DNA of 64,000 nt, taken from assembly GCA_021738065.1 (NCBI GenBank), contig JAIPCT010000004.1, positions 1-64,000 on the forward strand. The letters are read 5' to 3'. Shown piece by piece: positions 1-64,000 of the stretch. A program made the translations under genes and the position numbers. Each line of letters opens with the position of its first letter. Positions within the stretch are counted from its first letter, which is position 1. The stretch comes from Burkholderiaceae bacterium (GTDB taxonomy: Bacteria > Pseudomonadota > Gammaproteobacteria > Burkholderiales > Rhodocyclaceae). The notes below the pieces were generated by a model. The model was not told the DNA's origin. It saw nothing but the letters and a program-made list of their open reading frames with translations, and made no database searches.

Positions 1-2070
1 GGTGACCACGGTTCGCTGCGCTCCGTGTCGAACGCGGGCCCGACCTTGGGGCGGCCCGGCGGTCGGGCCGGCATCACCTACAAGCTGCTCTACAACGACG
101 CCGTGGCGATGACCGGCGGGCAGCCGCACGGCGGCACGCTGAATGTGCCGGTGATCACGCGCCAGCTCGCGGCCGAAGGCGTCGGCCGTATTGTGATCGT
201 CACCGATCAGCCGGAAAAGTACGCGAATGCCACCGATCTGGCGCCCGGCGTACCGGTGCGCCACCGCGACGAACTCGATCTTGTCCAACGCGAGCTGCGC
301 GACGTGGCCGGCGTTTCGGCGCTGATCTACGACCAGACCTGCGCCGCGGAAAAACGCCGCCGCCGCAAGCGCGGCAAGTTTCCCGACCCGGCGGTACGCG
401 TCCTCATCAACGATCTGGTGTGCGAAGGCTGCGGCGATTGCAGCGAAAAATCCAACTGCATGTCGGTAGTCTCGGTCGAGACCGAGTTCGGCCGCAAGCG
501 CGCCATCGACCAGTCCTCCTGCAACAAGGATTATTCCTGCATCAAGGGTTTCTGCCCGAGCTTCGTCACGGTCGAAGGCGGCCAACTGCGCAAGGGCAAG
601 GCCGCCAGCGCCACACCCGATATTTTCGCCGCGCTGCCCGAGGCGCAACTTCCCTCGACCGCCGAACCCTGGGGCATCGTCGTCACCGGCGTCGGCGGCA
701 CCGGCGTGGTCACCATCGGCGCACTGCTCGGCATGGCCGCGCATCTGGAAGGCAAGGGCATCTCGGTGCTCGACATGGCCGGCCTGGCGCAAAAAGGCGG
801 TGCCGTCTGGTCGCACGTGCGGATTGCCGATCGGCAGGAGCAGCTCCACGCCGCGCGCGTCGCGGCCGGCGAAGCCAATGCCGTGATCGGCTGCGACCTG
901 GTGGTGTCGGCCAGCGACGAGACGCTGGCGAAGATGCGCCATGGTTTCACCCGCGCCATCATCAACAGCGACCAGACCATGACCAGCGAATTCGTGCGCG
1001 GCTTTGCCGCTCAGGCGCGCTCCGGTGACGTCATGAAGGATCACGATCCGCAGTTTCCTCTGGCGGCGATGGAGCAGCAAATCGTCGAAGCGGTCGGCAA
1101 TGACAATATCGAACTGCTCGACGCCTCGAAGCTGGCAACCGCGCTGCTCGGCGATTCCATCGCGACCAATCTGTTCATGCTGGGATACTCCTGGCAGAAA
1201 GGCCTGGTGCCGCTGTCACGCGAGGCGATTTTCAAGGCCATCGAGATCAATGGCACGGCAGTGCCGCAGAACATCGCGGCTTTCCAGTGGGGCCGGCGCG
1301 CCGCCGTCGATCCACAGGCGGTTGCTGCAGCGGCCAAGCCGCCCCATGGCCAGCCGGAGCACCACCGCTTGTCGACCACGCTCGAGGAAATCATCAAGCG
1401 TCGCAGCGAACAACTGCTGGCCTATCAGGACGCCACCTACGCCGCGCGTTACCAGGCACTGGTCGAGCGCGTGCGCCAGGCGGAAACGAAGCTCGCACCG
1501 GGCATCAGCCTGCTGACCGAAGCCGTGGCGCGCAACTACTTCAAGCTGCTGGCCTACAAGGACGAGTACGAGGTGGCACGGCTCTACACCGACAGCGATT
1601 TCCTGCAGCGCGTGGCCGATACTTTCGAAGGCGACTATCGGCTGGTGTTCAACCTGGCGCCGCCAATCCTGTCGCCGAAAGACCCTGCCAGCGGGGAGCC
1701 GAAAAAGCGCCGCTTCGGCCCCTGGATGCTGAAGGCCATGGGTTTGCTGGCGCGCTGCAAGGGGCTGCGCGGCGGTGTGCTCGATCCCTTCAAGGGCAGC
1801 GCGGACCGCAAGCTCGACCGCCGCTTGCTTGCCGACTACGAAAAACTGATCGAGAAAATCCTGGGTGGCCTGGAAACCGGCAACCACGTCACAGCCATCG
1901 AACTCGCTTCGCTGGCCGAGCAGATTCGCGGCTATGGCCACATTCGCGAGCGCTACGCCGGACATGCGGCGCAGCACCAGGCTGAATTGCTCGCTGCATT
2001 TCAGCGCAAGGAATCCCTGACCTCAGCCACCGGCGCGCCGCGCAAGACCATCGCGGTGATCCCCGGCTGA
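1..2070 (+). CDS. Indolepyruvate ferredoxin oxidoreductase, fused alpha/beta subunits, 5'-truncated by the window edge
   Basis: This is the C-terminal part of a fused indolepyruvate:ferredoxin oxidoreductase, which oxidatively decarboxylates aryl pyruvates to aryl-acetyl-CoA. The frame is open from base 1, so the gene begins upstream. The motif YNDAVAMTGGQP (codons 34-45) belongs to the TPP-binding part. A ferredoxin-like cluster follows with Cys at codons 141, 144, 147 and 153 and Cys 174, 180 and 185. The gamma-type domain begins near GVGGTGVVT (about codon 230). The window holds 689 codons of a protein usually near 1,150-1,200. The first 25 or so codons do not resemble the segment I expect before ITYK, which may be divergence or a sequence error at the edge. 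The amino acid dehydrogenase downstream could supply its 2-oxoacid substrate. Confidence 0.88.
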   Translation, partial: GDHGSLRSVSNAGPTLGRPGGRAGITYKLLYNDAVAMTGGQPHGGTLNVPVITRQLAAEGVGRIVIVTDQPEKYANATDLAPGVPVRHRDELDLVQRELRDVAGVSALIYDQTCAAEKRRRRKRGKFPDPAVRVLINDLVCEGCGDCSEKSNCMSVVSVETEFGRKRAIDQSSCNKDYSCIKGFCPSFVTVEGGQLRKGKAASATPDIFAALPEAQLPSTAEPWGIVVTGVGGTGVVTIGALLGMAAHLEGKGISVLDMAGLAQKGGAVWSHVRIADRQEQLHAARVAAGEANAVIGCDLVVSASDETLAKMRHGFTRAIINSDQTMTSEFVRGFAAQARSGDVMKDHDPQFPLAAMEQQIVEAVGNDNIELLDASKLATALLGDSIATNLFMLGYSWQKGLVPLSREAIFKAIEINGTAVPQNIAAFQWGRRAAVDPQAVAAAAKPPHGQPEHHRLSTTLEEIIKRRSEQLLAYQDATYAARYQALVERVRQAETKLAPGISLLTEAVARNYFKLLAYKDEYEVARLYTDSDFLQRVADTFEGDYRLVFNLAPPILSPKDPASGEPKKRRFGPWMLKAMGLLARCKGLRGGVLDPFKGSADRKLDRRLLADYEKLIEKILGGLETGNHVTAIELASLAEQIRGYGHIRERYAGHAAQHQAELLAAFQRKESLTSATGAPRKTIAVIPG

Positions 2071-2100
2071 GCCGGTTTCATCCTGAAAAACTCAGTTGAA

Positions 2101-2232
2101 CCACAGAGGCACAGAGAACACAGAGAAAAACAAATCCTTGCGCCGAATGGCCGGATGACCCAAAGGCTGAGCGGCCGGCTACCCAAAGGGCATTGATTCA
2201 TCGCCTTTCTCTGTGCCTCTGTGTCTCTGTGG
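2101..2232. repeat. Heptamer inverted-repeat element, copy a (CACAGAG type, long form)
   Basis: The left arm (2101-2125) carries three CACAGAG heptamers separated by one or two bases, and the right arm (2209-2232) carries three CTCTGTG heptamers. The spacer is about 83 bases and shares several blocks with copy c (for example TTGCGCCG and GATTCATCGCCTTTCTC). The element fills most of the 275-base gap between the oxidoreductase and the dehydrogenase gene. The remaining 113 bases before the next start codon show nothing recognisable apart from that gene's ribosome binding site. Confidence 0.9.
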
Positions 2233-2345
2233 TGATGTTTTTAGGTTCATTTCAATCCGCAATACCTGCTGGCCAAGGGCCGATCTTCGCCACAAGCGAT
2301 TGTCGGCCCTTGGCCAGTACCTATCGACCCGACAGGGAGCATCAC

Positions 2346-3395
2346 ATGGCTGTATTTTCAATGCCGGATTTTGCCGACCACGAGCAAGTCGTATTCTGCA
2401 GCGACGATGCGAGCGGACTGAAGGCCATCATCGCGGTACACAATTCCAATCTCGGTCCCGCGCTGGGCGGCTGCCGCATGTGGCCCTATGCCAGTGAAGA
2501 CGAGGCACTGCGCGATGTGCTGCGCCTGTCGCGCGGCATGAGCTACAAGTCGGCGATGGCGAACCTGAAACTCGGCGGTGGCAAGACGGTGGTGATCGGC
2601 AATCCGCGCACGGACAAGACGCCGGCATTGCTCGAAGCGCTGGCGCGCGCCATCGAGAACCTCAAGGGGCGCTACATCGCGGCGGAAGATTCCGGCACCA
2701 GCGTGGACGACATCAAGTTCATGAGCCGCTTCACCCGGCATGTGGCGGGCATCACCGACAAGCCCACCGACATCGGCACGCGCAGCGGCGATCCCTCGCC
2801 GGCCACGGCGTACGGCACCTTCGTCGGCATCAAGGCCGCGATCAAGGATCGGCTCGGCCGCGATCAGGTCGACGGCCTCAAGGTGGCGATACAAGGCATC
2901 GGCCATGTCGGCTACGACCTCGCGCGGCAGTTGCACGAAGCCGGCGCCGAATTGTGGATAGCCGACATTCATCCGGAACAGCTGACTCGCGCCGCCGACG
3001 AATTCGGCGCCACCGTGGTTGCCGCCGACAGGATTTTCGGTCTCGATGTCGATGTCTTCGCCCCCTGCGCAATGGGCGCGATTCTCAACGACGAAAGCAT
3101 TCCGCAACTCAAGGCTACGGTGGTCGCCGGGGCCGCCAACAACCAGCTGGCGGAAACACGCCACGGCGCGGAACTCGCCCGGCGCGGCATCCTGTATGCG
3201 CCCGACTACGTGATCAACGCCGGCGGCATCATCGACATCTATCACGAGCGCATCGGTTTCGAGCGCGACGCGCTGATCAGGCATATCGACGGCATCCAGG
3301 ACAATCTGATGGAAATATTCTCGCGTGCGCGCGAGGAACAACGGCCTACCGGCGAAGTCGCCGACGCCATCGCCGAGGAGCGCTTTCGGCCTTGA
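2346..3395 (+). CDS. Leu/Phe/Val dehydrogenase (Glu/Leu/Phe/Val dehydrogenase family)
   Basis: This is an NAD-dependent amino acid dehydrogenase of 349 residues that converts a branched or aromatic L-amino acid to its 2-oxoacid and ammonium. The start is ATG 2346 after AGGGAGC; a longer open frame upstream is only repeat sequence. The substrate-binding and catalytic lysines of leucine dehydrogenase are at the same numbers, K68 (SYKSAMANL) and K80 (GGGKTVVIG). A Rossmann motif ([10 protein letters not shown]) lies near residues 184-193 and NNQLA/INAGGII near 265-300. Length matches leucine dehydrogenase (about 350). Adjacent to the indolepyruvate oxidoreductase, a phenylalanine or tyrosine role is plausible, but specificity cannot be read from sequence alone. 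Confidence 0.88.
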
Positions 3396-3494
3396 TCACG
3401 AGTACCACCATCTTTGCCGGCAATGACGGCATCCCCTTCATTCCTCCCGCACAAGTGGTCACTCGCTGGGAAACGGGTCAAGTACATATGATCA

Positions 3495-3575
3495 CCACAG
3501 AGGACACGGAGGTCACGGAGAGGGACGGGTCATTTACTGAGTTTGATTTCTCAGTGCTCTCCGTGTACTCCGTGG
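3495..3575. repeat. Heptamer inverted-repeat element, copy b (CACGGAG type)
   Basis: The left arm (3495-3520) reads CACAGAG, CACGGAG, CACGGAG. The right arm (3550-3575) reads CTCAGTG, CTCCGTG, CTCCGTG. The element lies between two convergent genes (the dehydrogenase and the broken hydrolase), where its transcript could form a stem-loop. The rest of the 204-base gap shows nothing else. Confidence 0.88.
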
Positions 3576-3599
3576 TGAGCCTTTCTGATTGGCGACTTG

Positions 3600-4521
3600 C
3601 TAAGCGGCCTCTTGCCGGACAACGATGCTGCGCTCGCAATGATCGGCGATGGCTGCCGCCAGCCGTGGCAACAGGGCATCGGGCAAGTCGTGGCCCATGC
3701 CGTCGATCACCAGCAGCGAAGCGCCGGGTATGTTCTTGGCCGTGTCGCGACCCGCGGCGACGGGGACCAGCGGATCCTCGGCACCATGAATCACCAGCGT
3801 GGGCGCACTGATCGTTCGCAACAGTTTGCGGCGATCGCCCGAAGCGATGATCGCCAACAACTGGCGCGCGACGCCCGCTGGATCGTAGGAACGTCGCACG
3901 CTTTTTCCGAGACGCTCACGAAGTTCGTCCTTGTTCGACGGATAGGCAGGACTACCGATCACACCGAACATTTCCACCAGATGATCGATGACCGACTCGG
4001 AGGTTCTTCGGATCGGCGGGCCGGCTCAGCAGCACCTTGCGCGCCGTTTTGCTGGGCCGCGACAGACGCCGGTTGCCGGAGGACGACATGATCGAGGTCA
4101 GGCTCAGTACCCACTGCGGGAAGCGTGCCGCCAACACCTGCGCGATCATGCCGCCCATTGAAACACCGACAATGTGGGCCTGCGGGATCTCCAGCCTGTC
4201 CATCAAACCAACAACGTCGCCCGCCATGTCCTCCAGCGTATAGGGCGTGCGCACCGGCAGGCCGAGCGCCGCAGCGGCCATTGCCAGCAGCAGGTTGGCG
4301 CGTTTCTTTCCCTGCGCACGGCCCGACAGGCCGCAATCCCGATTGTCGAAGCGAACAACGCGATAGCCTCGCGCCACCAGTCCGTGACAAAAGTCATCCG
4401 GCCAGCCCGTCAATTGCATGCCCAGCCCCATGATGAGGACGATGGCGGGATGCGCCGGATCACCGAGCGATTCGTATTCGATATGGGGCTTGATCGCAGA
4501 TTGGGAAGACGGAGCGAGCAT
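3600..4521 (-). pseudogene. Alpha/beta hydrolase with a single-base frameshift
   Basis: The gene reads as an alpha/beta hydrolase from ATG 4521 (preceded by AGGAAATCAG) to a stop at 3600, but needs a one-base frame change near 3999-4003. The N-terminal part has HIEYESLGDP and the nucleophile elbow GVSMGG. The C-terminal part, in another frame, has the acid motif HGAEDPLVP and the catalytic histidine in DGMGHDLP. Removing one C of the CC pair at about 4000 (minus strand) restores NLESVIDHLVEMFG. The complete catalytic triad on both sides argues for a recent mutation or a sequencing error rather than old decay. The 158 bases between it and the next gene show nothing recognisable. Confidence 0.75.
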
Positions 4522-4679
4522 CTGATTTCCTGTCTTTATGCTGGTGGGGGGCATCCGGAAGTCTGGGCTGGAGTCACGAACCCAAGCCAGAGCCCGCGAC
4601 TGAGTTTAGCGCCAACGAACCAGGATGAAGCTGCCGCATCGAAGCAATACAAGGCTCCTGTGGAATGAACCGCAGGGGC

Positions 4680-7322
4680 TCACAACAGTTTAGCGAACTC
4701 TCCGGGTGGCAATGGACGGCTGAAGTGGTAACCCTGCATCTCGTCGCAGCCCTGCTCCCGCAGAAAAGCAACCTGAGCCGCCGTCTCAACACCTTCGGCG
4801 ATAACCTTGATGCCAAGACCTTTTGCCATTGCGATTACCGCCATCGATACTGCTGCCGCGGCTCGATCATTCGGAATGTCGCGGACGAAGCTGCGGTCGA
4901 TCTTGATCTTGTCGACCGCGAAATGGATCAGATAGCTGAGCGAAGAGAAGCCGGTGCCGAAGTCATCAAGGGCTATCGTTGCGCCCACGCTGCGGATTTT
5001 TTTCAGCACCGCGGTCACCTGGCCAATGTCCTGCAAGGCCAAACTTTCGGTGACCTCAAATTCCAGCGTACTGCCATCGATTCCAGCGCGCGCAATCGCG
5101 GCGGCTATTTTTTCTCCCAGATCGTCGCTCTGAAACTGCCTCACCGAAAGATTGACCGCCACCCGCGGTGCCTTGACACCGGCGTTCCGCCAATCGCGGA
5201 TCTGGCGGCAAGCAGTGTCGATCACCCACTGCCCGATGGGAATGATCAGCCCGGTATCCTCGGCCAGGGGAATGAATTCGTCCGGAGCCACCATGCCGCG
5301 CAGCGGATGCCTCCAGCGCAGCAACGCTTCGGCGCCGACGATTTCGCCGCTGCGCAAATCGACTTGCGGCTGGTAATGCAGTTCCAGCTCTTCGTTGCCA
5401 AGCGCGCGCCGTAAATCGGCGTCCAGCGCGAGCTGATCCGTTGCGCGCGCGTTCATCTCCGCCTGGTAGAACTGGAAGCCGCCACGGCCCGCAGCCTTGG
5501 CTCGATGCATTGCGGCGTCGGCATTCTGCAACAGCGTTTCGACGTCATCGCCGTCACGCGGATACAGGCTGGCGCCAATGCTGCAACTGACCACCAGCTC
5601 CCGCTCGCCAACCGTGATCGGTTGCACCATCTGCTCAAGCATGCGGGCAATGATGCGTGTCACATCGTCTTCGCCAACCGGATGCCCAAGGACGATGACA
5701 AACTCGTCATCACCAAGACGGGCCACGGTATCGCCTTCGCGAACACACTCAGCCAGGCGCGCAGCGACCACCACCAGCAATTCGTCACCGCAGGCGTGAC
5801 CCAGATTCTCGTTGACGCGCTTGAACTGATCGAGATCGACGGCCAGCAATGCGAACATCTCCTCCTGGCGCTCGCCAAAGGCAATGGCCTGATGCAGGCG
5901 GTCGCGCAACAGATTTCGATTTGCCAGGCCGGTCAGCAAATCATGGTTGGCCTGGTGCTCGAGCTCCGCCTCGTAGTGTTTGCGCTCGCTAATGTCGTTG
6001 AAGATGCTGACGAAATGACCGAGCACGCCATCCGGCAACAACACCGGCGACACGGTTAACTCTGTCTCGAATGGCGATCCGTCCTTGCGGTAATTTCGCA
6101 GTTCGACTTTGGTGCCGCGACCTTCACGCAAGGCTTGCCGCAATTCATTGAGTTCCATCTGCTCCAGATCACCACCGAGCAGCACGCGCCCGTTGCGGCC
6201 CAGCACGTCGGCCGCGGAATAGCCGCTGATCCGTTCGAAAGCCGGGTTGACATAGGTGATGGGATGGTCTGCCGCCCGTGCATCGGAAATCATGATGCCG
6301 TTGGCCGATGCTTCGACGGCGCGGCTCAGCAGCCACTCGCCGGCTTCCGCGCGCTTGCGCTCGATACTTTCGCGTTGCGCGAGAATACCGTAGGCCAGAT
6401 CGTCGGCGAGTTCCATGAGCACTTCTCTGGCGTCGGCGTCGAAGTCCTCGGGCTCACTTGCCAGCAGATTGAGTACGCCGATCACCGTACCGCGGCATAT
6501 GACCGGCAAGGCAATCCCGGCGCGCTGGCCGCGACGGGCCAGATCCCGAATCCAATCGGGGATCCCGGCCCTCGATTCAAGCAGCCGGGAAGTCGCCTCG
6601 CGTCTTTGCAGCGCCGGCGCGGAACACTGTGCGCGAAAGTCGGCCAGCCACCGGATGCCAACCAGTTCGGTGGCCACGACCGCCGCCGCCGGCTCGCCCA
6701 GGATAGCGCCGTCCGCGTCGACCAGATCGAGCCAGACCGCCGCATAGCCTCCCTGGCGGTGAAGCAGTTCGACGATGTTCTCAATTATTTCGGCTTCGCT
6801 GTCGGCGCGCACCAGCGCGACGTTGCAGTCGTGGATCAGGCGCAGGGCACGATTCAAACGGCGCAGCTGGCTTTCCTGTTGCTCGCGTGTGCTTTCGACC
6901 CGATGTTTTTCCAGGGCGAGTTCCACCGATACATGCAGGGTTTCCTGATTCCAGGGTTTGCGGATATACCCGTAAGGCGCCGACGCGACAACGCGGCCAA
7001 TAATTTTCTCGGGATTGGCCGCCGACAAAAAGATGACCGGCACGTCGAAATGGCGCTGAATCATTTCAGTGGCCTCGATACCGTCGATCTTGCCGGGTAG
7101 CAGAATGTCCATCAAGACCAGATCAAAATCGCCATCGTAGGCAGAAGCGATTGCCGCGCTTGCATCGCCCACCAGCACCGTCTGGTAACCCGCCGCACCC
7201 AGATGCGCAACGAGCAAGGCGCCAACCTGCGAATCGTCCTCGACAATCAGAACGCGCCGTGCGTGTGAATCAGGTTTGGCCGAAACCACCTGTCGTGCCT
7301 TGTGCTGGATATCGGCCTTCAT
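4680..7322 (-). CDS. REC-GAF-PAS-GGDEF-EAL cyclic-di-GMP signalling protein
   Basis: This 880-residue cytoplasmic protein has a receiver (about 23-140, phospho-acceptor Asp in LVLMDILLPG), a GAF-like region (about 170-310), a PAS domain ending in DISERK (about 325-445), a diguanylate cyclase domain (about 450-615) and an EAL phosphodiesterase domain (about 630-870). The cyclase motif is GDDEF rather than GGDEF, so cyclase activity is uncertain. The EAL domain has EALLRW, NLSVRQF, DDFGTG, DKIKIDRSF and AEGVET, the usual set for an active phosphodiesterase. Its ATG overlaps the stop of the receiver gene upstream by four bases, so they are translationally coupled. It is the last gene of the signalling operon. 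Confidence 0.9.
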   Translation of the reverse strand: MKADIQHKARQVVSAKPDSHARRVLIVEDDSQVGALLVAHLGAAGYQTVLVGDASAAIASAYDGDFDLVLMDILLPGKIDGIEATEMIQRHFDVPVIFLSAANPEKIIGRVVASAPYGYIRKPWNQETLHVSVELALEKHRVESTREQQESQLRRLNRALRLIHDCNVALVRADSEAEIIENIVELLHRQGGYAAVWLDLVDADGAILGEPAAAVVATELVGIRWLADFRAQCSAPALQRREATSRLLESRAGIPDWIRDLARRGQRAGIALPVICRGTVIGVLNLLASEPEDFDADAREVLMELADDLAYGILAQRESIERKRAEAGEWLLSRAVEASANGIMISDARAADHPITYVNPAFERISGYSAADVLGRNGRVLLGGDLEQMELNELRQALREGRGTKVELRNYRKDGSPFETELTVSPVLLPDGVLGHFVSIFNDISERKHYEAELEHQANHDLLTGLANRNLLRDRLHQAIAFGERQEEMFALLAVDLDQFKRVNENLGHACGDELLVVVAARLAECVREGDTVARLGDDEFVIVLGHPVGEDDVTRIIARMLEQMVQPITVGERELVVSCSIGASLYPRDGDDVETLLQNADAAMHRAKAAGRGGFQFYQAEMNARATDQLALDADLRRALGNEELELHYQPQVDLRSGEIVGAEALLRWRHPLRGMVAPDEFIPLAEDTGLIIPIGQWVIDTACRQIRDWRNAGVKAPRVAVNLSVRQFQSDDLGEKIAAAIARAGIDGSTLEFEVTESLALQDIGQVTAVLKKIRSVGATIALDDFGTGFSSLSYLIHFAVDKIKIDRSFVRDIPNDRAAAAVSMAVIAMAKGLGIKVIAEGVETAAQVAFLREQGCDEMQGYHFSRPLPPGEFAKLL

Positions 7323-7684
7323 GCCCGCAGCTTTCGCAGGGCAATGTGAAGCTCGGGCACCAAATCGGCCTTGCAGACGAAAGCATCGACGCCGATTGCC
7401 GCCGCCGCTTCCCGATACTCGGGCGTCGAGTGCAGGGTTAGGATGACAATCTTGATGTCCGCTTGCTGAAAACGAATCCGCTTCACCGTATCGAAGCCGC
7501 TCAAGCCTGGCATCGCAAGATCCACAATGGCCACTTCAGGGCGTACCGTGGGAAGGATCTCCAGCGCCTCCAAACCGGATCCGACGCTGGCCACGATGTC
7601 AAAGCGCAGCGCCCGCAGCAGTCGCTCGACCAGCGCACGGAACTCGGCACTGTCGTCAATCAGCATAATCTTGAACGTGGACAT
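7319..7684 (-). CDS. Single-domain response regulator (REC)
   Basis: This protein of 121 residues is a stand-alone receiver: MLIDDS acidic pocket, phospho-acceptor Asp in VAIVDLAMPGLSG, the T/S position in ILTLHSTPEY and a terminal Lys in VCKADL. ATG 7684 (MSTFKIML) is preferred over the upstream in-frame start because the receiver fold begins immediately after it. The stop overlaps the start of the GGDEF-EAL gene as ATGA. It probably relays phosphate from a kinase of this cluster, but the partner cannot be assigned from sequence. Confidence 0.87.
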   Translation of the reverse strand: MSTFKIMLIDDSAEFRALVERLLRALRFDIVASVGSGLEALEILPTVRPEVAIVDLAMPGLSGFDTVKRIRFQQADIKIVILTLHSTPEYREAAAAIGVDAFVCKADLVPELHIALRKLRA

Positions 7685-7825
7685 GGCAACGCACCCTTCA
7701 ATGGGACATGCTGCCATGTTGGCCGTTGTTGCGGCCGTACGCCATCGGGTAATCCCCTAGGGCAGACCAGTCAATTCCCGAGTGCGGCGCTGGACGTTGC
7801 CGACAAGCCGGAAAAACCTTCTGAA

Positions 7826-7944
7826 CCACAGAGGCACAGAAAACACGGAGTAAAGCCAAGCGTTGCGCCGTAGTGGCGGATCGCCCAAAAAGCCGAGAGC
7901 CCGTCGATTCGCATGGCGACGATTCGTCGCCTTTCTCCGAGGTG
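7826..7944. repeat. Heptamer inverted-repeat element, copy c (mixed, right arm decayed)
   Basis: The left arm (7826-7850) has CACAGAG, CACAGAA and CACGGAG. The right arm (about 7931-7944) keeps only CTTTCTCCGAGGTGA and looks worn. Spacer blocks match copy a, so a and c are the same long sub-type. The element occupies most of the only sizeable gap inside the signalling operon (7685-7964). Confidence 0.7.
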
Positions 7945-7964
7945 AGGCTTTCAGGACAGCAAGG

Positions 7965-8624
7965 CTATTCCTTATCCGCGGAAACCAGCCCGGTGCGGAT
8001 CGCATAGCGGGTCAAGCCCGGCACATCATGGATGCCGAGCCGTTCCATGATCTGGGCCCGATGCGACTCCACGGTCTTGGCGCTGATACCCAGGTCGAAA
8101 GCGATCTCCTTGGCGCCCTGCCCTTCGGCCAATCGCCGAAGAATCTCGCGCTGCCTTGCCGTCAATGCGTCTTGCGCCGGGCCGTCGCCGTTGAGGCGGG
8201 CGACATAGCCGTCGACCACCTGCCGTGAAACGCTGGGCGACAGCCAGTTCTCGCCGCGCATTACTGCCTGCAGCGCGAGTTCGAGTTCCACCGGCGCGGC
8301 ATCCTTGATCAGGTAGCCGACGGCGCCGGCTTTCAGCGCCTGAATCACATACTCCGCGTCGGCATGCATCGACAGCACGACAACACGCACGGCGGGATGG
8401 TCGCGCTTGATTTCGGCGGTCGCCGTCAACCCGTTCATACCCTGCATGGCGATGTCGATCAGCAACACATCGGGCGAGCTCTCAACGACGCGGTCAATGG
8501 CGCCTTGCCCGTCCGCCGCCTCGCCGACCACTTCTATGCCGGAAAAGCCGGCAAGCAACGAGCGAATGCCGGCTCGCACCAGACCATGGTCATCGGCCAA
8601 CACAACGCGAATCGGGTTGCTCAA
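7965..8624 (-). CDS. NarL/FixJ-family response regulator (REC-LuxR HTH)
   Basis: This regulator of 219 residues has a receiver (VLADDHGL, acceptor Asp in VLLIDIAMQGMNG, Lys in LIKDAAP) and a C-terminal LuxR-type helix-turn-helix (LTARQREILRRLAEGQ, ISAKTVESHRAQI). The proposed start is TTG 8624, because its codon overlaps the stop of the upstream kinase as TTGA and SNPIRVVLADDHG begins directly after it. A longer frame to 8792 would run inside the kinase. It is the natural partner of the NarX-type kinase just upstream. Its target genes are unknown. Confidence 0.88.
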   Translation of the reverse strand: MSNPIRVVLADDHGLVRAGIRSLLAGFSGIEVVGEAADGQGAIDRVVESSPDVLLIDIAMQGMNGLTATAEIKRDHPAVRVVVLSMHADAEYVIQALKAGAVGYLIKDAAPVELELALQAVMRGENWLSPSVSRQVVDGYVARLNGDGPAQDALTARQREILRRLAEGQGAKEIAFDLGISAKTVESHRAQIMERLGIHDVPGLTRYAIRTGLVSADKE

Positions 8625-10087
8625 GGCGATGCTCCGGAAAGCAGAAAAGTCGCGCAGACCTCGCTGCCCGTCGCGCGCACTACCACCTCCAGGCGCCCGC
8701 CGGCCCGCATCCCCCCCTCCTGCATGGGAAGCAGGCCAAGGCTTTTGCCGCGCGCAGCGGCGGTCAAAGCCGCCGCGACATCGAAACCGCAACCATCGTC
8801 ACGCAGGCACAATTTCAGGACGCCATTGGCGTATCTCACCTCGACCTTTATCGAGCGCGCGCCGGCGTGGCGAATGACATTGGTCAACGCCTCTTGTGCG
8901 ATACGAAAGCAGGCGATCGCTGTCATATCCGGCAACATCCCTGGCAACTCATCGGCGGCAAAGCTCACTTCGAGCCCGGCTTGGCGACAGGTGCTGTCGA
9001 GATGGGCGCGCAGCGCCGGCACCAGTCCGAGATCGTCAAGCTGCGGCGGACGCAGCGCCACCGACAGGGCTCGCACACGTTGCAGGGTGCGATCCGCAAG
9101 TTCACCCGATTCACGAACCACCGCCATGTCGCCAGCACTAAGTCTGGCGATACCCTGCAACATGATCTTGATCATGGTCAGGTTCTGCCCGATGTCGTCG
9201 TGCAGATCATGCGCCAAGCGGCGTCGCTCGGCTTCCTGGACGTTGATCAATCGTGCCGACAGGGTTTGCAGGCGCAACTCGACTTCCTTGCGCTCGCTGA
9301 TGTCACGGGCGATGCCGAATACGCCGCGCACCTCGCCGTCGATCATGAGCGCGCCCTTGGTGGTCAGGAAGGTGCGCAGACCGGCACTGCCGAGCACTTG
9401 TTCCTCGTAGCTTCCGGTCGTCGCCGAGGCGATGAACCTGGCATCGTCGGCACGAAAATGCGCCGCCATTTGCCGGGGGAAAAGATCCTCGTCACGATGA
9501 CCGAGCATTTCATCGCGCCGCTTTCCGAGCAGATCCTCGATCGCTCGATTGCATAGCATGTAGCGACCCTCAAGATCTTTGGCAAAGATGCAGTCGGTCG
9601 AACCCTCGATCAGCGCGGTGAGCAATGCCGCGAGTTCCTCGATGCGGCGATCCTGCTGCTCGGCCGCCGCCGCGGTTTCCTTCGCCACCTGCAAGTCTTG
9701 GGCGTGGCGCTGCAGCGCAAGCTCGATCGCCAGTTGCAGTTCGCGGTCGTTGTAGGGCTTGAGCAAGTAGGCATGCGGCGCGGTGATCCGGGCCCGGTCG
9801 AACAGTGCGTCGTCGGCATAGGCCGTCAGGTAGAGCAGTGGCACGTGATGCCGGTCGAGTATGATCCCCGCAGCCTCGATGCCATCGAGCTCTCCTGGCA
9901 GCAGGATATCCATCAGCACCAGGTCCGGTCGCTGCCGCGTCACGGCTTCGACCGCGGCACGTCCGGTGGCCACCGTGCCGGCGATGGTGTAACCCATGGC
10001 AGCAATCCTCAGGGACAGCTCACGCGCAACAAGTTCGTCATCTTCAACGATCAGGATGCGCTTGCGGGCGGGGTCGCGAGTGTTCAA
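8621..10087 (-). CDS. REC-PAS histidine kinase of the NarX/HisKA_3 type
   Basis: This 488-residue soluble protein has an N-terminal receiver (LIVEDDE, acceptor Asp in LVLMDILLPGELDG, KPYNDREL), a coiled linker, a PAS domain (about 165-285, ending DISERK), a HisKA_3 dimerisation helix with phospho-acceptor His in RRRLAHDLHDDIGQ and a HATPase domain (IAQEALTNVIRHA, DDGCGFD). No membrane segment is visible. The start is TTG 10087, overlapping the upstream stop as TTGA, the same arrangement as at its own 3' end. HisKA_3 kinases pair with NarL-type regulators, as here. Confidence 0.88.
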   Translation of the reverse strand: MNTRDPARKRILIVEDDELVARELSLRIAAMGYTIAGTVATGRAAVEAVTRQRPDLVLMDILLPGELDGIEAAGIILDRHHVPLLYLTAYADDALFDRARITAPHAYLLKPYNDRELQLAIELALQRHAQDLQVAKETAAAAEQQDRRIEELAALLTALIEGSTDCIFAKDLEGRYMLCNRAIEDLLGKRRDEMLGHRDEDLFPRQMAAHFRADDARFIASATTGSYEEQVLGSAGLRTFLTTKGALMIDGEVRGVFGIARDISERKEVELRLQTLSARLINVQEAERRRLAHDLHDDIGQNLTMIKIMLQGIARLSAGDMAVVRESGELADRTLQRVRALSVALRPPQLDDLGLVPALRAHLDSTCRQAGLEVSFAADELPGMLPDMTAIACFRIAQEALTNVIRHAGARSIKVEVRYANGVLKLCLRDDGCGFDVAAALTAAARGKSLGLLPMQEGGMRAGGRLEVVVRATGSEVCATFLLSGASP

Positions 10088-11724
10088 TTTGCTTTTACCG
10101 CAGCCGATGCGATCTCGACCCGATTGCGCCCGAGTCGCTTGGCTTCATAGAGCGCATGATCGGCCGCCTCGATCAATTGTCGCGGATCGTTGATATTGTC
10201 CAGAGACGCGATACCGGCACTAAAGGTGACACTGAACTCACCATCCGCCCCGCCGAATCGCTGCCCGGCGAATGCCAGTCCTATTTCCTCGAGCACCTGC
10301 TGCGCCGCTTCCGCAGAGGTTTCGGGAAGTACGACCGCGAATTCCTCACCGCCATAGCGGCCAATGACGTCCACCTGTCGCAGGCGCTGCTGAAGGAGTC
10401 GCGCCAGGCTCTTGATCACCAAATCACCAACCGCGTGGCCGTGGCGATCATTGACCGCCTTGAAATGATCGAGATCGATCATCGCCACCGAGAGCGCCTT
10501 GCCGCTGCGTTTGGCGCGCATACCCTCGACTTCGAACTGCTCAAGAAAGCGCGCATGATTGAGCAGGTTGGTAAGACTGTCACGCGTCATCAAGGCGCGC
10601 AATCGTCTCGCCCGCTTGATCCGGGCGCCCACCGCGCGCAAGAGATGATCCCTGGCGATCGGCTTTTGCAGAAAATCGTCGCCGCCCAGTTCGAGCGCAT
10701 CCAGCTGCTTTTCGCGATCGCTTTCGACTGAAAGGTAGGTAATCGGCACGCCCTGCCACGTATCAATCTGACGTATCACCGCCGCAAGCTCGTCGCCACG
10801 GCATCCGGGCAGGTACATGTCCATGAGAATCAGATCGGGTAGCACATCACGCAAGCGTGCCAAGGCTTCTTCGGGACGTCCGGCAACTTCGGCCTGGATG
10901 CCTCCACTCGCCAGCATCGCGACCAGTGCGCGCGCCGTCATTTCATCATCCTCGACGACCAGCACGCGCGCAGGCAAGTTTTCGGTTCTATGCAGCAGAT
11001 CATCGAGGCGATCGACCAGTCCGGCAATATCGATCGGTTTGGTGAAATAGGCTTCGCAACCGCCACGCAAGGCATGCAGCCGTGCCTCAAGATCATCGCG
11101 GACCGAGATGATCACAACCGGAATCGCTGCCAGCGCCCTGGCCTTTGCAATCAATTCGCGATCGAGCAAACCCTCCGGAAACATCAAATCGAACAAGAGG
11201 GCGTCGGGCTGCGTGGTGCGCAAGACATCCAGCATCTCGGCCGGCGATTCGAATACCCGCACCCGGTAGCCGTACTGACCGAGTGTCTCTGCAATTTTGG
11301 CGCCCAGCAACAGATCGTCATCGACCAGAAACAGCAAATTCTGATCAGCCACGGGCTGCGGAGCATCTGATTCCGACATGACGGGTGACAACTGGGCCGC
11401 TGCGGAACGGAGTTCAGCCAACAGGCCGCTCAGTGCCTCGCGCGATGCCTCATCGCGCCGGGCCGGCTCGGCGCTCAGGCACTGAGCCAGTTCCTCGATC
11501 TGACGACTACATTCACCCAGCAAATTGCAACCAAACGTGCCGGCAGCTCCCGCAAGCCGGTGCGCGGCGTCGCGCAAGGCAAGCAGAGCCTCGTCATCCC
11601 AATCCTTTTTCAGCGCGGCAAACGCCGATTCGATGGCTCCGGTCCGCAGTGGCACCGACTGCCGGAACTCCTCGGACAGGCCGGCCAGTTGCGCGACGAC
11701 GTCGATCCCGTTCTCAGACAACAC
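10084..11724 (-). CDS. Hpt-REC-REC-GGDEF diguanylate cyclase
   Basis: This 546-residue protein starts with a histidine phosphotransfer domain (His in AAHRLAGAAGTFG, about residues 5-110), then two receivers (LFLVDDD with LLFDLMFPEG; VLVVEDDE with LILMDMYLPG) and a C-terminal cyclase domain with a canonical GGEEF motif (RYGGEEFAVVL). It should make cyclic-di-GMP when phosphorylated through the Hpt domain by the hybrid kinase of this operon. It overlaps its neighbours by 11 bases at the 5' end and 4 bases (TTGA) at the 3' end. Confidence 0.9.
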   Translation of the reverse strand: MLSENGIDVVAQLAGLSEEFRQSVPLRTGAIESAFAALKKDWDDEALLALRDAAHRLAGAAGTFGCNLLGECSRQIEELAQCLSAEPARRDEASREALSGLLAELRSAAAQLSPVMSESDAPQPVADQNLLFLVDDDLLLGAKIAETLGQYGYRVRVFESPAEMLDVLRTTQPDALLFDLMFPEGLLDRELIAKARALAAIPVVIISVRDDLEARLHALRGGCEAYFTKPIDIAGLVDRLDDLLHRTENLPARVLVVEDDEMTARALVAMLASGGIQAEVAGRPEEALARLRDVLPDLILMDMYLPGCRGDELAAVIRQIDTWQGVPITYLSVESDREKQLDALELGGDDFLQKPIARDHLLRAVGARIKRARRLRALMTRDSLTNLLNHARFLEQFEVEGMRAKRSGKALSVAMIDLDHFKAVNDRHGHAVGDLVIKSLARLLQQRLRQVDVIGRYGGEEFAVVLPETSAEAAQQVLEEIGLAFAGQRFGGADGEFSVTFSAGIASLDNINDPRQLIEAADHALYEAKRLGRNRVEIASAAVKAN

Positions 11725-12103
11725 GTTTCTCCCAAAGGCTGCGCACCTGATCGGCCAGGGTCATCGGATCAAAGGGTTTGGTGATGACGCCGATGGCGCC
11801 CTGGGCAATCAGCGCCGCGACTTCGGCCGGTTGCGCCCGCGCCGTCAGAAAAACCACGGGCACAGTTGCGGCCTCGGGCAAGGCACGCAAGGCGCTCAGC
11901 GTCGCCGGCCCGTCCATGCCGGGCATCATGACGTCGAGCAGGAGCAGATCGGGGGCGAAGTCGCGCACGCTCTCCAAAGCCTCGGCACCGGACGCGACCA
12001 ATAGAGCGGTAAAGCCACCGACGGCCTCGAGTGCCAACTGGGCTACGGTACGAATATCGGCTTCATCCTCGACATACAGAATTCGCTGCAGGCTTTTGCT
12101 CAT
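11714..12103 (-). CDS. Single-domain response regulator (REC)
   Basis: This 129-residue stand-alone receiver has ILYVEDEAD, acceptor Asp in LLLLDVMMPGMDGP, Thr in VVFLTARAQ and Lys in VITKPFDP. It begins in a four-base ATGA overlap with the hybrid kinase gene and ends 11 bases inside the Hpt-REC-REC-GGDEF gene. With the hybrid kinase upstream and the Hpt protein downstream, it fits a multistep phosphorelay. Confidence 0.88.
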   Translation of the reverse strand: MSKSLQRILYVEDEADIRTVAQLALEAVGGFTALLVASGAEALESVRDFAPDLLLLDVMMPGMDGPATLSALRALPEAATVPVVFLTARAQPAEVAALIAQGAIGVITKPFDPMTLADQVRSLWEKRVV

Positions 12104-15100
12104 GTTTTGGCACTCCTTTTCTGCTGCGTCAGCTCGCGCACGATCTGCACCAGCCTCTCGTTCGATGTGCGTGACTTGACCAGGCTGGCGGCGATCTCCT
12201 TCATCGCTTCGGCCCTCTGATCGATGTCGCTGGCCGAGAAAACCACCACCTGCGGCGAATGGGGCAAGCCCTGGATCTGCGGCAACAAGTCCAGGCCAGA
12301 TCCGTCGGGCAGACCCAGGTCGAGCAGCACCAGATCGAACGCTTGTAGCTCCAGCTCTTTTCTTGCGCTGGCCAGTGTCGGTGCCGCGACGATTTCCGCC
12401 AAGCCTTCAAGCTGAGCGGCGACGACGCGGCAAAGATCGGCATCGTCCTCGACGTGCAGAATCCGCGCTCCGGACATCGGGGTACCGTTTGCCTCGCGCG
12501 TCGCACGACTCAAGGCGGCGATCAGATGCGCGGCATCGATCGGCTTTTCCAGCCAGTCGGCCACGGTCAGTGTGCCGCTCAGCGTTGCCGAGTCCATATC
12601 ATCGACACCCGTGACCACCACCACCGGCAGACGGCTGCCACGCTCGCCGGCGCGTAATTCGCGCAGGAAGTCCATGCCGTTTTCGTCAGGCAGAGCAATG
12701 TCGAGAGTCATCGCCGCATAGTCGTGTCTCGCCAGCAAGACCCTGGCGGTGGCGACATCGGGCGCGATATCCACTTGGTAGCCGGCACAGGTCAGCAATA
12801 ACGACAACAGCTGCCCAACATCGGCATCGTCCTCAAGAACCAGTACCCGCGCCGCTTCACTGGCATCTGTTTGCCCTGTGGAGACCTGTACATCTTCAGG
12901 ATCGGCTTGCGCTGCACTTTCGAGAAGTTCGAACCAGAAGCAACTTCCCTCGCCCGGCGTACTGGTAAACCCGATCTCGCCACCCATACGTTCGACCAGC
13001 GAGCGCGAGATCGACAGGCCAAGGCCCGTGCCGCCCTTTTCACGCGTTGTCGACCCGTCGGCTTGCGCAAATCTCTCGAAAATTTGCGGGCGAAACTCAT
13101 CGGGGATTCCCGGGCCGTGATCGACAACCTCGACACGCAGTCGATCGCCGCGACGCAGCAGCGAGACCTTGACCGTCTCACCCGGCGGCGAAAACTTGGC
13201 AGCGTTCGAAAGCAGGTTGGCAAGCACTTGCAGCAATCGATCGGCGTCGACGTGGACGTTCGTGTCGGAGTTGCCGGATACGAACTCGAGCCGCACCTCG
13301 TGCTGCGCGGCAAAACCCTGATTGGCTTCTATGGCCTGCTGCACCAGCGGTTTCAAGGCCTGGGTCTCAAGTTTGAAGATCAGCTTGCCCGAGGCGATTT
13401 TTTCGGTATCGAGAATATCGTTGATCAGTCCAACCAGCCGCTCACAGTTGTTGGCGGCGATGGCGATCAGCGATTTCGCGGCGGCCGGCAGTTCGCCAGC
13501 AACACCGCCCTCGATCAGTCCAAGCGAGCCGCGAATCGAAGTCAGCGGCGTGCGCAATTCATGGCTCACCGTCGATACGAACTCGCTCTTGAGTCGCTCG
13601 CTTTTTTTGCGCTCGGAAATGTCATAGTTGATGCCGATCATGCGCTGGGCCTGGCCCCGATCATCACGCAGCACCAGGGCGTTGGCCTTGATATAGCGCT
13701 CGGCACCATTGACATGAATACGGAATTCGGTGTTGAAAGGTACATCAGCCGTCAGCGCCGCCCGCAACGCGGTAACAACCTGCTCACGGTCGTCGGTATG
13801 CACGGCGCTCTCCCAAGAATCGCCCGTGCCGCAGAAGTCCTCCCGGCGTATGCCATACAGCGCGAACATCCGATCGTCCCAAATCATCGCGTTGGTGCCG
13901 ACGTCCCAATCCCAAACACCGATACCGGCAGATTCCACCGCCAGATCAAAACGCCGGTTGAGTTCGCGCAGCTGGTTCTCGGCCTGCTTGCGCTCGGTGA
14001 TATCCCGCACCAAACCAATAAAGCGGCGGCGATCATTCACCAGCACTTCCGTAACTGCCAGTTCCATCGGAAAACAACTGCCGTCGGCGCGCCTGCCAAC
14101 GACCTCGCGGCCGATGCCGATAATTTTCCGCTGGCCGGTATTGCGGTAGGCACTGAGGTAACCATCGTGCTCTCCGGCATAAGGTTCCGGCATCAGGAGC
14201 TTTATATTCTTTCCAAGCACATCCTCGACGCGACGGCCGAACAGCCGCTCCGCGGCCAGATTGAAACTCTCCATCAGGCCTTGTTCGTCGATGGTGATGA
14301 TCGCGTCCAGCGTATTGTCGAGCACGGCCCTGACGCGCGCCTCCGACTCCCTCAAATCGCGCGTCATGCCGTCTGCCAGCTTCAAGGCACGGGAGCGACC
14401 GCTGGCAAAAGACTGCAGCAGCGCAAACAAAAGCAGGCTGACGAGCGTACCGGCTGCCAGCACTGCCAGGTCCGTTCTGCCAGCCACGGACGGCCCATCA
14501 ACAGCAACAAGCCGCAGCAGCCATTCCCGGCCGCCAAAAGCAAGCCGGGTTTCCTTGGCGAAAAACGTCGCTGCTTCCGGCTTCGCCGCAGGCACCAGAT
14601 GCAACAATTGCCGCGCTGTGCCATTTGCGCCGCCGACCAGACCGACATCGGATACCGTCAGATCAAGTCGCTCCGCCTCGCTTCCGAATACGCCTCTTGC
14701 CAGATCTTCCATGCGGAAGGCAGCGTACACCACACCGACAAAAGCACTCAACCTCTGCGCCGGCGTCGTGACGGGTTCTCCGTTGCGATAGATCGGCAGG
14801 GCCAGCAGCAAGCCGGTCTGCGTTCCGATCTCCTGCACCAGCGTGAGTGGCGCGGTTGCCGCCGGAGAACCGCTCGCCCGGGCGCGCTCGACAGCGCCAC
14901 GGCGTTCAGCTTCGCTGAAAAAATCGAAACCGAACGCGGCTTCATTGCCGCGCATCGGTTCGATGAATTCGATCACCAGGTACTCGGGGCGCTCCCCCTC
15001 CGGCCGAATCGCGAAAGTCGGATAGCCTGCGCCATCGGTGCTGCGATCAGAGCGCACGGCATCGACAAAGGCAGCACGTTGGCTGGCCGGAAAATGCCTG

Positions 15101-15405
15101 GCGAAGCCGATAACCTGAATGCCTGGATGACGCCCCTTGAGTTCAAGGCGCATGACATAACGGCGAAACTCGTCGCGATCCACTTCGTTTGAGCCCGCAA
15201 AGAAGCCTTGCAAACCGTGCAAGGTCTCCTCGTAGGCTCGCAACCGACCCTTGAATTGCTGGAAACGCACCGTCGCGTCTTTGTCGAACGAAAGTCGCGC
15301 CTCGCTTTCGACGATACCAGCAGCCCAGCGGCTGCCGAGAACCGTCAGCGCCAGCCCACCCAGCAACAAAAGTATCGCACTGCGATATATGCCCACCGGC
15401 TTCAT
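12100..15405 (-). CDS. CHASE-PAS-PAS hybrid histidine kinase with two C-terminal receivers
   Basis: This 1,101-residue membrane sensor has a transmembrane helix at about 9-25, a periplasmic CHASE domain (about 75-235; GIQVIGFARHFP, EPMRGNEAAFGFD), a second helix at about 311-332, a FixL-like PAS (about 355-475), a second PAS, HisKA (His in VSHELRTPL), HATPase (NLLSNAAKF, DHGPGIP, GTGLGLSIS) and two receivers (VLVLEDDAD; ILHVEDDAD). ATG 15405 follows GGGGGAG; an upstream in-frame TTG has no such site. The first PAS has His413 in HDGYLSAY, the place where I recall the FixL haem ligand. It heads the operon, so the ligand of its CHASE domain may set the state of the whole cluster. Confidence 0.9.
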   Translation of the reverse strand: MKPVGIYRSAILLLLGGLALTVLGSRWAAGIVESEARLSFDKDATVRFQQFKGRLRAYEETLHGLQGFFAGSNEVDRDEFRRYVMRLELKGRHPGIQVIGFARHFPASQRAAFVDAVRSDRSTDGAGYPTFAIRPEGERPEYLVIEFIEPMRGNEAAFGFDFFSEAERRGAVERARASGSPAATAPLTLVQEIGTQTGLLLALPIYRNGEPVTTPAQRLSAFVGVVYAAFRMEDLARGVFGSEAERLDLTVSDVGLVGGANGTARQLLHLVPAAKPEAATFFAKETRLAFGGREWLLRLVAVDGPSVAGRTDLAVLAAGTLVSLLLFALLQSFASGRSRALKLADGMTRDLRESEARVRAVLDNTLDAIITIDEQGLMESFNLAAERLFGRRVEDVLGKNIKLLMPEPYAGEHDGYLSAYRNTGQRKIIGIGREVVGRRADGSCFPMELAVTEVLVNDRRRFIGLVRDITERKQAENQLRELNRRFDLAVESAGIGVWDWDVGTNAMIWDDRMFALYGIRREDFCGTGDSWESAVHTDDREQVVTALRAALTADVPFNTEFRIHVNGAERYIKANALVLRDDRGQAQRMIGINYDISERKKSERLKSEFVSTVSHELRTPLTSIRGSLGLIEGGVAGELPAAAKSLIAIAANNCERLVGLINDILDTEKIASGKLIFKLETQALKPLVQQAIEANQGFAAQHEVRLEFVSGNSDTNVHVDADRLLQVLANLLSNAAKFSPPGETVKVSLLRRGDRLRVEVVDHGPGIPDEFRPQIFERFAQADGSTTREKGGTGLGLSISRSLVERMGGEIGFTSTPGEGSCFWFELLESAAQADPEDVQVSTGQTDASEAARVLVLEDDADVGQLLSLLLTCAGYQVDIAPDVATARVLLARHDYAAMTLDIALPDENGMDFLRELRAGERGSRLPVVVVTGVDDMDSATLSGTLTVADWLEKPIDAAHLIAALSRATREANGTPMSGARILHVEDDADLCRVVAAQLEGLAEIVAAPTLASARKELELQAFDLVLLDLGLPDGSGLDLLPQIQGLPHSPQVVVFSASDIDQRAEAMKEIAASLVKSRTSNERLVQIVRELTQQKRSAKT

Positions 15406-15511
15406 CAGGGCTCCCCCATCCGCTCCAGCGCCCGCCGTCAAGTCAATTAATATGCCCTGCGGACGTCATATGTATTGAGAGCAAGATACTCCTGTTTGAG
15501 CGCAGGTGGTT

Positions 15512-17056
15512 TCAAGCCGCGTTGCGACGCCGACTGCCTGCAGCCGCCGAGACGGCGGGCGCCCGGTTCGATGGCGTCCCGGCGCTGCGGCGAGGTTTTA
15601 TTGCCGCTGCCTGACGCGGCTTGCGGCGTTGCACCGGGCGCACCAGCGCCAGGTATTCCTGAAAGCTTTCGCGCAGGCACTGGGCGAAAACCTCGGGATC
15701 GGGCAATTGCTCGTAGCACCCGGTGATCGAGATCGCGATCATGTCGGCATAGCTGGTCACCGAAAACACCAGGCCCATGCCATCGGCAATCGGCAGGATC
15801 GCCGACAGATAGCTCAGGCGGGCACCGTGCAAATACAGCGGAACCTGGGGACCGGGAACGTTGGCAATGGCGCAGTTGGCCAGCGGCGCCCAGTCGCCGA
15901 GCAGGATCGAGGCCGAGCGCAGCATCTTGCTGGTGGCGGCAATCGCCGCCGACGGCGCGTGCTCGGCCAGGTCGACCAGTTCGCGCGCGCTGACGGCCCG
16001 CGCCATGACTTCTGATGAGGTGCTGGTGGCCTGGATTGCGATCAGGCGCTGCACCGGATCGGCGATATCGGTGCCGAGTTCCAGCCGCACCCAAGCGAAT
16101 CCCGGCTGCCCTTGCCCGGCGCCGGCTTTTCCACTCGCTGCGCGCACGGCGATGGGCGCGGCAGCAACCAGACTGTCTTCCGGCAATTCGCCTTGCCGGT
16201 CGAGATAGCGACGCAGGCCGCCGGCGCAGACCGCCATCACGACATCATTGATCGTGGCACCGTGCACCAGACCGCGAATGGCCTTGAAATCCTTTATCGC
16301 AAAGCGCCGCGTTTCGAATACCCGATGCGGTGACACCTCGCTGTTGAAACGCGTCAGGGGAAATTCCTGTGGCTGCCCGAGGAACTCTCCAACCAGGGTT
16401 CGCGTCGCTGACTTCAAGGTAGTCCAGCTGCGCACCAGCGACGGCGCCATGCGCAAGGGAAAGGTGGCGACATTGAATCCGGCGCGCGCCAGCAGGCTCA
16501 GATTGCCCGGCGCATCCTCGGGAAACCAGGGCACGGGCGGCGCCGGTGGCGGCGAGTCGGGCGAGAGATCATGCAGCAGCGCGGTGATTTCATTGTGACG
16601 CGCGACATCGATCGCGGCATGATGAATCTTGAGCAGTACGGCAAAGCTGCCCACCGGCAGGTCGAGAAAACTGTCCAGCCCTTCGATGACGTACATCTCC
16701 CACAACGGGCGCTGCAAGTCGAGCGGACGCGCGTGTATGCGCGCCGCCTGGATGCAGAACTGACGCCAATCGCCAGGCTTGGGCAGGGCGATATGGCGTA
16801 CGTGATATTCGATATCGAAGTTCTCGTCCTCGATCCAGTAGGGATAGTCGAGATCCAGCGGCACGCGCAGAATCTTCTGGCGGAATATCGGCAGGCGGCC
16901 GAGGCGACTCTCGACATGCGTCAGAATCTGCTTGAAGCGGACCATGCCACCGGGGGCCGTGGATTGATCGTAGATGTGCAGCAGCGTGACATTCGAATTG
17001 GCGTGGGCCCGGTCCGAATAGATGTAGGCGGCGTCGTGTTCGCTCAGTTGTCGCAT
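15512..17056 (-). CDS. WS/DGAT acyltransferase (wax ester synthase/diacylglycerol acyltransferase)
   Basis: This 514-residue protein belongs to the WS/DGAT family, which esterifies acyl-CoA to fatty alcohols or diacylglycerol for storage lipid. The condensation-type active-site motif is HHAAIDV (H145, H146, D150), so the usual final Gly of HHxxxDG is Val. Other family blocks are LSEHDAAYIY at the N-terminus, PLWEMYVIEGL, TINDVVMAVCAGGLRRYL and NVPGPQVPLYLHGARL. It shares its strand and neighbourhood with a second paralogue and an alpha/beta hydrolase. The 106 bases between this gene and the signalling operon show nothing recognisable. Confidence 0.88.
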   Translation of the reverse strand: MRQLSEHDAAYIYSDRAHANSNVTLLHIYDQSTAPGGMVRFKQILTHVESRLGRLPIFRQKILRVPLDLDYPYWIEDENFDIEYHVRHIALPKPGDWRQFCIQAARIHARPLDLQRPLWEMYVIEGLDSFLDLPVGSFAVLLKIHHAAIDVARHNEITALLHDLSPDSPPPAPPVPWFPEDAPGNLSLLARAGFNVATFPLRMAPSLVRSWTTLKSATRTLVGEFLGQPQEFPLTRFNSEVSPHRVFETRRFAIKDFKAIRGLVHGATINDVVMAVCAGGLRRYLDRQGELPEDSLVAAAPIAVRAASGKAGAGQGQPGFAWVRLELGTDIADPVQRLIAIQATSTSSEVMARAVSARELVDLAEHAPSAAIAATSKMLRSASILLGDWAPLANCAIANVPGPQVPLYLHGARLSYLSAILPIADGMGLVFSVTSYADMIAISITGCYEQLPDPEVFAQCLRESFQEYLALVRPVQRRKPRQAAAIKPRRSAGTPSNRAPAVSAAAGSRRRNAA

Positions 17057-17090
17057 GCGGGCCTTTCGAGTGAAAAGATCAAATTCTCAA

Positions 17091-17165
17091 CCACGGCGAC
17101 ACGGCGCAAAGCGATGGCGGCTGGCATATTCATGATTCACGCCGTGTCGCCGTGCCCGCCGAGTG
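17091..17165. repeat. Heptamer inverted-repeat element, copy d (CACGGCG type), overlapping a coding end
   Basis: The left arm (17091-17106) has two CACGGCG units and the right arm (17140-17165) has CGCCGTG, CGCCGTG and a worn third unit. The element lies 34 bases upstream of the WS/DGAT start. Its right arm runs into the 3' end of the upstream hydrolase gene, so the last residues of that protein are encoded by repeat sequence. Confidence 0.82.
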
Positions 17166-18011
17166 AAGCGCATCCCGGTGTCCGCTTCGCAAGTCCTGCG
17201 CCGAGCTTGTGGTCATGCCCCAGACGCGCGCGAGCAATCCCTTTGGCCGAAACGGCTGCCACCCCTCCTCCGGCTGCGCCAGTCGGTCGGCGACGATGGC
17301 CAGTACGATTCCGTTGAAGCCGAGGCCAAGATGGCTGCCGGGAACTTGAATGTTTTCGTGCATGGCCGGGTCGCCGTCGATGGTGGCTTCCTGCGGCGGC
17401 ACCACGCCGTCTCCCAACGAGTACAGGCAACTGGTGGGAATCGCCAACCGTCGACTTCGCATAGCCTTGGCGCGAGGTTGCATGACATGTGCGGCAGCGC
17501 CAAGGCGGTGGGACACCAGTCGGTAAAGCGCCCGGACCGCCGGAGGCGACTGGCTGCCGCTGGCATCGACGCTGACGGGACTGCCCAGCGTGATGATCGA
17601 ACGCACGCATTCCAGATTGCTCTCGGCGCCATACAGTGAAAACACGCCGCCCAGACTCCAGCCGACCAGGCTGACCTTGCGTCCGGTGACATGGTGAAGG
17701 TGTCGAATTTTCTGCGGCAAGGCACTGGCATGCTTGCTGCGAAAACCGACATTTCGCCCCAGCCCCCAAGTGTGCACTTCGTAGCCCTTGCTCTGCAAAA
17801 ACAGCTTGAGTGCGATCAGTGACTTTTCGTCGGCCAGAAATCCAGGCAGCAGCAGCACCGGATGCCCGTCGCCGCGCGGCGCCTGCAGCAAGAGCGGCAG
17901 CGATGCCGGCAACAAGGCCATTTCCAGCAAGGCACGCGGTTCGAGAATTGAATTCAGTGCGTGGGGCTTGCCAACATGGCTATGGCGGACAACGGCAGGA
18001 CGAAGAGGCAT
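17130..18011 (-). CDS. Alpha/beta hydrolase, PHA-synthase/lipase-like
   Basis: This 293-residue protein has the hydrolase pattern PVLLLPGFLADEKS (oxyanion region), the nucleophile elbow GWSLGGV, an acidic segment near SLGDGVVPP and a likely catalytic His in GSHLGLGFN. It starts at ATG 18011 after GGAG. It sits between two WS/DGAT genes, suggesting a role in storage-lipid or ester metabolism, but the substrate is unknown. The C-terminal tail from about residue 280 (HSAGTATRRES) is encoded by the right arm of repeat copy d, so the ancestral stop has probably been replaced. Confidence 0.8.
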   Translation of the reverse strand: MPLRPAVVRHSHVGKPHALNSILEPRALLEMALLPASLPLLLQAPRGDGHPVLLLPGFLADEKSLIALKLFLQSKGYEVHTWGLGRNVGFRSKHASALPQKIRHLHHVTGRKVSLVGWSLGGVFSLYGAESNLECVRSIITLGSPVSVDASGSQSPPAVRALYRLVSHRLGAAAHVMQPRAKAMRSRRLAIPTSCLYSLGDGVVPPQEATIDGDPAMHENIQVPGSHLGLGFNGIVLAIVADRLAQPEEGWQPFRPKGLLARVWGMTTSSAQDLRSGHRDALHSAGTATRRES

Positions 18012-18023
18012 GCGATGCTCCGG

Positions 18024-19733
18024 CTATTTGATTTTGCGGGCTTCTGCAAGATTACCCCGGCTTGCCTTGGCTGATTTGGTTGCAACCCCCAAAATCGGCT
18101 TTGATTTTCCGGCGTTACTTCCTGCAATGAATATTTTCTCACCGACAGGTTTTCGTGTTGGTGTTTTCCCTGCCGCCTTCGTGGCCACAGTCGCTTTCAC
18201 CGCAACCTTCTTCGGCGGTGAAGACTTCTTGCCCGCGGACCTTCTCGAGGGGAGAACTTTCTCCGCCGGGCGCAACTTCATTTCTTCATACGCATCAAGA
18301 AAATCGTTCGCCAGTTCGCGCGCATCTGGCACCGCGCAGCGAGCGACGACAAAGCCCAGGCACAAATTTCCGGCGTAGCTCATCAGCGTGATATTGAGAC
18401 CGATGCCATGCTCGACAATCGACAAAGGCCAATAACCGCACATGCGCAAGCCGTCTACATAGAGCGGTACGGGTGGCCCAGGTACATTGGAAACCAGTAC
18501 GTTAGCCAGTATCGGCAGTGTGTTGACTACGCCGCTGCGCCCGTAAAGTGACGTCAGTGCCCCGAGTATCCAGGGCACGCCGATCAGCGGGATATCGGTC
18601 GGGATGACAGATTTGGCTTGCTGTGCCACTGCTTTGGTGGCGCCTGCCGAATCGCGAATTGCACGCAGGCGCTTGAGCGGATCGGCAACGTTGCTTGCCA
18701 GGCTGACCAGGCTCAGCGTGGCCTGGGTGCGAAAATCCGTATTGCCCTGCTCGCGCAGCGAGATAGGCATCGACGCTATCAAGGATTTTCGCGGAATCGA
18801 AGCATTGCGGTTCAGGTAGCGCCGCAAGGCGCCACTGCAAAGCGCCAGCACCACGTCGTTGACCGTCGCGGCATTGGCCGTGGCAATGGCCTTGAGCTCG
18901 GCGCGCGGCACTGTCGCCGTGGCAAATCCGCGCTCCGGGGTAATGGCCACATTCAGCGAGGTGCGCGGGCCGAAGGCGATGCTGCGTCGCAGTTCGCTCA
19001 AGTCGAGAGCATTCTTCGCGCCGCTCGCACCGAGCGCTTTGCTGCCCGAGCTACGCACGATTCCGGCCAGGGTCCGCACCACTCCGGGTAGTTCACGCAC
19101 CAGCTTGATGTACTGCGCGGCGTCGTGCCGAAATGCGGTAGCCGCCACTGCCAGCGTTCCCGGCGCGCGGCGCACGACGGCTTGAACAGCTTTGCCAGCG
19201 ACTTTTCGTGCAGGCTTTTTGCCCTGAGCGGCATCGGGGGCAGTATCGAACAAGGCGCCCGCCAGCGCCACCCCCGCTTGGCCATCAAGCATGGCGTGAT
19301 GAATCTTGAAATAGTAGGCCTTCTCGCCACTGGCCAGGCCCTCCAGCACATACATCATCCAAAGCGGACGCGAACGGTCGAGCAGTTCGGCGTGAAGATC
19401 GGCGACAACCGCCTCAAGCTGTGCCCAGGTGCCGGGTTTCGGCAGGCGAAGCTTTTGAATGTGATGATCGAGATCGATCTCGTCCTGAACCCAGACCGGG
19501 TTCGCCAGATGCAAAGGCAGGCTCGCCAGGCGGCGGCGCAGCACCGGCACCATGCGACTTTTCATCATGTGACGCACGGCGCTATAGAAATTGCCTTTGT
19601 AGTCGGCGGGCGCTTCAAACAAGTGGAGCGAGCCGACATGCATCGGCGTCGCCTCGGTCTCCAGATTGAGGAAAGCGCCATCGACACCGCTCAGGGTTTC
19701 GATCCCGGAATTGCTTGGCTTCATCGTGCTCAT
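18024..19733 (-). CDS. WS/DGAT acyltransferase with a lysine-rich C-terminal tail
   Basis: This 569-residue paralogue of the other WS/DGAT has the intact active-site motif HHAMLDG (H145, H146, D150, G151) and family blocks LSGVDGAFLNLE, PLWMMYVLEGL, TVNDVVLALCSGALRRYL and NVPGPPVPLYVDGLRM. ATG 19733 follows GGGAG. After about residue 490 it carries a Lys/Ala/Pro-rich tail not typical of the family core, which could bind membrane, granule surface or nucleic acid. It is divergent from a TetR regulator, with 116 bases between the start codons. Confidence 0.88.
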   Translation of the reverse strand: MSTMKPSNSGIETLSGVDGAFLNLETEATPMHVGSLHLFEAPADYKGNFYSAVRHMMKSRMVPVLRRRLASLPLHLANPVWVQDEIDLDHHIQKLRLPKPGTWAQLEAVVADLHAELLDRSRPLWMMYVLEGLASGEKAYYFKIHHAMLDGQAGVALAGALFDTAPDAAQGKKPARKVAGKAVQAVVRRAPGTLAVAATAFRHDAAQYIKLVRELPGVVRTLAGIVRSSGSKALGASGAKNALDLSELRRSIAFGPRTSLNVAITPERGFATATVPRAELKAIATANAATVNDVVLALCSGALRRYLNRNASIPRKSLIASMPISLREQGNTDFRTQATLSLVSLASNVADPLKRLRAIRDSAGATKAVAQQAKSVIPTDIPLIGVPWILGALTSLYGRSGVVNTLPILANVLVSNVPGPPVPLYVDGLRMCGYWPLSIVEHGIGLNITLMSYAGNLCLGFVVARCAVPDARELANDFLDAYEEMKLRPAEKVLPSRRSAGKKSSPPKKVAVKATVATKAAGKTPTRKPVGEKIFIAGSNAGKSKPILGVATKSAKASRGNLAEARKIK

Positions 19734-19849
19734 GCGCTCCCCTGTCAGAACCCACATTGTCCGCCACTACCCGTCGGTATGACCTATCCTACCAGCCAGT
19801 ACAATCCACATGCTTCCATCCGCACCCCGTGCCGCCAAGCACACTACCC

Positions 19850-20530
19850 ATGCCCGCCACCCGCAACGCCATTCAAGCCACCGCGCCGGCCGCCAACCGA
19901 GCGGCCGATACCGCAGTCTGCATCGAAAAACGCGAGCGCATCCTGACGGTGGCCGAAGACCTGTTTTACCAACACGGCTTTCCCGGCACCACCCTGGACA
20001 TGATCTGCACCGAACTCGGTGTCACCAAGCCCTACGTCTATTACTATTTCCGAGACAAGCACGAGATCGTGGAAACCCTGGCCTGGCGAGCCTCGCTGGC
20101 TTGCCTCGGCACCATGAAGTTTCCGGCTGACGACTCTCGTCCGGCACATCTCAAACTGGCCGAAGGGCTGCAGTGCTGGGTAAGCGCCTGTGTCAAATAT
20201 TTCCGGGCCAGCGCACTGGCGTTTCGAGTCTCCGCCTCCTTGCGACCCGAGTTTCGCGCCGAGTTGCGCAGCCTGGCTCAGGATTTTTACGCCGATCTCG
20301 GCACCCTGATGGAAGAGGGCAAACAACAGGGCAAGCTGGCCTTCGAGGACGCTACCGTCACCGCGATGGCGATGGGCGGCGTGGTGGGCTTCATGTACAC
20401 CTGGTACCGCCCCGAAGGCCGCCTGCCACCCGACGAACTCGTCAACCGACTCACCACCACGCTGTTCAAGATGATCGGCCTGCGCGCCACGCCCGCCGGC
20501 CCAAGCTCGATTGCCAAACCCCGCACTTGA
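19850..20530 (+). CDS. TetR/AcrR-family transcriptional regulator
   Basis: This 226-residue regulator has a TetR helix-turn-helix at about residues 30-75 (ILTVAEDLFYQHGFPGTTLDMI, then VTKPYVYYYFRDKHEI) and a ligand-binding C-terminal domain. ATG 19850 is chosen as the first start close to the DNA-binding domain. It is transcribed away from the WS/DGAT gene and toward an SDR gene, so it may control both directions. Regulators of this kind in lipid clusters often sense acyl-CoA, but nothing in the sequence identifies the ligand. Confidence 0.85.
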   Translation: MPATRNAIQATAPAANRAADTAVCIEKRERILTVAEDLFYQHGFPGTTLDMICTELGVTKPYVYYYFRDKHEIVETLAWRASLACLGTMKFPADDSRPAHLKLAEGLQCWVSACVKYFRASALAFRVSASLRPEFRAELRSLAQDFYADLGTLMEEGKQQGKLAFEDATVTAMAMGGVVGFMYTWYRPEGRLPPDELVNRLTTTLFKMIGLRATPAGPSSIAKPRT

Positions 20531-20564
20531 ATCAATCACACAGCCACCCACAGAGGACCCCACA

Positions 20565-21404
20565 ATGAAACAATTCAGCGAACGCACGGCAGTGATCACC
20601 GGAGCCGCCAGCGGCATCGGCCTCGAACTGGCAAGGCGCGCCGCCAATGAAGGCATGCAACTGGTGCTCGCCGACATCGAGTTTGAGCGGCTCCAAACAG
20701 CAGCGGCAACGCTGGAGCTACCCGCCGAGCGCGTCCTGCTGCAAAAGACCGATGTCAGTCGCGAGGACGAAATCGCTGCACTGGCCGATGCGGCCTTCGC
20801 CCACTTCGGTGCCGTGCATCTGCTGTGCAACAACGCCGGCGTCGGGCTGACGCGCGTGACCTGGGAGCACAGCACCGCCGATTGGCAATGGGTGCTCGGC
20901 GTCAATCTGTGGAGCGTGATTCATGGCATCCAGCATTTCTTGCCGAGAATGCTGGAACAGGGCGACGAAGGCCACATCGTCAATACATCGTCGGTCGCCG
21001 GTCTCTTGTCCACGCCCGGCATGGCCGCCTACAACGTCAGCAAGCACGGCGTGGTGACGCTGTCCGAAACGCTCTACGGCGAATTGCTCGCCGCCAAGGC
21101 GAAAGTCGGCGTCTCGGTGCTCTGTCCGGCCTGGGTGCCCACCGCAATCCATCAGTCGGCGCGCAATCGACAGGAGCGCTTTGGCGTCAATGCGCCGGTG
21201 GCCGGGCTCTCGGCCTCCTATGAAGAACGCATGGCGCAGGCCGTCAATGCCGGCCGACTCACCGCCGCGGACATGGCCAGCGAGGTATTCGACGCCGTCG
21301 GCAATGGGCGTTTTTATGTGATTCCCCATCGCAAGATCAACAACGCCATCCAGCTGCGGACGGACGATATCCTCAATCTGCGCAATCCGACACCGCTGGC
21401 CTAA
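20565..21404 (+). CDS. SDR-family oxidoreductase
   Basis: This 279-residue short-chain dehydrogenase has the NAD(P)-binding TGAASGIG motif (residues 11-18), NNAGVG, catalytic Ser in NTSSVAG and YNVSKHG (Tyr/Lys). ATG 20565 follows AGAGGA. It lies 34 bases after the TetR gene and before a quinone-oxidoreductase-like gene, in a lipid-related neighbourhood. The substrate is unknown. Confidence 0.86.
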   Translation: MKQFSERTAVITGAASGIGLELARRAANEGMQLVLADIEFERLQTAAATLELPAERVLLQKTDVSREDEIAALADAAFAHFGAVHLLCNNAGVGLTRVTWEHSTADWQWVLGVNLWSVIHGIQHFLPRMLEQGDEGHIVNTSSVAGLLSTPGMAAYNVSKHGVVTLSETLYGELLAAKAKVGVSVLCPAWVPTAIHQSARNRQERFGVNAPVAGLSASYEERMAQAVNAGRLTAADMASEVFDAVGNGRFYVIPHRKINNAIQLRTDDILNLRNPTPLA

Positions 21405-21439
21405 AACAACACAACAACAAGCCCAAAAACTCAGTTGAA

Positions 21440-21571
21440 CCACAGAGACACAGAGAACACAGAGGAAAACAAAGCGCTGCAACGCTACTGGATATCACTC
21501 GCTGGATGATGGCCGGTTGATCTTTAATGCATTGGTTCATGGAATTTCTCTGTGTCTCTGTGTCTCTGTGG
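21440..21571. repeat. Heptamer inverted-repeat element, copy e (CACAGAG type, long form)
   Basis: The left arm (21440-21464) and right arm (21548-21571) each carry three perfect heptamers (CACAGAG / CTCTGTG). The spacer is about 83 bases, the same as in copy a. The element ends 28 bases before the start of the next gene. Confidence 0.9.
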
Positions 21572-21599
21572 TGAGGAATTTGAAAAAGGAACAGTCCCG

Positions 21600-22580
21600 A
21601 TGAAATCCCTGATCTGCGAAGCCTTTGGCCCGATCGACAGCCTCGTCGTGAAGGACGTCCCCTCTCCCGTGCCCGGCCCACAACAGGTGCTGATCGAAGT
21701 CAGGGCCGCTGCCGTCAACTTTCCCGATGCGCTGATGGTGCAGGGTCTTTACCAGGTCAAGCCGGAGCTGCCCTTCACGCCGGGCGCGGAAATTTCCGGC
21801 ATCGTCAAGGCTGTCGGCGCCGAAGTGAAGCGCGTCAAGCCGGGCGACCGCGTCATCGCCATGGTGGGCCAGGGCGGCTTCGCCGAGGAATGCCTGGCCG
21901 ATGAGGCGCGCGTCATGCCGCTGCCGCCGGACATGGATTTCGAAGCCGGCGCCGCACTGGTGCTGACCTACGGCACTTCGCTGCATGGCCTCAAGGACCG
22001 CGGCCATCTGCAGGCCGGCGAAACACTGGTGGTGCTCGGCGCCGCCGGCGGCGTCGGCATCGCCGCCATCGAGATCGGCAAGGCCATGGGCGCGCGGGTC
22101 ATCGCGGCGGCATCCAGCGACGAGAAACTGGCCTTGTGCCGAAAAGTCGGCGCTGACGAGACGGTGAACTACAGCACCGAAAACCTGAAAGACCGCACCA
22201 ACGCGCCCACCGCCGGCAAAGGCGCCGACCTGGTGTACGACCCGGTCGGCGGCCCTTACACGGAAGCCGCGCTGCGCGCGCTGGCCTGGCGCGGACGCTT
22301 GCTGGTGATCGGCTTTGCCGCCGGCGATATCCCGAAAATTCCGCTCAATCTCGCGCTACTCAAGGAACGCGCGATTGTCGGCGTGTACTGGGGCGACGCG
22401 GTCAAGCACGATCCCGCCGCCCACCTCGCCAGCCTGCGCCAACTCAAGGACTGGCTTGCCGCCGGCACTATCCGCCCGGTGGTCAGCGCACGCTTTCCGC
22501 TCGCTGCCGCGGCCGAAGCGATCGCCAAAATCGCCAACCGAGAGGCCATGGGCAAGATCGTGGTGCTGCCCGGGAGCTGA
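21600..22580 (+). CDS. NADPH:quinone oxidoreductase-like zinc-independent alcohol dehydrogenase (MDR family)
   Basis: This 326-residue medium-chain dehydrogenase/reductase has the N-terminal GroES-like fold (AAAVNFPDALMVQGLYQ, PFTPGAEISGIV, KPGDRV) and the NADP-binding motif LGAAGGVGIAAI. The Cys/His ligands of zinc alcohol dehydrogenases are absent, as in quinone oxidoreductases. ATG 21600 follows AAAAAGGA. The physiological substrate is likely an enone or quinone but is not shown by the sequence. Confidence 0.87.
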   Translation: MKSLICEAFGPIDSLVVKDVPSPVPGPQQVLIEVRAAAVNFPDALMVQGLYQVKPELPFTPGAEISGIVKAVGAEVKRVKPGDRVIAMVGQGGFAEECLADEARVMPLPPDMDFEAGAALVLTYGTSLHGLKDRGHLQAGETLVVLGAAGGVGIAAIEIGKAMGARVIAAASSDEKLALCRKVGADETVNYSTENLKDRTNAPTAGKGADLVYDPVGGPYTEAALRALAWRGRLLVIGFAAGDIPKIPLNLALLKERAIVGVYWGDAVKHDPAAHLASLRQLKDWLAAGTIRPVVSARFPLAAAAEAIAKIANREAMGKIVVLPGS

Positions 22581-22622
22581 ACCCGCGGCAGGAACCGGCC
22601 CGGTTCTTGTTGCGACGTCAGG

Positions 22623-22638
22623 ATTACAAAATTGTCAT
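22623..22638. promoter_or_regulatory. Possible CopR/CusR-type metal-response box
   Basis: ATTACAAAATTGTCAT is an imperfect inverted repeat (ATTACA-N4-TGTCAT) resembling binding sites of CopR/CusR heavy-metal response regulators. It lies in a 292-base gap upstream of a small SHOCT protein, a c-type cytochrome and related genes. No two-component pair for metals is visible in the window. The rest of the gap shows no gene I can support. Confidence 0.4.
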
Positions 22639-22872
22639 CTTGACGTCATGTTCGCGTCGACCTCGCCTGTGCATACTGGCGATGGCAGTGGGTCAGGCAT
22701 CGGCAAATCAGATCCGTCTCGATCCGGCTGCCCGAACGGGTCGACGGCTCTGGAACAAACACGGAATTCCGGCGTCAACAATCTCTCCCGACCCATCGAT
22801 GACGTGAATCGACAGGCCCGCTCGCGCAGGCAATTGCGCTGCGATCCGGAATGATTTCATCAGGAGATCGCC

Positions 22873-23100
22873 ATGTACGGAATGGAAAACGGTTTCATGA
22901 ACATGAACTGGGGATGGCCCGGAATGCTGCTGATGTGGGCCATCCCGGTCATACTTTTCATCGTGGTCCTGCGCTTTTTCGCCAGAGGTTCCGACGGACC
23001 GCAGCAAAAATCCGCGCGCGAAATACTGGACGCACGCTACGCCAGCGGTGACATCCAGCGCGAGGATTACCTGACGCGACTCGGCGACCTCAAGCAATAG
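22873..23100 (+). CDS. Small single-pass membrane protein with SHOCT domain
   Basis: This protein of 75 residues has one transmembrane helix (about 18-36, MLLMWAIPVILFIVVL) and a C-terminal SHOCT motif (AREILDARYASGDIQREDYLTRL). ATG 22873 follows AGGAG. Proteins of this form are often found beside copper or other metal-tolerance genes. Nothing more specific can be said. Confidence 0.8.
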   Translation: MYGMENGFMNMNWGWPGMLLMWAIPVILFIVVLRFFARGSDGPQQKSAREILDARYASGDIQREDYLTRLGDLKQ

Positions 23101-23103
23101 CCC

Positions 23104-23292
23104 ATGCCAGCGTCCGCCGATATGGAAGCACTGGCCAAACCGCGTGCTGCTTCATGGCTGGGGCGGCTGCGCGACAGCTTGCGCGCCTGGCTCAGGATCA
23201 ACTCAGAAGCCCATGCCAAGGCACCAGCGCGCCCCTGCTGCTCGGCGCCGCCGCCCGGAGCGGCACACCACTCAAACGCAAAGGACAACTGA
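23104..23292 (+). CDS. Small hypothetical protein
   Basis: This frame of 62 residues starts three bases after the SHOCT gene and ends two bases before the cytochrome start, so it fills the gap exactly as an operon member would. It has a basic amphipathic middle (WLGRLRDSLRAWLRI) and a CC pair near residue 45 (ARPCCSAPPPG), with no known domain. No strong ribosome binding site is visible. It could be a chance frame. Confidence 0.4.
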   Translation: MPASADMEALAKPRAASWLGRLRDSLRAWLRINSEAHAKAPARPCCSAPPPGAAHHSNAKDN

Positions 23293-23293
23293 C

Positions 23294-23692
23294 ATGCCGC
23301 ACCTGCCCGGCCGAAACACAGGAAGAATCGCTTTGCTCATCGCCGCCAGCGCCGTCGGATTGCCGGTCATGGCCCAGACATGGCAGATTCCCAAACCGAC
23401 GCCGGGATTGATGCCGAATGTCACCAAGGGCAAGGCGCTGTTCGCGAAAAACTGCGCCAGTTGCCATGGCGCCGACCTCAAGGGCAGCAAGCAAGGCCCA
23501 CCCTTCCTGCATCCCTACTACGTGCCCTCGCACCACGGCGATGCGGCCTTCCAACTGGCGGTGAAGAATGGCGTCACCGCGCATCACTGGCGGTTCGGCG
23601 ACATGAAGCCGCTGCCGGAGGTGACGCCCGATGAGGTGGCGCACATCACGGCCTTTGTGCGATTCCGGCAGCGCAAGGCCGGTATCAAGTGA
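23294..23692 (+). CDS. Periplasmic mono-haem c-type cytochrome
   Basis: This protein of 132 residues has a signal peptide ending near VMAQ (about residue 28) and a single haem-binding motif CASCH (C54, C57, H58). The C-terminal half (GDMKPLPEVTPDEVAHITAFVRFRQ) is typical of small class I cytochromes. ATG 23294 follows AAAGGA. It is probably an electron carrier for the envelope cluster here. The partner is unknown. Confidence 0.87.
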   Translation: MPHLPGRNTGRIALLIAASAVGLPVMAQTWQIPKPTPGLMPNVTKGKALFAKNCASCHGADLKGSKQGPPFLHPYYVPSHHGDAAFQLAVKNGVTAHHWRFGDMKPLPEVTPDEVAHITAFVRFRQRKAGIK

Positions 23693-23850
23693 TCGACCTG
23701 AATCGCGCCGGCAGAAAAGCACTGAACGTTGTTCGGCATCTCAGCGGCATCGGCCCCGGCTGAAGCGAAGCGTGCGACGAAATCCAGTCAAGTTCGGCTC
23801 CGCTCCTATGAGCCGTGCCGCTGCCGTACACAGGGAGCGCAGCCCCCCGG

Positions 23851-24558
23851 TCACTTCCCGGCAGCCGCTTTCCCCCACGCCACGGTGGTCAGGCCGAGGC
23901 TCTTCCAGACCTGCATGCCGCCGCGGTACCACTTCAGCTTGTCGGCCGGATAGCCCAGCGCCAGCAATTGCTTGATATTGGTCGGCGACTGTCCGCACCA
24001 GGGCCCGTTGCAGTAGAAGACCAAGGTTTTGGCGTGCTCGAAATTCCACAACACACCACTGCGGCTGGCGCCGAACTGCAGGGTCAGGACGTCGGCGATG
24101 GCATCCGCATCGGCATGGCGCGGATGCAAGCGGGTCCAGGGCAGGTGCATGGCGCCGGGAATGATGCCGGAACGCTGCAGCCACTCCGGGTCGCGCGAGT
24201 CGATCAGCAGCACGCTGCCGTCACCCCCGCTCGCCCTTTTCAGGTAGTCCAGCACTTCGAGTTCGCCGATGGTTTCAATCCCCGGCGCGAGCTGCATCGG
24301 CTGTATGCAGTAGGGCGGACATGGTCGCGAGGTCATGGCGAAGTCGGGAGCGATCTGGTTGAAGTTGTCCTGCTCGCGCTCGATGCGTACCGTCCGCCCG
24401 TCGTGCTTGACGTCGAGCCAGGGCTGCCGGGCCGTGATGCCCACCGGCTCGTCGGCCAGCGCGTTCGCCGCAAGCACCAGGCCAGCCAGGCAAACCAGCC
24501 AGCCTCTCTGGCGCGGGCGTGGGTTTCGTTCCGCTTCACGATCCAGGATTGAACTCAT
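23851..24558 (-). CDS. Exported rhodanese-like protein
   Basis: This protein of 235 residues has an N-terminal signal (LVCLAGLVLAANALA, cleavage near residue 36) and a rhodanese fold with LLIDSRDPEWLQRSG, IPGAMHLPW and the active-site loop FYCNGPWCGQS. ATG 24558 is preceded by AGGAG. The extra Cys residues at CPPYC (about residue 79) could form a disulfide. It probably transfers sulfur or senses oxidation in the periplasm. The 158 bases between it and the convergent cytochrome gene show nothing recognisable. Confidence 0.82.
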   Translation of the reverse strand: MSSILDREAERNPRPRQRGWLVCLAGLVLAANALADEPVGITARQPWLDVKHDGRTVRIEREQDNFNQIAPDFAMTSRPCPPYCIQPMQLAPGIETIGELEVLDYLKRASGGDGSVLLIDSRDPEWLQRSGIIPGAMHLPWTRLHPRHADADAIADVLTLQFGASRSGVLWNFEHAKTLVFYCNGPWCGQSPTNIKQLLALGYPADKLKWYRGGMQVWKSLGLTTVAWGKAAAGK

Positions 24559-24640
24559 CGTGCCTGTCTCCTTTCGCCTTGCCGTTTGCTCTCGGCCGCG
24601 CCCGTCAAACGCGGCGCCGCACCGCCACCGATGCAGTGTA

Positions 24641-24665
24641 ACGCCGTATCGCCAGCGCCGACTTT
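24641..24665 (+). repeat. Short palindromic repeat, family 2 (short form)
   Basis: This 25-base unit reads ACGCCGTATCGCC followed by AGCGCCGACTTT. It matches the two ends of the 93-bp long form at 40854 and 59588 joined directly. It lies in the gap 24559-24891 between the rhodanese and dnaQ genes, which otherwise holds only repeat copy f. Confidence 0.8.
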
Positions 24666-24725
24666 GCGGGATTGCCGCGGAAGCGCCAGCGATGGCCCGG
24701 CGTTGAATATGAAAAAAGCGCTTGA

Positions 24726-24797
24726 CCACGGGGGACACGGGGAGCACGGGGTGAAACAAAGCATCGCTTGTCCCCGTGCTCCCCGTGCTCCCCGTGG
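24726..24797. repeat. Heptamer inverted-repeat element, copy f (CACGGGG type)
   Basis: Both arms carry three heptamers of a type used by no other copy here (CACGGGG on the left, CCCCGTG on the right). The spacer is only about 20 bases, so the arms could form a near-perfect hairpin. It lies between dnaQ and the rhodanese gene. Confidence 0.88.
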
Positions 24798-24891
24798 TTG
24801 AACTGAGGATTCAAGCTTGAATCACCGCGGGATAATCCGGATTCTCTCGCCCGGTGCCAGGCCGCCGGTGCCGGGCAACTCAGGTCTGCTG

Positions 24892-25590
24892 CTAACTTTC
24901 CAGATCGCGCCAGAGACACAGGCCCTTGTTGGCCTTGGCGATCTCGTCCAGTACCCGGGCGTGGTCGGCCAGTTCCTCCGTGCTCGCCTGCAGTACCGAT
25001 AGCGGCGGCCGCTGCCGGGTGCCGCCCATCGAATAGTCGATGACCGGGCTGTCGAACTCGATCTCCAGGGAATTCTGGCCACGGGTCATGGCCAGGTACA
25101 CCTCGGCCAGCAATTCGGCATCGAGAAGGGCGCCGTGCAACTGGCGGCCGGAATTGTCCACGCCGAATTCGGAGCACAAGGCATTGAGATTGTTCTTCTT
25201 GCCCGGCCGCATTTCGCGCGCCATGCGCAAGGTGTCGATCACGTCGCTGCACAGCTGCTCGATGCTCTCGTGCTTCAGCAATCCCAGCTCGTTGTTGAGA
25301 AAGCCGACATCGAAGGCCGCGTTGTGAATTACCAGTTCGGCGCCACGAACGAACTCCATGAAGTCGGCGGCGATCTCGGCGAACTTCGGCTTGTCGGCAA
25401 TGAATTCATTGGTCAGGCCGTGAATCGCGGTGGCGCCGGCGGGGATGTCACGTTCAGGGTTGATCCAGGCGTGAAAGCGCTGCCCGGTGAGTTGCCGGCC
25501 GCGTAGTTCGACGCAGCCGATTTCGATGACGCGATCCCCGGTGCGGAAGTCCAGTCCGGTGGTTTCAGTATCCAGCACAATTCTGCGCAC
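24892..25590 (-). CDS. dnaQ: DNA polymerase III epsilon subunit
   Basis: This 232-residue protein is the proofreading 3'-5' exonuclease of the replicative polymerase. The DEDDh motifs are ExoI DTETTG (residues 7-12), ExoII in HNAAFDVGFL and ExoIII HGALLDAELLAEVYLAM. The C-terminal tail is the part that binds the alpha subunit. The start is GTG 25590, preceded by GGAGG five bases away; the longer frame upstream overlaps rnhA. It starts one base after the rnhA stop. The order yafS-like, rnhA, dnaQ next to gloB is widely conserved. Confidence 0.95.
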   Translation of the reverse strand: MRRIVLDTETTGLDFRTGDRVIEIGCVELRGRQLTGQRFHAWINPERDIPAGATAIHGLTNEFIADKPKFAEIAADFMEFVRGAELVIHNAAFDVGFLNNELGLLKHESIEQLCSDVIDTLRMAREMRPGKKNNLNALCSEFGVDNSGRQLHGALLDAELLAEVYLAMTRGQNSLEIEFDSPVIDYSMGGTRQRPPLSVLQASTEELADHARVLDEIAKANKGLCLWRDLES

Positions 25591-25591
25591 A

Positions 25592-26029
25592 TTAACCTCC
25601 GCTACGGGCAAGTTCCACGCCGCGCCGCGCCAGCACGTCGGCGCGTTCGTTTTCGACATGGCCGGCATGGCCCTTGACCCATATCCATTCGATCGAATGT
25701 TGCGCCGCCAGGCTGTCAAGCTGGCGCCACAAGTCCTCGTTCTTGACCGGTTCCTTGTTCGCGGTTTTCCAGCCGCGCCGCTTCCAGCCGTGTATCCATT
25801 CGCTGATGCCTTTTTGCACATACTGCGAGTCGGTATGCACGCGCGCCTGTACCGTGCCTTTCAGGGCGCGCAAGGCCTCGATCACCGCCATCATTTCCAT
25901 CCGGTTGTTGGTGGTCAGCAACTCGCCGCCGAACAGTTCCTTCTCGGTCGCGCCCTTGCGCAGGATGGCGCCCCAGCCACCCGGGCCGGGATTGCCGCTG
26001 CAAGCGCCGTCGGTAAAAATGTCAATCAT
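25592..26029 (-). CDS. rnhA: Ribonuclease HI
   Basis: This 145-residue enzyme cleaves RNA in RNA-DNA hybrids. The four metal-binding acidic residues are visible at D7 (FTDGACSGN), E45 ([12 protein letters not shown]), D67 (HTDSQYV) and D131 (NERADVLA). It starts at ATG 26029; the frame continues upstream only through repeat sequence. It is directly followed by dnaQ, whose ribosome binding site lies in the rnhA 3' end. Confidence 0.95.
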
Positions 26030-26048
26030 CCCAATAGCCCCATTTGGA

Positions 26049-26176
26049 CAACGGTGGCACGGCGAACACGGCGGAAAGTCAAATGCGTGCAAGAAGGCTG
26101 TGCACCGCCCACGGGGTGACAGGAGGGCTTCGCCAAATTCGTTGCGACTTTCGCCGTGTCGCCGTGCCCGCCGTGG
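26049..26176. repeat. Heptamer inverted-repeat element, copy g (CACGGCG type)
   Basis: The left arm (26049-26073) has one worn unit and two CACGGCG units, and the right arm (26152-26176) has three CGCCGTG units. The element lies in the yafS-like/rnhA intergenic space, 19 bases upstream of the rnhA start. Confidence 0.85.
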
Positions 26177-26195
26177 TCGGCTGATTTTCCCAAAC

Positions 26196-26921
26196 TCATT
26201 GCTCCACTTCTTTCTGCGTCACGGTGACCAGTGCCTTGGCGCGCGCCTTGCGGTCATGCCAGGCCGGCGTGATCAGACGCATGCCGTGCTGGCGCTTGAC
26301 GGCTTGCACCACATACACCGCGCCGGCAATCGGCCACCAGCGGTCGCCGGCGCCGTCCATGAAGCGGAATCGGCGCAGCCACTTTTCCTGTGTCACGGCG
26401 GGTGCGTAGCAGCCGAAAGCGCCGGCCTGCATCTCGAAGCCGAGCAGCGAAAACCAGTCTTTAAGCCGCGGCACGCTGAGGTAGGTGCCGCGCCATGGCG
26501 GCAGCGCCTGCCGCCGCGACAGCTTGCGCCGGGCGCCCCACAGGCTGAACGGATTGAAGCCGGTGACGATCACATGCCCCTCAGGCACCAGCACGCGCTC
26601 CACTTCGCGCAACACCTGATGCGGATTGGCGTCGAATTCGAGCGTATGCGGCATCACCACGAGATCGATGCTGTTGGCGGCAAAGGGCAGATAATGCAGA
26701 TCGGAGCGCACCTCCGAGAGGCCTTCGTAGCGACCATCGTCGCAACGCAGGCGCAGGGGCATGCGGTTGGCGCGCAGAAAATCATGATTGGGCAGGGACA
26801 GTTGCACCGCATTGAAGCCGAAAATATCGGCGACCAGCGCGTCGTGCTTCCGTTGTTCCCAGTTGAGCACATACTGGCCGGCGGGCGTACTTAGCCAGCC
26901 TTCGAATCCCTGAATTGACAT
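26196..26921 (-). CDS. Class I SAM-dependent methyltransferase (YafS-like)
   Basis: This 241-residue protein belongs to the methyltransferase family that lies beside gloB, rnhA and dnaQ in many proteobacteria (E. coli YafS). Methyltransferase-like blocks are [19 protein letters not shown] and [17 protein letters not shown]; the glycine-rich SAM loop is not conserved in obvious form. Divergent from gloB with only 27 bases between start codons. Its substrate is not known. Confidence 0.85.
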
Positions 26922-26948
26922 TGCGTCCCGTTTGGAGAAAATCGACTA

Positions 26949-27728
26949 ATGACTGAAATACTCGCACTTCGCGCTTTCGACGACAACTACATCTGGCTGC
27001 TGCGCTCCGCCGGCTACGCCGCAGTGGTCGATCCGGGCGATGCCGCGCCGGTGCTGGCCCACCTTGAGCAAAGCGGCGACCGCCTCTGCGCCGTTCTCGC
27101 TACCCATCACCATCCTGACCACGTCGGCGGGCTGGCGGAAATTCTTGGCCGCTTTCCGGTTCCCGTGTTCGGCCCGCGCCTGGAAAACATTGCCGGCGTC
27201 AGCCATCCGCTGGAGGGCGGTGAGCGCATCGAATTGCCGCAACTCGCCCTTGAACTCGAGGTCATTTCCGTACCCGGCCATACCCGCGGACACATCGCCT
27301 ATTATGGCCCAAGTCTCGGCGACAGCGGCGCGCTGTTCTGCGGCGACACGCTGTTCGGTGCCGGCTGCGGGCGATTGTTCGAGGGCACGCCGACGCAAAT
27401 GCTGGATTCCCTGTCCCGCCTCGCCGTATTGCCGGCGCCGACTTTGGTCTATTGCGCCCACGAATACACGCAGAGCAACATGCGTTTCGCGCTGGCCGTC
27501 GAACCCGACAATATCGCCATACAGAAACGCAGCGAAGACGTCGCTCGCGAGCGGGCGGCGAACCGCGCCACGATCCCGACCCGCATCCAGCTTGAGCTCG
27601 AAACCAATCCCTTCCTGCGCTGGGATGCGCCGGGGGTGCGCGCGGCGGCGGCGAGCCGCCTTGGCCATCAGCCGGCCGACGCGGTGGAAACCTTCACCGC
27701 CATTCGCGAATGGAAAAATCGCTTCTGA
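26949..27728 (+). CDS. gloB: Hydroxyacylglutathione hydrolase (glyoxalase II)
   Basis: This 259-residue metallo-beta-lactamase-fold enzyme hydrolyses S-D-lactoylglutathione in methylglyoxal detoxification. The dinuclear metal site is visible as THHHPDH (H53, H55, D57, H58), with further ligands in VPGHTRGH and FCGDTLFGAGCGR and the C-terminal HEYT segment. It lies in the expected gloB-rnhA-dnaQ neighbourhood. Confidence 0.94.
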   Translation: MTEILALRAFDDNYIWLLRSAGYAAVVDPGDAAPVLAHLEQSGDRLCAVLATHHHPDHVGGLAEILGRFPVPVFGPRLENIAGVSHPLEGGERIELPQLALELEVISVPGHTRGHIAYYGPSLGDSGALFCGDTLFGAGCGRLFEGTPTQMLDSLSRLAVLPAPTLVYCAHEYTQSNMRFALAVEPDNIAIQKRSEDVARERAANRATIPTRIQLELETNPFLRWDAPGVRAAAASRLGHQPADAVETFTAIREWKNRF

Positions 27729-27757
27729 ATCGCGGCTAGGTCGAGGATACTGGCGCC

Positions 27758-30031
27758 ATGACTAGCCGCCGCACCTTCATCAAGACGCTCGCCGCATTGC
27801 CGCCGGTGCTGTCCTTTCGGCGCAGCTGGGCCGCCGGCGATCCGTCGCGGGTGGCGCTGATCATCGGCAACGGCAGCTACCCCGATGCGCCGCTGATCAA
27901 TCCGGTCAACGATGCCCGGGCGGTCGGCCAACTGTTCACCCAGGCCGGCTTCAGCGTCGATTCCCGGCTTGACGCCAACCGCGTGGACATGATGGCCGCC
28001 ATCGAGCGTTTCAGCGCCGCCGCCAAGCGCTCTGAAACCAAACTCGTGGTGTTCTACTACGCTGGTCACGGCGCCCAGCTCGACTGGCGCAACTACCTGT
28101 TGCCGGTCGATGCCCAGGTGACGAAGCAGGAGCACATCAAACAGCGCTGCGTCGATCTTGGCGTGTTGCTCGGGCAGTTGAGCGCGGCGAAAGACAAGAC
28201 CTTCATCGTCATTCTCGATGCCTGCCGCAACAATCCCTTCGGCGCCGCCTACCGCCCCGAACGCCAGGGCCTCTCTCAATTCGACGCGCCGGTCGGCAGC
28301 CTGCTGGCATATGCCACGGCGCCCGGCAGCGTGGCCTCGGATGGCGAGGGCGACAATGGCCTCTACACCGGAAACCTGGTGCGCGAACTGAACAACCGGG
28401 GCACCCGCATCGAAGACGCCCTGAAACGGGTGCGCCTGAACGTGCGCCTGGCCTCGCAGGGCCAGCAGATTCCGTGGGAAACCACCTCGCTCGAAAGCGA
28501 AGTCTTCATCTTCGACAGCGGCCGCAAGAAACTTTCCGAATCCGAGCTGGAAAAGCTGGTCGAGGCCGACGTCACGGAATGGACGCGGATCAAGTCCTCG
28601 CGCAAGCTCGACGATTGGGTGAGCTACCTGCGCAATTTCCCCAACGGACGTTTCGCGGAAATCGCCCAGATGCGGCTCAACCGCTTGCTGGCCGAAACCG
28701 AAAAGACCACAAGCGCGCCCGGCCCGGCGAATCCAGCCGCCGCCCAAGCGGCCAAGGCGCCCCAGGCCCCGGCACAAGCGCAAGGCCCCGACCTGAAACA
28801 GCTTGAGGCAGAAAAAGCCGCGAAGCTCGCTGCCGAAAAACGGCTGGAGCAAGAGCGCCTGATGGAGCAAAAGCGGCTGGAACAAGAACGCGCGGAACTC
28901 GAACGGATTCGACTTGCCGAAGAGCAACGCCTGGCGGCGGAACGCGAACGGATTCGCCTCGCCGATGAGCAGCGTCTGGCGGCGGAGCGCAAGCAACTGG
29001 AGGAGCAACAGCGCCTGGAACTGCGCCGCATCGAAGACGAAAAGGAACGCGAACGGGTCAGACGCAAGCAGGAGCAGGAACGCATCGAAAACGAGCGCGT
29101 CGAACGCGAGCGTCTTGCGCTCGAGCGCAAACGCGAGGAAGAGCAACGCCTGCTGGCGGAACAAAAGCGCATCGAGCAACAGCAGCTTGAACGTGCTGAA
29201 CGCGATCGCGCCGAAAAACAACGTCTCGCCGCCGAGCAAAAGCGGCTCGAAGACGAGCGCCGCCTGACGCAGGAGCAGTCGGCTCTGGCCGAACAAAAAC
29301 TGGCTCTGGCCAAACAGGAAGCGGCGACGAGCACCAAACTTGATCCGGCGCGACCACCTTCGGCGACACAGGAAGCTGCCGTGGCGAAGTCTCCCGCCGC
29401 CGGGGTCGCGCTCGACATTCGGGCCGGGGTGCCGATGCCGATGCTGATCGCGCCCTCGGCCAATCCCTTCTCCGCCGGAAGCTTCCCTCTGGGGCGCATC
29501 TTCACGGTTGGGGATCGCGCAGTGGCTCGGTATTCCGACATGATGACCGGCATCGAAGAAGACACTCGAAATGCCCGGGTCACCCGCATCGATCTCGACG
29601 AAGACCGCGTCGAATTCAATCAGGGCAAGATGATTACCGATCTGATGGGCAACCCGATCAAGCAAGGGCAGGCCGAATACGAAACTCCGGTGCAATGGAC
29701 GCCGGCGGTGCTTCAGGTCGGAAGAAAATGGACGGCGGCATTTCGCTTGAGCAAGGACGGCGAATCTTCGAACGCGTACTACGACCTGCAGATCACCCGG
29801 CGCGAGACCATCAGCGTGCCGGCGGGCAACTTCGACACCTTTCGCATCGAAGGCACCGGCTGGAACACGACATTCGGTTCCAGTTTCGAACTCGTGCAGT
29901 GGGTGGTGCCAGGCGTCAACTTCACGGTCAAGCGCGAGTTCACCATCCGCAGCAACAACAGAAGAATCCGCAAAGCCGAAAGGATGGAACTGGTCGCCCT
30001 GCGCCAGCAGGTCTTCGTAGCGGCCGCATGA
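27758..30031 (+). CDS. Tat-exported caspase-like (peptidase C14) protein with a long charged coiled coil
   Basis: This 757-residue protein opens with a twin-arginine signal (SRRTFIK, residues 3-9; likely cleavage after WAA at about 26), so it is probably exported folded. The caspase p20 domain follows (about 30-260) with the catalytic dyad His104 (YYAGHG) and Cys156 (ILDACRNNP). Residues of about 345-525 are a Glu/Arg/Lys/Gln-rich helix of repeated EEQRLAAER-like units, likely a coiled coil or single alpha-helix. A C-terminal beta-rich region (about 555-750) contains ETISVPAGNFDTF, resembling DUF3108-type domains. It lies between gloB and mltD, and the role of an exported caspase-like protease next to a murein hydrolase gene is unknown. 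Confidence 0.83.
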   Translation: MTSRRTFIKTLAALPPVLSFRRSWAAGDPSRVALIIGNGSYPDAPLINPVNDARAVGQLFTQAGFSVDSRLDANRVDMMAAIERFSAAAKRSETKLVVFYYAGHGAQLDWRNYLLPVDAQVTKQEHIKQRCVDLGVLLGQLSAAKDKTFIVILDACRNNPFGAAYRPERQGLSQFDAPVGSLLAYATAPGSVASDGEGDNGLYTGNLVRELNNRGTRIEDALKRVRLNVRLASQGQQIPWETTSLESEVFIFDSGRKKLSESELEKLVEADVTEWTRIKSSRKLDDWVSYLRNFPNGRFAEIAQMRLNRLLAETEKTTSAPGPANPAAAQAAKAPQAPAQAQGPDLKQLEAEKAAKLAAEKRLEQERLMEQKRLEQERAELERIRLAEEQRLAAERERIRLADEQRLAAERKQLEEQQRLELRRIEDEKERERVRRKQEQERIENERVERERLALERKREEEQRLLAEQKRIEQQQLERAERDRAEKQRLAAEQKRLEDERRLTQEQSALAEQKLALAKQEAATSTKLDPARPPSATQEAAVAKSPAAGVALDIRAGVPMPMLIAPSANPFSAGSFPLGRIFTVGDRAVARYSDMMTGIEEDTRNARVTRIDLDEDRVEFNQGKMITDLMGNPIKQGQAEYETPVQWTPAVLQVGRKWTAAFRLSKDGESSNAYYDLQITRRETISVPAGNFDTFRIEGTGWNTTFGSSFELVQWVVPGVNFTVKREFTIRSNNRRIRKAERMELVALRQQVFVAAA

Positions 30032-30189
30032 GGCGACGCGGACGCCAGCTTCTTTCCGCTTCCTCTTTGGTGCCAAGCGAGAACGCTGTCGCAGCAATTT
30101 TTACGGGGCATCGCATTGACCATGTGCGATGCCTTGGCTAAGATGCAGCGCCGTTCCGCGCACCCTTGACAGCGTCAGCTGCCAGACCT

Positions 30190-31695
30190 ATGTCCCTGTT
30201 CCGCTGCCTCGCTCCATCGCTGCTGTTCCTGCTGATCGGCCCCGCGCACGGCGAACACCAGTTGCAACTTTCGCCGCAACTCAGCGCGCCACAATTCGAG
30301 GCAGCGTCGAATACGTCCGTTGCCGCCGCCGCACCCGGCCCGGTCGCGGCGCTCGAAACGCCAACCCTGCCGATGCGGGTGGAGTTGCCACCCTTGCCGA
30401 ACTTCGCGCCGGTGCCGCCGCCGCCCGAGCCGCCCAAATCGCCCGATGCCTCCCCGGGTTCCCCGCCCCATGCCTCGTCACCCGGCACGCACATCAGCTC
30501 CACATCACCCGAGGTCAAGGACAACAAGCCGCGCATACCGACCATCGATCTCACCACCCCGGCTGACGATTTGTGGCAGCGCATGCGCCACGGCTTCGCC
30601 ATGCCGGATCTGGGCAGCCCGCTGGTGGCCGACCGCCAGGCCTGGTATCTGAACCGGCCCGATCTGTTGCTGCGCATCTTCGAGCGCAGCCGCCTGTATC
30701 TCCACCATATCGTTACCGAACTGGAAAAGCGCGGCATGCCGACCGAGCTGGCCTTGCTGCCCGTCGTCGAAAGCTCCTTCAATCCCCTGGCCTATTCGTC
30801 GGCGCGCGCCCTCGGCATGTGGCAGTTCATTCCCTCGACGGGCAAGTCCTACAACCTGAAGCAGAACTGGTGGTTCGATCAGCGCCGCGACATCGTCGCC
30901 TCGACCAATGCCGCGCTCGACTACCTGCAGTACATCTACGAAATGCACGGCGACTGGCATCTGGCGCTGGCCTCCTACAACTGGGGCGAAAACGCCGTCG
31001 GCCGCGCCATCGCGAAGAACCAGGCGCTGGGGCTGCCCACCGACTACCAGAGCCTGAAAATGCCCGACGAGACGCGCTATTACGTGCCCAAGTTGCAGGC
31101 AATCAAGAACATCATCGCCCAGCCGCAACTGTTCGGCATCAATCTCGATCCGATTCCTAACCGTCCCTACTTCGGCACCGTCAAACGCAATGGCACCATG
31201 GATGTGGCCCTCGCCGCGCGCCTCGCCGAAATTCCGGTGGCCGACTTCATCGCGCTCAATCCGGCCTACAGCCGGCCGGTAATGCCGACCGAGGCGAACA
31301 GCCCGCTGGTGTTGCCGACCGAAAAGATCCAGACCTTTCTCGACAATCTGCAAAGCCACGAGGCGCAGGACAAACCGCTGTCCGCCTGGCTCACGCACAA
31401 TCTCAAGAAAGGCGAAAGCCTGAACACCGTGGCCAAGCGCTATGGCATCAGCGCAACACGCCTGATGCAATTGAATGGCATTACCCCGCGCACCAAGGTG
31501 CGCCCTGGTTTCGCCTTGCTGGTGCCCGGCGAGGATGCGATCGGGCGCGACACCATTGGTGCCCGCCTGCCGCAAACGCCAGCCAAGCCGCCCAGCGCAG
31601 GCAAATCCAAGAAGAGCAAGGCTGGCAAGTCGCGTAGCAAGAGCACCGCAAAAAAAGCCGCCAAACCCGCGGCGGCGAAACCCAAAAAACGCTAG
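30190..31695 (+). CDS. mltD: Membrane-bound lytic murein transglycosylase D
   Basis: This 501-residue exported enzyme cleaves the glycan strand of peptidoglycan. It has an N-terminal signal (to about 21), a Pro/Ala-rich linker (about 45-110), the transglycosylase domain with catalytic Glu194 (PVVESSFNPLAYS) and GMWQFIPSTGK, a LysM repeat at about 400-445 (KKGESLNTVAKRYGI) and a Lys/Arg/Ala-rich tail. ATG 30190 is preferred over an upstream TTG because the signal peptide starts there. No lipobox Cys is obvious. Confidence 0.9.
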   Translation: MSLFRCLAPSLLFLLIGPAHGEHQLQLSPQLSAPQFEAASNTSVAAAAPGPVAALETPTLPMRVELPPLPNFAPVPPPPEPPKSPDASPGSPPHASSPGTHISSTSPEVKDNKPRIPTIDLTTPADDLWQRMRHGFAMPDLGSPLVADRQAWYLNRPDLLLRIFERSRLYLHHIVTELEKRGMPTELALLPVVESSFNPLAYSSARALGMWQFIPSTGKSYNLKQNWWFDQRRDIVASTNAALDYLQYIYEMHGDWHLALASYNWGENAVGRAIAKNQALGLPTDYQSLKMPDETRYYVPKLQAIKNIIAQPQLFGINLDPIPNRPYFGTVKRNGTMDVALAARLAEIPVADFIALNPAYSRPVMPTEANSPLVLPTEKIQTFLDNLQSHEAQDKPLSAWLTHNLKKGESLNTVAKRYGISATRLMQLNGITPRTKVRPGFALLVPGEDAIGRDTIGARLPQTPAKPPSAGKSKKSKAGKSRSKSTAKKAAKPAAAKPKKR

Positions 31696-31713
31696 GGATG
31701 CGCTGAATAAGCC

Positions 31714-31783
31714 GTCACACCGGCGAACGCCGATGTCCAGTAGTGCCTTGATTCGCCTGGATTCCGGCGTTCGCCGGAATGAC
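31714..31783. repeat. Inverted repeat between convergent genes, possible bidirectional terminator
   Basis: The arms CCGGCGAACGCCG (about 31720-31732) and CGGCGTTCGCCGG (31765-31777) are perfect complements, flanked by GTCA and TGAC. The sequence is of the common GCGAACGCCGG type found dispersed in proteobacterial genomes. It lies between the converging mltD and ABC-transporter genes and could terminate both transcripts. Confidence 0.75.
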
Positions 31784-31808
31784 GAATTGGTACTGAATCA
31801 GTGTTTCC

Positions 31809-33776
31809 CTAGGCCTTGAGGCAGCGCACCGCGTGCGTTGCGCCGAACAGGGTCTCGACGGGATAGTCGCGGCGGCAGGCTTCATCGGCCAGCGGACAAC
31901 GCGGATGAAAATGACATCCCACTGGCGGATTCGCCGGCGAGGGCATGTCGCCGGACAGTTTCACTACTGTTTTTCCCGCCCCGTCGATGCGCGGCACGGC
32001 CGCCAGCAGGGCCTGCGTGTACGGGTGGCGCGCGTGACGCAAGACCTCGTCGGCGCTGCCCCGCTCCACCACACGACCGAGATACATCACCGCCACGTCG
32101 TGGGCGAGATAATCGACCACCGCGATGTTGTGGGTGATGAACAGGTAGGCCAGCTTCAGTTCGCGCTGCAGATCGGACAGCAGATTGAGGATCTGCGCCT
32201 GAACCGAAACGTCCAGCGCCGAAGTGGGTTCGTCGCAGATCAGCAGTTGCGGATTGACGGCCAGGGCGCGGGCGATGGCAATGCGCTGGCGTTGCCCGCC
32301 GGAAAATTCGTGCGGATAGCGGCTCACCATTTCCGGGCGCAGGCCGACCTGCTCGAGCAAGACGGCGACCCGCTGCTTAACGACGCCGTTGCCGGACGCC
32401 GCGCCGGTCCCCAGGGCCTGGATGCCTTCGGCGATGATTTCGCCGATGCGCAGGCGCGGATTGAGCGAGGCAAAGGGATCCTGAAACACCATTTGCATTT
32501 TTGCGCGTAGGGGCCGCAACTGGCTTGCCGAGCGCGTGGTCAGCTCCACGCCGTCGAGCAGAACGCTGCCGGCGGTCGGCCGCAGCAACTGCAGCATGGC
32601 TTTGCCGGCGGTGGTCTTGCCGCAGCCCGATTCACCGACCAGCGCCAGCGTGCGCCCCGGCATCAGATGCAGCGACATGCCATCCACGGCGCGCACCGCG
32701 CCCACCGCGCGTTGCAGGATGCCGCGCCGGATCGGGAAATGCATCTGCAGATCACTCACCTCGAGCAGCGGCTTCAAGGCGGTTTGGCTCGCCGTCTCGC
32801 CAGCGCCGAGTTTTAGCGCGACCGGCGCTGCCGCATCGGGCAAAAAGCAGCGCACGCGCTGGCTGGCATCCACCTCGCGCCAGGGCGGCGGCGCCGTGCG
32901 GCATTCCGCCATCGCCTCGCTGCAACGCTCGACGAAGCGGCAGCCTTCATGACGGGTATCGGCCGCCGGCACGCTGCCGGGGATGGTGGCGAGATTGCCG
33001 CCGCGTCTTCGCATGTCGGGCAGCGCCGCAAACAGGCGCACCGAATAGGGATGCGCCGGCTGGGAAAAGAACTGCGCGCGCGGGGCTTCCTCGACCAATT
33101 GCCCGGCGTACATGACGCCCACCCGATCGGCCATGCGCGCCACCACGCCGAGATCATGCGTGATCAGCAACAAGGCCATGCCCTGCTTGCGCCGCAGATC
33201 ATCGAGCAGATCCAGCACCTGCGCCTGTATCGTCACGTCCAGCGCCGTGGTCGGTTCGTCGGCGATCAACAGGCGCGGCTCGCCGGCCAGGGCGATGGCG
33301 ATCATCACGCGCTGGCGCAGGCCGCCGGAAAGCTGGAACGGATACTCGTCGAGGCGGCGCACGGGATCGGGAATGCCCACCTGATCGAGCAGCTCGGCGG
33401 CGCGCCGGCGCGCCGCGCCGCCTTGCAAACCGGCATGCAGTTGCAAGGCCTCGACGATCTGGCGACCGACAGTCAACACCGGATTGAGACTGGTCGCCGG
33501 CACCTGGAAAATCATGCCGATGCCGCCGCCGCGCACCTTGCGCATGGCGGTTTCGGGCTGCGCCAGCAAATCGGTGCCTTCGAAATTGACCACGCCGGAG
33601 ACCACCCGCGCGCCCGCCGGCAGCAGGCGCATCAGGCCCAGCGCGGTCATCGATTTGCCGCAACCGGATTCGCCGAGTAGCGCGTAGCACTCGCCGGCGG
33701 CGATCTCCAGGCTGACGCCATCCACCGGCCGCGCCGCGCCGATGTGGATCGCCAGATCGCTCACCGAGAGGATCAT
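31809..33776 (-). CDS. Peptide ABC transporter ATP-binding protein, two ATPase domains (YejF-type)
   Basis: This 655-residue protein has two complete nucleotide-binding domains. Each shows Walker A (GESGCGKS), an LSGG-type signature ([22 protein letters not shown]) and Walker B ([16 protein letters not shown]), plus an oligopeptide-transporter C-terminal motif with Cys residues after each domain. The start is ATG 33776; an upstream in-frame extension is repeat copy h. The interdomain linker contains residues KLGAGETAS (about 321-329), encoded by an inserted copy of repeat family 2. It is the last gene of the transporter operon. Confidence 0.9.
32790..32814 (+). repeat. Family 2 short repeat inside a coding sequence
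   Basis: The unit CGCCGTCTCGCC-AGCGCCGAGTTTT lies in the linker region of the ABC ATPase gene and is read on the minus strand as KLGAGETA. It keeps the frame of the protein. The linker between two ATPase domains is a tolerant place for an insertion. Confidence 0.8.
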
Positions 33777-33789
33777 TGAAGAAACCTCG

Positions 33790-33859
33790 CCAAAGAGACG
33801 CTGAGGCACGACGAGAGCCTGCCACGCGCCTTTCCTCTGTGTTCTCTGTGCCTCTGTGG
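33790..33859. repeat. Heptamer inverted-repeat element, copy h (CACAGAG type, left arm worn)
   Basis: The right arm (33835-33859) has three intact CTCTGTG units. The left arm (about 33790-33817) is recognisable but has several changes. The element separates the permease and ATPase genes of one operon and ends 13 bases upstream of the ATPase start. Confidence 0.78.
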
Positions 33860-33879
33860 TGAAACCGGGTTTGCCGGGT

Positions 33880-35265
33880 TCATGCCGACGACCTCGGATC
33901 AAAGGCGTCGCGCACCGCGTCGGCGAACAGGTTGGCCGCCAGCACCAGCGCGAACATGAAGCCGAAGGCGGCGACCAGCGACCACCACACCATCGGCTCG
34001 CGCGCCAGCTCCATGCGTGCGGTGTTGATCATGGTGCCGAAGGAAATCGTGGTCGGGTCGACGCCGACGCCGACATAGGACAGCACCGCCTCGGCCAGCA
34101 CCAGGCCGGAGAAGTCCATCACCAGCGCGATCAGCACGATGTGCATCAGGTTGGGCAGGATGTGGCGGCGCATGATGGCGAAGCGGCCGACACCGAAGGA
34201 CTGCGCCGCCTGGACGAATTCCAGCTCGCGCAGCTTCAGGGTCTCGCCGCGCAAGAGGCGCGCGACGCCGGTCCAACTGGTCATGCCGAGGATCAGGCAC
34301 AGCGCCAGCAGCCGCGCATCTGCGCGTTCGGCGGTGGTGGCGAACCACTCCGGATGGGTGTCGATCACCACCTGCATCATCAGCACGGCGGCGGCGATCA
34401 GCAGCACGCCGGGAATCGAGGACAGCGTCGTGTACAGGTACTGGATGATGTCGTCGACCCAGCCGCCCACATAGCCCGCGAGTATGCCCAGCAGGACCGC
34501 CAGCGGCAGCATGATCAGCGTCGTCAGGGTGCCGATCAAGAGGCCCGTGCGTATGCTTTTGAGCGACAGGTAGAGCACGTCCTGCCCCACCTTGTCGGTA
34601 CCGAAGACGTGGTAGCCGCCGCCCAGCGCCACGGCGATGCCGAACAGCGTGAAAATCGCCAGCAGGGTGTACAGCACGGCGCCGCTCGCCGTCTCGCCAG
34701 CGCCGACTTTCAGGGCCGGCTTGAACACCACGCCGTAGCGGCGGTGCAACGCCGCCAGCAGCAGCAGCCAGAGCGCCAGCCCGCCCGCTGCGCCGAGCAG
34801 CAGGCGCAGGGCAATATCGTTCTCATGGGCCGCGAGATCCGTGCCGAGGTGCGCGCCGCCGTGCTTGAGCCTGGGGAACTCGCGCTGCTCGGAGTTTTCC
34901 AGCGCCTCGCGGGAGAACAGATGCGTCGCCAGCGGCGCCGAGTAGGTCTTCTCGCCGCGCAACCGCAGTTGGGAAAGCAGGGCATCGAGCGCCGAATGCA
35001 CTTCCACCGCATACTGCGCCGCCGTCCCCGCCCTATCGTCGAGGCGTGCGCGATAGTGCAGGGAGTCGAGCAGCCCGATCAGGACGAAGACGGCGAGCAC
35101 CGTGGCCGCCGCCATCGCCACGCGGTTCTTCGCCACCCGCCCCCAGGCGCTGCGCAAGGCATCCTGGCGCCGCGCCCAGATCAGCAGCGCCACAATCACC
35201 GCGATCATGACGAACAACAGCACGTCCGACCACAGCAGCATGGGTTGTACGGCCAGACCCATCAT
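33880..35265 (-). CDS. Peptide ABC transporter permease (YejE/OppC-type), extended form
   Basis: This 461-residue inner-membrane permease is longer than ordinary OppC proteins (about 300) because of an N-terminal extension with extra membrane helices and a periplasmic segment (about 70-155), as in YejE-like proteins. The binding-protein-dependent permease core shows GTDKVGQDVLYLSLKSIRTGL and the ATPase-coupling EAA loop FVQAAQSFGVGRFAIMRRHILPN. Residues 186-194 (KVGAGETAS) come from an inserted family 2 repeat between two membrane helices. It is followed by repeat h and the ATPase gene. Confidence 0.88.
   Translation of the reverse strand: MMGLAVQPMLLWSDVLLFVMIAVIVALLIWARRQDALRSAWGRVAKNRVAMAAATVLAVFVLIGLLDSLHYRARLDDRAGTAAQYAVEVHSALDALLSQLRLRGEKTYSAPLATHLFSREALENSEQREFPRLKHGGAHLGTDLAAHENDIALRLLLGAAGGLALWLLLLAALHRRYGVVFKPALKVGAGETASGAVLYTLLAIFTLFGIAVALGGGYHVFGTDKVGQDVLYLSLKSIRTGLLIGTLTTLIMLPLAVLLGILAGYVGGWVDDIIQYLYTTLSSIPGVLLIAAAVLMMQVVIDTHPEWFATTAERADARLLALCLILGMTSWTGVARLLRGETLKLRELEFVQAAQSFGVGRFAIMRRHILPNLMHIVLIALVMDFSGLVLAEAVLSYVGVGVDPTTISFGTMINTARMELAREPMVWWSLVAAFGFMFALVLAANLFADAVRDAFDPRSSA
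34687..34710 (+). repeat. Family 2 short repeat inside a coding sequence
   Basis: The unit CGCCGTCTCGCC-AGCGCCGACTTT lies in the permease gene and is read on the minus strand as KVGAGETA, in the same reading frame as the copy in the ATPase gene. It falls in a loop between two predicted membrane helices. Confidence 0.8.
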
Positions 35266-35287
35266 GGTAAAAACTTTCTTGCATCAA

Positions 35288-35361
35288 CCACGGCGACACG
35301 GCGAAAAGCCAACGCCAGCTTGTTATCCATGACTTTCGCCGTGCCGCCGTGCACGCCGTGG
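35288..35361. repeat. Heptamer inverted-repeat element, copy i (CACGGCG type)
   Basis: The left arm (35288-35303) has two CACGGCG units and the right arm (35337-35361) has CGCCGTG, CGCCGTG, CGCCGTG. It lies between the two permease genes and ends 22 bases upstream of the second permease start, so it must be transcribed within the operon. Confidence 0.87.
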
Positions 35362-35380
35362 TTAACCAATTTCTCCAGCC

Positions 35381-36358
35381 TCATTGCAGGCGCACCCGCG
35401 GATCGGCCAGGGTGTAGGAGAAATCGGTCAGCAGCAAACCCAGGATGTAGAGCACCGAGCCGATGAACACCATCGAGCGCACCACGGCGAAATCCTGAGC
35501 GTTGATGGCGTCGATGGTGTAGCTGCCGAGGCCCGGAATGCCGAAGAAAGATTCGGTCAGCAGGCTGCCCATGAACAGGGTCGGGATCACCACCACGACG
35601 CCGGTGAGGATGGGGATCAGGGCATTGCGCAGCACGTGGCGGAACAGCACCACGCGCTCGGGCAGGCCCTTGGCGCGCGCCGTGCGCACATAGTCGCGCG
35701 TGATCTCTTCCAGAAAAACGGTGCGATACCAGCGCGCCGAAGCGCCGATGCCGCCGACCACGCCGATGATCACCGGCAGGACCAAAAACTTGCCGGCATC
35801 CAGCCCCCCGCTGTAGCCCGAGATCGGCACCAGGTGGAGGATTTTCGACACCAGCCACTGGCCGCCGATGATGTAGAACAGGCCGGAGATCGACATCATC
35901 GCCACGCACAGCACGACGCCGTAAAAATCCAGCCGGGTGGCGCGAAAGAACACCAGCAGCAGGGCAAAGGACACCGCCACGAACAGACCGAGGACGAAAG
36001 TCGGCAGCGCAATGGCGAGGCTCGGCCCCATGCGCGTCGAGATCTCGCGGGATATGTCGCGGCCGTCGTCGGCGCGGCCAAAATCGCCGACGAACATGCG
36101 TACCGATTTGCTGAAAAATATCGTGTCGGTCAGCGCCGCGCTGCCGGTCGCCGCGCTGTTCCACATCAGCGGCCGGTCGTAGCCGCGCTCGGCCTTCCAT
36201 TTCTGGATCGCGTCGGGCGTGACGCGCTTGGCGCCGAGCTGCATGCGCGCCATGTCGTCGGGCGTATTCACCACGAAGAACAGGCCAAAGGTAATCAGAT
36301 TGACGCCGATCAGGATCGGCAGGGCGTACAGCAGGCGTCGTATCGTGTAGGCGAGCAT
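35381..36358 (-). CDS. Peptide ABC transporter permease (YejB/DppB-type)
   Basis: This 325-residue permease has the DppB-family N-terminus (AYTIRRLLYALPILIGVNLITF), about six membrane helices and an EAA loop (DYVRTARAKGLPERVVLFRHVLRNA). Its ATG overlaps the stop of the upstream hydrolase gene by one base (TGATG). With the longer permease and the double ATPase it forms a YejBEF-like peptide or microcin-C importer. No periplasmic binding protein gene lies nearby. Confidence 0.9.
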   Translation of the reverse strand: MLAYTIRRLLYALPILIGVNLITFGLFFVVNTPDDMARMQLGAKRVTPDAIQKWKAERGYDRPLMWNSAATGSAALTDTIFFSKSVRMFVGDFGRADDGRDISREISTRMGPSLAIALPTFVLGLFVAVSFALLLVFFRATRLDFYGVVLCVAMMSISGLFYIIGGQWLVSKILHLVPISGYSGGLDAGKFLVLPVIIGVVGGIGASARWYRTVFLEEITRDYVRTARAKGLPERVVLFRHVLRNALIPILTGVVVVIPTLFMGSLLTESFFGIPGLGSYTIDAINAQDFAVVRSMVFIGSVLYILGLLLTDFSYTLADPRVRLQ

Positions 36359-37449
36359 CAGGGCTTCAGGGTGCGGCTCAGCGCGGAAACATCGCGCCCC
36401 AGGAGCATAGCGACAAAATTGCCGCGCATCGCCGGTGAAAAATCATGCCGGCTGACGAATTCCGTCAACGCGCCCGCCGCGCGCCATTCGATGCCCCAGA
36501 TCGGCGCCACCACCGTCGGCAGCATGGCGTAGCGCGCATCGCCGACGAATCCCGGCTGCGCCGCCGTCTGCACGATGAAGCCTTCGGAAAACACCCGGAA
36601 GCGTTCGATGTCGCGCAAGCGCCGGGCATCGCCCGCCGCCAGCCTTTCGGCCGCCGCCGCATCGATCAGCAGCGCCGACTCGCCCGGATAGTGGCGCGAA
36701 CTCGGCCCCATGTGAAAGGCGTCGACCTGTACCCGACCGTCATGGACATACAGCGAACGCCACAGCACCAGGTTGGCCATCGATGGCTTCACCGAAAGCT
36801 GGCTGGGCTGGTGACCGCGCGCCTGCGCCAGCGCCACGGCGGCGGTTTCCACCCGCTGCTGCTGGAAAAAACTGAAACTGAAATAGGCCAGGCCGAGGGC
36901 CAGGCTCCAGCGCACCGCCTGCGAACCCGGCCGCCGCAGGAAGATAAACAGCGGCACGGCGATCAGCAGCGTAAACAGCGGGTCAACCACCGCGATCAGG
37001 TTCCAGGCCGACTTGGCCTGCGAAAACGGCAGCCACAGGTGGGTGCCGTAACTGGTGCAGGCATCCAGCAGCGGATGCGGCAGGTAGCCGGCCAGGGCGC
37101 AGACATACAGCGCGCCGAAATTGATCCGCCGCCGGAGCAGCGGCCACAGCAGCAGCGCCGCGATCAGGGCGCCGAATGGCACGAAGGCCAGCGCGTGGGA
37201 GAAGTGGCGGTGATAGTCGAGCACCAGCAGCGCGTCGCCGCCGCTTTGTATCAGCGCATCGGCATCGGGCAGCAGGCCGGCCGCCGCGCCAATCAGCGCC
37301 GCCAGCCGCCGCCGGCCGAGAATGCCCGCCGCCGTGTTCCCATGCGGCTGCGCGGTCGGAACCGAGATCGACGCCGAGCTTGGAACCGAGCGTGGAACCA
37401 CCGCCGCCGCCAGCGCCGCGCCCATCAGGGCGTGAGTCAAAATATCCAT
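36358..37449 (-). CDS. Membrane-bound metal-dependent hydrolase (YdjM/DUF457-type)
   Basis: This 363-residue membrane protein starts MDILTHALMGAALAA, a typical start of the YdjM-like metal-dependent hydrolase family, and has DADAL and HRHFSHAL, HPLLDACTSYGTHLW metal-ligand motifs and several membrane helices. A long non-membrane C-terminal part (about 220-363) follows. ATG 37449 is chosen because the conserved N-terminus begins there. Coupled to the permease gene by a one-base overlap. Its substrate is unknown. Confidence 0.82.
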   Translation of the reverse strand: MDILTHALMGAALAAAVVPRSVPSSASISVPTAQPHGNTAAGILGRRRLAALIGAAAGLLPDADALIQSGGDALLVLDYHRHFSHALAFVPFGALIAALLLWPLLRRRINFGALYVCALAGYLPHPLLDACTSYGTHLWLPFSQAKSAWNLIAVVDPLFTLLIAVPLFIFLRRPGSQAVRWSLALGLAYFSFSFFQQQRVETAAVALAQARGHQPSQLSVKPSMANLVLWRSLYVHDGRVQVDAFHMGPSSRHYPGESALLIDAAAAERLAAGDARRLRDIERFRVFSEGFIVQTAAQPGFVGDARYAMLPTVVAPIWGIEWRAAGALTEFVSRHDFSPAMRGNFVAMLLGRDVSALSRTLKP

Positions 37450-37596
37450 GGCCGAATAGTAGAGCCTATTGGCGAATGAATCACGCGCGGCGGCGGCCAA
37501 ATCGGCACCTACCCGTTCCGCCCGGAATTGGCGTTTGCGCCGCCCTGGCCTAAAATTGCGCCTTTCCAAATCCTGCCGCGTAACAAGGGGAACATC

Positions 37597-37953
37597 TTGA
37601 AATTTCCGACCGCCCTGATCCTCCTGCTGAGCCTGACCGCTCCGCTACCCGCCCTTGCCGACGCAATCGAGGCCGGCGTCAGCGCCGTGAGAAACCTCGG
37701 CACCCTGAACGGACAGGCGCTGGCCTGCGCCGACCGCGATGCCGCCGCCCACGCCAAGATGCTGATGCTGGCCCATTCGCCGAAGACGGCGCGCTTCGGC
37801 AGCGCCTATGAAGAGGCGACGCAGGAAGGCTACCTGGCCCAGGCCCGCCCCGGCGCGACCTGCCCCGACGCCAAAACCCGCGCCGGCAAGATCGAGGAAG
37901 TTGCACAGCAATTGCGCAGCGTTCTCCCGGCCGCCGCGCCGGCGGCGAAATAA
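37597..37953 (+). CDS. Small exported hypothetical protein
   Basis: This protein of 118 residues has a signal peptide (LILLLSLTAPLPALA) and a short mature part with two Cys residues (ALACADRD, GATCPDAK). The start is probably TTG 37597, after AAGGGGAACATC. It ends five bases before the SCO gene, so it may be cotranscribed and could help copper or cytochrome-oxidase assembly, but it matches no family I know. The 147 bases upstream, shared with the divergent hydrolase, show no motif I can name. Confidence 0.68.
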   Translation: MKFPTALILLLSLTAPLPALADAIEAGVSAVRNLGTLNGQALACADRDAAAHAKMLMLAHSPKTARFGSAYEEATQEGYLAQARPGATCPDAKTRAGKIEEVAQQLRSVLPAAAPAAK

Positions 37954-37958
37954 CCGCG

Positions 37959-38636
37959 ATGCGCGTCTTGCGTGCAGCCGCCTTCGGCCTCGCCTGCGGC
38001 GCGGCCGTGGCGGCCCTGGCCGCGCCTGCGGCCAAGTCGACCAATGGCAAGGCGGCGGCGCCGACGCCGAAGCACAGCGAAGAAGCGCTGCCGGACGGCC
38101 CGCTGCTGCCGCGCTACCTATTGCAGGATCACAACGGCCGGGCGCTGACCCACGAAGATTTTCCCGGCCGCTTCCAACTCGTCAGCTTCGGCTTCACCTC
38201 CTGCCCCGATGTCTGCCCGACCACTCTGGTTGCCTACAAGAACATCCTCGCCGCGCTGGGCAAACAGGCTGAACGCCTGCAGCCGATTTTCATCAGCGTC
38301 GACCCCGAGCGCGACACCCCGTCCATGCTGCGCGAATACACCACCGCCTTCGATCCACGCATTCTTGGCCTGACCGCCAGCCCAGAACTGGTGCGCCACG
38401 CCGCCGACAGCTTCAAGGTGCGCTATGAAAAGGTGCGCGAACCCGGCGCCGCGCCGGATGTGTACACCATGGACCACTCGACCGGGATGTATTTGCTGGG
38501 CACCGACGGCCGCTTCCTGGCCAAGTTCGCCATGACCCTGGCGCCGAAGGAAGCCGCGGCGCGCATTCGCCGCCAGATTGAGGCCGACCACTCGCTCCTG
38601 CCGACCGGCCCGCGCCGCGGCTCGCCGCAGCGCTGA
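37959..38636 (+). CDS. SCO1/SenC-family copper protein
   Basis: This 225-residue protein is a thioredoxin-fold copper chaperone for the CuA centre of cytochrome oxidase or a related redox protein. The copper ligands are C82 and C86 (TSCPDVCPTT) and H173 (YTMDHSTG). A signal or membrane anchor is at about residues 5-24. ATG 37959 lies five bases after the previous stop. No oxidase subunit genes are in the window. Confidence 0.91.
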   Translation: MRVLRAAAFGLACGAAVAALAAPAAKSTNGKAAAPTPKHSEEALPDGPLLPRYLLQDHNGRALTHEDFPGRFQLVSFGFTSCPDVCPTTLVAYKNILAALGKQAERLQPIFISVDPERDTPSMLREYTTAFDPRILGLTASPELVRHAADSFKVRYEKVREPGAAPDVYTMDHSTGMYLLGTDGRFLAKFAMTLAPKEAAARIRRQIEADHSLLPTGPRRGSPQR

Positions 38637-38669
38637 GCATCGGCGCCGCGCGCGTAATCGTGCGCGGAC

Positions 38670-38960
38670 CTACTTGAACTTGTAGTAGGTCTGGTTCAGC
38701 CAGGCCGCGACATTGGCCTCGTCTTCGGGAAACCAGCCGGCACCGGTCTGCGCGCTGCAGGCCGCCACGCGCTGGCCGAGGGCAACGGCGTTGTTGATCA
38801 GGCGCGGCTTGCGCGTGTACATCGCCGAACCGTCGCCGCCCAGCAACTTCACGTGACAGGCCACGCACTGTTTGTCGTGCAGCGGCTTGCCAAGTTTCGG
38901 ATCGGCCCCGGCCTGCACCGAAATCGGCAGCAGCAGGCACAGCAGCATCAGGATACGCAT
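38670..38960 (-). CDS. Small c-type cytochrome
   Basis: This exported protein of 96 residues has a signal peptide (ILMLLCLLLPISVQAGA) and a haem motif CVACH (C32, C35, H36). The C-terminal part ends NVAAWLNQTYYKFK. It converges on the SCO gene with 33 bases between. It is a probable periplasmic electron carrier. Confidence 0.88.
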   Translation of the reverse strand: MRILMLLCLLLPISVQAGADPKLGKPLHDKQCVACHVKLLGGDGSAMYTRKPRLINNAVALGQRVAACSAQTGAGWFPEDEANVAAWLNQTYYKFK

Positions 38961-39000
38961 GGCGTTTCTCCTTTCAGGAATCGCTCGCCACCCACCGCGA

Positions 39001-39252
39001 TCACTGCAGGTAGGTGATCTGCATTTTCGAATCGAGCCCGGTCACCATGTCGAGGATTTCCTCGGTGAAGGCTTCGTCCTCGTCGCTCCAAGTGGCATCG
39101 GGCGCGGTGGAATTGGTGACCAGCGGCGCGATGTCGAAATCGATGAAGCGATCGCCGTGCTTCAGCACATGGATGCCGGAAGCATGTTCGACCAGCTCCC
39201 AGTCATCGGGCACTTCAAGTTCGGCATGCAATTCAAGCGAGAGTTTTTTCAT
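39001..39252 (-). CDS. Small acidic conserved hypothetical protein
   Basis: This protein of 83 residues starts at ATG 39252 after GGAGAATCCC. It is acidic (WSDEDEAFTEEILDMV) with no signal or membrane segment. It lies 40 bases upstream of the small cytochrome gene on the same strand. I do not recognise the family. Confidence 0.7.
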   Translation of the reverse strand: MKKLSLELHAELEVPDDWELVEHASGIHVLKHGDRFIDFDIAPLVTNSTAPDATWSDEDEAFTEEILDMVTGLDSKMQITYLQ

Positions 39253-39394
39253 GGGATTCTCCAGGAAGGCCAATAGTCAGCTGCATATCCTAATCCCTCG
39301 ACGGCAAAGATTCGTGCCGCCCGCCAAATTTGCCGCTAGCCGCAGCCGTGCCAGCGGTCAGCCGTCGAGAAGTCGATGGAACGTCAAACGATCA

Positions 39395-39513
39395 CCACGG
39401 AAGCGCGCGGCGAGCCAGGGTTTCCGTTTCGCGGTCAGACAACGGCGGTCACGAAGGGGGGGGCGGTACTGTCTTCGCCCGTGATTTCTCCGTGCTCTCC
39501 GTGTTCTCCGTGG
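39395..39513. repeat. Heptamer inverted-repeat element, copy j (CACGGAG type, left arm worn)
   Basis: The right arm (39488-39513) has three intact CTCCGTG units; the left arm (about 39395-39414) keeps only CACGGA and CGGCGAG. The spacer contains a run of eight G at about 39456-39463. It lies in the 286-base gap between two minus-strand genes, where nothing else is seen. Confidence 0.72.
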
Positions 39514-39538
39514 TGATGCTTTTCAAGTTGGCTGGCGC

Positions 39539-40306
39539 CTAATGCAGCCGTCGCGACTGCTGCCAGGCAATCACCGCCTGATTCGCGCTGGCGAACATCG
39601 GTTCGGCGATTTCCTGCGGCAAGGCCTTGCGCAGCGCGGCGAACAGCGCTTCGGTGGATTCGCGGGCCAACTCGGTGCTGGCCGCCGCCTCGGCCAGGCA
39701 GCGCAGCTGGATGTGGGCCAGCGCATCGGCCACCAGGCGCCAGCCCAGCAGCGGCATGCGGCCGATCAGCGCCAGCATCATGCTGCCCAGCGCCGCCTGC
39801 AAGGCCTGCGCCTCCTCGCCCACCTCGCTGGCGATCATCGCGTGCCACAAGGCCAGATGGATGTTGCGCCGCAGCTCCATTTTGAAATCGACGGCATTGC
39901 CCTCGGCCGCCTCGATCGCCGCAAACTGCTGCTGAAAGCGCGCCTCGGCCGCCGCATCGAGATCGTTGCGCAAGGTGCCGAGCAAGGCGCTGACGCCGGG
40001 AATGGCGCTCAGGCCAAAGGCCTGGCAATACGCCAGGCCCCACTGGTCGATGCCGGCCGCCAGCAAGGCCAGGCGCAGGGCCCGCGCCTGCTCGCCATCC
40101 GCCGCGCGCACCCAGTTCTTCGCCCGCCGCCCCAGCTCCCCCACCGCCGCGTCGAGCGCCTCGATGTCCGCCGCCAGCGTCAGGCGGAACAGGCGGCCGA
40201 AAGCATCCTGCGCCATGTGCGCGGCCAGGCGCTGCAGCTCGGGCGCGGCCAGCGCCGCCAGCCCGTCGGCCGGCAAGGCGAAGGCGCCGGCGGTGTCATC
40301 GTTCAT
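39539..40306 (-). CDS. Conserved hypothetical alanine-rich helical protein
   Basis: This 255-residue protein starts at ATG 40306 and is almost entirely alpha-helical by composition, rich in Ala, Leu and Glu, without signal peptide or membrane helix. I do not recognise the family. It is divergent from the DUF188 gene with 30 bases between start codons, so the two probably share a control region. Confidence 0.7.
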   Translation of the reverse strand: MNDDTAGAFALPADGLAALAAPELQRLAAHMAQDAFGRLFRLTLAADIEALDAAVGELGRRAKNWVRAADGEQARALRLALLAAGIDQWGLAYCQAFGLSAIPGVSALLGTLRNDLDAAAEARFQQQFAAIEAAEGNAVDFKMELRRNIHLALWHAMIASEVGEEAQALQAALGSMMLALIGRMPLLGWRLVADALAHIQLRCLAEAAASTELARESTEALFAALRKALPQEIAEPMFASANQAVIAWQQSRRLH

Positions 40307-40336
40307 AATCCAGACCTCTGAGTCGAAGACCGCATT

Positions 40337-40795
40337 ATGCAGATCTGGGTCGATGCCGACGCCTGCCCCGGCGTCATCAAGGAAATTCTCTACCGCGCGG
40401 CGACGCGCCACGCCCTGCAACTCACCCTGGTCGCCAACCAGTGGCTGCGCGTGCCGCCCTCGCCCCACATCCGCTGCGTGCAGGTAGCGCAGGGCTTCGA
40501 CGTCGCCGACAGCCACATCGTCGACCATGTCGCAGCCGGCGACCTGGTGATCACCGCCGACATTCCGCTGGCCGCGCTGGTGATCGACAAGCAGGCCTTC
40601 GCGATCAACCCGCGCGGCGAGTTCTACAGCGCCGAAAACATCCGCCAGCTGCTCGACATGCGCAACTTCATGGACGGCTTGCGCAGCAGCGGCGTCGACA
40701 CCGGCGGCCCCGCCGCCTTCAGCCAGGGCGACCGGCAGAGCTTCGCCAACCAGCTCGACCGCTTCATCGCGCAAAGGCGCAAGCCGGGCGGGTGA
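40337..40795 (+). CDS. YaiI/YqxD family protein (DUF188)
   Basis: This 152-residue protein has the signature N-terminus [16 protein letters not shown] and the block [18 protein letters not shown], with [10 protein letters not shown] near residue 96. The family has a PIN-like fold and is often annotated as UPF0178. Its function is not established. It is the last core-type gene before the accessory island. Confidence 0.92.
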
Positions 40796-40853
40796 CGCGG
40801 TTGTCTGGCGCGGTGCCATGCGCGCGCCTGTCTTCGGCCGCCCTTCCCTCGCA

Positions 40854-40946
40854 GCAACGCCGTCTCGCCATCCGCAGCGGCGAGGAGAGCGTAGTTTGCT
40901 CGACCGCCTTGCAGCGCAGGGGACTCATCAGCGCCGACTTTTCGCC
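40854..40946 (+). repeat. Family 2 palindromic repeat, 93-bp long form
   Basis: This 93-base unit begins GCAACGCCGTCTCGCC and ends CATCAGCGCCGACTTTTCG. It is the same length as the copy at 59588-59680 and differs at only a few positions. Internal blocks such as GGCGAGGAGAGCGT and TTTGCTCGACCGCC are shared. It lies just downstream of the DUF188 gene in the 419-base gap that ends at the antitoxin gene. Confidence 0.85.
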
Positions 40947-41069
40947 ATGCGGCCGGCGGCACGTGTGGCAAATTTCCCCTTGACCTTGTCTTGTAGCTTT
41001 CAATACTTGACGTGAAATACCGTGATCGGAGCGACGAGTGATAGTCGAGCGAAGCGAGCCCATCAGTAG

Positions 41070-41103
41070 CCCCCCCCTATGAGGGGGGGGGGGGGAAGGG
41101 GGG
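41070..41103. repeat. Poly-C / poly-G hairpin with a 13-base G tract
   Basis: A run of eight C (41070-41077) is followed by TATGA and 13 G (41083-41095), then AA and six G. The C and G runs can pair into a GC hairpin, and the G runs could form a quadruplex. It marks the edge between the core-type region and the accessory island. Long G tracts are also prone to assembly error. Confidence 0.75.
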
Positions 41104-41172
41104 AGCAGGCCTTCAACTTAGCTTTTTCGTGTTGCATTTTCTGCGGGTGGAGAGTGTTGCCATGAGCTTTGG

Positions 41173-41192
41173 GTGTTACCCTAGTGTTACCC
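41173..41192. promoter_or_regulatory. Direct repeat upstream of the antitoxin gene, possible operator
   Basis: GTGTTACCC occurs twice, 11 bases apart, at 41173-41181 and 41184-41192, which is one helical turn. The first copy is also the half of a GGGT-GTT-ACCC inverted repeat. It ends 22 bases before the antitoxin start. Ribbon-helix-helix antitoxins usually bind such spaced sites to repress their own operon. Confidence 0.5.
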
Positions 41193-41214
41193 AAAAGGCG
41201 ACAGGAATCCAATC

Positions 41215-41499
41215 ATGTCCACGACTTCACTAAAACTCTCTGACGAACTCAAGCAACGAGCCACCGCTGCTGCGGAAAAAAAAGGAGTCTCTCCGCATGC
41301 GTTCATGGTCCATGCAATAGAGCAGGCCGCCACGGCAGCCGAGCAGCGAGCCAGTTTCGTGAGCGAGGCTCAAGCGGCGAGAGAACACATGTTGACCACC
41401 GGGAAGGGCTACGATGCCAGCGAGGTTCATTCCTACCTGAAGGCGCGCATATCTGGCAAAAAATCTGTGAAACCGAAAGCCAGATCTTGGCAAAGCTGA
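41215..41499 (+). CDS. Ribbon-helix-helix antitoxin (CopG/ParD-like)
   Basis: This protein of 94 residues starts with a ribbon-helix-helix pattern (TTSLKLSDELKQRATAAAEKKGVSPHAFMVHAIEQA), followed by a helical C-terminal part and a basic tail that probably binds the toxin. It overlaps the toxin gene by 13 bases, as is common in ParE/RelE systems. It should neutralise the toxin and repress the operon. Confidence 0.86.
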   Translation: MSTTSLKLSDELKQRATAAAEKKGVSPHAFMVHAIEQAATAAEQRASFVSEAQAAREHMLTTGKGYDASEVHSYLKARISGKKSVKPKARSWQS

Positions 41500-41792
41500 T
41501 CTACTCGGGGCGCGCACTCGCCGACCTGGAAAGGCTGACCGACTTTCTGATGGCGATCGATACGTCAGCCGCTGAAGAGACTGTCGGATTGATCGAGGAA
41601 GCGGTTAAGTTGCTGACTCGTCATCCGCTGATCGGTCGCCCCGTTGAGAGCGCCATGCGAGAACTGGTGATATCTCGCGGACATACCGGTTACATTGCCC
41701 TCTATTGCTTTGAGGAAGAGCAGGATGCTGTTCTGGTTTTTGCGATCCGCCATCAACGCGAAGTCGGCTATCGGGGGCAGGACGATGGCTGA
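41487..41792 (+). CDS. ParE/RelE-family toxin
   Basis: This protein of 101 residues has the ParE/RelE fold pattern: KLIYSGRALADLERLTDFL at the N-terminus, IGRPV in the middle, and YIALYCFEEEQDAVLVFAIRHQRE at the C-terminus. The start appears to be TTG 41487, inside the antitoxin gene. ParE-type toxins act on gyrase and RelE types on ribosomes; the sequence does not decide between them. The following 135 bases show nothing recognisable. Confidence 0.85.
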   Translation: MAKLIYSGRALADLERLTDFLMAIDTSAAEETVGLIEEAVKLLTRHPLIGRPVESAMRELVISRGHTGYIALYCFEEEQDAVLVFAIRHQREVGYRGQDDG

Positions 41793-41927
41793 GATCGGCC
41801 ATCAGGAGACGCTGACAAGGCCAGGGAGTTGCGATCCGGGACGTCCGGTCTACACCCGACAGCCGACGCTCAAGAACGAATACACAATGCGCTTAACCTT
41901 CGACCCCGATCGTTTCGCAACTATCGC

Positions 41928-42551
41928 TTACTGTGCGAGCATGTTTCCATTCAATCCACGAGTAGATTGAATGTACCGCTGTGGCACGTAATCGGTCAGC
42001 CAGACCCCATTGGCCGAGAGATAGAACTCATGGCCATCTACGTGCATAGCGCGCGACAAAATTGGCAATACCACAGGCTTGCCATGACGCTGTCCAACGT
42101 GGATTGCCGTTACTTCGTCTGCCGACAGGTGTACATGATTCCTGGAGCGTTTGCTGATTCCTGTCGTCAGGATCGAGGCGACAAATCGTTGTGCCGTGCC
42201 GTGGAAGAGAAACTCGGGCGGCTCGACCGGTGCGAGACCGACGTCAGTGGCTGCAATCGAGTGTCCCTGGTTGGCCCGGATGTAAAGGCCGTCGCTTGAG
42301 ATCGCAAAGCGCTGCTTATCGCTCACGGCGACGACCGTGCGGACTTGTTCAGGCGACAGTCGCTTGCCGCAACGGTTCGATTGCCTGACTAGTTCCTCGA
42401 TGTTTGCCCAACCGTGGGCGTCGAGATGAATTCCGACTTTCTCCGGCCCATGGCGTAGAGCAAAGGACAAAAAACGGCTGATCGCGCCGAGTTCTTTCTC
42501 AATTGCAATTTGAGTTGCGTGGCAGGCTTTGCGGTTCTGTCGCTTCATCAC
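41928..42551 (-). CDS. kptA: RNA 2'-phosphotransferase (KptA/Tpt1)
   Basis: This 207-residue enzyme removes an internal RNA 2'-phosphate using NAD+, giving ADP-ribose 1'',2''-cyclic phosphate. Family motifs are ISRFLSFALRHGPEKVGI, LDAHGW, NQGHS, EFLFHGT (near residue 113) and VHLSADEVTA. In eukaryotes it follows ligation of spliced tRNA. Here it lies 61 bases downstream of rtcB on the same strand, so the two form an RNA-repair pair. RtcB itself leaves no 2'-phosphate, so why the two occur together is unclear. Confidence 0.92.
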   Translation of the reverse strand: MMKRQNRKACHATQIAIEKELGAISRFLSFALRHGPEKVGIHLDAHGWANIEELVRQSNRCGKRLSPEQVRTVVAVSDKQRFAISSDGLYIRANQGHSIAATDVGLAPVEPPEFLFHGTAQRFVASILTTGISKRSRNHVHLSADEVTAIHVGQRHGKPVVLPILSRAMHVDGHEFYLSANGVWLTDYVPQRYIQSTRGLNGNMLAQ

Positions 42552-42612
42552 TGGACCGAGGATGCATAGAGGGCTGGCGTCGATTCCATCCTGTCTTGGG
42601 CTGCATTGCCGT

Positions 42613-43809
42613 CTATCCCTTGACGCATACGAGTTGCTTCAAGGTATGAATCACTTCAACCAGATCGGTCTGGTTCGTCATCACAACGTCGATATCTTTA
42701 TAGGCTCCCGGAATTTCATCGATCACATTCTTGTCCTTGCGGCAAATTACACCTTCGGTCTGACGGATCAGGTCTTCTTTGGTGAATTGCTTCTCGGCGG
42801 CGGTGCGGCTCATGCGTCGGCCAGCGCCATGGGCGCAGGAATTGAAGCTCTCTGGATTGCCCTTGCCGCGCACGATATAGCTTCTTGCTCCCATACTGCC
42901 GGGAATGATTCCCATGTCGCCCTCGCGGGCACGAATAGCTCCCTTGCGGGTGACGAAAACGTCGGCGTCATAATGATGTTCCACGGTCACGTAGTTGTGG
43001 TGGCAGTTCACTACTTCCGAGGTCACCACGAAGGGTGGCAGGTGGCGCACCAGTGCCGCGAGTACGAGATCGATCATTGAGCGCCTGTTCTGCATGGCGT
43101 ATTCCTGTGCCCAGGTCACGGCCTCGACGTAGTCATTGAAATGCCTGCTGCCCTCCGGAAAATATGCAAGATCTTCGTCAGGCAGGTGGGCCATTTGGCG
43201 TTCCATGTCCTGCCGGGCCAGTTCGATAAAGTAGCTGGCTAAAGCGCTGCCAATGCCCCGGCTTCCTGAATGGAGCATTACCCAGACCTGATCGGCTTCG
43301 TCCAGGCAAACCTCGATGAAGTGGTTGCCGCTGCCGAGAGTGCCCATTTGGTTGATCCAGGTGGAGAACCGGCGAAACTTCTTGAGAAGCTGCGGATGTC
43401 TTTGCGTCATGGCCGTCAAGCGAGGCTCGAAGAGTTGAGCAGCGTCCACCAGCGCACGCGCACTTGAGTGTTCGGCACGACCGACCGGAACATCACGCGA
43501 AATTTGTCCGTAGACCTTTCTTAGCAATTTCTCATCCAGGTCGTTGGCCGTGAGCGAAAGTCGGCAGGCCACCATGCCACAGCCGATGTCGACGCCGACC
43601 GCTGCCGGGATGATGGCTTTGTGGGTGGCGATCACCGATCCGATGGTGGCACCTCTACCGACATGCACATCCGGCATGGCGGCCACGTGATGATGAATGA
43701 AGGGCAGGCTGGCGATGTTTGCGAGTTGCTGCTTTGAGCGCTCATCGACATCGTCCGTCCAGATCATTACCGGGACACGCGCTGATTGGATGACTTGTTT
43801 GATGGGCAT
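42613..43809 (-). CDS. rtcB: RNA-splicing ligase RtcB
   Basis: This 398-residue ligase joins RNA 3'-phosphate or 2',3'-cyclic phosphate ends to 5'-OH ends, using GTP and manganese. The GMP-accepting histidine is in NSCAHGAGRRMSR; metal-binding motifs include DIGCGM, MGTLGSGNHF and HSGSRGIG. ATG 43809 is preferred to an in-frame TTG four codons upstream. It repairs RNA cut by toxins or stress nucleases in other bacteria. No RtcR-type sigma-54 activator is nearby; instead a WYL regulator lies divergently upstream. Confidence 0.94.
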   Translation of the reverse strand: MPIKQVIQSARVPVMIWTDDVDERSKQQLANIASLPFIHHHVAAMPDVHVGRGATIGSVIATHKAIIPAAVGVDIGCGMVACRLSLTANDLDEKLLRKVYGQISRDVPVGRAEHSSARALVDAAQLFEPRLTAMTQRHPQLLKKFRRFSTWINQMGTLGSGNHFIEVCLDEADQVWVMLHSGSRGIGSALASYFIELARQDMERQMAHLPDEDLAYFPEGSRHFNDYVEAVTWAQEYAMQNRRSMIDLVLAALVRHLPPFVVTSEVVNCHHNYVTVEHHYDADVFVTRKGAIRAREGDMGIIPGSMGARSYIVRGKGNPESFNSCAHGAGRRMSRTAAEKQFTKEDLIRQTEGVICRKDKNVIDEIPGAYKDIDVVMTNQTDLVEVIHTLKQLVCVKG

Positions 43810-43884
43810 GTCACTTACCAAACCGACGAGATCAGGTCCGGCAGCACTTCCCCGGCCAGTTCGCTCAAGCTCAGGCTTACCCGA

Positions 43885-44461
43885 TCATCCATAGTCGTCG
43901 GATTCGGGTTCGCCTGGATGGATATCGCGCCGTGAGGCCGCATCATTGGCGGCCTCACGCTCGATGTCCGGCAATATTTCGGCAAACCACACTACGTCGG
44001 GACGAATGTGGCCCCTGGCTCTCGGTTTTCCATGTGGCGAAGAGGCATGAGAGATCATCGCCGGTCGATCCGCCTTTATCCCAATCGCCGCGCGTGGCGT
44101 AAATGGCCGCCTCCGGAGCAATCCGACGCATGGCGGTCACCGCGTTTGCAAGTTCACGGGTAGTGAAATAGCGGCGATCACCGCACAGCAGCATGGCATC
44201 GGGAGGATGGCTGCCAATGGATGACGTTCGTCTTGCCGTCTCCAACCCTTGAAGGATGGAGCGATGCCAGGCTTCCGTGGTTCTCCCCTGCGGGTTTAGC
44301 GATGGAACAACAAGGCATTGGGCGCCTGGAAACATGACCATGCGCAAGTCGGCCAGATCGATGCCCGGCATGCTTTCGGGGTCGAGCGCCGAAGCAAGCG
44401 CGCGACAGGCGCACAATGAATATTGAAAGAAAACGTCGTTCTGAAATCGCGGAGTTGTCAT
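43885..44461 (-). pseudogene. Unrecognised, apparently frame-disrupted reading frame upstream of rtcB
   Basis: The minus strand here has an open frame from about ATG 44461 to a stop at 43955 (with TRELANAVTAMRRIAPEAAIYATRG), and a second frame from about 44121 to 43885 (with HIRPDVVWFAEILPDIEREA). The latter short block resembles the RPxVVWFGE segment of Sir2-type NAD-dependent deacylases, but no other Sir2 motif is present. I infer a broken or decayed gene with a frame change near 44070, or unrelated chance frames. No ribosome binding site is clear, and the function is unknown. Confidence 0.3.
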
Positions 44462-44584
44462 GGTGGATGAGAAAGGAATCAACGACAAAATGATTGCACG
44501 CACAACGGTACGAAGGTGTCCCGAATCATCATCTGAAATGTTGACGGACAGCCTTTCACCGATCGACATCAGTGTATCGAAGTA

Positions 44585-44603
44585 AGCGACAATCAATGTC
44601 GTA
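44585..44603. promoter_or_regulatory. Candidate WYL operator, copy 1
   Basis: AGCGACAATCAATGTCGTA is an imperfect inverted repeat (AGCGACA-N5-TGTCGTA). It has the same 19-base length and spacing as three other copies in this island. It ends 43 bases before the WYL regulator start and also faces the divergent rtcB side, so it suits autoregulation and control of both directions. Confidence 0.65.
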
Positions 44604-44646
44604 TGGTTAACGGAAACTGCAACCACTTCAATTCGGAGGGCGCCAA

Positions 44647-45675
44647 ATGCCACGCAAGTCGAAGAACAAAGCCAGCAGCACCCTGCAACGTCAGTGGACC
44701 ATGCTGCGGGCGATTCCAAGATTGCCGCGAGTTATCGGCACAAGCGAATTGATCGCTCGCCTGGACAGCGCTGGGTTCAACGTGGATTTGCGAACGATTC
44801 AGCGCGACCTCAACAGTCTCTCGGAAGTGCTGCCGCTGGCCTCGGATCAGCACAAGCCGCAGGGCTGGGGCTGGTTGCCGAACGCAGGTCAATTCGACAT
44901 ACCGGGGCTTGAGCCGCAGGCCGCGCTGGCTTTCCTCATGGCCGAAGCACACCTTCGTTCGGTGCTGCCGGCCAGCACCCTGGATTCCCTGCGTCCATGG
45001 TTCGATACCGCCCACGCCGTGCTCGACGAACACGGCAATGGGCTCGCCAAATGGCCCGGCAAAGTTCGCGTGCTGCCGCGCGGCTTGCCGCTGAAAGTGC
45101 CGGTCATCCGGCCCGAGGTACAGGCCGCCGTCTATCAGGCCGTGTTACAGGACTGCAAGTTGAGCATTAGCTACGGCACCAAGTCGGACACGGCCGATGG
45201 GGAGGAGCAACCCCACCGCGCCGTCTCGCCTCTGGCGCTGGTAGTACGCGACGGTGTCGTGTATCTCGTCTGCGTGTATGACGGCTACAGCGATCCCAGG
45301 CAGCTTGCGCTGCACCGCATGCGCGCGGCCGAACCGCTGGAAGACCCCGCGCAGCGACCGAAGGGCTTTTCCATCGACGGCTACATTGCCGAGGGGGAGT
45401 TCGGCATTCCGCTCAATCCCCGTCCCATCAAGCTGGAAGCCGAGTTCTATCGGCATGTCGCCATTCATCTGCGCGAATCGCCGATTTCGGAAGACCAGAC
45501 AATTCGTGACATCGACGAAGACAATATCCTGCTGCGCGCCACCGTGCCGGATACGCTGGAACTGCGCCTCTGGCTCAAGAGCTTTGGCGACGACGTGGCG
45601 GTACTCAAGCCAGTTGCCTTGCGCAGAGAGTTTCGGGAAATGGCCGAGAACCTCAAGGATTATTACGAAGATTGA
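44647..45675 (+). CDS. WYL-domain transcriptional regulator (YafY-type, HTH-WYL-WCX)
   Basis: This 342-residue regulator has an N-terminal winged helix (about 12-65, with VIGTSELIARLDSAGFNVDLRTIQRDL cut by a short wing), a WYL domain at about 160-235 (PLALVVRDGVVYLVCVYDGY; the name motif reads VYL) and a C-terminal WCX domain (about 255-335, with LRLWLKSFGDDVAVLKP). WYL domains bind nucleic acid or nucleotide ligands and control phage-defence and DNA-damage genes. A start near GGAGGGCGCCAA upstream of ATG 44647 is well placed. Its own promoter region and three others in the island carry the same inverted repeat. Confidence 0.9.
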   Translation: MPRKSKNKASSTLQRQWTMLRAIPRLPRVIGTSELIARLDSAGFNVDLRTIQRDLNSLSEVLPLASDQHKPQGWGWLPNAGQFDIPGLEPQAALAFLMAEAHLRSVLPASTLDSLRPWFDTAHAVLDEHGNGLAKWPGKVRVLPRGLPLKVPVIRPEVQAAVYQAVLQDCKLSISYGTKSDTADGEEQPHRAVSPLALVVRDGVVYLVCVYDGYSDPRQLALHRMRAAEPLEDPAQRPKGFSIDGYIAEGEFGIPLNPRPIKLEAEFYRHVAIHLRESPISEDQTIRDIDEDNILLRATVPDTLELRLWLKSFGDDVAVLKPVALRREFREMAENLKDYYED

Positions 45676-45730
45676 GCAGCCTTTCCGGCGACCACTCCGA
45701 CCGCAAAAGAATTGTGAGTGTCTGTTCCCA

Positions 45731-45749
45731 AGCGACGCTCCGTGTCGCT
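45731..45749. promoter_or_regulatory. Candidate WYL operator, copy 2
   Basis: AGCGACGCTCCGTGTCGCT has perfect AGCGAC / GTCGCT arms with the same spacing as the other copies. It lies 55 bases after the WYL stop and 22 bases before the next proposed start, and is followed by T(G/A)T as at copy 3. Confidence 0.65.
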
Positions 45750-45771
45750 TGTACCCCATATCCTTTGCCGC

Positions 45772-46647
45772 ATGGATACCGGAACACGCCCCCACGACGA
45801 AATCGCGATCTGGCTTGCGGCGCAGAACCCCGTGATTCACCGACAACGCCACGCGCTTGCACGCGCCTATCCCGCGGTTGCTTTGACGCTGGCACGGCCG
45901 CACGAGAATCCGACCTTGCTTGCGATCAGCGCCGCAATCGACCGGGGCGAAGCGCTTGATGCCGCCGTCGCCGCCCTCGTCGGCGTGAGTCCGCCCGCTG
46001 TGGTCCGCCTGGAAAACATCAGCCCGGAGACTATCACCGACGAATGGATCAAGCATCCCATCGAACTGTTCTGGGCAATGGACGTGCTGCATCCCCTAAA
46101 CAGTCCGCAGACGCCGGAAGAATGGAATGTGCTGCGCAAACTCTGGATCAATACGGGGCTGGAATGGGATGAAGCCTACCGAAACGCTGTCGGGATTGGG
46201 CGCGAACGGCAGGTCGTGTTGGAATATCTGTTTCGCGGCCTGTGCGCGCAAGGCTATGGCGAGCCCGTCCGAACTCTCGCAGACCGCCTGGTTGCGCCGC
46301 TTCCCGGTATAGAAACCGATCCGGAATGCATCTGGCAATTCAACGGCTATGTCAGCTTCGTCGAGATGCTCATTGCTCCGACGATCTTGCTGAAGCGAAA
46401 AGAATCATGGAACGGCGCCGAGCGCCTACTTATGCGCTATCCGCCCGGCGAGTTGATCAGGCAGTGGGAATCCTGGCGTTGCATCATCGCTGCGCATGGC
46501 GATGCCGGGTTTGAAAACTGGAGCGAATGCGAAGACATGGCCAAGGCTCGATGGATAATGCGGCTTGTCGTACCGGACTTCGATGATGCCGTGCGATGGG
46601 TGGATTGCCATCCGAGGCAGTCTGCATCCTTGCCCACGGACTACTGA
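45772..46647 (+). CDS. Hypothetical protein of the WYL island
   Basis: This protein of 291 residues starts at ATG 45772 (a GTG at 45718 would place the operator inside the gene, so ATG is preferred). It is soluble and rich in Trp and Glu; blocks include HALARAYPAVALTLARPHEN and LDAAVAALVGVSPPAVVRLENI. The N-terminal layout reminds me of the region preceding PcfJ-like domains, but I would not assign it. It follows the WYL gene on the same strand and has a candidate WYL operator directly upstream. Confidence 0.7.
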   Translation: MDTGTRPHDEIAIWLAAQNPVIHRQRHALARAYPAVALTLARPHENPTLLAISAAIDRGEALDAAVAALVGVSPPAVVRLENISPETITDEWIKHPIELFWAMDVLHPLNSPQTPEEWNVLRKLWINTGLEWDEAYRNAVGIGRERQVVLEYLFRGLCAQGYGEPVRTLADRLVAPLPGIETDPECIWQFNGYVSFVEMLIAPTILLKRKESWNGAERLLMRYPPGELIRQWESWRCIIAAHGDAGFENWSECEDMAKARWIMRLVVPDFDDAVRWVDCHPRQSASLPTDY

Positions 46648-46663
46648 CGAGCGAAGGAAATTC

Positions 46664-46960
46664 ATGACTACCTGGAACAACTGCACCGCAGACATCCTGT
46701 ACTACGACGGCACGCCGGCTGACACCAACGACGATGGATACATCGTTCGACTGACCGATGACCTGATCGAGGTGGCCTACGATGACGAGGACGGAGCTGT
46801 CTGCTATCGTGGAAAGAGCAACGGCGACGGACACTTTGATCTGACCGCTGCAGAGCGAGCCGGCCGTGCCTCGCTACACTGTTTTCCGGATAGCCACTTT
46901 CTGGAAGGATATTGGCAGGAAGAGAAGTGTCGGGGAATGTGGCGGATACAGTTGAAGTGA
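46664..46960 (+). CDS. Small acidic hypothetical protein
   Basis: This protein of 98 residues starts at ATG 46664 after GCGAAGGAA, 16 bases downstream of the previous stop. It is acidic, with an Asp-rich stretch (TPADTNDDGY, VAYDDEDGAV) and no membrane segment. Family unknown. Its spacing suggests cotranscription with its upstream neighbour. Confidence 0.62.
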   Translation: MTTWNNCTADILYYDGTPADTNDDGYIVRLTDDLIEVAYDDEDGAVCYRGKSNGDGHFDLTAAERAGRASLHCFPDSHFLEGYWQEEKCRGMWRIQLK

Positions 46961-46991
46961 TCTAAGGAACAAATCTTCTGGGAGTGTAAAA

Positions 46992-47657
46992 ATGAGTACT
47001 GGTGCGGATAGAGGCGCTGAAATTTTGGACTGCTTGATTCGTGGAGGCGAAAAGGCGGTCGCTGATTTTGCTGAAATAAGTGGTGGGGACTGGTTCGATG
47101 AGGCGCCAGAATATTTCCTTACGACCTATCTGGCGTCATCGGTGCGAAAGCTCGAAAAGACCTATGCGCTACTTGAGGTTAATGTAGACGAAACGAGGCA
47201 AGAAGCCGGAGCGCGCCGGCGAGGGCGCCCCGCGAAAAATGAACGTAGAAATGGGCGATTTGACTTCGTGATCTACGGAGCCAATGACAAGCCACGAGGA
47301 TCGATCGAAGTTAAGTCTCCGCTGTGGGTTGTTGATGAAAACAGACTGGGACCGGATTTCGAGCGTCTAGTAACAAGCATCTCAGCGAATCGCGATTCGT
47401 CGTTCCAATTTGGCGCATTTATCTATTATGCATCTGTATCCGATCCTAAGGCGAAGCACAATAACGCCACTGCGAAATTGAGAGAACTGGTTACTAAGAT
47501 CCATGATCGGGCCAAGGGTGCTGCCAAAGAACATGGGCTTGTTGCAACATCTTGTCCGGGATCGATCCACCGCGGCAACGAAGACGACGACGGCGCTTGG
47601 TGTGTGTCTGCAATTGTTTTTACACAAAAGGGCGGAGAGCGGTATTTTCGCAACTAG
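46992..47657 (+). CDS. Hypothetical protein with a PD-(D/E)XK-like core
   Basis: This 221-residue protein has D91 in RFDFVIYG and E106-V-K108 in GSIEVKSPLW, the spacing of a PD-(D/E)XK nuclease core. A basic stretch (GARRRGRPAKNERRNGR, about 73-88) precedes it. The gene is visibly more AT-rich than its neighbours (for example the stretch around 47000-47500), a sign of separate origin. ATG 46992 follows GGGAGTG. It may be a nuclease effector of the island, which is inference. Confidence 0.6.
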   Translation: MSTGADRGAEILDCLIRGGEKAVADFAEISGGDWFDEAPEYFLTTYLASSVRKLEKTYALLEVNVDETRQEAGARRRGRPAKNERRNGRFDFVIYGANDKPRGSIEVKSPLWVVDENRLGPDFERLVTSISANRDSSFQFGAFIYYASVSDPKAKHNNATAKLRELVTKIHDRAKGAAKEHGLVATSCPGSIHRGNEDDDGAWCVSAIVFTQKGGERYFRN

Positions 47658-47786
47658 AAGAAGCGAATCAACGTTTTTTCAGAAAACGTCTGTCTCAGTC
47701 TAATCACCGCCAGCTTGCCTAGCTTTCAGTAGCCCTGAAATTGCCGTTCTAACAATAGCGAGACGGCGACAATCCGTCGATCTCCA

Positions 47787-47805
47787 AACGACAGTAATCG
47801 TCGCA
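47787..47805. promoter_or_regulatory. Candidate WYL operator, copy 4 (weaker)
   Basis: AACGACAGTAATCGTCGCA fits the AGCGACA-N5-TGTCGCT pattern with three mismatches and the same length and spacing. It lies 63 bases before the start of the DUF4352-type membrane protein, in a 211-base gap with no other recognisable feature. Confidence 0.45.
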
Positions 47806-47868
47806 TGCTCCCCGCACACTCCCTTTGCCCACTTTGCGTGGGCTCATCAAAATTCAAGGGAGCGAATC

Positions 47869-49137
47869 ATGATCAAGGCGGGCGGAATTCTTGCCATCAT
47901 TGCCGGACTGCTGGGCTTGCTGGCAGGCGTGGTGACGTTGTTTATGGGCGGGCTGGGAGCGGCATTCTCCGCTGACGGTGCCGGCATGATAGTCGGCATG
48001 GGCTGGGGCGGCATCCTGTTTTCGCTGCTGGTCGTGGTGTATGGCGCGACGGCGTTTGCCGCGCCGCGCGCGGGTGCGACGGGGCTTGCTCTTTCGGCCA
48101 TCGCCGGCATGGCCTTGGGCGGCATGCTGGTGGCGATCCTGATGGTTCCGGCGCTGATCGCCGCCGTGATGGTGTGGTTTGGGAAAGCGAAATTGGAAGC
48201 TGGTCAGCAGCCTGTTGCCTCCGGCCACTGGAAAGGCATGGCCGCAGCGGCGGTTGCACCGATTCTAGCCGCCGTGCTGATTGGCGGTCAGGTAGTCGGC
48301 TCGAAGGAGAGCGCATCGGCATCCACTACGACAGGCGGTGACGCGCAGATCGCACGGATTGGACAGACCGTTCATTCAGCCCGGTTCGATGTCACGGTAC
48401 GCGGAATGCGGCTTGCCGACGTGCTTGGAGGTGACTTCGGCGCGGAGAAAGCGACACCGGGAACAGTCTTCGCGGTGCTCGACGTCGTGGTGCGTTGCGT
48501 GGATAAGGAGAGCCGGTTCTATACCGTTGGCGACTTGCTGGTCGAACTGGACGGCAAGACACTCAAGTTTGACCGAAGCGAGACGGTGCTGGGACTGAGC
48601 TCGCCTGTCGGCAGCATCAATCCGATGATGGAGAAATCGGGCTATGTGGTGTACAAAATCCCGACGGCCGCCGCAAACGCGCCGATGTACTGGACGCCGG
48701 GGCGAGGCTTCGACAAGGTGCGCTTTTCACTCAACGCGCCCGTGGCGCCAATGGCCGCACAGAGCGCCGTATCGCCAGCGCCGACTTTACCCGCCGCATC
48801 TGCGCCGATGCCGAACGAGGGGAATGCCAGCGGCGATCAGGCGGGTCTCGCGGGCGACTATGCCGATCCGCACAACAGCTTGCTGAAAATCCGACGCCAG
48901 GCAACCGGGCTGTTCAAGTTCTCGCTGGAAGCCGTCAGCCCGAACGGGAACACGGGCTCGGCGGAGGGCGATCTGACCGCGGCGGGCAGTGCTTACACCT
49001 GGCGCGATGCCGAGTTCGATTGCCTGCTCACCTTTCATCCTTCCGGCAACAGCATTTCGGTTGCCCAGAAAGGAAGCTGCGGCTTCGGCATGGGTGTCGG
49101 GGCGGAGGGAACCTACCGCAGGCGGACGGGACCGTAA
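47869..49137 (+). CDS. Membrane protein with DUF4352-like extracellular domain
   Basis: This 422-residue protein has three or four N-terminal membrane helices (about 5-145) and an external domain at about 160-290 with the DUF4352 pattern (IGQTVHSARFDVTVRGMRL, then TPGTVFAVLDVVVRCVDKE). A second beta-rich region follows after a Pro/Ala linker. Residues of about 299-307 (AVSPAPTLP) are encoded by an inserted family 2 repeat. ATG 47869 follows AAGGGAG. It may be the membrane part of the island's system. Function unknown. Confidence 0.72.
   Translation: MIKAGGILAIIAGLLGLLAGVVTLFMGGLGAAFSADGAGMIVGMGWGGILFSLLVVVYGATAFAAPRAGATGLALSAIAGMALGGMLVAILMVPALIAAVMVWFGKAKLEAGQQPVASGHWKGMAAAAVAPILAAVLIGGQVVGSKESASASTTTGGDAQIARIGQTVHSARFDVTVRGMRLADVLGGDFGAEKATPGTVFAVLDVVVRCVDKESRFYTVGDLLVELDGKTLKFDRSETVLGLSSPVGSINPMMEKSGYVVYKIPTAAANAPMYWTPGRGFDKVRFSLNAPVAPMAAQSAVSPAPTLPAASAPMPNEGNASGDQAGLAGDYADPHNSLLKIRRQATGLFKFSLEAVSPNGNTGSAEGDLTAAGSAYTWRDAEFDCLLTFHPSGNSISVAQKGSCGFGMGVGAEGTYRRRTGP
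48764..48788 (+). repeat. Family 2 short repeat inside a coding sequence
   Basis: The unit CGCCGTATCGCC-AGCGCCGACTTT lies in the linker of the DUF4352-type gene and is read on the plus strand as AVSPAPT, in a different frame from the copies in the transporter genes. It keeps the frame of the protein open. Confidence 0.8.
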
Positions 49138-49179
49138 TCCTCCGCTCAATCCTATGAACCAATCGACAGGAAAACTCTC

Positions 49180-49704
49180 ATGACGATCACCGCACAATTG
49201 ACGCTCGGCGACGGCGAGCGAAGCATGACTCTATCGCTGTGCTCAGTTGCCCTGGCCAAACTTGCCGAGACACTGATTGACCACGAGGACACGGCCGAAG
49301 CGCTCGACTGGCTTTCGCGCCACGCCGATTCCGCAGTGCGCAAGGCGATTGCCCGCAAGAAATGTCTGCCCGCAACGGCGGTCAGGCGCCTGGTCGCCGA
49401 TCCCGCCGTGGAGGTGACGCTGGAACTGTTGCGATCGATCCGGGCGCGCAGGGCATTGACTGGCGGCGAGGTGATTTCGTTATGCCTGCGCGATCCGGCT
49501 GTGGCCGAGTCAATTGCCTGTCGATACGACAATTTTGAATTGGACGGCGATGCCGTTGCCAATTTTCTGGAACGTCATGCCGACTCGCGGGTGCGCATCG
49601 CCTTGGCTGGAAACGCGTTTGTGCCGAAGCCGATATTGCGGCGCCTCGCGCAAAGCGATCCGGATGCCGGCGTGCGAAACGATGCGCGGCAAATGCTTGA
49701 GTGA
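49180..49704 (+). CDS. HEAT/LRV-like repeat protein
   Basis: This 174-residue soluble protein is built of short helical repeats of about 22-24 residues, each with a pattern such as SRHADSAVRKAIARKK or ERHADSRVRIALAGN followed by a LPxxxLRRLA-like helix. This resembles leucine-rich-repeat-variant or HEAT-like proteins, which bind protein partners. It lies 42 bases after the membrane protein gene on the same strand. Confidence 0.68.
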   Translation: MTITAQLTLGDGERSMTLSLCSVALAKLAETLIDHEDTAEALDWLSRHADSAVRKAIARKKCLPATAVRRLVADPAVEVTLELLRSIRARRALTGGEVISLCLRDPAVAESIACRYDNFELDGDAVANFLERHADSRVRIALAGNAFVPKPILRRLAQSDPDAGVRNDARQMLE

Positions 49705-49757
49705 ATCGCTTTTCGCAACGGCATCGCCTGCCGGTGGAGGGGCGAATGCCGTCAGGG

Positions 49758-51251
49758 CTAAAGCTTTCCTGAAAGCATTCGCCACAGCCTGACCATTGCC
49801 AGTGTGTCCAGCTTGCAATACTCGCGAAGTTGCCGGTCGATTTCGGCCTTGTCGCGGGAGGGCAATTCGCCGGGGAACACGGCTTCCATCCAAGCGGTCA
49901 TCGCCATTCCGCCATCCTGAATCCCGTCGAGTGTCTCGTAGCCGAGGTCCGCCGCAATGGTTGGCAGCACTCGCTTCAGGCTCCAACTGCCTTCCTGGTC
50001 GGGATGGTAGTAGTGCTCGCGGGCAATGGGATGCAGATCGACGATGCGATCATCGATTGCCAGCAAATCACGCCGCATGCGCGGGAACCGCTCGGCGAGT
50101 TCCCTGATACGGGCTTTTTCGAAGGAGGCGCTATAGACGAAGACCGGCCCGCGCTTGCCGCATGCGCCGATCAGCGCGACTGCCAGTGGCTTTGACGGAT
50201 CGTTGCCGGACAGATCAAGAAACGCCTCATGTTCGAGCTTGCCGGTACGGGACAGGCGATGCAGGCTGAACTGAAAACAAATGTTCTGATAGGGCCGCGT
50301 ACCGGCCCAGATCGGTACGGGCAGGCTGATCGACTCGAAATCGAGAAACCAGGCCGGCGATCCGTGAGGTGCGAGCGTCTTGGCTGCGCCCTTGCGGTCG
50401 AACCACGGTTTTCCGGAAAGAGATTGTGTCTTGACGCGAAGCTGTAGCGCGTTCAGCAAGGTATCCGGCACCTGGCGCAGATCGGCGATCTCCGGTCGTG
50501 CAAGATGTTCCTTGAGTTGCTTGCGCCTCACGTCGGGCAGCCAGGCCACCGGGTGATCGGCCTGGGTTTCCGTACTGGCGCAGTAGTCCACAAAGCCGCA
50601 GGCATAGGGCTTTCGGCATTGCTCGCCGGTGCAGATGTCGGATGCCTTGCGTCGGCCGGCAATTTTTCGTGCATCGGCAATCCATTGCTCGACCTCGCAC
50701 TCGCGGTCGAAGGCTTCATCGGTGAGATCGTTTTCCACCAGCAGGCCGTTGTAGTCGCCGTCGCCTGCGTAGGTCCATTGGCTGTCGATATGAGCCAGGG
50801 CAATCGCGGCGAGCGGCACTCCGGCCCGGCGGGCAATAAAGGACTGAATGGCGGCATCGTCGCGGTGGTAGTCGTGCACCGAGGTCGAGGATTTGACTTC
50901 CACCATGCGCCACATTCGTCGGCCGCCGCGTTTGATCGGCAGCATCACGTCGGCGTAAGCCAACGCGCCTTTTGCGGAGAATCCCGCCTCAAAAATCGGA
51001 TTCCGACCGGCGAGCAGCGTCATGCTCTGCGCAAGAACATCGGCGTGCCGTTGGGTGCCGGGATCGAACACGACCCCTTTACCCTTCGGATCATAAAGTC
51101 GTCGCGCTACCTCGCCGACAGCGTGGCCAGCGCCAAAACTGGCCAGCGTGGCCGGAGAATCCTCGCGAAGATCAGGCCGATGGATTTCCAGCCATAGGCG
51201 CCGGGGACATTGCCGAAACGCCAGCAGCTTGGACTTGGAAAGATTTTTCAT
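49758..51251 (-). CDS. DUF2779-family nuclease: Cas4/RecB-like PD-(D/E)XK domain plus DEDD-type exonuclease domain
   Basis: This 497-residue protein has a PD-(D/E)XK site (D101; E118-V-K120 in RMVEVKSSTS) and Cys at 15, 207, 212, 218 and 224, arranged as in the Fe-S nucleases Cas4 and AddB. A second domain from about 300 has WFLDFES (D304, E306) and ends with EYCKLDTLAM, as in RNase-T-like exonucleases. This architecture is that of DUF2779. ATG 51251 is followed by KSKLLAFRQCPRRLW. It lies 106 bases downstream of the AAA+ gene on the same strand, so they probably form one operon. Confidence 0.85.
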   Translation of the reverse strand: MKNLSKSKLLAFRQCPRRLWLEIHRPDLREDSPATLASFGAGHAVGEVARRLYDPKGKGVVFDPGTQRHADVLAQSMTLLAGRNPIFEAGFSAKGALAYADVMLPIKRGGRRMWRMVEVKSSTSVHDYHRDDAAIQSFIARRAGVPLAAIALAHIDSQWTYAGDGDYNGLLVENDLTDEAFDRECEVEQWIADARKIAGRRKASDICTGEQCRKPYACGFVDYCASTETQADHPVAWLPDVRRKQLKEHLARPEIADLRQVPDTLLNALQLRVKTQSLSGKPWFDRKGAAKTLAPHGSPAWFLDFESISLPVPIWAGTRPYQNICFQFSLHRLSRTGKLEHEAFLDLSGNDPSKPLAVALIGACGKRGPVFVYSASFEKARIRELAERFPRMRRDLLAIDDRIVDLHPIAREHYYHPDQEGSWSLKRVLPTIAADLGYETLDGIQDGGMAMTAWMEAVFPGELPSRDKAEIDRQLREYCKLDTLAMVRLWRMLSGKL

Positions 51252-51357
51252 CGCGGCGAATCCTTTTGCATAACGGGTCGATATGCGCGGCGAACAGTTC
51301 CACCGCCACGTTCAGCCGATGGCGTCGCGCTGCTTTCTGCTGCGAGGATAGCGCGCA

Positions 51358-53448
51358 TTACACAAACCCGATGGACTTGCTCGAAGATCCTTTCACGCGA
51401 CATTCTTCGGCCAATGCTTCGATGATCTCGGCAGCTTCCGGTTCCATACCCGTCAGCGCCCACTGGCGCACGACGACGGCGAAATCGCCGGGTGTGAGCT
51501 GGTCCAGCGCCGTGAGTTGGCGGCGAGCCTGATCTGTCAAGGGTGAGGGCAGCGCTGGCCAACTGGCGTGCAGCAGGGAAAGGCACTGTTCCGGACGAAG
51601 ATAGTCAAAACGAACCTTGAAATCGAAGCGACGCAGCGATGCGGCATCCAGCCGATCCAGCAGATTGGTCGTGCAAACGAAAACCCCTTGAAAGGATTCC
51701 ATTTGGCTGAGCATTTCGTTCACCTGGGTAACTTCCCACGAGTGAGTGGCGTCACGCCGGTCGGCGAGCATGCTGTCGGCCTCATCAAGGATCAGAACCG
51801 CATTCTCGGCCTCGGCTGCGCGAAACATGGCGGCGATATTCTGCTCGCTGTCGCCGACCCACTTGCTGAGGAGGTCGGATGCGCGCTTGATCATCACTGG
51901 CTTGCCTATCGCTCCAGCAATGTGGCTTGCCAGTGCGCTCTTGCCGGTGCCCGGCGGGCCATAGAAGCAAAAGCTGCCGCGTCCGACATTGCACAGACCG
52001 GTAATGATCTGCTCAGGTGATCGGCTGGTATTGACGAAATTCAGGCTGTAGGCGGCCTGACCCTTGCGGGTCGGCAAAGGGGATTGCCCGAGCACCTGGG
52101 CGCTCGCGCGCAGGACGCGCTCGGCAATCTGCTCGATGTCGCCACCGGCTGCCGGGCTGACCATGCTTGCGACCCGTGCCGCTTTTTCCATTTGAGCGGG
52201 AGTGACTTCGTCCCACTTTGCGAGCCGTGCGATCCAGTCGCCGCTCGCGTGTGTATTGCCAAAATACTTTTTTGCAATGCTGTGTCTCGCCGCTTCCGGC
52301 GGCGTAGGAATCTCCAGGATGAAATCAAAGCGTCGCAGATAAGCGGGATCGATCTGCTCTATGGAGTTGCTGATCCAAATGGCCGGTACCGGATTGGTTT
52401 CCAGAATGCGATTGATCCATGCTTTGCCGTTTCCGACGGAGCGTGTGTTCTGACCAAATAGAGCCATGAGCCCGCCCATATCGCTTGGGAACACATCCTC
52501 TATCTCATCGAACAGCACCAAACAATCGCCTACCGGACCGAGAAGGCGCTGACACAACAGGTAGGACGCAAGTCGTGCTTCCCCCTTCTGTGCATCGCCG
52601 TCTTCATCGGCACAACTGACTTCGTGCAAGACTGCGCCAACCGATGCTGCCAACAGCCGTGCGAACTCGGATTTGCCTGTGCCGGGTTTGCCGTGGATCA
52701 AGATGTTGACGCCTACCTCACTCATCACCAGGGCTTGGGTAAGGTACTTGTGCAGAAGCCGATAGTCAGCTTCGAGATGCACAAAGTCCTCTTCCTTAAG
52801 TTTTCCCGACGAGGCCGGACGGAAAAAGTGAGTCAGCAGCTGATCAGGGGGTTCCTGACGGGTGAGGAGAATGTTCGGCATGTTGTCGGCGACTCTGAAC
52901 TTTCTCTCAAAATCATTTATATCATGCTCGAAGCGAACCAGCCCGCTCTGAGGCAGCGCACCCGCACGGGACAAGGTTCGACTGATCGCGACAAGTTCGT
53001 GCCCGGTCATGTTGGACAGAATCTGAGCGGCGCGCATGTCTGTGCAACTGATATTTAGCCGAGACATCGAATTCTGAAACGAGCCGTTAGCTTGAAGCAG
53101 CATGATCACTGCACAAATGTCGCGGGCCACTTGATCGAAGCCCAGGCGCTCGCCCAACCAGGCGATGTTTTCCACCAGAGGGGTTCCGGCGAGGGTGGGC
53201 TTGCGACGCTCAATTGCTTTGCGCCATGCAATGAAGTGCTTCTTGATTTCAACTGTTGTCAGCTCGGCTTCCGTATCGTCGTTCCATACATCGATGGTAT
53301 TGGCGATGTAGTCGTCCCAGAAGCTTCTCAGTCGGTCGGGAGTGCACTGGGACTTGGCGACAAGCCGCCCCAGCCATAAAGAACAGACCTGATCGTATTG
53401 TCGGGTGAGCTTGTCGTTGATGGTGGGTGCGAATCGGCGGCGTGCCAT
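51358..53448 (-). CDS. AAA+ ATPase with two ATPase domains
   Basis: This 696-residue protein has a helical N-terminal region (about 1-230) and two AAA+ domains. The first has Walker A GKPGTGKS (253-260) and Walker B LFDEIED (312-318). The second has GPPGTGKS (497-504) and LILDEAD (552-558), with arginine-rich ends such as YLRRFDF and ASLRRFDF that hold the arginine fingers. ATG 53448 follows GAGGTAG; the longer upstream frame would run through the operator region. Double-ring ATPases of this type remodel proteins or complexes; the substrate is unknown. It shares an operon with the DUF2779 nuclease. Confidence 0.88.
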   Translation of the reverse strand: MARRRFAPTINDKLTRQYDQVCSLWLGRLVAKSQCTPDRLRSFWDDYIANTIDVWNDDTEAELTTVEIKKHFIAWRKAIERRKPTLAGTPLVENIAWLGERLGFDQVARDICAVIMLLQANGSFQNSMSRLNISCTDMRAAQILSNMTGHELVAISRTLSRAGALPQSGLVRFEHDINDFERKFRVADNMPNILLTRQEPPDQLLTHFFRPASSGKLKEEDFVHLEADYRLLHKYLTQALVMSEVGVNILIHGKPGTGKSEFARLLAASVGAVLHEVSCADEDGDAQKGEARLASYLLCQRLLGPVGDCLVLFDEIEDVFPSDMGGLMALFGQNTRSVGNGKAWINRILETNPVPAIWISNSIEQIDPAYLRRFDFILEIPTPPEAARHSIAKKYFGNTHASGDWIARLAKWDEVTPAQMEKAARVASMVSPAAGGDIEQIAERVLRASAQVLGQSPLPTRKGQAAYSLNFVNTSRSPEQIITGLCNVGRGSFCFYGPPGTGKSALASHIAGAIGKPVMIKRASDLLSKWVGDSEQNIAAMFRAAEAENAVLILDEADSMLADRRDATHSWEVTQVNEMLSQMESFQGVFVCTTNLLDRLDAASLRRFDFKVRFDYLRPEQCLSLLHASWPALPSPLTDQARRQLTALDQLTPGDFAVVVRQWALTGMEPEAAEIIEALAEECRVKGSSSKSIGFV

Positions 53449-53452
53449 GGAA

Positions 53453-53487
53453 ACTACCTCGGTAAATGTAATGCATACCGAGATAGT
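53453..53487. promoter_or_regulatory. 12-bp inverted repeat overlapping the AAA+ ribosome binding site
   Basis: The arms ACTACCTCGGTA (53453-53464) and TACCGAGATAGT (53476-53487) match at 11 of 12 positions, with an 11-base spacer. The right end overlaps the ribosome binding site on the minus strand, four bases before ATG. It could be a repressor site or an RNA hairpin that hides the ribosome binding site. It is different from the WYL-type repeat beside it. Confidence 0.6.
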
Positions 53488-53497
53488 AGATGGACGT

Positions 53498-53516
53498 AGC
53501 GACATTATGTGTCGCT
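53498..53516. promoter_or_regulatory. Candidate WYL operator, copy 3
   Basis: AGCGACATTATGTGTCGCT has perfect seven-base arms (AGCGACA / TGTCGCT) with a five-base spacer. It ends 49 bases upstream of the AAA+ start. A further half-site GTCGCTTAT occurs at 53623-53631 inside CGACCG-N8-CGGTCG. The gap 53517-53885 otherwise contains only one family 2 repeat and no gene I can support. Confidence 0.68.
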
Positions 53517-53802
53517 TATGGTGAGCAAAGGGATGGACGAGGCATGCTTGGTCCGGCCAGATGGCCGCTGCACGGTCGGACTGGCACCGGGTTGTCTCCT
53601 GCTAACTCTTTCCTCATCGACCGTCGCTTATCGGTCGCAGAGCCGCCAATGGGTATGAAGATGTCCTGTGGCCGCTCAGGGCACTAAGCGGGCTTATTGA
53701 TCTCGCGACCAATACCTGCCTCGGTTGATGACGAGACCATTTTTGTCTTCCGCTTCGGCCGCTGAACGGTACGGACGCAAAGCGATGCTCGCGATACGTC
53801 CC

Positions 53803-53828
53803 GCGGCGTATCGCCAGCGCCGACTTTT
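53803..53828 (+). repeat. Family 2 short repeat
   Basis: The unit GCGGCGTATCGCC-AGCGCCGACTTTT lies 58 bases upstream of the S4-domain gene and has the same orientation as all other copies. Its first bases differ slightly from the consensus. Confidence 0.78.
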
Positions 53829-53885
53829 GCGGCGGGCGGGGCGTGGTGGGCGCGGCGACTATAATCGGGCGCTCCGGAGAAATTC

Positions 53886-54233
53886 TTGACCATTCATCGT
53901 TTTGCCCTTCAGGGCGAGTTCATCGAACTCAACGTCCTCCTCAAACTGCTGGCACTGGCGCAATCGGGCGGCGGCGCCAAGGCGCTGATCGCCGATGGCG
54001 CGGTGGCGGTGGATGGCGCGACCGAAACCCGCATCCGGCGCAAGCTGCGCGACGGCAACGTGGTGCGCCTCGGCGCTGAAGAGATCCGTATCGAGGCGGC
54101 TGCCGACGGCGCAGGCGTCGCCCCCGTGAGCTTCGCCGCCGTGCCGCCGCAAGACGATACCGCAGGCGACAGGGCGCCGCGCAAGCGGCGCACTTCGGCC
54201 ACGCCCTCACCGACGAGGAAGCGCGCGCCATGA
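53886..54233 (+). CDS. S4-domain RNA-binding protein (YbcJ-like)
   Basis: This 115-residue protein has an S4 RNA-binding fold (EFIELNVLLKLLALAQSGGGAKALIADGAV cut by a short turn, then VNG-type VDGATETRIRRKLRDG) and a basic C-terminal extension (APRKRRTSA). The start is probably TTG 53886 after GGAG. Its stop overlaps the GTPase start as ATGA, so they are coupled; an RNA-binding protein beside a ribosome-assembly GTPase suggests a ribosome role. Confidence 0.85.
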   Translation: MTIHRFALQGEFIELNVLLKLLALAQSGGGAKALIADGAVAVDGATETRIRRKLRDGNVVRLGAEEIRIEAAADGAGVAPVSFAAVPPQDDTAGDRAPRKRRTSATPSPTRKRAP

Positions 54234-55153
54234 CCATACAGTGGTTCCCCGGCCACATGACCTCGGCGCGCAAGAAGGCGGCCGAGACCATGGCGCTGAC
54301 CGACGTGGTGATCGAGGTGTGCGACGCGCGCCTGCCGGAGGCGAGCAGCAACCCGATGATTCGCGAGTTGCGCCTGCACCGTCAGCGCCCCTGCCTCAAG
54401 TTGCTGAACAAGTCCGATCTGGCCGATCCGGCGGCGACCCAGGCCTGGCTGGATTTTTACAATAGCCAGCCCAACGTCACGGCGGTGGCCATCGACAGCA
54501 AGAAACCGGGCGAGGCGGCGCGCGTGCCGGCGCTGTGCAAGAAGCTGGCACCCCATCGCAACGACGGCATCAAACCCTTGCGCATGCTGATCATGGGCAT
54601 TCCCAACGTCGGCAAATCCACCTTGCTCAACGCGCTGATCAAACGCCGCGCGGCGGCGGTGGGCGACGAGCCGGCGGTGACCAAGTCGCAGATGTGCATC
54701 TATCTCAATTCGACGATGAGCATCACCGACACACCGGGCCTGATGTGGCCGAAGATCAGGCACGACAGCGACGGCTTCATGCTGGCGGCCAGCCACGCCA
54801 TCGGCCGCAACGCGGTAATCGATTCGGAGGTGGCGGTTTTTCTTGCTGATCTGCTGCTGCAGCGCTACCCGGATTCGATTTGTGGCCGATTTGGCTTCAG
54901 CACTGCCGACATGGATGGCATTGCCGTGCTCGAAGCCGTGGCGAAAAAACGCGGCTGCGTGACCCAGGGCCGCCGCGGCGGCGAACTCGACATGGAAAAG
55001 GCCGCCATGGTGCTGCTGACCGATTACCGCAGCGGCAAGCTCGGCCGCGTCAGCCTGGAAACGCCCGCCAGCCGTGCCGCGATGCTGGCCGCGGCGGAAG
55101 CCGCCAGCCGCACGCCGGCGCCCGCGGCCGCAGACGCCGAAGCAGCGAAATAG
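54230..55153 (+). CDS. ylqF: Ribosome biogenesis GTPase YlqF/RbgA family
   Basis: This 307-residue GTPase has the circularly permuted motif order of the family: G4 LNKSD (about residues 61-65), then G1 GIPNVGKSTLLN (about 123-134) and G3 DTPG (about 166-169). The N-terminus (IQWFPGHMTSARKKAAE) is typical. It assists late assembly of the large ribosomal subunit. It begins in a four-base overlap with the S4 gene. Confidence 0.93.
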   Translation: MTIQWFPGHMTSARKKAAETMALTDVVIEVCDARLPEASSNPMIRELRLHRQRPCLKLLNKSDLADPAATQAWLDFYNSQPNVTAVAIDSKKPGEAARVPALCKKLAPHRNDGIKPLRMLIMGIPNVGKSTLLNALIKRRAAAVGDEPAVTKSQMCIYLNSTMSITDTPGLMWPKIRHDSDGFMLAASHAIGRNAVIDSEVAVFLADLLLQRYPDSICGRFGFSTADMDGIAVLEAVAKKRGCVTQGRRGGELDMEKAAMVLLTDYRSGKLGRVSLETPASRAAMLAAAEAASRTPAPAAADAEAAK

Positions 55154-55156
55154 TCG

Positions 55157-55185
55157 TTTACAGGCTGGGACACAGTTTGTATGAT
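55157..55185 (+). promoter_or_regulatory. Predicted sigma-70 promoter for the acyl-CoA operon
   Basis: TTTACA (55157-55162) and TATGAT (55180-55185) are separated by 17 bases, a near-consensus pair. They lie 107 bases upstream of the first acyl-CoA gene in the 138-base gap after the GTPase gene, where a new operon would need a promoter. Confidence 0.6.
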
Positions 55186-55206
55186 CACCTGCCGATTACA
55201 GAACAG

Positions 55207-55225
55207 TGTTCCGCTAAGCGGAACA
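55207..55225. promoter_or_regulatory. Perfect 19-bp palindrome, candidate operator of the acyl-CoA operon
   Basis: TGTTCCGCTAAGCGGAACA is a perfect inverted repeat around a central A. It lies just downstream of the predicted -10 box and 66 bases before the first gene. The form recalls binding sites of IclR- or TetR-type repressors. No such regulator is adjacent; the TetR gene at 19850 is one candidate within the window. Confidence 0.65.
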
Positions 55226-55291
55226 TGATCGCCTAGCCGCTCCGCCTCGCGGGCGGCCCTCAATTCCGGCTGCGCCGGGTCAGGAGTCCGC

Positions 55292-57382
55292 ATGAGCAGC
55301 ACCCGCTATGAAGTTCGCGGCGCCGTCGCCGTCATCACCCTTGCCAACCCGCCGGTCAACGGCATCAGCTACGCGCTGCGCTGCGGCGTCGTCGCCGGCG
55401 TGGACCAGGCCAGCGCCGACCCGGCGATCAAGGCGATTGTCCTGATCGGCAGCGACCGCGCTTTTTCGGGCGGCGCCGACATCGGCGAATTCGGCTCGCC
55501 CAAGGCCTATGCCGAACCCAACCTGCCGACCCTGATCCGCATTCTCGAAACCAGCGCCAAACCCGTCATCGCGGCGATTTCCGGCGTCTGCATGGGCGGC
55601 GGTTTCGAGCTCACCCTGGGCTGCCACTTTCGCCTGGCGCGGCCGGACGCGAAGATCGCGCTGCCGGAAGTGAAGCTCGGCCTGATCCCCGGCGCCGGCG
55701 GCACCCAGCGCGGACCGCGCATCCTCGGCGTGGAGACGGCGCTCAACCTGATGGTCAAGGGCGACCCGGTGCCGGCCTCGTCCTTCAAGGACAGCCCGCT
55801 GATCGACGAATACGTCGCCGCCGAAACCGATCTGCTAGACGCCGCGCTGGCCTTCGCCGAGCGTGTGGTGGCCGAAAAGCGGCCGCTGCGCCGCGTCTCG
55901 GAAATGAAGGCGGACTATCCCGATCACGAAGCCTTTTTGCAGTTCGCGCGCAACATGATCAAGGGCGTCGCCGGGCCCTTCCCGGCGCCGCTCAAGTGCG
56001 TCGATGCGGTGACGGCGGCGCTCACCCTGCCCTTCGAGCAGGGCATCAAACTTGAGCGCGACCTGTTCGTCGGCCTCATGGGCACGCCGGAATGCCGCGC
56101 TCTGCGCCACGCCTTCAGCGCCGAGCGTGCCGCCTCGAAGATGCCCGATGTGCCGGCGGATACGCCGACGCGCACCATCGCCAGCGTCGGCGTGATCGGC
56201 GCCGGCACCATGGGCGGCGGCATCAGCATGAACTTCCTCAACGCCGGCATCCCCGTCACGATGCTGGAAATGCAGCAGGAGGCGCTGGATCGCGGCATGG
56301 CGACGATTCGCAAGAACTACGAAAACAGCATGAAGAAGGGCAAGCTGAGCCAGGAGAAACTCGATCAGCGCATGGGCCTGCTCAAGGGCACCCTGTCCTA
56401 CGACGACTTCAAGGATGCCGACCTGATCATCGAGGCGGTGTTCGAGGAGATCGGCGTCAAGGAGGCGGTGTTCAAGCAGCTCGACAAGATCGCCAAGCCG
56501 GGCGCGATCCTGGCATCCAACACCTCCACGCTCGACGTGAACGCCATCGCCGAATTCACCCAGCGACCGCAGGATGTGGTCGGCATGCACTTCTTCAGCC
56601 CGGCCAATGTCATGCGCCTGCTGGAAGTGGTGCGCGGCGCGAAGACCGCCAAGGACGTCATGGCGACGGTGATGCAGGTGGCGAAGAAGATCAGGAAGAC
56701 CGCCGTGGTGTCGGGCGTCTGCGACGGCTTCATCGGCAATCGCATGATCGAACATTACGGCCGCGTTGCCGGCTTTCTACTGGAAGAAGGCGCGACTCCG
56801 GCGCAGGTGGACCGGGCGCTGGAAAAATGGGGCATGGCCATGGGCCCGTTCCGCATGGGCGACCTGGCCGGCAACGACATCGGCTGGGCGATCCGCAAGC
56901 GCCGCTATGTCGAGAAGCCGCACATCCGTTACGCCAGGTTCGCCGACCGGCTGTGCGAACAGGGCCGCTTCGGGCAGAAAACCGGCAAGGGCTGGTATCT
57001 CTACCAGCCGGGCAACCGCAAGGCGATTCCCGATCCTGAGGTCGATGTCCAACTGGTCGCCTACCGCAAGGAACTGGGCATCACGCCGCGCAAGATCTCC
57101 GACAGCGAGATCGTCCAGCGCTGCGTCTATGCGCTGGTGAACGAAGGTGCGCGCATCCTCGAGGAAGGCATCGCCGCCCGTGCTTCCGACATCGACATGA
57201 TCTACCTGACCGGCTACGGCTTTCCGCTGTTTCGCGGCGGGCCGATGCTGTTTGCCGATGAAGTGGGCCTGTACAACGTCGCGCGCAGCATGCAGGCATT
57301 CGCCGCCAGCTCGGGCGACAGCTTCTGGGAGCCGGCACCGCTGATCGCGCAACGCGTCGCCGAAGGAAAATCGCTTACGTAA
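55292..57382 (+). CDS. Bifunctional enoyl-CoA hydratase / 3-hydroxyacyl-CoA dehydrogenase
   Basis: This 696-residue beta-oxidation enzyme has an N-terminal crotonase domain ([12 protein letters not shown] near residue 50, [16 protein letters not shown] near 95, PGAGGTQR near 130) and a C-terminal 3-hydroxyacyl-CoA dehydrogenase domain ([19 protein letters not shown] near 305, [15 protein letters not shown] near 430). The hydratase Glu pair is visible in part (ELTLG, PEVKLG). ATG 55292 follows AGGAG. It leads the operon with thiolase, SDR and acyl-CoA dehydrogenase. Confidence 0.92.
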
Positions 57383-57392
57383 AACCTATTCA

Positions 57393-57472
57393 CCACGGCG
57401 GGCACGGCGACACGGCGCGATTCAAGAGCATTCTTCCGTAAGGTTTTCGCCGTGTCGCCGTGTTCGCCGTGG
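57393..57472. repeat. Heptamer inverted-repeat element, copy k (CACGGCG type)
   Basis: Both arms have three intact CACGGCG or CGCCGTG units (57393-57417 and 57448-57472) with a spacer of about 30 bases. The element fills the gap between the hydratase-dehydrogenase and thiolase genes and ends 19 bases before the thiolase start. Confidence 0.92.
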
Positions 57473-57491
57473 TAAACATTTGGAGTACAAC

Positions 57492-58670
57492 ATGACTGAT
57501 GCCGTTATCGTATCCACCGCCCGCACCGGACTGGCCAAGTCCTGGAAGGGCGCGTTCAACATGACCCACGGCGCGACGCTGGGCGGCCATTCGGTAAAGC
57601 ATGCCGTGGCCCGCGCCAGGATCGATCCGGCCGAGGTGGAAGACGTGCTGATGGGCTGCGCCATGCCGGAAGGCGCCTGCGGCAGCAACATCGCGCGCCA
57701 GATCGCGCTGGCCGCCGGGCTGCCGGTGACGGTGCCGGGGGCGACGGTCAACCGCTTCTGCTCCTCCGGCCTGCAAACCATTGCCATGGCGGCGCAGCGC
57801 ATCATCGCCGGCGAAGGCGAGATTTTCGTCGCCGGCGGCGTCGAGAGCATTTCCTGCGTGCAGCAGGAATCCACCCGCCACATGCTGGTCGACCCGGCGG
57901 TGATGAACATCAAGCCCGAGGTGTACTGGAGCATGCTGCAAACCGCCGAGCAGGTGGCCAAGCGCTACAAGGTCGCCAAGGATCGCCAGGACGAGTACGG
58001 CGTGAACAGCCAGTTGCGCGCCGCCGCCGGGCAGGTGGCGGACAAGTTCAAGGATGAGATCGTGCCCATGACCGTCACCATGGGCGTTGCCGACAAGGCC
58101 AGCGGCCGCCTGATGACGCGCGAAGTGACCATCGACGCCGACGAAGGCATCCGCCCCGACACGACGCTGGAAGGCGTTGCGAAAATCCGCTCGGCGATGC
58201 CCGGCGGCGTCATCACCGCCGGCAATGCCAGCCAGTTTTCCGACGGCTCTTCGGCCGCCGTGGTGATGAATGCAAAACTCGCGGAAAAGAAGGGGCTCGC
58301 GCCGCTGGGGATATTCCGCGGCTTCGCCGTGGCCGGCTGCGAGCCTGACGAAATGGGCATCGGCCCGGTGTTCGCCGTGCCCAAGCTGCTGAAGAAGGCC
58401 GGCCTGACGGTGGCCGACATCGACCTGTGGGAACTCAACGAAGCCTTTGCCGTGCAGGTGCTTTACTGCGCAGATACCCTGGGCATTCCGCTCGACCGGC
58501 TCAACGTCAACGGCGGCGCGATTGCCGTCGGCCACCCCTACGGCGTTTCCGGCGCCCGCCTGGTCGGCCACGCCCTGATCGAAGGCAAGCGCCGCGGCGC
58601 GAAGTTCGTCGTGGTGACCATGTGCGTCGGCGGCGGACAAGGTGCGGCGGGGTTGTTCGAGGTGTGCTGA
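57492..58670 (+). CDS. Acetyl-CoA acyltransferase (thiolase)
   Basis: This 392-residue thiolase cleaves 3-ketoacyl-CoA to acetyl-CoA and a shortened acyl-CoA. The nucleophilic Cys is in [10 protein letters not shown] (about residue 93), and the other active-site residues are in [23 protein letters not shown] and the terminal [18 protein letters not shown] 57492 follows TTGGAG directly after repeat k. It forms a beta-oxidation pair with the preceding gene. Confidence 0.93.
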
Positions 58671-58687
58671 AAGGCGAAAATCTTTCA

Positions 58688-58762
58688 CCACAGAGACACA
58701 GAGGCACAGAGAACTTCAAAAGCTGTTCTCCTGTTTTTCTCTGTGCCTCTGTGTCTCTGTGG
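58688..58762. repeat. Heptamer inverted-repeat element, copy l (CACAGAG type)
   Basis: Both arms have three intact heptamers (58688-58711 and 58739-58762) with a spacer of 27 bases. The element lies between thiolase and SDR genes and ends 23 bases before the SDR start. Confidence 0.92.
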
Positions 58763-58785
58763 TTCAAGCTTTTGAAAGGATTCCA

Positions 58786-59559
58786 ATGAGCGTCAAACAA
58801 CTTTTCGATCTGAGCGGCAAGGTCGCCCTGATCACCGGCGGTTCGCGCGGGCTCGGCTTGCAGATGGCCGAGGCGATGGGTGAGATGGGCGCCAAAGTGG
58901 CGATCACGGCGCGCAAGGCCGACGAGCTGGCGGCGGCCCAGGCGCATCTGGGCAAGCTCGGCATCGACTGCCTGGCCATCACCAACGACTTGTCGAAGTT
59001 CGACCAGATTCCCGGCATGGTCGGCCAGGTGCTGGAACGCTTCGGCCGCATCGACATCCTGGTGAACAACGCCGGCGCCACCTGGGGTGCGCCGGCCGAG
59101 GACTACCCCGATGCGGCGTGGCAGAAAGTCATGAACCTCAACATCAACGCGATGTTTTTCCTCAGCCGCGAAGTCGGCAAGCGGGCGATGATTCCGCAGC
59201 GCTCGGGCAAGATCATCAACATCGCCTCGGTGGCGGGACTCGCCGGCAATCCTTCCGGCATGGAGACCATCGCCTACAACACCAGCAAGGGCGCCGACAT
59301 CAACTTCACCCGCGCGCTGGCGGCCGAATGGGGTGAGCACAACATCAACGTCAATGCCATCTGCCCCGGCTTCTTCCCGTCGAAGATGTCGCAAGGCCTG
59401 CTCGACCAGCTCGGCGACAGCGTGGTGGCGCGCACGCCCTTGCGCCGCCTGGGCGGCGACGAGGATCTCAAGGGCGCCGCGGTGTTTCTCGCCTCGGCGG
59501 CATCGCAGCACATCACCGGCCAGTACCTGACCGTAGACGGCGGCGCCAGCATCTGCTGA
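58786..59559 (+). CDS. SDR-family 3-hydroxyacyl or alcohol dehydrogenase
   Basis: This 257-residue enzyme has TGGSRGLG (residues 18-25), NNAGATWG, catalytic Ser in INIASVAG, YNTSKGA (Tyr/Lys) and a typical end QYLTVDGGASIC. ATG 58786 follows GAAAGGA. The context suggests oxidation or reduction of a hydroxylated acyl-CoA, but the substrate is not defined. Confidence 0.88.
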   Translation: MSVKQLFDLSGKVALITGGSRGLGLQMAEAMGEMGAKVAITARKADELAAAQAHLGKLGIDCLAITNDLSKFDQIPGMVGQVLERFGRIDILVNNAGATWGAPAEDYPDAAWQKVMNLNINAMFFLSREVGKRAMIPQRSGKIINIASVAGLAGNPSGMETIAYNTSKGADINFTRALAAEWGEHNINVNAICPGFFPSKMSQGLLDQLGDSVVARTPLRRLGGDEDLKGAAVFLASAASQHITGQYLTVDGGASIC

Positions 59560-59587
59560 CAAGCCAACCCGACGTCGGCTACATCCG

Positions 59588-59680
59588 GCAACGCCGTATC
59601 GCCATCCGCTACGGCGAGGAGAGCGTCTTTTGCTCGACCGCCCTGTAGCGCAGTTGTTTCATCAGCGCCGAGTTTTACGG
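59588..59680 (+). repeat. Family 2 palindromic repeat, 93-bp long form
   Basis: This unit begins GCAACGCCGTATCGCC and ends CATCAGCGCCGAGTTTTACG, and is the same length as the copy at 40854. The two outer parts together equal the short form; about 60 inner bases are extra. It lies 30 bases upstream of the next gene's start. Confidence 0.85.
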
Positions 59681-59710
59681 CGCAACCCCAAACACGGAGA
59701 GCCCACTACC

Positions 59711-60706
59711 ATGAAAAAAAATACCCAGATCGTCCTCGCCAGCCGCCCCACCGCCTGGGTCGAGGAAAGCAATTTTCGTTTGCAGGTAAGCGATGTCCCG
59801 CAACCCGGCGCGAATCAGGTGTTGGTGAAGAATGAGTGGCTCTCGCTCGATCCCTACATGCGCGGCCGCATGTCGGATGCCAAGTCCTACGCGCAGCCGG
59901 TGGCGATCGGCGAAGTGATGGTCGGCGGCGCGGCCGGCGAAGTCGTCAAATCGAATCATCCGAAGTTCGCGCCCGGCGACAAGGTGGTCGGCGCCATGGG
60001 CTGGCAGACCTGGGCCGTGGCCGATGGCGGCGCCTTGCAGAAAGTCGATGCCAGCACCATTCCCCTGTCGGCCTATCTGGGGCCGGTGGGCATGCCCGGC
60101 GTCACCGCCTGGGTCGGCCTGCTCGACATCTGCGCGCCGAAGGCAGGCGAGACCGTGGTGGTCACGGCGGCCTCGGGCGCGGTGGGCAGCGTGGTCGGGC
60201 AACTGGCGAAGATCCATGGCGCGCGTGCGGTCGGCATTGCCGGCGGCGCCGACAAGTGCCGCTACGTGGTCGATGAACTCGGCTTCGATGCCTGCATCGA
60301 CTACAAGGCCGGCAATCTGCGCGGCGACCTGAAGGCCGCGACGCCCAAGGGTATCGACTGCGTGTTCGAGAACGTCGGCGGCGAAATCTTCGACACCCTG
60401 CTGGGGCGCATGAACCCCTTCTCGCGCATCGCCCTGTGCGGCCTGATCTCGCAGTACAACAGCGAACCCTACCCGATGAAAAACATCGGCGCGGTGCTGG
60501 TCAATCGCATCAAGATGCAGGGCTTCATCGTCTCCGACGATTTGTCGCGCTGGCCGCCGGCGCTGAAGGAACTCGCCGGCCACGTCGCCGGCGGCAAGAT
60601 CAAATACCGCGAAACCGTGGCCGAAGGCCTCGCCGCAGCGCCCGCCGCCTTCATCAGCCTGTTGAAGGGCGGCAACTTTGGCAAGCAACTGGTAAAGCTG
60701 GGATGA
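59711..60706 (+). CDS. NADP-dependent oxidoreductase (MDR family, CurA/PTGR-like)
   Basis: This 331-residue medium-chain reductase resembles prostaglandin/leukotriene reductases and CurA: LVKNEWLSLDPYMRGRM near the N-terminus, the nucleotide-binding VTAASGAVGSVVGQLAK near 147-163, and CGLISQYN near 245. ATG 59711 starts MKKNTQIV. It probably reduces an enone or 2-alkenal; the substrate is unknown. Confidence 0.87.
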   Translation: MKKNTQIVLASRPTAWVEESNFRLQVSDVPQPGANQVLVKNEWLSLDPYMRGRMSDAKSYAQPVAIGEVMVGGAAGEVVKSNHPKFAPGDKVVGAMGWQTWAVADGGALQKVDASTIPLSAYLGPVGMPGVTAWVGLLDICAPKAGETVVVTAASGAVGSVVGQLAKIHGARAVGIAGGADKCRYVVDELGFDACIDYKAGNLRGDLKAATPKGIDCVFENVGGEIFDTLLGRMNPFSRIALCGLISQYNSEPYPMKNIGAVLVNRIKMQGFIVSDDLSRWPPALKELAGHVAGGKIKYRETVAEGLAAAPAAFISLLKGGNFGKQLVKLG

Positions 60707-60726
60707 AGTTCAAGTTCAACATCTCA

Positions 60727-60802
60727 CCACAGAGACACAGAGGCACAGAGGAGGCCAAAAAATCTTTTCTTTGCAGTTCTCTGTGTCTCTGTGCCTCTGT
60801 GG
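60727..60802. repeat. Heptamer inverted-repeat element, copy m (CACAGAG type)
   Basis: Both arms have three intact heptamers (60727-60750 and 60779-60802) with a 28-base spacer. The element fills the gap between the reductase and kinase-like genes and ends 13 bases before the next start. Confidence 0.92.
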
Positions 60803-60815
60803 TAAAAGTTTTTCA

Positions 60816-61883
60816 ATGAGCGACACATTCACCGGCACGCGCCCGGTCACCGCGCAGGATGCTTTCGACACCGCCCGCCTCGCGGCATGGATGCAGGACC
60901 ATGTCGAGGGCTTCTGCGGCACGTTGCAGGTCGAGAAGTTCAAGGGCGGACAGTCGAATCCGACCTATCAGCTGCGCGATGACCAGCGCAAGTACGTGCT
61001 GCGCCGCAAGCCGCCGGGCAAGCTCCTGCCCAGCGCGCATGCCGTCGATCGCGAATACAAGGTGATCTCGGCGCTGGCCGGCACGGAAGTGCCCGTGCCG
61101 CGGACCTGGGCGCTGTGCGAGGACGACAGCGTGATCGGAACCATGTTCTACATCATGGATTGCGTCGACGGCCGCATCCTGTGGAACCCCACGCTGCCCG
61201 ACAGCGCGCCGTCCGAGCGCGCCGCGATTTTCGACGAGATGAACCGCGTCATCGCCGCCTTGCATCAGGTTGACTATGTCGCCGTCGGCCTCGGCGATTA
61301 CGGCAAGCCCGACCAGTATCTGGCGCGCCAGGTGGCGCGCTGGAGCAAGCAGTATCGCGCCTCGGAAACCGAAAAGATCGAGGCCATGGACAAGCTGATC
61401 GACTGGCTGCCGCAGAACATTCCGCCGGGCGAGGAAACCAGCATCGTGCATGGCGATTTCCGCCTCGACAATACGGTGTTCCACCCCACCGAGCCGCGCA
61501 TGCTGGCGGTGCTTGACTGGGAGTTGTCGACGCTCGGTCATCCGCTGGCCGACTTTGCATACCACTGCATGAGCTGGCGGCTCTCGCCGGGCCAGTTTCG
61601 CGGCCTCGCCGGCCACGATCTGGCGGCGCTCGGCATTCCTTCCGAGGCCGAGTACGTCGCCGCCTACTGCAAGCGCACCGGCCGCGCCCCCATCGCGCCG
61701 CGTGAATGGGAGTACTACATGGCCTTCAACATGTTTCGCCTCGCCAGCATCCTGCAAGGCATCATGGCGCGTGCCCTGCAAGGCAACGCCTCGAGCGCCG
61801 AAGCCATCGAAACCGGCAAGCGCGCCAAACCCCTGGCCGAAGAAGCCTGGCGCCAGGTGGAACGCCTGCTCGCAAATCACTAA
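60816..61883 (+). CDS. Phosphotransferase-family (APH-fold) protein, ACAD10/11-kinase-like
   Basis: This 355-residue kinase-fold protein has the phosphate-binding Lys segment YVLRRKPPGKLLPSAH, the catalytic loop HGDFRLDN (about residues 214-221) and the metal-binding LDWELSTLGHPLAD. Proteins of this type sit beside acyl-CoA dehydrogenases of the ACAD10/11 class, where they phosphorylate hydroxylated acyl-CoA. It directly precedes such a dehydrogenase gene. ATG 60816. Confidence 0.88.
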   Translation: MSDTFTGTRPVTAQDAFDTARLAAWMQDHVEGFCGTLQVEKFKGGQSNPTYQLRDDQRKYVLRRKPPGKLLPSAHAVDREYKVISALAGTEVPVPRTWALCEDDSVIGTMFYIMDCVDGRILWNPTLPDSAPSERAAIFDEMNRVIAALHQVDYVAVGLGDYGKPDQYLARQVARWSKQYRASETEKIEAMDKLIDWLPQNIPPGEETSIVHGDFRLDNTVFHPTEPRMLAVLDWELSTLGHPLADFAYHCMSWRLSPGQFRGLAGHDLAALGIPSEAEYVAAYCKRTGRAPIAPREWEYYMAFNMFRLASILQGIMARALQGNASSAEAIETGKRAKPLAEEAWRQVERLLANH

Positions 61884-61884
61884 G

Positions 61885-61934
61885 CGTTCGCCCTGAGCCT
61901 GCGGAAGGGCCCTTCGACAGGCTCAGGGCGAACG
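61885..61934. repeat. CCCTTCGACA-type inverted repeat
   Basis: The arms CGTTCGCCCTGAGCC and GGCTCAGGGCGAACG are perfect complements around a spacer holding AAGGGCCCTT. The sequence is of a type dispersed in many proteobacterial genomes. It fills the gap between the kinase-like and acyl-CoA dehydrogenase genes; a second copy is at 63821. Confidence 0.88.
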
Positions 61935-61974
61935 GAAGCCCTGTCTTTCACGCCAACGTCACAAAGGACACATC

Positions 61975-63198
61975 ATGGATTTCGACTACACACCCAAGGT
62001 CAAGGACCTGCAGCAGCGCCTCAACGCCTTCATGGACGCCCACATCTATCCGAACGAGGAAGTTTTCCACGCCGAGGTCGAGGCCAACCGCGCCAAGGGC
62101 AATCCCTGGGTGCCGACCGCGATCATGGAGCAGCTCAAGGAAAAGGCCCGCGCCGAGGGCTTGTGGAATCTTTTTCTGCCGCAGTCGGAGCGCGGCGCCG
62201 GATTGAGCAACCTCGAATACGCGCCGCTGTGCGAAATCATGGGCCGCTCGGACATCGCGCCGGAAGCCTTCAATTGCAACGCGCCCGATACCGGCAACAT
62301 GGAAACCATCGAACGCTACGGCAACGACGCCCAGCGCGAAGAATGGCTGATGCCGCTGCTGGCAGGCAAGATCCGCTCCGCCTTCGCCATGACCGAGCCG
62401 GCCGTGGCATCAAGCGACGCCACCAACATCGAAGCACGTATCGTGCGCGATGGCGACCACTACGTAATCAACGGCCGCAAATGGTGGACCTCCGGCGCGC
62501 CCGATCCACGCTGCAAGATTCTCATCTTCATGGGAAAAACCGATCCCGACAATCCGAGCCGGCACAACCAGCAATCGATGGTGCTGGTGCCGATGGACAC
62601 GCCGGGCGTGACGCGGGTGCGCGCCCTCACCGTGTTCGGCTACGATCACGCGCCGCACGGCCACGGCGAAGTCGACTTCAAGGACGTGCGCGTGCCGGTC
62701 TCCAACATCCTGCTCGGCGAAGGACGCGGCTTCGAAATCGCCCAGGGCCGCCTCGGCCCGGGCCGCATTCACCATTGCATGCGCCTGATCGGGCTGGCCG
62801 AGCGCGCGCTGGAACTTATGTGCCGCCGCGCGCTCAAGCGGGTTGCCTTCCACCGCCCGATCGCCGAACAGGGCGTAACGCGCGAGCGCATCGCCGAGGC
62901 GCGCATCCTGATCGACCAGGCGCGCCTGCTGACGCTGAACGCCGCCTGGAAAATGGATACCGCCGGCAACAAGGTGGCGCGGCAGGAGATCGCCATGATC
63001 AAGGTCGCCGCACCCAACATGGCCTTGCAGGTGATCGACTGGGCGATGCAGGCCCACGGCGGCGCCGGCGTGTCGGATGATTTTCCGCTTGCTGCCGCCT
63101 ATGCCCAGGCACGCACCCTGCGTTTTGCCGACGGCCCCGATGAAGTGCATCGCAATGCCATCGCCAAGCAGGAACTGGGGCGCTATCTGGGCAATTGA
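61975..63198 (+). CDS. Acyl-CoA dehydrogenase (ACAD10/11-like)
   Basis: This 407-residue flavoprotein oxidises acyl-CoA. It has [16 protein letters not shown] and [13 protein letters not shown] near the FAD and substrate sites, [14 protein letters not shown], and the C-terminal [15 protein letters not shown] and [15 protein letters not shown]. The acyl-CoA dehydrogenase catalytic Glu is not at the classic C-terminal site of short-chain enzymes, as far as I can tell. The neighbouring kinase-fold gene suggests action on 4-hydroxyacyl-type substrates. ATG 61975 follows AAAGGAC. Confidence 0.9.
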
Positions 63199-63250
63199 GC
63201 GGAGCGTCTTGCGCCTGATGTGCGGCGCGAGGCGCGGCGTAGCGCCTGGT

Positions 63251-63275
63251 CGCCGTATCGCCGGCGCCGAGTTTT
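63251..63275 (+). repeat. Family 2 short repeat
   Basis: The unit CGCCGTATCGCC-GGCGCCGAGTTTT lies between the acyl-CoA dehydrogenase and acetyltransferase genes and has the same orientation as the other seven copies. One base differs at the joint of the two halves. Confidence 0.75.
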
Positions 63276-63350
63276 GGCGATCGTCGGGCTGGCACCGACA
63301 TTGCGCCGCCTGCTCGCCTGCACTTCGCACCACGCATGGAGGCCTGAATC

Positions 63351-63791
63351 ATGGAATGGAAGCGCGAAGATTTTCTCGTCACCGACAGGCCGCAGGATCT
63401 GGATATCGGCATCATCCATGGCTATCTGCACGAATCCTACTGGGCGAGGGGCATTCCGCGGGCGACGCTGGAAAAGGCGCTGGCGAATTCCCTGTGCTGC
63501 GGCCTGTACCATGACACGCGCCAGATCGGCTTTGCCCGCGCCGTGACCGACCGCGCCACCTTCGCCTACCTCGCCGATGTCTTCGTGCTGGAGGCTTTTC
63601 GCGGCCAGGGCCTGGGGAAGTGGCTGGTGTCGTGCCTCCTGGCCCATCCGGAATTGCAGGGATTGCGACGGCTTTTGCTGGTCACCGCGGACGCGCATGA
63701 ACTCTATCGGCAACAGGGCTTCAAGGATTTGCAGGCGCCGCAACGCTTCATGGAGATCCATGCTGCCGATATCTATCGCATCGGCCCTTAA
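63351..63791 (+). CDS. GNAT-family N-acetyltransferase
   Basis: This 146-residue protein has the GNAT pattern: VTDRATFAYLADVFV, the acetyl-CoA-binding loop FRGQGLGKWLVSCLL (about residues 83-97), and DAHELYRQQGFKDL near the C-terminus. The acceptor substrate is unknown. ATG 63351. It is the last gene seen in the operon direction, but the link to acyl-CoA metabolism is not clear. Confidence 0.86.
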   Translation: MEWKREDFLVTDRPQDLDIGIIHGYLHESYWARGIPRATLEKALANSLCCGLYHDTRQIGFARAVTDRATFAYLADVFVLEAFRGQGLGKWLVSCLLAHPELQGLRRLLLVTADAHELYRQQGFKDLQAPQRFMEIHAADIYRIGP

Positions 63792-63820
63792 TGATCCGGC
63801 CCCTCTGAACTTGAAACCAC

Positions 63821-63876
63821 CGTTCGGGCTGAGCTTGTCGAAGCCAGAATGCCCTTCGACAAGCTCAGGGCGAACG
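63821..63876. repeat. CCCTTCGACA-type inverted repeat, second copy
   Basis: The arms CGTTCGGGCTGAGCTTGTCG and CGACAAGCTCAGGGCGAACG are complementary except at one or two positions. It lies just after the acetyltransferase gene and could act as a terminator. It is the same family as 61885-61934. Confidence 0.85.
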
Positions 63877-63946
63877 TTCAAGTGGATTACAGTCGACTCA
63901 ATAGCAGGGAGTCATGCGGATAGCCGTGGATAAACCCAAATGATCA

Positions 63947-64000
63947 CCACGGAGAACACGGAGGGCACGGAGACGGCGCTCGAAAATATGTTGTCCATGC
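63947..64000. repeat. Heptamer inverted-repeat element, copy n (CACGGAG type, cut by window end)
   Basis: The left arm (63947-63972) has three intact CACGGAG units. The right arm is beyond the window. The end of the spacer (ATGTTGTCCATG) recalls the spacer of copy i. No gene is seen between 63792 and the window end. Confidence 0.82.

Follow-up and report, generated by a model that had tools for sequence, protein, structure and literature searches.

A palindromic operator marks a candidate DriD-type regulon containing a twin-AAA ATPase and a Cas4-like DUF2779 nuclease

Two groups of WYL-domain transcription factors are the closest described parallels to the regulation of the locus presented here. 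DriD, the ssDNA-activated WYL regulator of Caulobacter, and PafBC are activators reported to control DNA-damage genes, and the published DriD consensus site is ATACGAC(N7)GTCGTAT. The repressors BrxR and CapW lie beside defence-type genes, and the half-sites of BrxR are placed 5 nt apart. For one of the gene products the closest known enzymes are Cas4 and the proofreading exonucleases of family-B DNA polymerases; its domain, DUF2779 (PF11074), has been grouped with presumed 3'-5' exonucleases, with DUF83 noted as a partner domain (PMC3985635).

In the window, which is the whole 64,000-nucleotide stretch of a Burkholderiaceae bacterium contig that was analysed, the genes for a twin-AAA ATPase and a DUF2779 protein are both located on the minus strand with a gap of 106 bp, as the first-pass annotation had described. 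That annotation had also placed a shared operator region in front of them, and the region contains a perfect palindrome. The consensus of this palindrome, GCGACA-N5-TGTCGC, precedes the AAA gene, a WYL gene and two more genes of the island, giving four sites:

53498..53516, no strand: operator 1, AGCGACA-N5-TGTCGCT, no mismatches, 49 bp before the ATG of the AAA gene
51358..53448, minus strand: gene of the twin-AAA ATPase, 696 aa when started at ATG 53448 (full ORF 51358-53505, minus strand)
49758..51251, minus strand: DUF2779 double-nuclease gene, 497 aa, PF11074 at E=7.7e-41, model pLDDT 91.8
47787..47805, no strand: operator 4, the weakest, 3 mismatches, 63 bp upstream of ATG 47869
45731..45749, no strand: operator 3, with 1 mismatch, 22 bp before ATG 45772
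44647..45675, plus strand: WYL-WCX transcription factor (Pfam WYL and WCX), a candidate DriD-like regulator, with operator 2 upstream
44585..44603, no strand: operator 2, with 2 mismatches of 14, lying 43 bp before the WYL start

The ATG at 53448 is the likely start of the ATPase since the ATG further upstream, at 53505, falls inside the palindrome. Scans of 53400-53900 for sigma-70 promoters and terminators found nothing. The WYL gene is not adjacent to the pair, from which it is separated by five further ORFs, including the following:

45772..46647, plus strand: ORF behind operator 3, family unknown (no match to Pfam, PADLOC or NCBIfam within the limits applied)
46992..47657, plus strand: ORF of unknown family, unmatched in Pfam and NCBIfam, with PADLOC 'Tin' as a weak match (E=0.0049)
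47869..49137, plus strand: ORF that follows operator 4, with a weak match to DUF4352 (E=0.00026, below the curated cut-off)
49180..49704, plus strand: LRV/HEAT-like repeat protein with LRV and HEAT_2 matches below threshold; its gene converges on that for DUF2779

For the last of these, a 31% relative lies next to an AAA gene in another locus (L084).

We counted the operator in 157 loci (2,400,692 bases) together with six control patterns. Exact copies numbered 38, against 0, 1, 0, 0, 3 and 0 for the controls, and 124 copies with at most one mismatch compared with 6, 12, 17, 5, 43 and 5. At this stringency the 124 copies were specific to a spacer of 5, other spacers yielding 4-15, while at up to two mismatches the 286 copies were no longer clear of all controls (115-359). 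We then scanned 400 bases around the start of each distinct gene, allowing up to 2 mismatches of 12, and found the operator at 63 of 117 AAA genes (1.55 in shuffled sequences), 18 of 62 WYL genes (1.05) and 12 of 54 DUF2779 genes (0.7); the remaining 54 AAA genes had no copy at two mismatches. Fifty one-mismatch copies could be assigned to AAA genes; their distance upstream of the called ORF start was 45-65 bp for 22 and 0-110 bp for 42. The sites are not independent across loci, because the loci are related by descent.

Genome-wide, the exact motif was hardly commoner than its reversed control in 24 AAA-bearing genomes (16 versus 11, with 16 genomes lacking an exact copy), and at 2 of 14 mismatches the genome of the window itself contained 14 motif and 26 control copies, so local clustering is what counts. 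Twelve of the 16 exact copies lay within 25 kb of an AAA gene; there were 6 exact copies in 39 genomes where neither an AAA nor a DUF2779 gene was found. Beyond this island, AAA, WYL and DUF2779 genes carry the operator in other Pseudomonadota as well as in records from Geobacter, Desulfobacteraceae and Myxococcales. Other genes that it precedes in relatives encode RecC, with a RecB-like and a RecD-sized gene next in line, a DnaB-type helicase, RtcB, FtsZ-like proteins and exonucleases, among them one of RNase T type. A LexA origin of the palindrome was dropped, as the familiar LexA boxes differ from it. No account of the operator or regulon was found among the papers examined on DUF2779, WYL regulators, BrxR, RtcB and DriD, mostly non-subscription texts, and the operator, found here by sequence, is apparently new.

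The first-pass annotation had put the ATPase and nuclease under a WYL regulator. A link to WYL is supported in that the same palindrome stands at both the pair and the WYL gene and that operator and WYL gene go together across loci (24/29 versus 15/41, p=0.0002, unchanged without duplicates); it does not extend to a regulator gene beside the pair. The WYL protein probably has an N-terminal helix-turn-helix, judging from a conserved RTIQRDL stretch. A narrow profile of its clade (A7) was searched against the PDB at E 0.01, and the best of the 10 matches were DriD-type entries (E 7.5e-18 to 3.7e-17), then PafBC (8.2e-15), covering the WYL-WCX part only; CapW followed at E 0.0056 and BrxR was not among the 10. 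A wider profile (A6) gave E 3e-44 for DriD (9pfq) and 4.3e-7 for BrxR, but includes divergent DriD-like rows, and we therefore relied on the narrower one. With the single sequence, phmmer listed no PDB relative at E 0.01. By profile comparison, the nearest solved relatives of the window's WYL clade are thus DriD and PafBC, both DNA-damage regulators.

The sites point the same way, as the window has the CGAC-N7-GTCG core of a DriD-type site near a gene, with CGACA-N5-TGTCG shared, and binding by the WYL protein is predicted. The differences from DriD are that the protein belongs to another clade, with similarity at the profile level only, and that its box stands at mobile-island genes, while that of DriD stands at didA, bapE, recJ and dnaG. 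The WYL proteins beside DUF2779 genes in relatives are more distant from that of the window (about 35% identity).

The DUF2779 protein has a Pfam match at residues 301-423 (139.7 bits, cut-off 23.3) and two predicted nuclease domains:

50562..51251, minus strand: Cas4-fold PD-(D/E)XK domain, residues 1-230, with cysteines 15, 212, 218 and 224, from fold match and conservation
49761..50363, minus strand: DEDDy 3'-5' exonuclease-like domain, residues 297-497, from family-B DNA polymerase exonuclease fold and motif

The PD-(D/E)XK site, the Fe-S-type cysteines and the DEDD-like domain had all been proposed earlier, and each is borne out by an alignment of 35 DUF2779 sequences, including that of the window (A1), and by the model. 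D101 is kept in 34 sequences and E118 and K120 in 33; C15 is kept in 33 and C212, C218 and C224 in all 35, the cluster itself being putative; and D304, E306, D405, Y478 and D482 of the DEDD set are kept in 33 to 35. Residues 1-230 resemble Cas4 in fold (7mi4_A, Z 14.0, rmsd 3.2, 183 aligned; SSO0001, 4ic1_D, Z 13.3), in the catalytic residues and in the 1+3 arrangement of cysteines. Residues 297-497 match the exonuclease region of family-B DNA polymerases in fold (Z about 13, about 170 aligned) and DEDDy motif, with the D-x-E, D and Y-x3-D elements on an RNase H-like fold; family F.17 of the RNase H-like superfamily is likewise among the closest known counterparts. Unlike Cas4 the protein is fused to an exonuclease, and unlike the polymerases it has no polymerase domain and is joined to a Cas4-like nuclease. 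No cas1 or cas2 was present among the ORFs scanned in part of the window. The model and the conserved motifs indicate that the protein is likely a Cas4-fold nuclease fused to a family-B-polymerase-type DEDDy exonuclease, predicted to degrade DNA.

The twin-AAA+ reading of the ATPase proved sound, with two Pfam AAA stretches, fold matches to p97, Rix7, NVL and CDC48, and Walker, sensor and arginine-finger residues invariant in 60/60 aligned sequences:

51358..53448, minus strand: ATPase with helical N-region at residues 1-210 and two AAA modules at about 214-691, from Pfam and the AlphaFold model (pLDDT 88.0)

The two modules align with type II AAA proteins (7lmz_A, Z 19.5, 437 aligned, rmsd 7.1), and the D2 pore loop is aromatic as in CDC48/p97, at position 530 in 59 of the 60 sequences. 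The N-domain of p97 is beta-rich, whereas the model of the ATPase is almost wholly helical over residues 1-210, a stretch for which the fold search of the full model listed no solved relative. The protein further differs from CDC48/p97 in being bacterial, of a family often located within mobile islands, and scores 85 against a cut-off of 803 for the NCBIfam CDC48 model. We regard it as p97/CDC48-like with two intact AAA modules, likely a protein-unfolding motor. Its PADLOC matches, such as IetA, come mainly via the AAA part. The IetAS system was rejected (NCBIfam IetA 108.5 bits, cut-off 510); the partner IetS is subtilisin-like, and no peptidase was found among ten Pfam-scanned proteins of 44.6-55.2 kb.

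The two families do co-occur elsewhere: both genes are present in 6 of 368 class genomes (1.5 expected). Either partner is nevertheless commoner alone, 17 of 23 DUF2779 genomes having no ATPase and 18 of 24 ATPase genomes no DUF2779 gene, and the pairing is facultative. This suits the best-surviving alternative, in which ATPase and nuclease are independent members of one mobile regulon without physical partnership, adjacent only because the operator is common to both; so do the many other gene types with the same operator and the divergent DUF2779 and AAA genes, forming no single operon, in two loci (L015 and L090). Same-strand, near-contiguous pairs recur, however, in L213, L217, L178, L074, L093 and L094, and in 5 of the 6 genomes with both genes these are within 10 kb. 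We consider the absence of any partnership somewhat improbable, and a direct one a tentative proposal; here the two genes probably form a single transcription unit within a mobile regulon under WYL control.

In a second alternative, defence plays no part and mobile elements use the module for repair or replication restart. The operator before RecC, DnaB-type, RNase T-type and RtcB genes agrees with it, as do the roles of DriD and PafBC, but the neighbourhoods also hold defence candidates, and we think it unlikely. On a Rhodoferax plasmid the PADLOC candidate PDC-M27A/B/C is located directly downstream of AAA-DUF2779-WYL, on a Sphaerotilus plasmid BREX-2 genes lie beside WYL-AAA, and matches to DpdF, ZacA/B and AbiE near the fetched loci are among the first 25 of 153 PADLOC families. 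Defence-island enrichment, one of the checks named in the first-pass annotation, was seen inasmuch as neighbour genes matched 153 families and controls 33 (148 proteins each), which is indicative only, because families rather than proteins are counted, the first 25 are listed, and controls match too. The neighbours scanned, 148 of 399, were the three closest ones at each locus, less three longer than 900 aa, and the controls were 148 of 191, from hand-picked regions of the same genomes; control genes matched mainly methyltransferase models, but also mad2, mad3, DrmC and WYL. RecBCD and AddAB act in both repair and defence, and for that reason the two readings overlap.

Viral sequences lend no support to carriage of the pair by phages: 50,697 phage records contained no DUF2779 match at E 1e-5, and no viral-contig relative of the ATPase was found. 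Twelve IMG/VR contigs carry a DUF2779 gene, with one weak AAA match (E 4.4e-11) and two WYL matches but, within up to 8 kb on each side, no operator at one mismatch and no full AAA relative.

Least probable is a dedicated two-gene anti-phage system, in which the ATPase, on sensing or remodelling a phage structure, licenses a DNA-destroying nuclease under a BrxR/CapW-type repressor: the defence genes adjoining relatives and the spacing of BrxR half-sites speak for it, but the pair is facultative, by the narrow profile the regulator is nearer to DriD and PafBC than to CapW, with BrxR not among its matches at E 0.01, the main texts of three BrxR/CapW papers, figures aside, contain neither GACA nor TGTC, and DUF2779 matches no PADLOC model other than Cas4 (E 0.019; 4.3e-6 for a relative), while the ATPase matches mainly through its AAA part. 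The earlier description of the locus as following the usual plan of phage-defence systems is not upheld, given the facultative pairing, the regulator's kin and the operator at repair-type genes.

Our preferred explanation, for which we see about an even chance as a whole, is a mobile, DriD-type-regulated DNA-processing regulon, possibly defensive. A regulon with a DriD-type operator is its most secure part and quite probable; DriD-like ssDNA sensing by the WYL protein is finely balanced, and anti-phage activity of the unit falls slightly short of that. Acting as a DriD-type sensor, the WYL protein would bind the operator and switch the unit on when ssDNA builds up from DNA damage or from invading phage or plasmid DNA. 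The DUF2779 protein would trim or degrade DNA ends, its Cas4-like and DEDDy sites acting on either polarity, and the ATPase would thread and unfold protein through its aromatic pore loop, the simplest purposes being to clear DNA of bound proteins or to release or load the nuclease. The outcome would be DNA processing in genome conflict, leading to repair, defence or both. The sequence evidence thus suggests that damaged or foreign DNA switches this gene set on. It is possible, though we hold it less firmly, that this is a horizontally mobile, SOS-independent DNA-conflict regulon in which a DriD-like ssDNA-sensing WYL protein and one box cross classes and phyla with interchangeable effectors, the CDC48-like ATPase most frequent and the Cas4-PolB-exonuclease fusion, RecBCD copies, RtcB RNA ligase, FtsZ-like proteins and exonucleases coming and going.

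If the preferred explanation is right, a single short DNA box would be enough to tell, by sequence alone, which genes belong to a widespread, uncharacterised set, and a bacterial CDC48-like unfoldase would be linked to DNA conflict. DUF2779, a Pfam domain of unknown function, would gain a regulatory context and two predicted activities, and DNA-damage sensing and phage defence may be joined in one portable switch.

The ORF of the twin-AAA ATPase spans 51358-53505(-) in the window, and the gene more likely starts at the in-frame ATG at 53448, giving a protein of 696 aa, because the ATG at 53505 sits within a perfect palindrome. As called in the first-pass annotation, it is coupled on the same strand to a DUF2779 gene 106 bp downstream, and both domain calls are correct as observations. 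The main island genes are as follows.

51358-53448, minus strand, twin-AAA ATPase
49758-51251, minus strand, DUF2779 (PF11074) double nuclease
44647-45675, plus strand, WYL regulator, with five further ORFs between it and the nuclease
42613-43821, minus strand, RtcB RNA ligase, adjoining the WYL gene

The genes scanned on the right flank were ordinary (S4 domain and GTPase). The GC fraction per 1-kb block was 0.52-0.64 at 41-54 kb versus 0.63-0.69 at 36-41 and 54-58 kb.

The shared operator region noted earlier before the pair contains a perfect palindrome, AGCGACA-N5-TGTCGCT, upstream of the AAA gene. Four copies were found in the island, each 22-63 bp ahead of a start codon.

53498-53516, operator, 0 mismatches
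45731-45749, operator, 1 mismatch
44585-44603, operator, 2 mismatches
47787-47805, operator, 3 mismatches

The six remaining window matches at three mismatches were all outside the island, and within the genome itself copies with 0 or 1 mismatches occurred only in the island. The Poisson probability of four copies in the 700 bases upstream of seven island genes is ~3e-6, or 1.3e-4 for three copies when the site that supplied the pattern is excluded. The RtcB gene of the window showed no upstream operator at 3 mismatches of 14.

We counted the operator across 157 loci fetched for other reasons, including some duplicate stretches (e.g. L019 and L215). The exact 12-base core occurred 38 times versus 0, 1, 0, 0, 3 and 0 times for six control patterns, and at one mismatch a spacer of 5 alone stood out (124 copies versus 4-15), whereas at two mismatches the excess was gone (286 versus 115-359 for controls). 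The 124 copies were assigned to AAA (50, in 43 loci), WYL (9), DUF2779 (6), other (43) or no genes (16); 22 of the 50 at AAA genes lay 45-65 bp and 42 lay 0-110 bp ahead of the called ORF start. After removal of duplicates, and allowing up to two mismatches, the operator was present at 63 of 117 AAA genes (shuffles 1.55), 18 of 62 WYL genes (1.05), 12 of 54 DUF2779 genes (0.7) and 86 of 1289 other genes. A point against the operator is that in 24 ATPase-bearing genomes the exact motif was barely commoner genome-wide than its reversed control (16 versus 11 copies), but 12 of the 16 were located <25 kb from an AAA gene. Exact copies numbered 6 across 39 genomes in which neither the ATPase nor DUF2779 was matched.

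The first-pass annotation had linked the pair to a WYL regulator on the plan of phage-defence systems. The link itself held, in that a WYL gene was present in 24 of 29 loci with the operator at the AAA gene versus 15 of 41 without it (p=0.0002), while the regulator type appears nearer to DriD than to CapW. A profile of the window WYL clade (A7, 19 sequences) searched against PDB placed 7u02, 7tzv, 9cu3, 9pfq and 8tp8 at the top (E 7.5e-18 to 3.7e-17), followed by PafBC (E 8.2e-15), with CapW far weaker (E 0.0056) and BrxR absent among the matches listed. PMC12340889 identifies 9PFQ and 7TZV as DriD and gives the consensus ATACGAC(N7)GTCGTAT, at sites that overlap the -35 element; 7u02, 9cu3 and 8tp8 are probably also DriD, given their near-equal scores and, for 8tp8, a near-identical alignment. 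The core of that consensus, CGACA-N5-TGTCG, is identical to the core of the island operator; BrxR half-sites are likewise 5 nt apart (PMC9122601 and PMC9122589). Because of the profile ranking and the shared core we favor a DriD-type activator, with caution since the profile match is limited to the WYL-WCX part.

We also examined how often the two genes occur together within the class, taking 368 genomes other than the window's own and E 1e-40 for the ATPase. PF11074 was present in 23 and the ATPase in 24; both occurred in 6 genomes versus 1.5 expected (Fisher p=0.0019). The distance was <10 kb in five of these (G153, G299, G307, G334 and G388), while in G197 the genes were on separate contigs. 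For the 11 nearer DUF2779 loci (own excluded), the fetched stretch included an AAA gene at 6 and a WYL gene at 9. The 135 relatives left 80 ATPase loci for analysis, many with stretches truncated by contig ends; 15 had a DUF2779 and 30 a WYL relative (E 1e-5). Plasmids of Rhodoferax and Diaphorobacter have the gene order AAA-DUF2779-WYL. From these counts across genomes, loci and plasmids, the pairing is genuine yet optional, either partner being commoner alone.

In an alignment of 35 DUF2779 sequences, including the window protein (A1), the Cas4-part residues E88, D101, E118, K120 and Q136, cysteines 15, 212, 218 and 224, and exonuclease residues D304, E306, D405, Y478 and D482 were each kept in 33-35 rows. 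The PD-(D/E)XK site (D101/E118/K120), Fe-S-type cysteines and DEDD-like domain recognized earlier are thus conserved, and the predicted folds match. In an AlphaFold model (15 sequences, pLDDT 91.8), a second-look structural aligner fitted residues 1-230 to Cas4 (7mi4_A, Z 14.0, rmsd 3.2 over 183 aligned residues; 4ic1_D, Z 13.3). It fitted residues 297-497 to the part of family-B polymerases that holds the 3'-5' exonuclease (Z ~13, ~170 aligned). The three Foldseek matches under E 0.001 were all Cas4 chains (1.6e-4 to 4.5e-4), and a phmmer search at E 1 gave no relative of solved structure. PMC3985635 assigns PF11074 to a group of presumed 3'-5' exonucleases and notes DUF83 as its partner domain.

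Aromatic pore-loop residues are expected in protein-threading AAA enzymes, and 59 of 60 aligned ATPases had W, Y or F at D2 pore position 530; the Walker A, Walker B, sensor and arginine-finger residues of both modules were kept in all 60. The ATPase model (pLDDT 88.0) matched p97, NVL, Rix7 and CDC48 best, and its residues 1-210, modeled as helical almost throughout, had no match among those listed.

Of the other operator-preceded genes, 20 were scanned, and for 8 of them Pfam gave nothing at E 0.001. Those recognized included the following.

L088, RtcB and metallophosphoesterase
L029, RNase T-type exonuclease
L027, DnaB-type helicase
L089, histone-deacetylase-like
L217 and L219, FtsZ-like
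L205, ADP-ribosylglycohydrolase
L208, PD-(D/E)XK protein
L206:15985-19530, RecC with an exact copy of the operator ahead of it; a RecB-like gene and a gene of RecD size come next

The same RecC gene is the first gene of the L272 cluster (L272:3-9293). In G388 it lies in a ~50-kb stretch that has two ATPase genes as well as DUF2779, and in which the exact operator occurs five times. The L088 RtcB is 57% identical to that of the window, with the operator 60 bp upstream; L090 contains an RtcB fragment, and on a Methylomonas plasmid (L106) an RtcB 75% identical to the window protein comes after the ATPase. Divergent FtsZ-like genes (L217:4127-5323, L217:5397-6467, L219:6405-7574) lie beside ATPase genes in G021, of the window's genus; L217:4127, with a weak TAT-signal match, and L219:6405 carry the operator. 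A Sir2 and an ADP-ribosylglycohydrolase cluster, with one member of each scanned, recurred at 7 ATPase loci each, hinting at NAD/ADP-ribose chemistry in the islands; example members are L090:13214-14038 and L023:8683-9765.

Defense enrichment was suggested by PADLOC, with 153 families matched among neighbor genes versus 33 among control genes, and known or candidate defense genes lay near several loci. The candidate system PDC-M27A/B/C is directly downstream of AAA-DUF2779-WYL (L093:11500-17478), BREX-2 genes are close to one ATPase locus, and DpdF, ZacA/B, AbiE and PDC families were among the matches listed near ATPase/DUF2779 loci. In both L074 and L070, AAA-DUF2779 is followed downstream by a block of three genes (c72-c73-c74) whose sizes are alike. 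Two IMG/VR contigs (L230 and L232) have DUF2779 beside weak WYL matches (E 9e-12 and 1.3e-17), with no operator at one mismatch.

The island may serve defense, repair or both, and its ATPase and nuclease may make direct contact. Our main result is a shared operator that is widely conserved and recasts a two-gene oddity as part of a mobile regulon, whose regulator is probably DriD-like.
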